Positions 1 through 29,409 of a stretch of DNA of 29,409 nucleotides are shown here, in pieces. Every line of letters begins with the position of its first letter. Position 1 is the first letter of the stretch. A model generated the notes under the pieces. It saw nothing but the letters and a program-made list of their open reading frames with translations. It ran no database searches and had not been told where the DNA came from. Source of the stretch: a virus; IMG/VR virus record IMGVR_UViG_3300009785_000059, positions 1 through 29,409 of that record. One strand, 5' to 3'. The position numbers and the translations under genes are program-made.

Positions 1-1698
1 ACCAGCAATCGTTACTGCACCACTTTCAACTGAAACCATTAAATCGTTAGATGTTCCACTATGTGCAAGTGCAGTAGTAGCAACAAGTGTACCAAATGCA
101 GTATTAATAGTGTCATCACTAGACATTGCAATACCACCTAATTGCCATGCAACTGTTCCTGTGTTTGTTCCTGTAACTGTCCAGAAAGGTTGAAAGGTAA
201 CTGTTCCCTCGTTCCATGACTTTGGAAATGCAATAGAAAATTGTGCAAACTCGTCTGCTCCTGTTGCAAAGTCTAAAACTTTTAAATCTGGTCTTAATGC
301 TGTTGTTTCAACTTGAGTTAAATCACTACAAGGGTTAGTTGTACTTGGGTACATAGCTCCTGCTGGAATCCATATTGTTTCTTTTCCAGCAACTTTAACT
401 TGAACATCATCTTGTGTAATAACTCCAGCTACATTCAAATTACCACCAGAACTTAGTGTCATCTTTGCAGTTGCAGAAGCAGCTGCAGTTTCACTAACAC
501 CAGTTGTAAATACAAGTTTGGTTGGGTTAGCACTTGACGTAAATGTTCCTTCAGCAATTGCGTGAATACCAGCAGCGACTGTTGCTGCATCTGTACCACT
601 TGAATCACCAGCTGCAAACTCAAGTGATGCAATCACTTCATCAGCAACAATTTCGTTTTCTTCAGATTTTAATTGGAATACAATAGGTAATTCATCTCCA
701 GTAGCAGTATGTGTTAAAGTAAGTCCTACGTTATGTACATGATTAAGCTGAATTTCTTGACTTCCACCAAATTTTAAAGTTGCACCATCATCAGAAATAT
801 TTATCTCCGGCGTATCTAGGTTTATTCTTGAAGTAGCGTTCATGTCAATAGTTGGCCCATTAATTACAAGTATGGTTGAACTATATCCATTTATGTTATT
901 AGCAGCAGCATTGAATTGAATCATATTATCACTATTTAATAGTAATCCTGTGTCATGCACATGAGTTAAAGTAACATCTGAATCGGCACCAAAAGCCAAA
1001 ACCACACCATCATCTTCTAAATCTACAATTGGTGCATCTAATTTAACTGAAGTACTACCAGAAATTTCAGTATTTGCAGATGATACAATAATGGTGTTAT
1101 CAGAGACAACACTTAAATGTCCATCCTGTACTTGATGAATATAAGATGCACTATCTCCGAATTGAAGTTTTCTTGATGAATTTAATAGTATACCTGTGTC
1201 TGCAACATGAGTTAATGTTGTATCGTTATCATCTCCAAGACCAATTACAGCACCATCTGCCAAGAATAAATCAGAAAATTGTAATGAAGTTGTACCTAAC
1301 GCAGCACCATCTTGTGCATCTGGAAGAAAAGCAGTACTTGCAATTATGGATGAACTAATTAGTGATGTTGATCCTGTAATTGTTCCACTAATAGTAATAT
1401 CACCAGAGTTTGATAAAACTACATCACCACTACTATCTGGTAATGTTATTGTTCTAGCTGCAGTAGGATCAACGACAGTAAGAGTAGTTTGATAAGCATC
1501 ATTAGTTGCACCTTCAAAAACAATAGTTCCATCTTCTAGAAGATTTATAATATTAGTGCTTAATGATGTAGATGTTAGAGCAGTAATTACTATTGTTCCA
1601 ACTTCTAAACCAGTCACATCTGCCTGTAGTTTATTGAATTCTTGCCTAAACTGTTCTAAAGTATTTGAAGATTCCACTTGATTTGCTGTAATGGCCAT
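1..1698 (-). CDS. Tail-fibre-like virion protein, N-terminal 566 codons (3' end outside window)
   Basis: The ATG lies at 1698-1696 and overlaps the TAA of the upstream 75-codon gene (TAATG). The frame then stays open to the left edge of the window, so the gene is truncated there. The protein starts MAITANQVESSNTLEQFRQE, followed by a short helical segment (LEQFRQEFNKLQADVTGLEVG) typical of trimeric structural proteins. The rest is Thr/Ser/Gly/Asp-rich beta-strand sequence. Three degenerate copies of a block of the form [LF]xGxDxDxTLTHVxDTGxLLN run through the middle. A later part (ETIWIPAGAMYPSTTNPCSD and on) looks like a more globular C-terminal domain. From memory, proteins with this start are common in marine T4-like phages and are annotated as tail fibre or virion structural proteins. 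Its place at the end of the baseplate cluster fits a fibre or baseplate-rim role. The receptor, if any, cannot be inferred. Confidence 0.8.
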   Translation of the reverse strand, partial: MAITANQVESSNTLEQFRQEFNKLQADVTGLEVGTIVITALTSTSLSTNIINLLEDGTIVFEGATNDAYQTTLTVVDPTAARTITLPDSSGDVVLSNSGDITISGTITGSTSLISSSIIASTAFLPDAQDGAALGTTSLQFSDLFLADGAVIGLGDDNDTTLTHVADTGILLNSSRKLQFGDSASYIHQVQDGHLSVVSDNTIIVSSANTEISGSTSVKLDAPIVDLEDDGVVLAFGADSDVTLTHVHDTGLLLNSDNMIQFNAAANNINGYSSTILVINGPTIDMNATSRINLDTPEINISDDGATLKFGGSQEIQLNHVHNVGLTLTHTATGDELPIVFQLKSEENEIVADEVIASLEFAAGDSSGTDAATVAAGIHAIAEGTFTSSANPTKLVFTTGVSETAAASATAKMTLSSGGNLNVAGVITQDDVQVKVAGKETIWIPAGAMYPSTTNPCSDLTQVETTALRPDLKVLDFATGADEFAQFSIAFPKSWNEGTVTFQPFWTVTGTNTGTVAWQLGGIAMSSDDTINTAFGTLVATTALAHSGTSNDLMVSVESGAVTIAG

Positions 1699-1925
1699 TA
1701 ATTTCTATCCAATAAAGTTTTTAACATATCTTTAATTTCATGTATTTCACACTTTAAAGTATTTATCTCTCTTGTTGCTCCACGAATCTCATCTCTTTGT
1801 CGTTGTGCTTCTTCAGCTCTACGTTTTGCTATTTCATATGCACCACGATTACGATTAATAATTGCACCAGATTTAGTATCTCTAACTAAATCATTTTTTC
1901 CCTCGACTTGTAAATACTCAACCAT
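1698..1925 (-). CDS. Small coiled-coil virion-associated protein
   Basis: This 75-residue protein has a short beta-like N-terminus (MVEYLQVEGKNDLVRDTKSG) that leads into a highly charged helix rich in Arg, Glu and Gln, roughly residues 28-74. The helix has heptad-like spacing, ending IHEIKDMLKTLLDRN. It has no signal peptide or membrane segment. The start is one base after the stop of the 619-codon gene, and its stop overlaps the next ATG as TAATG, so it is translationally embedded between two structural genes. I recall similar short proteins at this place in marine T4-like phages, but the biochemical role is unknown. It might be a chaperone or a small trimerising connector for the neighbouring fibre proteins; that is inference from position and the coiled coil only. 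Confidence 0.75.
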   Translation of the reverse strand: MVEYLQVEGKNDLVRDTKSGAIINRNRGAYEIAKRRAEEAQRQRDEIRGATREINTLKCEIHEIKDMLKTLLDRN

Positions 1926-1926
1926 A

Positions 1927-3786
1927 TTATAATGCCAATGCTATTGCTCGTAAGTCTTTTAATATTGGTGGTTGAGCTGCATTAGTTCCTTTCATCACAA
2001 TTTTAATTGCAAATTGAGCAAATTCTGGAAGTGGTGTTCCTATACCATCATCAGTAACACCAGCAGTATAAACATATTGTTGAAAGTCTGTAGTTGCTAA
2101 TGATTTTGCAACAGTATTATCTGGAGAACCATCTGTGTTAAAGTACACATAACCCAATTCATCAAAATCATCTGATGAATCAGAACGTAATGTCTTAAAT
2201 AAAACTTCTACTTCAGAAGTTCCTTGAATATTACCAGCAAAAAAAACTTTTAGTGCAGTAGCAGGATTTTCTAATGCAATCTTTTTAGTAATATAGATAG
2301 CTGCGTTATTATCACCATCTGGTTCAGTTGATGCATTATAATTTAAGTATACATCATCAGAACTGTTAATACTATTCAGATTGTTGCCAACTAAAATCAT
2401 TGACATTAATTGAGTATCAATTACTGGTGATATATTTCGATTAAGAGTTGATAAAGTAATAGGCATGATTAATGATTTTGCGCCAGCTAATTCATTGGTT
2501 TCATTAATTTTAGAACAAACAATTCTTGTGGTATCTAAATTATTATTTTCATTTAAATCAAATAAAGTTGAAATTGTGTCTGTTGTAAAAGAAGCTTCAG
2601 TACCACTAGGACTTGTTCCACTTGTAGTTCTAATTCTAGGTATTATTTTAGTATTTGGAAATTCTTTTGCTGCAATTTGAGTTTTAAATGTTTCAAATCT
2701 ATAATTTTCTGTGGCATATACATTTGTTCCACCACTATCGATTACTGTAGACGTACCTGTAATAGTAGGAGCGGTTGTAAGTAGTATAGTATAACTATCT
2801 ACTTCTATATTTGCAATTAAAATATGTGTTTTGTTTATTTCTGTAAGAGGTGTATTATTCAACTGATATAATTCAATAGTTGTGCCACTAGAATGTGATG
2901 CTGAAATTGTATTATCAAATCCTCTAAAATTTGAAGTAAACGTAGAACCTGATAATGTACCTCTAATAATCTCATTACCAATCTTAATAAACATTTGGTC
3001 TATTCCATTTATTGCCAAATTACTAGCAACAAAACCAGTTGGACTTGTTAATACTATATTAGTAGCATCAATTCCACCACCAATTCCAGCTGACAATGTG
3101 GTTGTTATTCCAGAAACTACACCATTAATGGTTACATTATTAGAAGTAGAATACATACCATGTGTTCTGTGATATACTCTCATAATTGTTGAACCATCTG
3201 TAAGTCTAATAGGATTTGTTAAAAGTCTTTTGCCAAATACAGAAGTTATTCCATCTTTTTCTACTGAATGGTTATAACCAGTATCCCTATTAAGCAATGT
3301 TACATTTCCAACATTAGTACTAAAATTGCATTTATATAATGTGAATTTTAAATCTTGTGATTGTACTGGAAGCCAAGCTGAAGAATTTTGTGATTTATAT
3401 AACACTCCATTAGAAGGATTAGATGAGACTACTCTATTTGCATCGCCAACATCAACCCAACCTAATTCTGAAATCCATATTCTATAATCCAAACTTTGTG
3501 TTCCGACAACAATACAATATTCTATTCCTTGTAGTACATAAACTGGAGAGTCAAAAACAAATGTGGTTGGTACTGCGGCTGTTGTTGGATCTATATTGAT
3601 ATTTTCTGGTTCTAAGACTTTTCTACCAAAAGGTAAAATATTTTTGCCTGGGATTCCATTCCTAACATCTCTTATTTCTACATATGCTGGTATGTTTATA
3701 TCTTTTTCTGCAAAAAATAAATCTATTTGAGGAATAAACACCCCACCCTCATCACTTATTGTAAATGTTTGCGAAAGTGGGTTCAT
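1927..3786 (-). CDS. Baseplate/tail-fibre structural protein, resembles the C-terminal half of DUF4815 proteins
   Basis: This is a 619-residue beta-rich protein. The ATG is preceded by a good ribosome site (AGGAG, eight bases upstream). The N-terminal block NPLSQTFTISDEGGVFIPQI, followed by DLFFAEKDINIPAYVEIRDV, is a sandwich-like segment. As I recall it, in marine myoviruses this segment is found in the C-terminal part of long DUF4815-type proteins, usually as DPLAQTF. A second recognisable block is MRVYHRTHGMYSTSNNVTIN (about residues 203-222). The rest is Thr/Ser/Asn-rich with no catalytic motif. Here the block is a separate gene, divided from the 1617-residue DUF4815 protein by a Hint-domain gene. 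The most economical reading is that it sits with that protein at the baseplate periphery. A tail-fibre adaptor role like T4 gp9/gp10 is possible but not shown. Confidence 0.7.
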   Translation of the reverse strand: MNPLSQTFTISDEGGVFIPQIDLFFAEKDINIPAYVEIRDVRNGIPGKNILPFGRKVLEPENINIDPTTAAVPTTFVFDSPVYVLQGIEYCIVVGTQSLDYRIWISELGWVDVGDANRVVSSNPSNGVLYKSQNSSAWLPVQSQDLKFTLYKCNFSTNVGNVTLLNRDTGYNHSVEKDGITSVFGKRLLTNPIRLTDGSTIMRVYHRTHGMYSTSNNVTINGVVSGITTTLSAGIGGGIDATNIVLTSPTGFVASNLAINGIDQMFIKIGNEIIRGTLSGSTFTSNFRGFDNTISASHSSGTTIELYQLNNTPLTEINKTHILIANIEVDSYTILLTTAPTITGTSTVIDSGGTNVYATENYRFETFKTQIAAKEFPNTKIIPRIRTTSGTSPSGTEASFTTDTISTLFDLNENNNLDTTRIVCSKINETNELAGAKSLIMPITLSTLNRNISPVIDTQLMSMILVGNNLNSINSSDDVYLNYNASTEPDGDNNAAIYITKKIALENPATALKVFFAGNIQGTSEVEVLFKTLRSDSSDDFDELGYVYFNTDGSPDNTVAKSLATTDFQQYVYTAGVTDDGIGTPLPEFAQFAIKIVMKGTNAAQPPILKDLRAIALAL

Positions 3787-3788
3787 TA

Positions 3789-3839
3789 TAACTCTCCTAC
3801 TTTATATTCTATTCCTTGTCTTGATAAATCATTTGACAT
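3789..3839 (-). CDS. Possible 16-17-residue coupling peptide between Hint gene and next gene
   Basis: An ATG two codons after the Hint-gene stop and in the same frame opens a short frame reading MSNDLSRQGIEYKVGEL. Its TAA overlaps the ATG of the 619-codon gene (TAATG), and its last codons contain the AGGAG ribosome site of that gene. The sequence looks like a real protein end rather than random AT-rich DNA. It may be a remnant of a longer C-terminal part once joined to the Hint domain, or a small coupling peptide. Evidence is thin. Confidence 0.25.
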
Positions 3840-3842
3840 ACT

Positions 3843-4208
3843 TTAACTCGCCTTTTTTAATTTTAATTTATACTGCCCATGAACAGTATATGTATGATTA
3901 TTACAATGAACATCATATCTATCATCTTGTGTTACAATACTAACTGTTGGCACTAAAGAATTTATAAATTCTGTGGATGTTACTTCTATATTATTGATAT
4001 AATCACCTACTATTACATCTTCAGTTTTTCTCCATTCGCCGTTTACTAACAATGGATGATCATTTGTTATTTTTAGTTCATTATTAATAATATAATATCC
4101 ACTTCTCATATGTTTATGTTGTACTTCGGTTACATAAGTTGAACCTATCATATCACCAACTTTAACATTTGTAACAAAAGAAAGTACCCCATTAATAATA
4201 ACTTTCAT
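3843..4208 (-). CDS. Stand-alone Hint (hedgehog/intein) domain protein, apparently lacking Cys1
   Basis: Counting from the ATG seven bases after the upstream TGA, this is a 121-residue protein. It shows the hallmarks of the Hint fold. The first is a block-B-like motif KITNDHPLLV (residues 46-55, His51) followed by W59 and a VGD turn (67-69). The second is a block-F-like motif YDVHCNNHTYTVHG (98-111). An earlier VGD at 17-19 matches the end of block A. What is missing is the N-terminal Cys/Ser nucleophile of inteins and hedgehogs, and the C-terminal His-Asn pair, which is replaced by a Lys-rich tail. Self-splicing is therefore unlikely unless the domain is joined to other sequence. The frame is also open upstream to 4361, over the end of the 1617-codon gene, so upstream ATGs (for example M-E-I-M-M) or a +1 frameshift fusion are possible. 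Its function is unknown. Confidence 0.65.
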   Translation of the reverse strand: MKVIINGVLSFVTNVKVGDMIGSTYVTEVQHKHMRSGYYIINNELKITNDHPLLVNGEWRKTEDVIVGDYINNIEVTSTEFINSLVPTVSIVTQDDRYDVHCNNHTYTVHGQYKLKLKKAS

Positions 4209-4212
4209 ATCT

Positions 4213-7200
4213 TCAAGAATCATCATTATCTCCATCATCATCAGTATCATCACCAGTATCAGAACCTCCAGCATCATCACTATCTCCATCATTACCAGAC
4301 TGCCCAGTTCCAGTTCCACCTCCAACATCAGATGCTGCTTGATCATCAGAAAATCCACCAACTCCTGTTACGCCTGAACTAGTAGGGCCATCATCACCAG
4401 AATATGTTGGTGCTACTTGTGCATATGCTATTATTTGATCGGTTTGTACACCTCCACCATAAACTACTGTAGATGATGAAACACTATCATAAACTACTTC
4501 TGCGTTTCTTGTAGATACTATAGTTATTTCCTCTGTATTAATAGTACCTACTGCTTCATAAAGTGTACTTCCTGCAGATGTAGCATCACTTCTTTGGCCA
4601 GCAACACCAGCACGTTGATTTATATCACTTGTAGTAAGTTTAAATTGAATTTTTCCAGTTGCAAATTTTGGTACATTTTTCTGGCCAGGAGCAGTATAGT
4701 CTGGAATTTCAAAATAACCTTCGATTTTACCAGCTCCAGATGCAATCAAAGGACTACCAGCAATTATAGTTTCATCTGAAGTGTATGCACTTGATAATGG
4801 CGTTGCATATCTATTCATATCTACTTCATTAAAGAAAACCCATAATCTTGCGTTAGGTAAGAATCCTTCACCAGTAAATTTAATACTTCCATCAACTCGT
4901 TCACTACCATCTGGTAGTGGCCCGACACCAGTTCTAGGTCGGCAATATGGTATATAACTATGATAAATTGTTTTATTTTGCACAGTTTCTATATCTGCTG
5001 CAACAATATTAAAAGAAGTACCTGTTCTTGATGAATCAGTTCTATTTTCGCTTGTTATTGTTCTTTTTATAGTATTACCAGATGCATCTACAAAAGTGTT
5101 TTCGGATAATACTTTGGTTGTATCAACGCCAGACCAAATTACTTCATATTCATTCCAATATGTTCCAGAAGTTAAACCATCCTTCTCTGCTAAAAGAGTA
5201 TCATAATTACCATCATTTACAAGAACATCTGGAGCAACAGCTGTTTCATACCAATTATCTCCAGCTGGAGATAAAGTTATACGACCTACCCATTGAGATA
5301 ATAGATAAGGTTGAAGATTTTCAACTCTAGTTGCATAGTCTTGTATAATCACAGGAACTATTTGATAAGGTAGCGTTATTAAATCACCAGTTTTTGTATA
5401 ACCAGCTGCAGATCTTTCTGCATTTGTAGTAACATTTTCAGCAAGTGATATATGTTTAAAGACAGCCATTGGTCTTAGTTCTTGTTTTAATTGATCTACT
5501 GCAATTCTATAATCCTTATTTAAAGCATCACCAACTTTATGTCCTGTAAAATTATCTACAACAAAACCAGACTTAAAACGATTAAGTCCATTTTGATCTT
5601 GTATTTCAAAAGATTCTGCTGATCTTTCTAATAAAGAAAGTGCTGTAAGATTTTCAACAGTCTCAATTCTATCATGCAGTTTTCCTATATCCCTCATAGT
5701 AAATCTTTGAGTTTTATATCTTGTAATATTTACATCTTTTGGAGAAAAAGTATATGCTGGTAAGAAAAATGTTGCAAGTTTAAGTGAAGCATCTAAATCT
5801 TTTGGTTGTTGTGGAACTTCAGATGAAGTTCCACTAATAAATTTAAAAGAACCAGTTTCGGTTAAATATAAATTTGTAAATCTAGGAAGATAAAATTCAA
5901 AGTCAGCTTGAATGCTACTTGCTGGTTTAGGGGTGTCAACAGTTGATCCTCCAGTTCCAGAAAATTCTCTTGAATTAAAATCAAATGAATTTCCTGTTAT
6001 TATATCTATAGATGTTACAGTAGCAGTTGTACCAATAGTATCTTTTACTTTTGGTCTGAAATCAAAACAATCTCTTAACTCAAATTCTCCTGTTGGTTGT
6101 GGTTCATCTGGATCAACTTTTGTAGCAGTATAATTTGGAACATTATCATATTCCATTTGTCCAGCACTAGCTGTATATGAGTCTACTGTAAATGCATCAC
6201 CAGTACCATGAGAAAAATAATCATAGACTATAAGAAGTCTACCACGAGGAACAGGGGCACTTTTTTTTCTTACAATTCTTGCAATATCATAAAAGTTGTC
6301 TCTCTGCCCAGTATCTAGTACAAAATTACTGGTTACAACTTTAGACCCTGCTGTGAGTGTTCCTACAGTCGCCGTTGCACCACTAAATGTACCAGTTATT
6401 TTTTCGCCAGAAATAAAATCTGTTGAACCAATTCCATCTCTTAGAATATATTGTATAGGAGAAACAGTTGAAAGAATTCTTGCAATTGCGCCAGTAGATG
6501 CACCAGTTATTTTCTCTCCTCTAACGAAAGTTCCAATAGAATTACTTGTAGTAAATTGAGGTATAACAGCTGATGTGGCATCATCAACTTCTGTGTCAAA
6601 TACGGCTAACACTTTATATACATCTCCACGACCCAAAGAAATATCTACGTCTGTTGATCTTGTTCCATATGCACCATCAGAATTAGATGATAAAACTTCA
6701 AGTTTTTTACAAAGATTTGTTGTCTTTGATTTTGAAGTAACAGATGTTCTTAATACTGTTGCATAAAGTTTTACTGTTGCTGCAGACCCTAATAAAGTAT
6801 TATCTGTAATTGTTAAAGCTCCAGTTCCAGTTCCACCAACTTTGGAGGCATCTAATGATATTAATTCTCCAGCTGAAGCATTACCGCCACCAGCATCAAT
6901 AACACTCATTTGGTAATCAATTGTTGAAAATCCAACAAAAGTTTCATTTGTTCCAGCAGAAAATGTAACCACTCCAGATGCGTTTGATGCTCCTATAAAA
7001 TTTCGTCTTATCGTATATTGTGTGTCGGTTACACCAGAATTTATTGCTGTTTTTAATGTTTTAATTGTATTTTTAGGTAATTTAAATATTGCAATATTTT
7101 TTTCTGGACTTTTAAGTTTAGCTACTATAGGAGTTTCTAATTCCATAGAATTTTTTACACCACTAGATGTATCAGTTTCAGTTTCTAATAAAACTCTGTT

Positions 7201-9066
7201 TTCAGCTGATTCATTATCAGAAAGAGTAGCATCATCAATTGAGAAAAGTCCAGCAGTTTCACTACCATCTAATACAATATCAGCAGTAAAATTTTGATCA
7301 TTAGAACTTCCAGACATATATAATGAACGAAAATCTTTAAATGCAAATGTTTTAATAGTTCCAGTTCCAGTTGCAGCAGTTCCATCTATAAGGATATCAG
7401 TTGAACCATCTCCACCAGCAATTTCAATTAATTTTCCAGTTAAATTAGAGTCAGATGCAATAAGTTTTTCACCAATTCTAAATCTACCAATTACAGTTGT
7501 TAGAACTAATTGTGTTCCGAATGTTAAATCTCCCCACACAAATCCAGTCGCACCAGAATCATTTCCAGTTATTTTTACTCCGTTGGCATGACTTGCAGTT
7601 AAAGTTGGAAATGGATCTCCATTTAAACTTATATATGTAAATGGCCTAATATCAAAAAGATAAAGTCTTGATACTGCACTTGCGTCACCATGAACCCCAT
7701 TTAAATGTTCAATTGAACGAGCTCTTGCAACACCAATTTGTGTTCCATTTGGTAGTCCTCTTGTATTGTTTTCTGAATCATATAATCCTACTGTTTTGTA
7801 TGGAATTGTCTCACCAATTATATTACCAATATCTGGTAAACCAAATTGATTAGTAATATTTACAAAATTGCCTATTTCAAAAGTTGAAATACCAGCATTA
7901 ATAGAATTAAAATCTCTAGATTTAGATAGATCTAAAGATGTAGGTGCAATTTTGGCAACTTCATAACCTTTAACATATGCTTTTCCTGTTGATATTTGAA
8001 CAGAAAGTAAAGATTCGTTTGCTTCAGAGTTTTGAGATGTTGTTGCTCCAGAACCATAAACACCTTTATTTGTTTTACCTTTATAATCATTGTCTACTGA
8101 TTCACGAATTTCAAATTGAAAAGGTGTTACAGTATAATCTCCAGATTCATCATATGTTCTTCGTGCAAGAGCATCACCAATAATATTATAGTCACTACTC
8201 CTTGACATCATTTCTACAACGCCATTATTAATTCTCATAATTTCAACAAAATTTGAATCAATAATTGAGTTATATGGTCTACTAACCATTTTGATAGATA
8301 TTTTTAATCTATGAGCACCTTTAGCTGCATAGTTGTTTGAACCAGTTGCATTATCAGTCAGAGTTGCATCTTCTTCTGGTGTTACTAAAGTTTCTTGAAT
8401 TAAAAAACCAATACGCTTTGACTCGGTATTACTATTAGCACTCAATACTAGAGTTGATTCTTGACATCTTACAAATTGTCCACGAATAAAATAAACACCT
8501 TCTTCCAGTAGAACAGCAGAACCCCTTCTACTATTAAATCCTTTATCTGAAATTTGACAACATGCAACTCCAACACTATAACTTGTGGTATGTGTAATAA
8601 TTGTACTAGCAGTTATATTTTCATTTTTTAAAAATGTTTTTCGTTTGTTGTCTGTACCCACACCAATAAACTGAACATAAAGATTTGGATATCCTTGTTT
8701 ATCTTGAAAAGCTGGCTTGGAATTTATAACTTTTGCCTTGACACCAGAAGTAGAACCAGTTAATATAACTGGTGTTGTTTTGTTTACGAATTGTTCCAGA
8801 TTGACATTTTCTCCATTGAATGTTGGTGCAAGTCGTACAGCCCAATAACTATCGGTATAAGACATCTGGCCAGGAATAACAACACTTCCTTCTTTAAACA
8901 TGTGTTTACCATGAATTGAAATCTGGTCTTGAAGAATAGATTGGAGAGTTGTTAATTCTCTTGCCTGAACTGCGAAGCCCGGCCGAAATAAAACTCTATT
9001 GAAATTGTCTTTTATATCAAAATCGTCATAGTAAGGTGATACGTTTAGATTTGTAAGCTGTGCCAT
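4213..9066 (-). CDS. DUF4815-type large baseplate/tail structural protein
   Basis: This is a 1617-residue protein. The N-terminus (SPYYDDFD then NRVLFRPGFAVQARELTTLQ, residues 24-43) is the signature I associate with the DUF4815 family of marine myovirus virion proteins. The first ~350 residues, including AVLLEEGVYFIRGQFVRCQE, belong to that domain. The centre holds several 'GExITGxxSGAxA' modules (for example GEKITGASTGAIARI), which are also present in the gp7-position protein and gp8. A helical stretch with GKLHDRIETVENLTALSLLE follows, then a conserved beta block with FTGEGFLPNARLWVFFNEVD. The last ~80 residues are an Asp/Gly/Ser-rich low-complexity tail that ends at a TGA five bases before the Hint-domain ATG. 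The gene lies directly behind gp8, where T4 has gp9/gp10, so it is probably a baseplate-rim or fibre-attachment protein. No enzymatic motif is visible. Confidence 0.8.
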   Translation of the reverse strand: MAQLTNLNVSPYYDDFDIKDNFNRVLFRPGFAVQARELTTLQSILQDQISIHGKHMFKEGSVVIPGQMSYTDSYWAVRLAPTFNGENVNLEQFVNKTTPVILTGSTSGVKAKVINSKPAFQDKQGYPNLYVQFIGVGTDNKRKTFLKNENITASTIITHTTSYSVGVACCQISDKGFNSRRGSAVLLEEGVYFIRGQFVRCQESTLVLSANSNTESKRIGFLIQETLVTPEEDATLTDNATGSNNYAAKGAHRLKISIKMVSRPYNSIIDSNFVEIMRINNGVVEMMSRSSDYNIIGDALARRTYDESGDYTVTPFQFEIRESVDNDYKGKTNKGVYGSGATTSQNSEANESLLSVQISTGKAYVKGYEVAKIAPTSLDLSKSRDFNSINAGISTFEIGNFVNITNQFGLPDIGNIIGETIPYKTVGLYDSENNTRGLPNGTQIGVARARSIEHLNGVHGDASAVSRLYLFDIRPFTYISLNGDPFPTLTASHANGVKITGNDSGATGFVWGDLTFGTQLVLTTVIGRFRIGEKLIASDSNLTGKLIEIAGGDGSTDILIDGTAATGTGTIKTFAFKDFRSLYMSGSSNDQNFTADIVLDGSETAGLFSIDDATLSDNESAENRVLLETETDTSSGVKNSMELETPIVAKLKSPEKNIAIFKLPKNTIKTLKTAINSGVTDTQYTIRRNFIGASNASGVVTFSAGTNETFVGFSTIDYQMSVIDAGGGNASAGELISLDASKVGGTGTGALTITDNTLLGSAATVKLYATVLRTSVTSKSKTTNLCKKLEVLSSNSDGAYGTRSTDVDISLGRGDVYKVLAVFDTEVDDATSAVIPQFTTSNSIGTFVRGEKITGASTGAIARILSTVSPIQYILRDGIGSTDFISGEKITGTFSGATATVGTLTAGSKVVTSNFVLDTGQRDNFYDIARIVRKKSAPVPRGRLLIVYDYFSHGTGDAFTVDSYTASAGQMEYDNVPNYTATKVDPDEPQPTGEFELRDCFDFRPKVKDTIGTTATVTSIDIITGNSFDFNSREFSGTGGSTVDTPKPASSIQADFEFYLPRFTNLYLTETGSFKFISGTSSEVPQQPKDLDASLKLATFFLPAYTFSPKDVNITRYKTQRFTMRDIGKLHDRIETVENLTALSLLERSAESFEIQDQNGLNRFKSGFVVDNFTGHKVGDALNKDYRIAVDQLKQELRPMAVFKHISLAENVTTNAERSAAGYTKTGDLITLPYQIVPVIIQDYATRVENLQPYLLSQWVGRITLSPAGDNWYETAVAPDVLVNDGNYDTLLAEKDGLTSGTYWNEYEVIWSGVDTTKVLSENTFVDASGNTIKRTITSENRTDSSRTGTSFNIVAADIETVQNKTIYHSYIPYCRPRTGVGPLPDGSERVDGSIKFTGEGFLPNARLWVFFNEVDMNRYATPLSSAYTSDETIIAGSPLIASGAGKIEGYFEIPDYTAPGQKNVPKFATGKIQFKLTTSDINQRAGVAGQRSDATSAGSTLYEAVGTINTEEITIVSTRNAEVVYDSVSSSTVVYGGGVQTDQIIAYAQVAPTYSGDDGPTSSGVTGVGGFSDDQAASDVGGGTGTGQSGNDGDSDDAGGSDTGDDTDDDGDNDDS

Positions 9067-9068
9067 AT

Positions 9069-10568
9069 TTAAAACTCAATTATAATTTTTATGTCTTCTG
9101 TTTGGTCAGAAGCTCGTTGAATAGGTTTTCTGTTTTCCAAGTAAATTATATCTCCACTATATTCTTGAAGTTCTGGATTTGCATATCCAGCTGTTAATGT
9201 AAGTGTGTTACTGTTCGCAAGCGTAACTGCTTCTGAAGCAGTTCCACTAGTAGTTCCAGTTGCACCAGAGGTTGAACCAGTTATTTGATTTGTACCACTA
9301 AATGCAATATAGTTTCCTGTAGTTGCATTAGTACCGAAACCTTTGAAGCTTTCTTGTTGGTAATAAAGTAAATTTAAAGTACTATCCCATTCCAGAACTT
9401 TACCAACAGCACCAGTTGATACCTGTGTAATTACTTCGTCAGCTACAAATATTCCACTATTCGTATTTAATTTTGTAACATAAGTTTGTCTTGCAGTTGA
9501 TGCTGTTGCAACAGTTGTAGTTCCATAAGTTGTTGGATCAACAATTAAACCTATTGAACGAAAATCGTTTCCAGTTGTAAAGTCATCTCCCTCTGCTTGT
9601 GTAAATGATGTTGAAATCATAATATAATGAGCGCCAAGTTCAGTAATTACATTTGCACCATGTCCATCATCTGGACTGATAATTACATCTATTGCACCAC
9701 TAGAACCAGAACCTATATTAGTTGCTGATGACAATGAAGCATCAGAGAATATATAATCAGAACCTAAATTTACATATCCAAATGTATATCCAAAACCAGC
9801 TACATGGACTGTTGTGTCTGTTCCAGCAGTTAAACCGAAAGAAACGATTGATCCTCCAGATATTGTAAGTCTTAGTATTGCCCCAGAAGATGTTCCAGCA
9901 TTTGACCCATCTCCATAAACAGCAGTATAATAAGTTCCATCTGTATAACCAGCACCACTTGATACTACAACACTTTCAATCGCACCATCAACGGCTGCAG
10001 CTGCAACTGTTGAATTTGAAGTTACTGGAATAAAATCTATTGTTCCGTGCTTTACAAAGTCTGATGCAGTCATTGTCATCATATATTTAAGAACATAACC
10101 ACCAGCCTCAAAAGGTTCTGTTGAAGTTGATGTAGGTTCTGCACCATTATATACACTTCCACCATTATTATCAATCACTTTATAAAGTCTATATTCAGAA
10201 GTTAAAAAGAAGAAAGATGAGTCATAAAGATTTGAAGCACCAGATGTAGAAGTATTTAATGATGAATAATTATGTTTATACATATCATAGACTGTACCAT
10301 TCACCCAGTTTCTACGAGGAACAGCATATTTAATATCTGTTGATGCTACTTTTTTTGCACCCAACATAGCATCCCATGTACGAAATTCTTGTTGTGGACT
10401 GTCGCCTGGAGTTGGGGGAGAAGCATCTGTACCACCAGTTGTTGTTGAGGAGAAAGCAGTTGCTTTTCCTAAAAACATATAACAAGTATTTGTAGGAGTC
10501 CCTGTGAACGATTCAAAAAACTTATTCGCATTATATTGTCTAAATTTTTCTGTAATGATTGCTGACAT
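9069..10568 (-). CDS. 8: Baseplate wedge protein gp8
   Basis: In T4, gp8 is a dimeric wedge protein that joins gp6, gp7 and gp10 in each of the six baseplate wedges. The first ~200 residues of this 499-residue protein carry the family signature: FESFTGTPTNTCYMFLGKA near the N-terminus, then FRTWDAMLGAKKV and YAVPRRNWVNGTVYDMYKHN, and a later GGYVLKYMMTMTASDFVKHG. T4 gp8 has 334 residues. The extra length here lies in the C-terminal half and contains two 'ITGxxSGAxG' modules (GTNQITGSTSGATGTTSG). The start has a ribosome site (AAAGGTG) and is preceded by a T4-type late promoter at 10586-10593, so the gene opens a new late transcription unit. Its stop is two bases before the start of the DUF4815-type gene. 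Confidence 0.92.
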   Translation of the reverse strand: MSAIITEKFRQYNANKFFESFTGTPTNTCYMFLGKATAFSSTTTGGTDASPPTPGDSPQQEFRTWDAMLGAKKVASTDIKYAVPRRNWVNGTVYDMYKHNYSSLNTSTSGASNLYDSSFFFLTSEYRLYKVIDNNGGSVYNGAEPTSTSTEPFEAGGYVLKYMMTMTASDFVKHGTIDFIPVTSNSTVAAAAVDGAIESVVVSSGAGYTDGTYYTAVYGDGSNAGTSSGAILRLTISGGSIVSFGLTAGTDTTVHVAGFGYTFGYVNLGSDYIFSDASLSSATNIGSGSSGAIDVIISPDDGHGANVITELGAHYIMISTSFTQAEGDDFTTGNDFRSIGLIVDPTTYGTTTVATASTARQTYVTKLNTNSGIFVADEVITQVSTGAVGKVLEWDSTLNLLYYQQESFKGFGTNATTGNYIAFSGTNQITGSTSGATGTTSGTASEAVTLANSNTLTLTAGYANPELQEYSGDIIYLENRKPIQRASDQTEDIKIIIEF

Positions 10569-10585
10569 TTTTTACACCTTTATCT

Positions 10586-10593
10586 TATTTATA
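10586..10593 (-). promoter_or_regulatory. T4-type late promoter upstream of gp8
   Basis: Read on the minus strand this is an exact TATAAATA, the -10-like element recognised by the T4 late sigma factor gp55 with gp33 and the sliding clamp. It lies about 18 bases upstream of the gp8 ATG inside the 123-base gap behind the gp7-position gene, so transcription would start between it and the gp8 ribosome site. This is one of three exact copies in gene-upstream positions in the window. Confidence 0.75.
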
Positions 10594-10691
10594 CAAATAG
10601 TTTTAGTAGGTTATACATCTTATACCTTCTAAATCTAAATTATCTTTATTTTTCTTTCTAGTAAGAAACCAAAAGTTTTTCACCATTTTTT

Positions 10692-13600
10692 TTATGCACT
10701 TCTAACCAATATTTCAGCTGAACGTACATGACCCTTTGTAATAACATTCGTACTATTTAGTGTGTAATTACTTAGAGGTATATGACCTTTAGATGAAAAT
10801 GAATTATTTCCTTCTAAAATAACCACCTTTGGATTTCTTATCCAATAAAATTCTTCTGTAACTAAACCCTCTCCTGTACCAATTATAGATCCATCAATTA
10901 CATTTTCAATTGCATCTATAATAACAATACCTTCTTCATCTTCATCACCTTCTAATCTAATATTAACTTGCTCTAAAGGATTGATTGCATCTTCAACCGA
11001 AACATTACCTATAACTAAACCACCGCCAGATTCAACTTGAATTTCAACTTTTCTAATATTAGAATAGGTTGAAAAATTTTCTACAATTACACTTCCAGAT
11101 TGTTCTAAAGTAAAACGATTTCTTTTTGTAGTTTCTAGTGCAAGATGTTCATCAGATTCTGAAATTATATTACCAGAAATCTCTATAGAAATGTTATCTT
11201 CTTCTTCGCCCCCACCCCAAGTCAAATTATCAACTGTTTCATTCAAATTAATTCTGTCCACTCTACGAATATTTTGAAACGTAAATGTTCCTATATTATC
11301 CAATGTAATAGTTTCATCATTATGATTTGAATCAAGAATAATTTTATCAGCAATGTCTACTCTAAATCCTAAAGGAAATGCATACACACCAGCCTCACAT
11401 AATACCCTTCCACCAAGTTCTACAAGAACATTGTCTCCAGTATTAGTTACTAGAAACGTAGACCCCTCATCAAAGGGTAGTTGTCCATCTGCAATAACAT
11501 TGTCTGTTAAATTACCACTTCCACTTTCGAGTGAAATTCCACCTTTACCATTTGTAGTTCCAAAAGGTGTATCTGCAAGATAAAGAAGAATATTATTTTC
11601 ATACATAGGTAGTGGGCTCGACACAACTGCAACAGTTTTTTCTGTCACAAGGGCCCTATCCATCTTATCAGAAGTTGCGTGTGAGTTTTCTGACATTATT
11701 CTACCACCACCATCACCTGTTCCAAAAGTTATATCATCAGTAGAGGTTTCTGTATTAGTTTCCCAAAGTAAAGATTCTCCTGTTATATTAAAACCATCTT
11801 CAAGTAAAATACCACCACCAGAATTTACTACAATATTATCTCCAGAATTAGCAGATGTATCTTGGCCAATAGAAATACTACCCAAAGACAACTCTGAAAC
11901 TAAAATATCATCTTCATATATTATACTCTCACCAGTACTCCAAGCTACTCTTAATATTGGTTCATCAATAAAAGAAACTGGTTGTTCAAACGTCACACTC
12001 AACCAAATAGTATCATTTGAATAAGTGCTAAGATAGTGGCCATCAGAATTACTTGAAACGAAATTGGTGATGGGCCCCATTCCTGTTGCACCATAAGACA
12101 ATGGATTATTTGTATTATCTATCTGTGATGTATAACTATCATCAGTAAAAGGATTGCCGGTGAAATAATTGCTAATTACCGAATTAGACATTTTTAATGA
12201 ACCATCAGTTGAAATTCCAGTATTTTTATTTGCATCAACAATAGAAAGAATAGTAGGGTCTTTTACTGTCATAGAAACTTTTTCGTCAGTAAAGTGTCCT
12301 CTATCAGAGTCAAACCACTGACCAAATCCACTATATGCTTGCCAATTGTAAATATGATGCATTAACCAAGTAACTTGTGGAGAACCATATGATTCGCTTA
12401 TTATTTGTAAATCATCTTCAGTTGTTATTATAGATGAAATGTTAGATTGAGCTCTTAAATAAGTATTCTCAGCTATTGTAATTGGTTGACTTAGGACAAC
12501 TTTAGCATCAGTAGTGCCTTGTTCTATAACATTAATAATTGTTACACTTGCATCTGGTGATGACTTTGAAATATTATTACCATTTATATCAAACATTAAA
12601 TCTTCATTATCATAACCGCTATTAATAGATTCTTTATCTGTTTCTAAAACTTGCCCAGTCGAAACTGACTTGCCAGTGGGGGTATTTTTTATGTATAAAT
12701 ATGTTGATGCAGTTACGTCACCAGATACAATACTAAGATTGTCTGGGTCAAAATATCCACCAACTCTAAATCCTACAGAAATATCAGTTCCATTTGCAGT
12801 AACATATCTAGGATTATAAATTGTTCCTAAGCCACCAAGATGTCTTTGGTTAACTGTGCTGTTATTATTATTCGCTGACGCTAAAGCAAATCCATCCATA
12901 GAAATTTTATCATTACGCAACACACCATCTTCTTGTATAAATGAATTATTACGACTTCCAAGTGCAACTTGACCATCAGCAGTATTTGTGGTAGGAACTT
13001 GTAGTCTACTCTGGATAACTTGACTAAAAATTGTTTGAAGAACAGAACCAAGTATTGATGAGAACTTATCTCCAGATAATCCAGTATTAGTAATTCCAAC
13101 AGCTGCAGACACTAGTGTTGCAAGTGTAACTTTACCGAATGGTTGGTAACCAGCAGGGTGAACTGCTTTCTTTAGTTCTTCAATATAACTACTAAGAGAA
13201 TGTCCTATTTGAACTTCGTATGAATAATCTTGATAATAATAAGAGTCTTGTATACGAATTAAATCTTCACCAAGTTTACTATTAATATTAGAATAAGAAC
13301 CCTTTTCAGTAAAAGTCACATCAGCAGCTGCTCCGCCAATAGCAATATTAGAAAGCATAATTGTTCCAGATGCGCCACCAGAATCCGTGATAGTAACATT
13401 ATTTTTAGAAAAATCTATTGCTTCTTGATTAATGATATGTCCATCTACATCATCCAGAGAACTACTTGAAGCATTTAAAGTTAATTTTCCATTACCAGTT
13501 TCATCATCTAAAAGAAATTTATCACGAGCATCTGTACCACCTGTAGCAGAACTTCCAGTAAGTGAAGCACCAGTACTATCTGTTCTTTCTAAAATAAGAG

Positions 13601-16600
13601 CATCACCAGATTCTTCAGTAGCTAATTTTAAAACATTATTTCCCTCAATAAAAATAGATGTACCTATATTTCTTTCGTGATATCTGTTTAATTTTAGTTT
13701 ATCACCAACATCTTCAAATATTCCGTCAATACTTTGTTCTTGATGTATATCTCCACTATCGTCTTCTAAGACAAGATGTTTACCCAAATGAACAGAATTA
13801 CTATTGTTCCTACTAATTATGTTATCTATGCCAATTTCACAAATTACACTACCCCCAATATCATTCCCAATTTGAGAGGCAGTTTCTAGTATAACAACAC
13901 CTTCTTCGTTAAAATTTAGTTCTTCTAATTTAATATTAGGAGATAATTCAAATTGTTCATTTATAATATGAGCAGGTGAATTGTTTGATGATGTTTCTAA
14001 TGCTATAACATCTCCATCAGAGCGTTCAATAAATGTAGTGGAGTGAAGAATATTTTCTTGGTATAAAAAACCATCTGTTTCTGTTGTAAGATATCCAGCA
14101 GTAAAATCTGAAAAACTTGATCCCTCAGCAATAATTTTTGCATCAATATAAGGAGTAAAAACTTTTCCTTCTTCACTAACAATTTTGAAAGACACATCTT
14201 CTACTAATATGAGTGAAACATTTGGGCCTTCTTTAGTTGAGTCAAGTATAATACTTCCACCCTCATCAACCACAGTAGTTTCATAAGTTGGTGTGTATGC
14301 GATATTTCCCATACCAGAATGATTACTACAATAATAATTAAGTTCCCCAATATCATATGGAATAATAATTTGTAGAAATGCACCAGCTGTTCCAACATCA
14401 ACTGATGCTGCAGAAGTTGTAACTCCACCAGTAAAACTTAAAGACACATTATTAAAACTACTAACTGGTTCACTAACAGTAAATGATGTTGGGGATATGA
14501 TAGATGTAACAGTCAATGTTCCATCTGCATAATTTTTCCTATTATAATCTGCATCTAATAAAAAATTAAAAATATTTTCTAAATTTTGGCTTTGAGACCC
14601 AGCAAACACTTGTTGTGTTACAGTAACAACTTGTCCTACTTTAATTGTTCCTGTAACAGTTTCTAAATTAACAACTACATTTGGGGGTGAAACTTTTGAT
14701 GTTTCATTTAAAATATATGACGGAACTAAATTAATTGATGAATTTTCTGTTGTTAAGAAATTAACACCATCTTCACTAACAATTTTAAACCTTGGCCCGT
14801 CAGCATTTTTAACTATTCCAGTTGCAACAACTTTTGATGTGAGTTCAAAACCACCATTATGGGTGCCATCAGAAGTTTCAGAAAATTTAAATGGATGACT
14901 TAATAATAAATCATTATTATAAAGTGTACTGTTAGATAAATCAAAATAATGTGTGTCACCAGAATATAAAGTTAAAACTGGTTGTGATACATCATTGATA
15001 TAAAATATGTTTGCAGTATCGTCTGCATTTCTACCAACACGAACCTTATGGTAAAATGTTCGTGAAGGTGGAGTAAATATTCCAGTTCCATCTAATATAA
15101 AATCATCGCCTTCGCCATATGGTTCAAAGTCTTGTTCATCTTCTGCTAAAACACTAAATGGTGTAGACGTTAACATTCCTGTTTCAAGCTGAATACCCTC
15201 ATTAAAAATTCCGTCTTGTTCTTGTTCAAATCTTATAACATTTTCAAAAGTTGTGTCAAGAATTTGAGTTGTACTATTCCAACCCTTAACTGTTCCAGTA
15301 TGAGAAGTTAAATTGTTATTAACAACAAAAGTTCCAGATACATCTTTGACAACAAAGTGAGCTGTTCCTGTAACAGCTGGTGGATTATCTTTGTCATAAT
15401 CAAAGCCTGGGTCTGCAATCTTTAAAGATTTAACTGAACCAATATCTGTAGTAGTTGCAGCAAGTTTTGCACCAGTTCCAGAAAGAGAAGTTACAGTTAC
15501 AGTAGGTAATTCTATATAACCACTATTTTGATTTACAAAGATTTTTTGTATTGTTCCTGCCTCTGCTGGAACACTAAGATTGTTAAATGTTTCATATTCT
15601 AAAACAAATTTTTTATCTAATACATCATAAGTATCTGATTTTTCTATAACTGTGTTTGTTTTTATTTTATGATTAGTAAATGCACCAGAACCATCAATGC
15701 TATCAATAGATATATGTTCATTTTCAGTAGGAGAAAGACGTATAATATCTCCTAATGCAGGAGCAATAGTAAAGGTAATTTCACTTCCAGATGCAACCCA
15801 AGTTACTGTTCCATCTTTTGCAATAGCATCTATTTTTGTTTCGTTAATCTTAACTTGTAATGTATCAAATATATTAATACTATTATTTTCTTGATATAAT
15901 AAACCATCTGTTTCTGTTGATATATTCTCAGCATTTGAACCATATTCTGCAGCAATAGTGGTAATAGGAAAAATTTTAGTTAATGAATCTCCAACAAATA
16001 TTCTAGTTGTTGGTTGTTCTATTTGGATTGAAAATAGTTCTAGTGTATCGTTTGTAAATTCTTCTAAAAGTAATGCATCATCAGTTAAAGTAGAATCATC
16101 TAATGTTCCAGTTTCAAGTTGAACTCCACCACCAACCATAGATACAAAACCAGTAGCTGCATTTGCATTGAAATCTAAATTTGCAGTATTTGTGAAAGTA
16201 ACTACGTCATCAACTTCATATAGAGAACCATCATCTTCAACAATCACTTTACTTACAGAACCAGTTTTAATACCATCAACAACTATTGATGCGTTTGAAT
16301 TTCCAATAGGTTCAACTTCAACGACTTCTCCATCTGCATAAAGAAGTCCATTATTAAAAAGTTTAGTTGATGAAATTATTTCTTTTATTGTAAAGGAAAC
16401 TATAATATTTTTACTAAATGAAAATCCAGTAATAATTTCTCCATCTATAAAAGTTCCAACTATATTATCAATTTCAAATTCAGTTACAGAATTAGCTCCT
16501 TGTGTCACAACCTGTGAATTAACTACAATTGCTTTTGCAAGAGAAGATTTCCCAGTAATGATTTCATTTATACATTCTAGTCCACTAGTTCCAATAAAAG

Positions 16601-17339
16601 GCACCACACGTATAATTGTTTTTTGTTTCCATGTAGCATCAGAAACCCTAAGCATATTAGTATTAGGATAAAATATTTCAGCTGTTTCACCAAGTAGAAT
16701 ACGCATAAAAAGTTTATGACCTTCAGACGTTCCTTTAGTAGTGTATAAATTTTTAATATTTTTAATTACATCTCTTTTATTAACACCATCTGCTAGAGTA
16801 TTTGGAATTGAAACCATAAACTGATCACGCATATTGTCTAAGAAATCATAAAGAGTATTATCTACATCAGCGTACTCTAACATCTGTTGAATATTTTGAA
16901 TTGGATTTCCACGATACTCATAAACGATTGCAGCTGCTTTTGATGTTTCACCAGTAATTGTTTCACCAGTTTGAAATAGTTGTTGTCCAGTAATATAAAG
17001 ATAAGTATTTTTAGAATCTTCTACAAGAATTTTTGCAGTTGCTTTTGATGTTTTACCAGTAATTGTCTCACCAACAGTAAACATTCCAGTTGTACCATTT
17101 CCAGTTTCAGAAACAATTCTAGAGCGAGTTTGTTCATTTATGACGTATGTAGATATAGCATTTTCTGTTGCAATATAATTAATTACAACTCTTACAGTTA
17201 AACGACCAGCTTCTAAAAATTTAAAATAATCTCTAACAAAGTCTACGAATACTGGGTGGTCGGCCTGAACAAAGTCAGGCACTTGACCTTCAATAAGAGG
17301 AGATATTTTCGTTAGAAATTTTGATTTCTTGTCTGCCAT
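10692..17339 (-). CDS. Giant modular baseplate wedge protein at the gp7 position, with cupredoxin-like domain
   Basis: This 2215-residue protein lies between gp6 and gp8, the place of T4 gp7 (1032 residues). The N-terminal ~240 residues (FVQADHPVFVDFVRDYFKFL near the start, then GTSEGHKLFMRILLGETAEI) are mixed alpha/beta and probably dock onto gp6. Two 'GETITGxTSKA' modules interrupt them at about 90-160. The long middle is built of short beta motifs (LLLEE, ILLEDG, ISLESG, VLCEAG and similar), as expected for a beta-solenoid. A cupredoxin-like domain has its first copper-type ligand at H815 (LLLSHPFKFS) and the C-x2-H-x2-M set at C1004/H1007/M1010 (YYCSNHSGMG). About 150 residues, including FKIVSEDG, are inserted between the two halves. 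Around 1390-1480 there is a helical segment (SYIEELKKAVHPAGYQPFGK) that I recall from marine phage homologues. Assignment to gp7 rests on position, not on recognised similarity. Confidence 0.8.
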   Translation of the reverse strand: MADKKSKFLTKISPLIEGQVPDFVQADHPVFVDFVRDYFKFLEAGRLTVRVVINYIATENAISTYVINEQTRSRIVSETGNGTTGMFTVGETITGKTSKATAKILVEDSKNTYLYITGQQLFQTGETITGETSKAAAIVYEYRGNPIQNIQQMLEYADVDNTLYDFLDNMRDQFMVSIPNTLADGVNKRDVIKNIKNLYTTKGTSEGHKLFMRILLGETAEIFYPNTNMLRVSDATWKQKTIIRVVPFIGTSGLECINEIITGKSSLAKAIVVNSQVVTQGANSVTEFEIDNIVGTFIDGEIITGFSFSKNIIVSFTIKEIISSTKLFNNGLLYADGEVVEVEPIGNSNASIVVDGIKTGSVSKVIVEDDGSLYEVDDVVTFTNTANLDFNANAATGFVSMVGGGVQLETGTLDDSTLTDDALLLEEFTNDTLELFSIQIEQPTTRIFVGDSLTKIFPITTIAAEYGSNAENISTETDGLLYQENNSINIFDTLQVKINETKIDAIAKDGTVTWVASGSEITFTIAPALGDIIRLSPTENEHISIDSIDGSGAFTNHKIKTNTVIEKSDTYDVLDKKFVLEYETFNNLSVPAEAGTIQKIFVNQNSGYIELPTVTVTSLSGTGAKLAATTTDIGSVKSLKIADPGFDYDKDNPPAVTGTAHFVVKDVSGTFVVNNNLTSHTGTVKGWNSTTQILDTTFENVIRFEQEQDGIFNEGIQLETGMLTSTPFSVLAEDEQDFEPYGEGDDFILDGTGIFTPPSRTFYHKVRVGRNADDTANIFYINDVSQPVLTLYSGDTHYFDLSNSTLYNNDLLLSHPFKFSETSDGTHNGGFELTSKVVATGIVKNADGPRFKIVSEDGVNFLTTENSSINLVPSYILNETSKVSPPNVVVNLETVTGTIKVGQVVTVTQQVFAGSQSQNLENIFNFLLDADYNRKNYADGTLTVTSIISPTSFTVSEPVSSFNNVSLSFTGGVTTSAASVDVGTAGAFLQIIIPYDIGELNYYCSNHSGMGNIAYTPTYETTVVDEGGSIILDSTKEGPNVSLILVEDVSFKIVSEEGKVFTPYIDAKIIAEGSSFSDFTAGYLTTETDGFLYQENILHSTTFIERSDGDVIALETSSNNSPAHIINEQFELSPNIKLEELNFNEEGVVILETASQIGNDIGGSVICEIGIDNIISRNNSNSVHLGKHLVLEDDSGDIHQEQSIDGIFEDVGDKLKLNRYHERNIGTSIFIEGNNVLKLATEESGDALILERTDSTGASLTGSSATGGTDARDKFLLDDETGNGKLTLNASSSSLDDVDGHIINQEAIDFSKNNVTITDSGGASGTIMLSNIAIGGAAADVTFTEKGSYSNINSKLGEDLIRIQDSYYYQDYSYEVQIGHSLSSYIEELKKAVHPAGYQPFGKVTLATLVSAAVGITNTGLSGDKFSSILGSVLQTIFSQVIQSRLQVPTTNTADGQVALGSRNNSFIQEDGVLRNDKISMDGFALASANNNNSTVNQRHLGGLGTIYNPRYVTANGTDISVGFRVGGYFDPDNLSIVSGDVTASTYLYIKNTPTGKSVSTGQVLETDKESINSGYDNEDLMFDINGNNISKSSPDASVTIINVIEQGTTDAKVVLSQPITIAENTYLRAQSNISSIITTEDDLQIISESYGSPQVTWLMHHIYNWQAYSGFGQWFDSDRGHFTDEKVSMTVKDPTILSIVDANKNTGISTDGSLKMSNSVISNYFTGNPFTDDSYTSQIDNTNNPLSYGATGMGPITNFVSSNSDGHYLSTYSNDTIWLSVTFEQPVSFIDEPILRVAWSTGESIIYEDDILVSELSLGSISIGQDTSANSGDNIVVNSGGGILLEDGFNITGESLLWETNTETSTDDITFGTGDGGGRIMSENSHATSDKMDRALVTEKTVAVVSSPLPMYENNILLYLADTPFGTTNGKGGISLESGSGNLTDNVIADGQLPFDEGSTFLVTNTGDNVLVELGGRVLCEAGVYAFPLGFRVDIADKIILDSNHNDETITLDNIGTFTFQNIRRVDRINLNETVDNLTWGGGEEEDNISIEISGNIISESDEHLALETTKRNRFTLEQSGSVIVENFSTYSNIRKVEIQVESGGGLVIGNVSVEDAINPLEQVNIRLEGDEDEEGIVIIDAIENVIDGSIIGTGEGLVTEEFYWIRNPKVVILEGNNSFSSKGHIPLSNYTLNSTNVITKGHVRSAEILVRSA

Positions 17340-17342
17340 TTT

Positions 17343-19340
17343 TTAATATCCAGAACTTGATGATGAAGAACTTGATGAAGAACTTGATGAAGAACTTGAT
17401 GATGCTGTTGATACTGTAGTTGTAGGATTAGATGATGGGTTCGTTACTGTTGTTGTAGTTATTCCAGTATTAGTTGTTGTGGTAGAATAACCAACTCCAG
17501 TTGAAGTCGTTAAATCACCATTTGCCCGTATAGTTGTATTTAATATATCAATTTCAAGAATTTGATTTCTTACTGGACTTATATCATAAGAGTTTGGTAT
17601 TGCCATTATACGAATTCGTCTTGAGAATTTATTATTAACACCAGCTACTCCAGTTATAATAATTTTATTAATATTAATCAAACCATTTATATAATCAACT
17701 ACACCAACTGTGTTATTAATATATGTTTTTGTATTAGAGGATATATAATAAAGTCTAAGATTACCAAAACCATCATCATCAAAAAAATATTCAATGGTTG
17801 TTACATTATTTAAATAAAATCCAGTAGATGTAATAATACCACCAGCAGATGCATTGTGTCCAGAATGTGGATTATAAAATGTATTATTAAAATTTATTTT
17901 ATAATCCGTTAAAGTTGATAATGAGGGTGTGATATATTTCGCCAATGTAACAGTTGCAACACTATTTAATATTGAATTATCTGTATTATCAATTAATCCC
18001 AATAATCTTGAGTGTCTAAATGGTGCATTAAATGTTTCTAAAAATGAATTAGAATATTTTGAAACTGTGTTATAAACTTTTGTTGATATTTCGTCATTAG
18101 TAGAATTTGTTATATTAGTATTAAATATTATATTAATATCAAGTATAAGACTTGTGATTTCTGCATCAACAATTACTGGAATTATAGATACAACCTTATA
18201 AGGAGTAAGTGCGGCTACTAAATTTGATTTTTGTAGAGAAGTTAAATTAACTCCAGTTGAAGATTTGATTGAAATAAAAACTTTACCATACTCTGGTGTC
18301 GAACTTACTCCAGTTGCCGGATCATAACTTCCATCTTCTCCACCCCAAACTGAAATAGCTTGTGTGTTCCTATATAATTTTCTTACAAACACTTCATAAT
18401 CTTTTGTTGTAACTGCACGACCTTGAGATGCATAATCAAGTGGAGCATTTAATTTTATTGACTGAATACTTTCTGCTTCAGCACCACCAACTGCAGCTGA
18501 CACAGTTGTAACAGTAATATTAGTAACACCATCTATTGAAGATGGTGAGGAAAAATTATTTGCTCCGTTTGATTCACCTTTATTTGTAACAACATATTCT
18601 AATTGAATTATGTTTCCATCAGAAACACTTTTACTTATAATTCCATCTCCAAAGTATACTTCAAATTTTCCAGCACTAATCTCTTGTATAAAATAAACAT
18701 TAGAATTTCGAGTTACTTGAGTTATGTCTGTTGCTTGTTGAAAAAATCTAGTTGTTGCATCTGTTGTGGAATTTTGAACTTTAACAGTAAGAGTAGATGT
18801 ATCTGCTCGTGGATCAGTAAGTATAAATTTCTGATCTATATCAGAAGTATCTACAATATATTTTGAAGTTATGTAAGTTCCCTCAAAAACAACAACATTA
18901 TTAAAAGTAATATTACCTCCACTATTAACAGAGGTAGTATCTCGTACAGTTACAAACCGATAATTTGTTCCGTCAATAGTTGTTGAAAAAGAAGTACCAG
19001 CTGGCATTGTTTTATAATTTGCATCTGTTGATAATATGACATTTATTAATGCTCTTGGAGCTCTTGGAGAACTAACGTCATATCCTAAAGTTTTTGCATG
19101 AGATACCACACTAGAACGCAAGCTCGCACTATCTAAGAACATTTCATTAGCAACCATGTTAGCATTAAAAGCAAGATAGTGTGTATTATAAGCAAGAGTA
19201 TCTAAAAGAATATTTAAACCAGAACCTTCAAAATCATAATCTTTAAATTGAGATTGTCCTTTAAAAAAAGTTTTTAAATTATTTTTAATATTATCAAAGT
19301 CAAGTTCTGTAACTCTAAGGTTTCTGTTGTTTACGGCCAT
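17343..19340 (-). CDS. 6: Baseplate wedge protein gp6
   Basis: The gp6 family (baseplate J-like) forms the inner iris ring of the T4 baseplate; this protein has 665 residues against 660 in T4. The N-terminus is diagnostic: LRVTELDFDNIKNNLKTFFK, then GSGLNILLDTLAYNTHYLAF and ANMVANEMFLDSASLRSSVV. A conserved central block is KDYEVFVRKLYRNTQAISVW. The C-terminus is unusual: after a Thr/Ser-rich stretch it ends in 17 consecutive serines and Gly-Tyr, encoded by a 12-base tandem repeat. The ATG shares its first base with the last base of the gp25 stop (TAATG). The stop is three bases before the start of the gp7-position gene, consistent with co-translation of wedge subunits that bind each other. 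Confidence 0.93.
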   Translation of the reverse strand: MAVNNRNLRVTELDFDNIKNNLKTFFKGQSQFKDYDFEGSGLNILLDTLAYNTHYLAFNANMVANEMFLDSASLRSSVVSHAKTLGYDVSSPRAPRALINVILSTDANYKTMPAGTSFSTTIDGTNYRFVTVRDTTSVNSGGNITFNNVVVFEGTYITSKYIVDTSDIDQKFILTDPRADTSTLTVKVQNSTTDATTRFFQQATDITQVTRNSNVYFIQEISAGKFEVYFGDGIISKSVSDGNIIQLEYVVTNKGESNGANNFSSPSSIDGVTNITVTTVSAAVGGAEAESIQSIKLNAPLDYASQGRAVTTKDYEVFVRKLYRNTQAISVWGGEDGSYDPATGVSSTPEYGKVFISIKSSTGVNLTSLQKSNLVAALTPYKVVSIIPVIVDAEITSLILDINIIFNTNITNSTNDEISTKVYNTVSKYSNSFLETFNAPFRHSRLLGLIDNTDNSILNSVATVTLAKYITPSLSTLTDYKINFNNTFYNPHSGHNASAGGIITSTGFYLNNVTTIEYFFDDDGFGNLRLYYISSNTKTYINNTVGVVDYINGLININKIIITGVAGVNNKFSRRIRIMAIPNSYDISPVRNQILEIDILNTTIRANGDLTTSTGVGYSTTTTNTGITTTTVTNPSSNPTTTVSTASSSSSSSSSSSSSSSSSGY
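17352..17402 (-). repeat. 12-base tandem repeat encoding the poly-serine end of gp6
   Basis: On the plus strand the unit agaacttgatga is repeated four times, the first copy carrying an extra tga triplet. On the coding strand it gives 17 serine codons in the order AGT-TCT-TCA-TCA. The period is a multiple of three, so copy-number slippage changes only the length of the serine tract. Confidence 0.9.
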
Positions 19341-20563
19341 TATCGTAATCTCTCTAAAAATAAGGTTAGTTCAACTAACTCTGTTGGTGTATTTACAACA
19401 TAAAATTCTATACTAACTTCATATGCGTTTTTGTCTAAGTCTGGTGTAGTACGAACACCAACGAGTCGCACTCTTGGTTCAAAGTTAATAATCACATCTT
19501 CTATTTGTTTAGAAAGAATGACTGCTGTTACTGGAGTCATTAATTCAAATAACATACCTCTAACACCAGATGAAATTTCTGGATGAAAAGGTTTCTCGTA
19601 AGTATTTAGTAGGACAAGATTACGAACAGAACGCTTAACAGATTCTATATCTGTTAATATATTTACATCAGAACTATGAATTTTCTTAGTAAAGAATAAA
19701 TCTAAGTCTGTATATTTTCTACTGCTCCTACCATTATTGTTGTTTGATTGAGCATCAAAGTTTTGTGGGTTAGGTGATACTGCAGCTGTAGCATCTGATA
19801 AAGTAACTGTCTTAGTTGTTTGTTGTGCTGTTGATTGTTTTAATGCTTGTGTTGGTGTTAAAACAATTGCTAAAGGTGGCGGCGGTGCAAAACCAGATAA
19901 TCGGCGATTGAAAGCACTATCGCTAGTTTCACCATTTCCATCAGAATTTGTATCTGCACTATAAGGTGAAGTGGTTGAAGCACTTGAAGCACTGCTAGAC
20001 AATATATAGAATTCTCCATAACTATCGATATTGCCGGATCCACCACTATCGCTAGCTCCACTATCTCCATCTCCCCCTGCTGGCCCATCATCTCCATAAT
20101 TTGGAGTTATTGGAGATTCAGTATATGATCCTCCTTTGGTATAATAATCTTCTCCGCCAAAAAAACCACCATCTCCACCACTATCTCCTGGCCCATCATC
20201 ACTATCGCCTTCATTATAATATGGACTTACTGGGGTTTTAACATATGTGCTTCCACCAGAACCTGTGGTAAAGAAATTTTCATAACTTTCTCCACCATCA
20301 CTATCGCTAGCTCCACCATCTCCATCTCCATCTCCCCCTGCTGGCCCAGGATCAGCTGATGGAGAGCTTGGATCTACACCTGTAGATCCACTATATTGAA
20401 TAGCAATATAATTACTAGAAGATGCAATCACACTTTGGTTAGAACTGACAGATGTTTCTTGTTCTGTTGATTCTTGATCGGATTGGGAAGACTCGGAAAC
20501 ATCATTATACTCAGCTGAGCCGCCATCAGCTGATGGTACTGCATAACCTATTCCTGAACCCAT
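19340..20563 (-). CDS. 25: Baseplate wedge protein gp25 with long Asp/Gly/Ser-rich N-terminal extension
   Basis: gp25 is the small wedge core protein, homologous to TssE of type VI secretion, that nucleates sheath assembly; T4 gp25 has 132 residues. Here the family domain occupies only residues ~283-407: YTDLDLFFTKK, then VKRSVRNLVLLNTYEKPFHP, and the characteristic Glu-Pro-Arg (EPR) motif at 362-364 (INFEPRVRLVGV). The preceding ~280 residues are low complexity: an acidic Ser/Glu/Gln stretch, then three degenerate copies of a block GPAGGDGDxGASDSGG linked by Tyr-rich spacers (SPYYNEGD, TPNYGDDG), then a Pro/Thr/Gln linker. The start overlaps the stop of the acyltransferase gene (TAATG) with a ribosome site AAGGTGAT, which supports the extension being translated. 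The extension is probably disordered or surface-exposed. It resembles RTX Gly/Asp-rich sequence in composition but not in strict nonapeptide register. Confidence 0.88.
   Translation of the reverse strand: MGSGIGYAVPSADGGSAEYNDVSESSQSDQESTEQETSVSSNQSVIASSSNYIAIQYSGSTGVDPSSPSADPGPAGGDGDGDGGASDSDGGESYENFFTTGSGGSTYVKTPVSPYYNEGDSDDGPGDSGGDGGFFGGEDYYTKGGSYTESPITPNYGDDGPAGGDGDSGASDSGGSGNIDSYGEFYILSSSASSASTTSPYSADTNSDGNGETSDSAFNRRLSGFAPPPPLAIVLTPTQALKQSTAQQTTKTVTLSDATAAVSPNPQNFDAQSNNNNGRSSRKYTDLDLFFTKKIHSSDVNILTDIESVKRSVRNLVLLNTYEKPFHPEISSGVRGMLFELMTPVTAVILSKQIEDVIINFEPRVRLVGVRTTPDLDKNAYEVSIEFYVVNTPTELVELTLFLERLR
20041..20348 (-). repeat. Imperfect direct repeats in the gp25 N-terminal extension
   Basis: The segment at 20041-20087 recurs at 20293-20348 with long identical cores (actatcgctagctccac, and a 24-base core ending ctgctggccca). 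A more diverged third copy lies around 20181-20230. They encode the GPAGGDGD-type blocks, and an extra ccatct triplet pair separates the two best copies, pointing to duplication and slippage. Confidence 0.75.
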
Positions 20564-21051
20564 TACAAAATCACCTTTTTAAATAAGTTGTTTTTAGTTC
20601 TTCTGCCTCTAAGAACTGTACCTTTACCATAAAGATTAGTCAAATATTGCTTACCATCACTTAGTAAAGTTTTTGAATTATTAAAGGGCATTACCATATC
20701 TACAATCCATAGATTATTACCACCAGAAAAATCATGTCTATTTACCATTTTGTTACCTTTTTCATATTCTTCTGTAGCTTCATCACTCAACCAAGCCCAA
20801 GTCATAAACCCATCTGGGTGAGATTTCCCTTCCCAAATACGAAATTGTTGACATGCTATTGGTGGGATAATTAATTCAAATAAATCATTAACTCTATAAA
20901 TATTGTGATGATCAGAATGACCCATTAACCAAACTATTTTACCCAAAGCATCACTATTAGAACGATTCTCATCACGAATATTTACTAGTCCTATATGTTC
21001 TCTAATATTTTTAGTAATATTATTCTGTGATTGAGTATAGTGTTGTACCAT
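20563..21051 (-). CDS. HlyC-like (TACY family) protein lysine acyltransferase
   Basis: Toxin-activating acyltransferases such as E. coli HlyC (170 residues) transfer a fatty acyl group from acyl carrier protein to internal lysines of RTX toxins. This 162-residue protein aligns without large gaps: LGKIVWLMGHSDHHNIY (36-52) to the HlyC block around Ser20/His23, giving Ser46 and His49; FELIIPPIACQQFRIW (58-73); GFMTWAWLSDEATEEY (81-96) to the SWANLS block; and NLWIVDMVMPFNN (113-125), where Asp118 matches the catalytic Asp92. All known key residues are therefore present. The N-terminus is ~25 residues longer than HlyC. It has its own late promoter and GGAG ribosome site, and its stop overlaps the gp25 start. 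No RTX toxin or type I secretion genes are in the window, so the substrate is presumably a virion or host protein; this is inference. Confidence 0.82.
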   Translation of the reverse strand: MVQHYTQSQNNITKNIREHIGLVNIRDENRSNSDALGKIVWLMGHSDHHNIYRVNDLFELIIPPIACQQFRIWEGKSHPDGFMTWAWLSDEATEEYEKGNKMVNRHDFSGGNNLWIVDMVMPFNNSKTLLSDGKQYLTNLYGKGTVLRGRRTKNNLFKKVIL

Positions 21052-21076
21052 GTTAATGGACTCCTAATTTATCTTT

Positions 21077-21084
21077 TATTTATA
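21077..21084 (-). promoter_or_regulatory. T4-type late promoter upstream of the acyltransferase gene
   Basis: An exact TATAAATA on the minus strand lies 25 bases upstream of the acyltransferase ATG and just behind the stop of the 590-codon gene. It would place the acyltransferase, gp25, gp6 and the gp7-position gene under one late promoter. Confidence 0.75.
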
Positions 21085-21088
21085 ACGA

Positions 21089-22861
21089 TTAACCCTTAAC
21101 TGATGGGTCTATTTTTTCTAAATAATTATATACAATTATAACAATATTAATATTATTTGGATTACCACCTTCAGTACTTTTTGGAATTAAACTTAAATTC
21201 TTTGGGGGTACTAAAGCAGGAATAATATTATTAACACCACTTCCTTTTAATTGACCTTCTTGAAAAATAAATTGATTATAATCTTTACCATTTGAAAGAT
21301 ATTCTCTAGCATTTATTTCAACTATAGAAGTTGGTATGTGTTTTAAATTTAAATCATTCCCTTTTTCAATTAATTTAAATCCTTCAATATCTATGTCTAC
21401 ACTAGATGGTAATGAAGAAGTATAAAATTCCTCTGTGATTTCAACTGTCCTACTAGTTCCTATATCAGCTGATATATAGTTTGAGTCAGTAGTATCAAGA
21501 ATGTTGTATCTGACTGCAATATATAATGGTTTGCCTATTGGTAACTTTAAATTAGTTGATCCAGCGTTGGGCCCAAAATCTAAAGTTTTACCTTTAAGAA
21601 CACTTGGAGAGTTTACAATTGCAAGATTATTCGGATTGAGTGGATTTGTTTTTTCCATTTTTGCTACTAAACCATCTCCACTTCCTATACCAGAACCAGC
21701 AGATTTTAATGTCCATTGAGCCCACATAATTTTTTTTATTTCAACTGGTTCATGTTTTAAAGGTAATATGTAAAATTCCCAATCTGAATTTCCATCAAGT
21801 GAAATTAAGCTTGGGCCCTTTCCCTTCTTGAATTTATCAGCAAGTCCACTCTTATACCTATCAAATTCTGATGCACTCCAAAAAACTTCTAACACACTTT
21901 TATATTTTCCAGCAATACCATCAGCAGATTTAGTTGATCTAACCTTTTCGCCATTTTCATTTGTAGTGACTGCATCTTTTGATGTAGTTGCTTTAATTGT
22001 CTTTCCAGTTGGTGTAAATATAGGTGTACTTTTAGTAGTAGAAGTAAATGAGTTTCCAGATTTTACAGCTTCAACTTTTGATTTAAGTTCTGTCTTTTTA
22101 GTTTCTACACTCAAATTTCTTATAACAATAGAAACTTCTTCTGTCTCTGCTGGAGCAGCTGCTTGTTTTGCAGCAATAGGTTTTTCTTTTATAAGTGATA
22201 TTATATATTTTACTTTTAGTTCAGTATAACTAACTAAATTATTATCATTATCTATTTGTGTTGTTGTCAATGTTTTGCCAGATTGTTTGTAAGTTACATT
22301 TCCAAAAAAACTTGTACCAGCCCTCTTGCCTTGTAGTGATATAATTTCTTTTGGAGTTTCAGATATTGTAATTGAAGTGCCAGAACCTCTTTCTTCTTTT
22401 TCTTCTGTGGTTACACCAGTTCCACTATTACCAGCTGGTATTTCTAAATTGGGAACAAGGTCGCAAAGATTTCCACCACCACCTAGTTTTGTTGTTGCAT
22501 CTGTAATAAGTTTATCTATAGATAGTCCTTTTTCTGTAAGCACATCACCAAAGTCTTTTTCAATTTCTGCAAGTTTAGAAGTAAATTCTGCAAAACCTTG
22601 TGCAGTTGTTTTATCCACATTATTAATAAGATTTGTTATTTCTGATTGAAAATTAACTGCTGGTAGTTTGGGAATATCTATTGCAAGTCCATCAAGTCCT
22701 GCTTTAACTTCATTCAATTTATTATTAAATGCAGCTGCAGCTTCTGATGCAACTGAATCTATTTTTAAATCAATTTCATTTATTAAATTTTCTATCTTAG
22801 ATGAGGCATTATTAAGTGCTTCACTTGCACCACAAAGATTTGGGGTTTTAAAATCTGCCAT
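21089..22861 (-). CDS. Structural protein of unknown function with helical N-terminus
   Basis: This is a 590-residue protein. The first ~130 residues are strongly helical and Ala/Leu/Lys/Glu-rich (EALNNASSKIENLINEIDLK and similar), suggesting a coiled coil. Two short Cys motifs, NLCGA (8-12) and NLCDLVPNL, flank this part. A Lys/Thr-rich linker occupies about 230-330. The C-terminal half looks globular and beta-rich (SDWEFYILPLKHEPVEIKKI, KPLYIAVRYNILDTTDSNYI, NNINIVIIVYNYLEKIDPSV). It has no signal peptide, membrane segment or enzyme motif I recognise. From memory, proteins starting similarly sit between gp5 and gp25 in marine myoviruses and are called structural. Position between spike and wedge genes suggests a hub or spike accessory. 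It is the most Lys-rich neighbour of the acyltransferase, so it is one candidate substrate, but nothing in the sequence proves that. Confidence 0.75.
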   Translation of the reverse strand: MADFKTPNLCGASEALNNASSKIENLINEIDLKIDSVASEAAAAFNNKLNEVKAGLDGLAIDIPKLPAVNFQSEITNLINNVDKTTAQGFAEFTSKLAEIEKDFGDVLTEKGLSIDKLITDATTKLGGGGNLCDLVPNLEIPAGNSGTGVTTEEKEERGSGTSITISETPKEIISLQGKRAGTSFFGNVTYKQSGKTLTTTQIDNDNNLVSYTELKVKYIISLIKEKPIAAKQAAAPAETEEVSIVIRNLSVETKKTELKSKVEAVKSGNSFTSTTKSTPIFTPTGKTIKATTSKDAVTTNENGEKVRSTKSADGIAGKYKSVLEVFWSASEFDRYKSGLADKFKKGKGPSLISLDGNSDWEFYILPLKHEPVEIKKIMWAQWTLKSAGSGIGSGDGLVAKMEKTNPLNPNNLAIVNSPSVLKGKTLDFGPNAGSTNLKLPIGKPLYIAVRYNILDTTDSNYISADIGTSRTVEITEEFYTSSLPSSVDIDIEGFKLIEKGNDLNLKHIPTSIVEINAREYLSNGKDYNQFIFQEGQLKGSGVNNIIPALVPPKNLSLIPKSTEGGNPNNINIVIIVYNYLEKIDPSVKG

Positions 22862-22915
22862 TATTTATTCTCCAATTATATTAAAAATTAATTTAGTTAA
22901 AGTTATTTGTTTATT

Positions 22916-25621
22916 CTATATACCAAAAAGATCAACACGAGGCTCTGCATATGCAGAGTTTTGTTGCTGACGAATTGCAATTAACACATTTCTACCATCT
23001 ATTGCAAGATTACTGCCAAACTTTTCTAATCTACCACTTCCAATTGAAGTTCTATTTTCTATATTTTCAACTAGTTCTCCAGTAGTTGCATCATAAACAT
23101 ATACAATACCTTTATTATATACAGTACGAGGTTCTTTTGATCTAGAAAGTAATTCTTCTTCTGTATCATATATTCCAACAATAGACGCTCTAAAATCAAT
23201 ACCATATTCATCAGGAGCGCTAACGATAATATATTTACCAGATATTGCAACTTTAAATCCAAAGAGCGCATTACGACTATCGTTAGGATTTGTTAATGTA
23301 TGAAGTAGATTTCCAGTAATAGTGTCATAAACAAATACCTTACCAGAACCATTTCCGTAACGCCAGTCGGTTGAGTTCACGAGTGCCTGCCTAGAAGTCT
23401 TGTCAAAGACTTTCATTGCACGATAATCACCAACAACAAAATAATCATTTGAAATTGCTAATGCGTAACCATATTCACCATTTTCATGTTGTTCATCTTG
23501 GTTTATTGTATGCAATAGTTCGGTATCTGTCCAATCACCAGTTGTAGTTTTGTATATCTGTACATAATAACCTGTTTGTCTATTATTGCCCAGACTATTA
23601 TTTGGGTTTGGAATCCTTAATCTAGTAATAATATAATTACTAGACATTTCAGCGGATATGAATCCACCTAATACTGATTCTGGTGGAGTTATTGTATGTA
23701 CTAATGCTCCGCCTAGAGTAGAAAGTGAATCTGTAAATTGTTGATTTAAAATATAAGATAAATCTTCTGTAGTTTCTGCATAACCTAGAGTCGAAATTGT
23801 AACTGGTGGAACTGTCCAAGTTGTAGTGGCGCCACTGGCATTCTCACCTATAATGCCTATTTCAGCATTATCTGCATATTCCACTCCGTTTACAATAATA
23901 GTATTTCCTGTTTTATTAACTGCAACTGCTGTTGATGACGTTGTTGTTTGATTTTCAAATACACCTGATACATAAGTAGCAGCAGTATTTGTGCCTAGTG
24001 GTGTCGCATGTTGGTTTTGTAAAAGAAATATGCCAGTAAAAGTTATTGTTGTGCCAGGATTTGATGTAAATACACTAGAAGTGGTAAAATTTGTCACCAT
24101 AGTTGGTACACCACTTGTACTTACATTAGTGGCTCCAGCATTTACAAGATTTGTGTCTATAGCGTCATATAATCCACTATAAGGAAGAGGCACATCTGAT
24201 CGAGGAAGGTTTAAACCAATATTTGTACCAGATTGCGATAACTTAAATACAACAACAGGCTCGACATTGTTACCAGTCTGTGTAAGCCTAAAATTCGTTC
24301 CTGTCTGAACTGAACTTGTAACTGAATTAGATGTTACTGTAACTTCAATTCCATCTCCTGGCAATCCTGGCACTACATTAGAATAGATTCCTGCATAAAT
24401 TTGACTATCGCTACTATTTCGAGGTATAGAATTTGTAATTGTTATAATTTGGGATGGTTCTGTTATTAAAAATTTACCATCTTCACTAACAATTTTAAAA
24501 TTCTCTGTAGAAGCTTTCATAATATGTATTAAATCGCCTTGATAACTAGTGGCATTTAGTCCAAATCCGTTAGTAGTGGCAATAAAATAGTTACCAGATA
24601 TTGAAAGATTTTTTCCAAAATTTTTGCTAATAGTTGGGTTTGGATTTTGTATTGTGTGGACTAATTTTCCAGTAGTAACATTATAGGAATATACTCTACC
24701 GACATCTGCACCAGCAGAAGTCTCCATTCTATAAGCATAAGTTATCTTTACTGCTGTAAAGTCTTGACCCTTCTGATTAAATTGTGGAACAGAGGAGGCC
24801 CCGCCGGGCCAACTATTTACTGATGGGCTGAATAAAATTTTTAGGATTTCAAATCCACCCCAATAGGAATTGAAGTAGTCTTGTCTGTAATAATAGTCTT
24901 CTCCAAAATTAAGATCAAACCAATCACCACTTGCACCATTTCTACCTTGAACTGATTGAATTACGGCTGGTCTTTGAGATTGAATAACACCATCATCAGT
25001 AACATAGGATGTCAGGGGGAAGCCCACAACACGAACACCTTGCCCATTAATCATCCATTGTTGTTTTCTCATATTAGTTAAAGGGCCCCTGTATTCTTCG
25101 TATTCTTCTTCAGTATAATAAAATTTTAATGTAGTCAATCTTTCCATAACAAGATCATTACGATTATAATTGACAAACCAATTTGAATCTTCAAAACTCT
25201 CAGCAATTATACCTACTACTGATTCACCATATTGTGGAATGCCGTGTGGAGAAATATCTTCAGCTGGAGCTCCGACAATAGCATTATTGCCAAATATTCC
25301 AACTGATAAACCGAAATCATCTCTCATAGCAGGTGTTAAGATTGTCAACGCCTCTTCTTCAATGAGTCTGGGAGGTAGTCCACTTCTTGTATTTTCTACA
25401 TGCATAAAGAACGAGTTTCCATCAGCAAGATTATAATCGTTTGGATTTTGTATTGTGTGGACTAATTTTCCAGTAGTAACATTATAGATATATACAGTAT
25501 CAGGTATAATGCTATCATAATTAAGAACTCCAGCATTAGCACCAATAATAACATAGTTACCAGAAATTTTTATAGATGAAGGATATCCAGTTAATTTTTC
25601 GCTTGTTCTTGGGTGTGACAT
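22916..25621 (-). CDS. FG-GAP-like beta-propeller virion protein
   Basis: I place the start at the ATG at 25621, one base after the PAAR stop, giving 901 residues; the frame is open further upstream but there it only overlaps the PAAR gene. The protein is a series of blades with the pattern 'hydrophobic I-S-G-N-Y-hh-h-G-A ... V-Y-h-Y-x-x-T-T-G-x-L-h-H-T-I'. Clear examples are SIKISGNYVIIGANAG, FGNNAIVGAPAED, NLSISGNYFIATTN, ALAISNDYFVVGD, KVAISGKYIIVSAPDEYG and NLAIDGRNVLIAIR, with VYIYNVTTGKLVHTIQNPN between them. This is an integrin-like FG-GAP or kelch-like propeller of about six or seven blades. A ~300-residue region (about 380-680), starting near FKIVSEDGKFLITE, interrupts the blades and resembles inserts in the gp7-position protein. 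T4 has no counterpart. A carbohydrate-binding or adhesin role next to the spike tip is plausible but unproven. Confidence 0.8.
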   Translation of the reverse strand: MSHPRTSEKLTGYPSSIKISGNYVIIGANAGVLNYDSIIPDTVYIYNVTTGKLVHTIQNPNDYNLADGNSFFMHVENTRSGLPPRLIEEEALTILTPAMRDDFGLSVGIFGNNAIVGAPAEDISPHGIPQYGESVVGIIAESFEDSNWFVNYNRNDLVMERLTTLKFYYTEEEYEEYRGPLTNMRKQQWMINGQGVRVVGFPLTSYVTDDGVIQSQRPAVIQSVQGRNGASGDWFDLNFGEDYYYRQDYFNSYWGGFEILKILFSPSVNSWPGGASSVPQFNQKGQDFTAVKITYAYRMETSAGADVGRVYSYNVTTGKLVHTIQNPNPTISKNFGKNLSISGNYFIATTNGFGLNATSYQGDLIHIMKASTENFKIVSEDGKFLITEPSQIITITNSIPRNSSDSQIYAGIYSNVVPGLPGDGIEVTVTSNSVTSSVQTGTNFRLTQTGNNVEPVVVFKLSQSGTNIGLNLPRSDVPLPYSGLYDAIDTNLVNAGATNVSTSGVPTMVTNFTTSSVFTSNPGTTITFTGIFLLQNQHATPLGTNTAATYVSGVFENQTTTSSTAVAVNKTGNTIIVNGVEYADNAEIGIIGENASGATTTWTVPPVTISTLGYAETTEDLSYILNQQFTDSLSTLGGALVHTITPPESVLGGFISAEMSSNYIITRLRIPNPNNSLGNNRQTGYYVQIYKTTTGDWTDTELLHTINQDEQHENGEYGYALAISNDYFVVGDYRAMKVFDKTSRQALVNSTDWRYGNGSGKVFVYDTITGNLLHTLTNPNDSRNALFGFKVAISGKYIIVSAPDEYGIDFRASIVGIYDTEEELLSRSKEPRTVYNKGIVYVYDATTGELVENIENRTSIGSGRLEKFGSNLAIDGRNVLIAIRQQQNSAYAEPRVDLFGI
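24638..24686 (-). repeat. 49-base perfect direct repeat, copy 1
   Basis: This segment is identical base for base to 25439-25487 and encodes the blade segment YNVTTGKLVHTIQNPN of the beta-propeller gene. Flanking bases diverge at once on both sides. Confidence 0.93.
25439..25487 (-). repeat. 49-base perfect direct repeat, copy 2
   Basis: This is the second copy of the repeat at 24638-24686, about 800 bases away in the same gene and the same reading frame. Complete identity, including third codon positions, implies a recent duplication or gene conversion. Confidence 0.93.
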
Positions 25622-25622
25622 A

Positions 25623-26135
25623 TTAATACACCGACTGTGGTGTAGTTGATACACTTGATGTTGTGGTAGTTGTTGTTTCAGTAGAAGATGGTGTGGTAGT
25701 TGTTGATGTAGGTTTTTTAAAAGTATGACGTAACACAGCATTAACTCCAAGAACAGTATCAATATTTTGATCGATAAATCCAATTTCTACATTTACTTGA
25801 GTTGTCTCCTCGCCAGTTATTTCATCTATTACAACAAGATCACCCCATTCTATTACTTGAGAAACTCCAGAATCACCTACACTTATATCTGATGAACCGC
25901 TTGCAGCATGTCCACAAGTGGCTAAATCTCCAGCATTACAAACTGCAACACCTCCAATAAAAACTTTAAAAGAACCAGCAATCATAGTTGGTGCAGCATG
26001 AATTATTGGTGGTGCATGATTTGTAACTGAATCGCCATGAACTACTACTGCAGCTCCATTTGCAAATACTGTAGATTGTGATGCAATTAAAGCTCCTCCA
26101 GCAGAGTCTGTTCCATTTCTACATATACCTGCCAT
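25623..26135 (-). CDS. PAAR-domain spike-tip protein
   Basis: PAAR proteins cap the gp5/VgrG needle and form the sharp, usually metal-bound tip of contractile injection systems; T4 has gp5.4. Residues 1-95 of this 170-residue protein show the PAAR pattern: MAGICRNGTDSAGG, then FANGAAVVVHGDSVTNHAPP, and GGVAVCNAGDLATCGHAASG. His33, His40, His46, Cys66, Cys74 and His76 are possible metal ligands. After ~100 residues there is a C-terminal extension with a short beta segment and a Thr/Ser-rich tail (STETTTTTTSSVSTTPQSVY). Tip proteins with extensions often carry an effector or adaptor part, but this one is too short and simple for a recognisable enzyme. The gene starts eight bases after gp5 and its stop is one base before the propeller gene, as expected for a spike operon. 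Confidence 0.88.
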   Translation of the reverse strand: MAGICRNGTDSAGGALIASQSTVFANGAAVVVHGDSVTNHAPPIIHAAPTMIAGSFKVFIGGVAVCNAGDLATCGHAASGSSDISVGDSGVSQVIEWGDLVVIDEITGEETTQVNVEIGFIDQNIDTVLGVNAVLRHTFKKPTSTTTTPSSTETTTTTTSSVSTTPQSVY

Positions 26136-26143
26136 AAATTTCC

Positions 26144-27592
26144 CTAATTCAAGTTAATCGCTGTTGAACCATTTATATCAACAGTTGGTGCGGTAATATC
26201 AATAAGTGTGCCACCATTTATATCAACAGTAAGTGCAGTAACGTCAATAAGTGTTGTTGCATCCATATCAATTGATGTTTCAGATGCAATCGTCATAAGT
26301 GATGCAGACTTCATAAACAATGTTGTACCAGAACTTAGTGCCATTATACCAGAAGTACACGAAGCATAGATACTGTTGTTTGCATTTAGACGAATTGTTC
26401 CACCAGTTGTAATTGCAGTTATATCACTCTTTGCACTTAATATAAATTTTCCATTATTAATTCTTTGTTCATTACCCTCTGTGGTTACGTTGACATCTGC
26501 ACCAATGCGACCTTTAACTGCTTCCGTAATATTAAATGAATGAGTTCCGTTTATTTCTTCTTCAAGATTTCCACCTATTTCTCCAGCACCAATCTTTGTT
26601 CTCATATTTTTATGTATCTTTTGTGTATAATTTCCCTCTACCTCTAAATGATAATTACCTTTTACAAGATGTCTAACATCTCCACCGATTGTGAGATTAA
26701 CTGCACCACTTACATAGACGTTAGATCCACCAGCAATAATTTCATAGTTATCCCCAACAACTTTAACTGTCTTAGTTCCATCTGCAATTACTTCTTCATA
26801 TGTTCCAGAAGTATGTTCTCGAAATGTTCTTTCTCCATTTGGTGTATCATCTACTTCTGTGATGTGTCCAGACTCAGATTCAAATACATGATTGTAAGGA
26901 TACTTTCCAGAAACATAATCTCCATAGGTATCTGAATCTTCTAAATTAAAATCAATATCTTTTGGGTGTGGTTCATCAAACGTATTACGAGTTTCTTGAA
27001 CTGCTTCGTCTGATACTGTAGAAAGATATGGTTGTGTTGCGATTGGTATTTCTGTTTGTCTGTTTTCTCGTCTTGCAATAAGTGAGTTATGACTTTCCGA
27101 ATATTCGCCTTGTGCGAGTTTACTTGTATCAGACTCGCCAAAATCGTGTCCAGAGGAAAGTTGATATTCAATACCATCTACTGGATATGGGCCATATATT
27201 GGAGTACCAGCATACTCATCTTGAGTTGCAGTAGGGCCACGAGGATCACTAAAACCTTTTGTTGGGTCATGTTCTTTTGATGATATTCCAGGCAGACTAC
27301 CCATAATTATAGGTTGTTGTTTTTCAACTGCATCTCGAAAGAAACCAATTACCCAACTACCTTCAACAAGAAAAGAAGGACTGTTTCCTAACCCTTGCAT
27401 AGATGGATCTGTAACTGGGTGCATGACATGAGCCCACGGCAACTTGTTTGTAGGTAAGTCAATTAAATCTTCTGTATGAAATCCAAGACAACGAACACGA
27501 ACACGCCCCAAAGCATCTGGATCATTACGATCTTCTACGACTCCAGTAAACCAGACAAAGCCATCAAGACCCATAAAATAATTTTCAGACAT
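26144..27592 (-). CDS. 5: Baseplate hub/spike protein gp5 without lysozyme domain
   Basis: gp5 trimers form the central spike that pierces the host envelope. This 482-residue protein has the N-terminal OB-fold of the gp5/VgrG family: FVWFTGVVEDRNDPDALGRV at 13-32, then LPWAHVMHPVTDP, SWVIGFFRDAVEKQQPIIMG. In T4 a lysozyme domain follows at about residues 174-339. Here residues ~105-215 are a Pro/Glu/Asp-rich linker with no lysozyme signature. From ~215 (FESESGHITEVDDTPNGERT) to the end the protein is an intertwined beta-helix of short repeats (VKGNYHLEVEGNYTQKIHKN). The last turns are a 15-residue tandem repeat with VDINGGTLIDITAP. The TATAAATA late promoter and AAGGAG ribosome site lie just upstream. 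The downstream PAAR gene supplies the tip. Lytic activity at entry, if any, must come from another protein. Confidence 0.93.
   Translation of the reverse strand: MSENYFMGLDGFVWFTGVVEDRNDPDALGRVRVRCLGFHTEDLIDLPTNKLPWAHVMHPVTDPSMQGLGNSPSFLVEGSWVIGFFRDAVEKQQPIIMGSLPGISSKEHDPTKGFSDPRGPTATQDEYAGTPIYGPYPVDGIEYQLSSGHDFGESDTSKLAQGEYSESHNSLIARRENRQTEIPIATQPYLSTVSDEAVQETRNTFDEPHPKDIDFNLEDSDTYGDYVSGKYPYNHVFESESGHITEVDDTPNGERTFREHTSGTYEEVIADGTKTVKVVGDNYEIIAGGSNVYVSGAVNLTIGGDVRHLVKGNYHLEVEGNYTQKIHKNMRTKIGAGEIGGNLEEEINGTHSFNITEAVKGRIGADVNVTTEGNEQRINNGKFILSAKSDITAITTGGTIRLNANNSIYASCTSGIMALSSGTTLFMKSASLMTIASETSIDMDATTLIDVTALTVDINGGTLIDITAPTVDINGSTAINLN
26168..26257 (-). repeat. 45-base tandem repeat at the end of the gp5 needle
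   Basis: Two adjacent copies of a 45-base unit, starting at 26168 and 26213 on the plus strand and beginning accatttatatcaacagt, encode two 15-residue turns of the beta-helix (…TVDINGGTLIDITAP…). The copies differ at several bases, so this is an older duplication than the 49-base repeat in the propeller gene. Confidence 0.75.
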
Positions 27593-27612
27593 AGTTAGAC
27601 TCCTTACTGTGT

Positions 27613-27620
27613 TATTTATA
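27613..27620 (-). promoter_or_regulatory. T4-type late promoter upstream of gp5
   Basis: An exact TATAAATA on the minus strand lies about 20 bases upstream of the gp5 ATG. It sits between the 74-codon gene and gp5 and is followed by the AAGGAG ribosome site. It would start the spike transcript (gp5, PAAR, propeller, 590-residue protein). Confidence 0.8.
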
Positions 27621-27628
27621 AGGAGTAA

Positions 27629-27853
27629 CTATATCTTTTTTCGTATGGATGTTTTTAGATTTGGGTGTTCCTCATCTACTACCCAAACTGTTGTCAACAC
27701 TTTAGGTTTAGGTTCAGTATATTTTTCTAGCTCGTAAATAACTTCTTCATCATTATCACTATCATTTTTTAATTGGGTAAGTACCTTTTTGGCATCAACT
27801 AACTTCAAATCTTTGTGAAGAACTTGCTTAGAGCAAACTCTATATTTGACCAG
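27629..27853 (-). CDS. Small unknown protein, apparent CTG start
   Basis: A 74-codon frame begins at CTG (27853-27851) and ends at TAG (27631-27629). The CTG sits seven bases behind a strong ribosome site (AAAGGAG). An in-frame TAA lies just upstream of that site, and there is no ATG, GTG or TTG between them, so CTG is the best initiation codon in view. The product is highly charged (VKYRVCSKQVLHKDLKLVDA; KNDSDNDEEVIYELEKYTEP; a Lys/Arg-rich end). It has one Trp, no membrane segment and one Cys. Protein-like codon use and the ribosome site argue that it is a gene. If CTG is not used, the first standard in-frame start is a TTG 15 codons further in, with no good ribosome site. Function is not recognised. 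Confidence 0.55.
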   Translation of the reverse strand: MVKYRVCSKQVLHKDLKLVDAKKVLTQLKNDSDNDEEVIYELEKYTEPKPKVLTTVWVVDEEHPNLKTSIRKKI

Positions 27854-27919
27854 ATTGATTCTCCTTTATTGGTTGGAGAAAGTATATATAAGTTTTAAAA
27901 TGTTACCAAGTGATTTATG

Positions 27920-27993
27920 TGGAGCGAGTAGTAGGAATCGAACCCACTTCAACTGATTGGAAATCAGTAATAATACCATTATACTATACTCGC
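27920..27993 (-). tRNA. tRNA-Gly (anticodon UCC)
   Basis: The minus-strand sequence folds as a full cloverleaf. The acceptor stem is GCGAGTA/TACTCGC, the D-arm contains AATGGT, the anticodon stem ACTGA/TCAGT closes the loop TTTCCAA (anticodon TCC at loop positions 3-5), and the T-arm contains the GTTCGATTC loop. The discriminator base T and CCA are encoded. It is close to the E. coli tRNA-Gly(UCC) layout and reads GGA (and probably GGG). T4 also carries a tRNA-Gly of this specificity. GGA is frequent in the Gly-rich structural genes here, so a codon-supplementing role is plausible. Confidence 0.95.
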
Positions 27994-28016
27994 ATTATTG
28001 TTTTATCTTTTCGTTA

Positions 28017-28142
28017 TTAAAATTCTAGTAGTTCTTCAAGTCTATTGCGGCTGCACTCAAGGTGCTAGTCTACTTATCATAATATAATCTTTTCACATCT
28101 TACACGATACTTGTAACCATAAAGGTTATCGACTACTTTCAT
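28017..28142 (-). pseudogene. Probable decayed small gene with in-frame stops and frameshifts
   Basis: An ATG one base after the lipoprotein stop opens MKVVDNLYGYKYRVRCEKII and then meets TGA, TAA and TAG within six codons. The same frame resumes as LECSRNRLEELLEF before a final TAA. In a second frame the interrupted middle reads YYDK-stop-TST, which would join both parts into one plausible ~41-residue protein. The pattern suggests one or two small indels plus a stop in a once-intact gene, or errors in the sequence. The 21-codon front part alone could also be translated. The remainder of the 27593-28143 stretch holds only the 74-codon gene and the tRNA; I see no terminator hairpin in it. Confidence 0.4.
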
Positions 28143-28143
28143 T

Positions 28144-28362
28144 TTAATACTTATCATCATACCACAAACAATTCCATCTGTCAAGGTCTGAACACTTATT
28201 ATATACAGTCTTTACTCCATGAGCTGCAACCTCTATTGAAGACGGCATAGTGGTTATACAACCACTTAGAAAAACAACAGACAGTAAGAGTAGTAATGTT
28301 ACATAATAATAACTACAACTCTTTCTAAAATCTTTTCTATTCGGTGGATTCTGTTTCTTCAA
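28144..28362 (-). CDS. Small predicted lipoprotein
   Basis: A basic N-terminus ([19 protein letters not shown]) is followed by a hydrophobic segment [15 protein letters not shown], whose LSGC is a lipobox, so the Cys should be lipidated after signal-peptidase II cleavage. The mature part is only ~38 residues, with a C-terminal CLWYDDKY. I chose the TTG at 28362 because a perfect GGAGGA lies five to six bases upstream; in-frame ATGs at 28374 and 28404 lack a good site but would add 4 or 14 residues. The gene overlaps the end of uvsX. Small phage lipoproteins can be Rz1-like outer-membrane spanins or superinfection-exclusion proteins. The mature part here is not notably Pro-rich and no Rz partner is adjacent, so neither is established. 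Confidence 0.65.
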
Positions 28363-29380
28363 TATGTCCTCCATACTTAAATTCTTTTGCGGCTGCATCA
28401 TCAATCTGTTGCATTACATCTTCAGTAAAATATTCAGTCGGATTATTAATAATAGTTTTACCGAACTGAGTCTTACCATCAGGCAATTGTATTCTTGTAG
28501 ATACTTGTTTAAAGATATCATACTTGACTGCAAGTTCTAATAGTCCATAATATCGATCAAGTCCATTCTCATAAGACAAACGAACATCAACCATTTTATT
28601 CTCTATAGTCAATCTCGACTTATGATTCTTACAATGCACAATGTTACCAATAACTTCTGTACCATCTTTCTCTTTCTTCTTAGATAAAAAGATAATAGAA
28701 GAAGCTGCATACTTCAATCCAGAACCACCACCCATTTCTTTTGTGGGAAACATACTTCCCATAGAGTCATATGTGTGATTAGTCACAACCATAGGAACAC
28801 CACAACGACCTAGTTTCAAAGTCAGTACTCTAAACGCAGCCTTCAACACTTGCGCTCTTGTCATATCTCTTGTTTCTTTTCCATCAGATGTATCTTCAAC
28901 TTCTTTCGTAGTTGATAACATACCTAAACTATCAAGACACATCATCATAGGGCGTCTGTCTTCTACTTTCTTTGCAAGGTAACTATCTAACACTTTAATT
29001 GCCTGTGTACGAAACTCTTGTACAGTAGTGACTGGTATCATAACCATTCTAGAGGGGTCTATACCTCTATCAATTACCATTTGTTTCGTAATCGCACTTT
29101 CACTTTCAAAGTACAAACAACCAGCCTCTGGATTGGAGTCAAGAAAACTCTTAACCATACCCATGACAAAGAACGTCTTTCCAGTTGCAGACTCACCAGC
29201 AATTGCAGTAATCTTATTAGATGGTAATCCACCATGAATAGAACCACTCAATAATGCATTAAAGATGTACGAACCAGTATCAATGAACCCACCGACATCT
29301 GCTCCCTCTACACCATCACTCACTAGAGCTGCATACTCATTACCAGTTTGTTTTATTATATCTTTAAAAAAATCATTCAC
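28337..29380 (-). CDS. uvsX: UvsX RecA-like recombinase
   Basis: UvsX is the T4-type strand-exchange protein for recombination-dependent replication and repair; it loads on ssDNA with UvsY and gp32. I take the GTG at 29380 as start (347 residues, [17 protein letters not shown]…) because AAGGAG lies eight bases upstream. The GTG at 29389 overlaps that ribosome site. Key motifs are Walker A GESATGKT (62-69), the ESES acidic motif with the likely catalytic Glu (YFESESA, ~90-96), Walker B MMMCLD (145-150), the DNA-binding loop regions around [13 protein letters not shown] and [18 protein letters not shown], and [11 protein letters not shown]. Length matches the family (T4 UvsX about 390). It is an early/middle gene in T4, and no TATAAATA late promoter is seen at its start; its promoter lies outside the window. 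Confidence 0.95.
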
Positions 29381-29409
29381 TATAGTCACTCCTTGTATTC
29401 TTACATGAA

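What the first reader, a model, noticed from the sequence alone, without database searches (positions are those of the whole stretch)
3843..4208. Free-standing Hint domain without the catalytic Cys, between two structural genes
Seen: block-B-like KITNDHPLLV with a downstream VGD, and block-F-like YDVHCNNHTYTVHG, in a 121-residue frame of its own. The first residue nucleophile and C-terminal His-Asn are absent. Known: Hint domains act in protein splicing or autoproteolysis. Inference: this is either a decayed intein/Hint element that separated into its own gene, or a repurposed Hint-fold structural protein. A Hint partner in tail maturation (cleaving or ligating neighbours) would be new.
Basis: partly seen in the sequence, partly recalled or inferred. 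Interest (0 to 1): 0.65.

Follow-up and report, generated by a model that had tools for sequence, protein, structure and literature searches.

The report
Detached, catalytically dead phage Hint domain
A small phage gene encodes a Hint fold (the self-cutting fold of inteins and Hedgehog proteins) that in its relatives forms the tail end of a giant virion protein with its catalytic cysteine intact; in this phage a frameshift has cut it loose as its own gene without that cysteine, so it can no longer do the usual self-cutting reaction.

Summary
The minus-strand ORF at 3843-4208 encodes a genuine Hint fold: AlphaFold pLDDT 91, and Foldseek hits with E<=1e-3 that are all inteins, BIL domains or Hedgehog. 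A better start is ATG 4223 (126 aa, GGAG 6 nt upstream).

It does not lie between two unrelated genes. It lies between the two halves of one giant DUF4815 tail/baseplate protein, which is a single chain in Kyanoviridae and in this phage's closest relatives. In 41 of 41 full-length relatives the same Hint is fused in frame to the C-terminus of a structural-type protein (DUF4815 N-half, an HMO-2011-type protein, or a 2089-aa protein) with Cys1 present. All end without His-Asn or a C-extein. This is a one-sided, Hedgehog/Vint-like layout.

In the window a frameshift at the Cys1 codon ends the upstream protein exactly where cleavage would occur and leaves Met in the Cys1 column. Apart from residues 1-2, all 31 other family-invariant positions survive, so the loss is recent or the fold is still used. 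The Hint was most likely acquired horizontally.

Best reading: a captured C-terminal autoprocessing module, inactivated and 'pre-cleaved' genetically. Active catalysis or ligation by this copy is unlikely.

The parts
3843..4223 (-). Free-standing Hint-fold ORF, best start ATG 4223 (126 aa); Met occupies the Cys1 column; block-B TxxH (TNDH) kept; no C-terminal His-Asn
4213..9066 (-). N-half of the giant DUF4815 tail/baseplate protein (1617 aa), ending in a Gly/Asp-rich linker ...DDGDNDDS at the position equivalent to the Hint cleavage site
   Evidence: Pfam DUF4815 1.5e-59; PHROG 358 from its first position; linker composition
1927..3786 (-). C-half of the same protein (619 aa), restarting at MNPLSQTF, equivalent to D|PLAQ(S/T)F in single-chain homologues
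   Evidence: PHROG 358 positions 1422-2055; alignment with Melnitz and S-RIM2
3786..3839 (-). Leader mini-ORF MSNDLSRQGIEYKVGEL*, resembling the N-terminus of the downstream gene in Hint-bearing relatives (MSVTSTGYRVGKQPIAQSF); its TAA overlaps the C-half ATG
   Evidence: homology judged by eye, suggestive only
4213..4226 (-). Frame break at the Cys1 codon (upstream stop TGA 4215-4213 overlapped by Hint-frame ATGs 4226 and 4223)
   Evidence: relatives read the Cys1 codon in frame with the upstream gene
4230..4233 (-). GGAG ribosome-binding-like site 6 nt before ATG 4223

Best explanation
In related marine phages this Hint is the C-terminal self-processing domain of a structural-type protein. 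Cys1 is inferred to attack the preceding peptide bond (N-S acyl shift, helped by the block-B Thr/His), and the thioester is then hydrolysed or transferred, releasing the Hint and leaving the Gly/Asp linker as the new C-terminus. The window phage most likely acquired such a module at the linker between the two halves of its DUF4815 protein. A frameshift then removed Cys1 and separated the Hint into its own, probably translationally coupled, gene. The N-half is now made already ending at the would-be cleavage site, so cleavage is bypassed genetically. The free Hint is a folded, nucleophile-less by-product, recently inactivated or kept for a non-catalytic role. Shown by sequence and model: fold, Cys1+ fused relatives, frame break, absent Cys1/His-Asn/C-extein, conserved remainder. 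Inferred: chemistry in relatives, horizontal capture, coupled translation, lack of catalysis here.
For: Fold: pLDDT 91.1, pTM 0.82; the 19 PDB hits at E<=1e-3 are all inteins, BIL or Hedgehog. Relatives: 41/41 full-length copies have in-frame Cys1 and a stop shortly after YT(V/L)(H/K)G. Frame break at Cys1. Of 33 positions invariant in diverged relatives, the window differs only at C1->M and L2->I, both at the broken edge. The window lies with Hint-less single-chain L022/L024 by both halves (60-68% identity; trees; AU rejects grouping with L001-3 at p 8e-66 and 3e-48), while its Hint is up to 66% identical to the Hints of phages whose N-halves are only 26-30% identical. None of 78 surveyed C-half relatives carries this Hint family, and 69 are single chain. 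The module occurs on at least three unrelated host proteins, and the HMO-type copies nest within DUF4815-type copies.
Against: In the short Hint tree, grouping the window with L014 (a Hint-bearing member of the window's own side of the DUF4815 tree) is not rejected (AU p=0.38), so vertical descent with several losses is formally possible. Synonymous divergence is near saturation, so continued selection cannot be separated from a very recent break.
Confidence: 0.72

Rival explanations
1. The detached Hint is kept on purpose as a non-catalytic structural, chaperone or plug protein of the tail, binding the split between the two halves of the giant protein.
For: All 31 non-edge invariant positions retained; dN against relatives like that among Cys1+ copies; good ribosome-binding-like site; phage NCTB has another small free-standing Hint gene without Cys1 directly after a tail gene with a C-terminal Hint.
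Against: Retained TxxH and the whole catalytic fold are equally explained by very recent loss; no independent lineage with the same free-standing form of this family was found; closest relatives do without any Hint.
Confidence: 0.2
2. The frame break is a sequencing or assembly error and the real phage encodes an ordinary fused Cys1-bearing Hint.
For: Single-genome event in a virus record from an environmental collection; the break lies next to low-complexity GAT/GGA repeats.
Against: Other large genes in the window are open over long lengths (665-2215 aa); a second apparent frame break with a new start and AGGAG site lies at the other edge of the module, which one error would not give.
Confidence: 0.1
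3. The Hint is still joined to the upstream protein by programmed +1 frameshifting at TCT-TGA-A and acts with another nucleophile.
For: The Hint frame is +1 relative to the upstream gene and open across the stop.
Against: The shifted product would read ...DDS-EDMKV, two residues short, with Ser not in the Cys1 column; no relative uses frameshifting, all are in frame.
Confidence: 0.03
4. It is a half of a split intein that splices the two DUF4815 halves in trans.
For: It sits exactly between the two halves of a protein that is single-chain elsewhere.
Against: No C-intein: in relatives only about 10-14 residues precede the PLAQ/PIAQ motif of the downstream gene (two in the window), with no His-Asn and no conserved Cys/Ser; the window copy has no Cys1 and no N-extein.
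Confidence: 0.02

Closest known systems
Vint (Pfam PF14623; VWA-associated Hint of eukaryotes)
   Same: 17/17 members match at E<=0.1, best 1.9e-8; L017 exceeds the gathering score; motifs A and B present; C-terminal position in the host protein
   Different: The window copy itself is weak (E 0.03) and lacks Cys1; no VWA domain; structural match to 8r2c only moderate (TMq 0.57)
Hedgehog C-terminal autoprocessing (Hog) domain
   Same: Hint fold (1at0, TMq 0.69); relatives are one-sided C-terminal modules with Cys1 and no C-extein
   Different: No evidence of a sterol or any acceptor; the window copy has no nucleophile
Bacterial intein-like (BIL) domains
   Same: Fold (2lwy, TMq 0.75); no +1 nucleophile
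   Different: This family lacks the C-terminal His-Asn and any C-extein
Phage NCTB tail Hint proteins (SBV38305, SBV38304; annotated 'intein domain')
   Same: C-terminal Hint after a Gly-rich linker on a tail protein, followed by a small free-standing Hint without Cys1
   Different: Distant sequence (about 27% identity, not significant on its own); NCTB copies carry HN; its free-standing copy appears to have lost the block-B His, the window copy keeps it
Tandem Hints in L106/L155
   Same: Inserted at exactly the same DUF4815 junction (before DPLAQTF)
   Different: Different Hint subfamily (Hom_end_hint, PT-HINT), in frame, both with Cys1 and HN, single 2451-aa chain

Membership tests
Hint superfamily | Hint (horseshoe beta) fold | tested here: met
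   AlphaFold2 pLDDT 91, Foldseek top hits all Hint, probability 1.00
Hint superfamily | Block B TxxH | tested here: met
   TNDH at residues 53-56; H56 invariant, T53 nearly so
Intein (splicing) | Cys/Ser at position 1 | tested here: not met
   Met in window; Cys in all 41 full-length relatives
Intein (splicing) | C-terminal His-Asn and +1 nucleophile in a C-extein | tested here: not met
   Stop codon shortly after YTVHG in window and relatives
Hog-like one-sided autoprocessing domain | C-terminal position fused to an N-extein, Cys1, TxxH, no C-extein | tested here: not met
   Met by the relatives (some HMO-type copies have S in place of T in TxxH); the window copy fails on fusion and on Cys1
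Hog-like one-sided autoprocessing domain | N-S acyl shift and transfer to an acceptor | not testable with these tools
   Needs biochemistry
Vint (PF14623) | Score above the family gathering cut-off | tested here: not met
   Window 14.7 bits against 27; L017 30 bits, met
BIL domain | C-terminal HN without +1 nucleophile | tested here: not met
   No HN in window or in this Hint family

The most novel reading that the evidence does not exclude
Marine phages use a transferable Hedgehog-like C-terminal module on structural proteins to activate the protein's C-terminus as a thioester and attach it covalently to another molecule (another virion protein or a host component). In the window phage the module has become a separate gene that acts in trans or as a structural partner.
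Probability: 0.08. Interest if true: 0.85.

Novelty: new variant of a known kind. Interest (0 to 1): 0.46.

Why it matters
It is a natural experiment. One Hint family is always fused with Cys1 on unrelated phage proteins and recurs at one fixed junction of a giant tail protein, and one copy has been detached with its nucleophile lost. If the Cys1+ relatives cleave, the window phage shows that cleavage can be replaced by gene fission; if they ligate, phages would have a Hedgehog-like conjugation system. Either answer can be tested with small recombinant proteins.

Tried and rejected
Trans-splicing split intein: rejected, no C-intein or conserved acceptor nucleophile in the downstream gene. Programmed frameshift: disfavoured (see rivals). 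Search of sequenced phages with P0001 gave only chance-level hits, mostly in enzyme genes with inteins. The Cys1 relative found phage NCTB at E=0.1, so that link rested at first on fold and gene context; the family HMM later matched the NCTB tail protein at 5.5e-13. The GTDB genome scan gave one hit, a phage-like contig in an Opitutia MAG (L057). Codon tests were uninformative because synonymous sites are near saturation. The Hint tree could not formally exclude common descent with L014. The phage papers read on Hint or inteins concern terminase, ribonucleotide reductase and a Staphylococcus phage gene, not C-terminal virion modules (PMC3556154, PMC5259590, PMC5526547, PMC3868846); the held library is partial, so this does not prove novelty. 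No PHROG family clearly covers this Hint.

Full report
OBSERVATION. Pfam gives only weak Intein_splicing (0.007) and Vint (0.028) matches. An AlphaFold2 model built on 17 aligned sequences has pLDDT 91.1 and pTM 0.82. All 19 PDB hits with E<=1e-3 are inteins, BIL domains or the Hedgehog autoprocessing domain. Of the alignment members, all 17 match Vint (best 1.9e-8) and 16 match Intein_splicing.

CONTEXT. The upstream gene (9066-4213) is a DUF4815 protein matching PHROG 358 from position 1. The downstream gene (3786-1927) matches positions 1422-2055 of the same family. In Melnitz EXVC044M (2127 aa) and S-RIM2 (2403 aa) these are one uninterrupted chain, with the window split falling at ...GW(W/Y)D|PLAQSF. 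The genes around include T4-like baseplate parts. PHROG calls family 358 'unknown function'; 'tail/baseplate' rests on neighbours and on 'structural protein' annotation in cyanophages.

RELATIVES. Viral scans gave 18 and then 40 loci, and the GTDB scan one more. Leaving out repeats and one truncated copy, there are 41 full-length relatives, not all independent. In all 41 the Hint is fused in frame to a larger protein and starts with Cys (C-L-L/T-E/N-D-M..., or C-I/V-S-P-D in L017/L018). All end without His-Asn. Hosts are the DUF4815 N-half (19 loci), a protein related to the HMO-2011 gene next to the portal gene (20 loci) and a 2089-aa protein (2 loci). In most copies the 50 residues before Cys1 are rich in G/D/E/S/N/T (0.52-0.76 in 32 of 34 measured copies against about 0.45 over the whole host protein; exceptions L014 0.20 and L017 0.46; window N-half tail 0.84). 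This is the one-sided layout of Hedgehog C-terminal domains, which use only the initial acyl shift (PMC7664689), and of Vint proteins (PMC2362128).

THE BREAK. In the window the upstream frame ends ...GAT GAT TCT TGA, while the Hint frame reads ATG ATG ATT CTT GAA GAT ATG AAA. Relatives read a Cys codon in frame at this place. Hence Met replaces Cys1 and Ile replaces Leu2, and the upstream protein stops at the would-be cleavage point. A GGAG lies 6 nt before ATG 4223, so I prefer that start; it also restores the 126-residue length of relatives. At the other edge, a 17-codon leader ORF (3839-3786) resembling the downstream N-terminus of relatives ends in TAATG, and the C-half restarts at MNPLSQTF after AGGAG. 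This second break suggests a module inserted out of frame at both edges, but the leader homology was judged by eye.

ORIGIN. By both halves the window groups with L022/L024 (60-68% identity), which are single-chain and Hint-less. By Hint it is closest to phages whose N-halves are only 26-30% identical. AU tests firmly reject the window grouping with L001-3 in both halves, but the short Hint tree does not reject window+L014 (p=0.38). Horizontal capture is therefore likely, not proven. Of 78 C-half relatives surveyed, 69 are single chain and none carries this Hint family; 8 were flagged as split, most of them interrupted away from the junction. The junction is nevertheless a recurrent site for Hint domains: L106/L155 carry two tandem, complete Hints of another subfamily in frame before DPLAQTF, and L158 has a Hint with HN near the C-terminal end of a DUF4815-like N-half.

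FUNCTION. Without an N-extein and without Cys1 the window copy cannot perform the canonical N-S acyl shift (inference from established Hint chemistry). Yet 31 of 31 non-edge invariant positions are intact, and dN is like that among Cys1+ copies. A simple Poisson bound says fewer than about 0.1 neutral amino-acid changes per codon have accumulated since any complete loss of constraint. Either the break is recent or the fold is still useful. I favour recent inactivation or bypass over structural co-option (about 0.2). Phage NCTB provides a parallel: a C-terminal Hint on a tail protein followed by a small free-standing Hint without Cys1.

NOVELTY. Hint-containing phage tail proteins have been annotated before (NCTB; many 'Hint' entries in BFVD). 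A detached, nucleophile-less copy whose relatives are uniformly fused and Cys1-bearing is a new variant of a known kind. The more interesting object is the Cys1+ family on phage structural proteins, whose chemistry is untested.

Noticed in passing
L155:5001-5651 and L106:1-651: Two tandem complete Hint domains (each with Cys1 and HN) sit in frame at the same DUF4815 junction (before DPLAQTF) in a 2451-aa single chain.
   Followed up: partly
L158:5001-5729: DUF4815-like N-half ending in a Hint with HN followed by a C-terminal stretch (GSDIRLKSDIR...) that looks, from memory, like an S74-type intramolecular chaperone; a different self-processing module at the same end.
   Followed up: no
L008, L034-L054: The same Hint family on the C-terminus of a protein related to the gene next to the portal in HMO-2011-like phages; HMO-2011 itself lacks it.
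   Followed up: partly
L059:5480-5941 (phage NCTB): Small free-standing Hint gene without Cys1 and apparently without the block-B His, directly after a tail gene with a C-terminal Hint.
   Followed up: partly
L160:5001-5963: Protein with an apparent array of three Hint domains in one 1093-aa frame.
   Followed up: no
window 3786-3839 (-): Leader mini-ORF overlapping the C-half start by TAATG, possible remnant of a donor N-terminus or a translational coupling device.
   Followed up: partly
window 22916-25783 (-): 955-aa frame with repeated GKLVHTIQNPN-like motifs and no PHROG match; its listed start lies inside the PAAR gene, so the real start is probably further in.
   Followed up: no
window 19340-20563 (-): Wedge-subunit-like protein with a long Gly/Asp/Ser-rich N-terminal extension (about 230 residues); the neighbouring wedge protein (17343-19340) ends in a poly-Ser run.
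   Followed up: no
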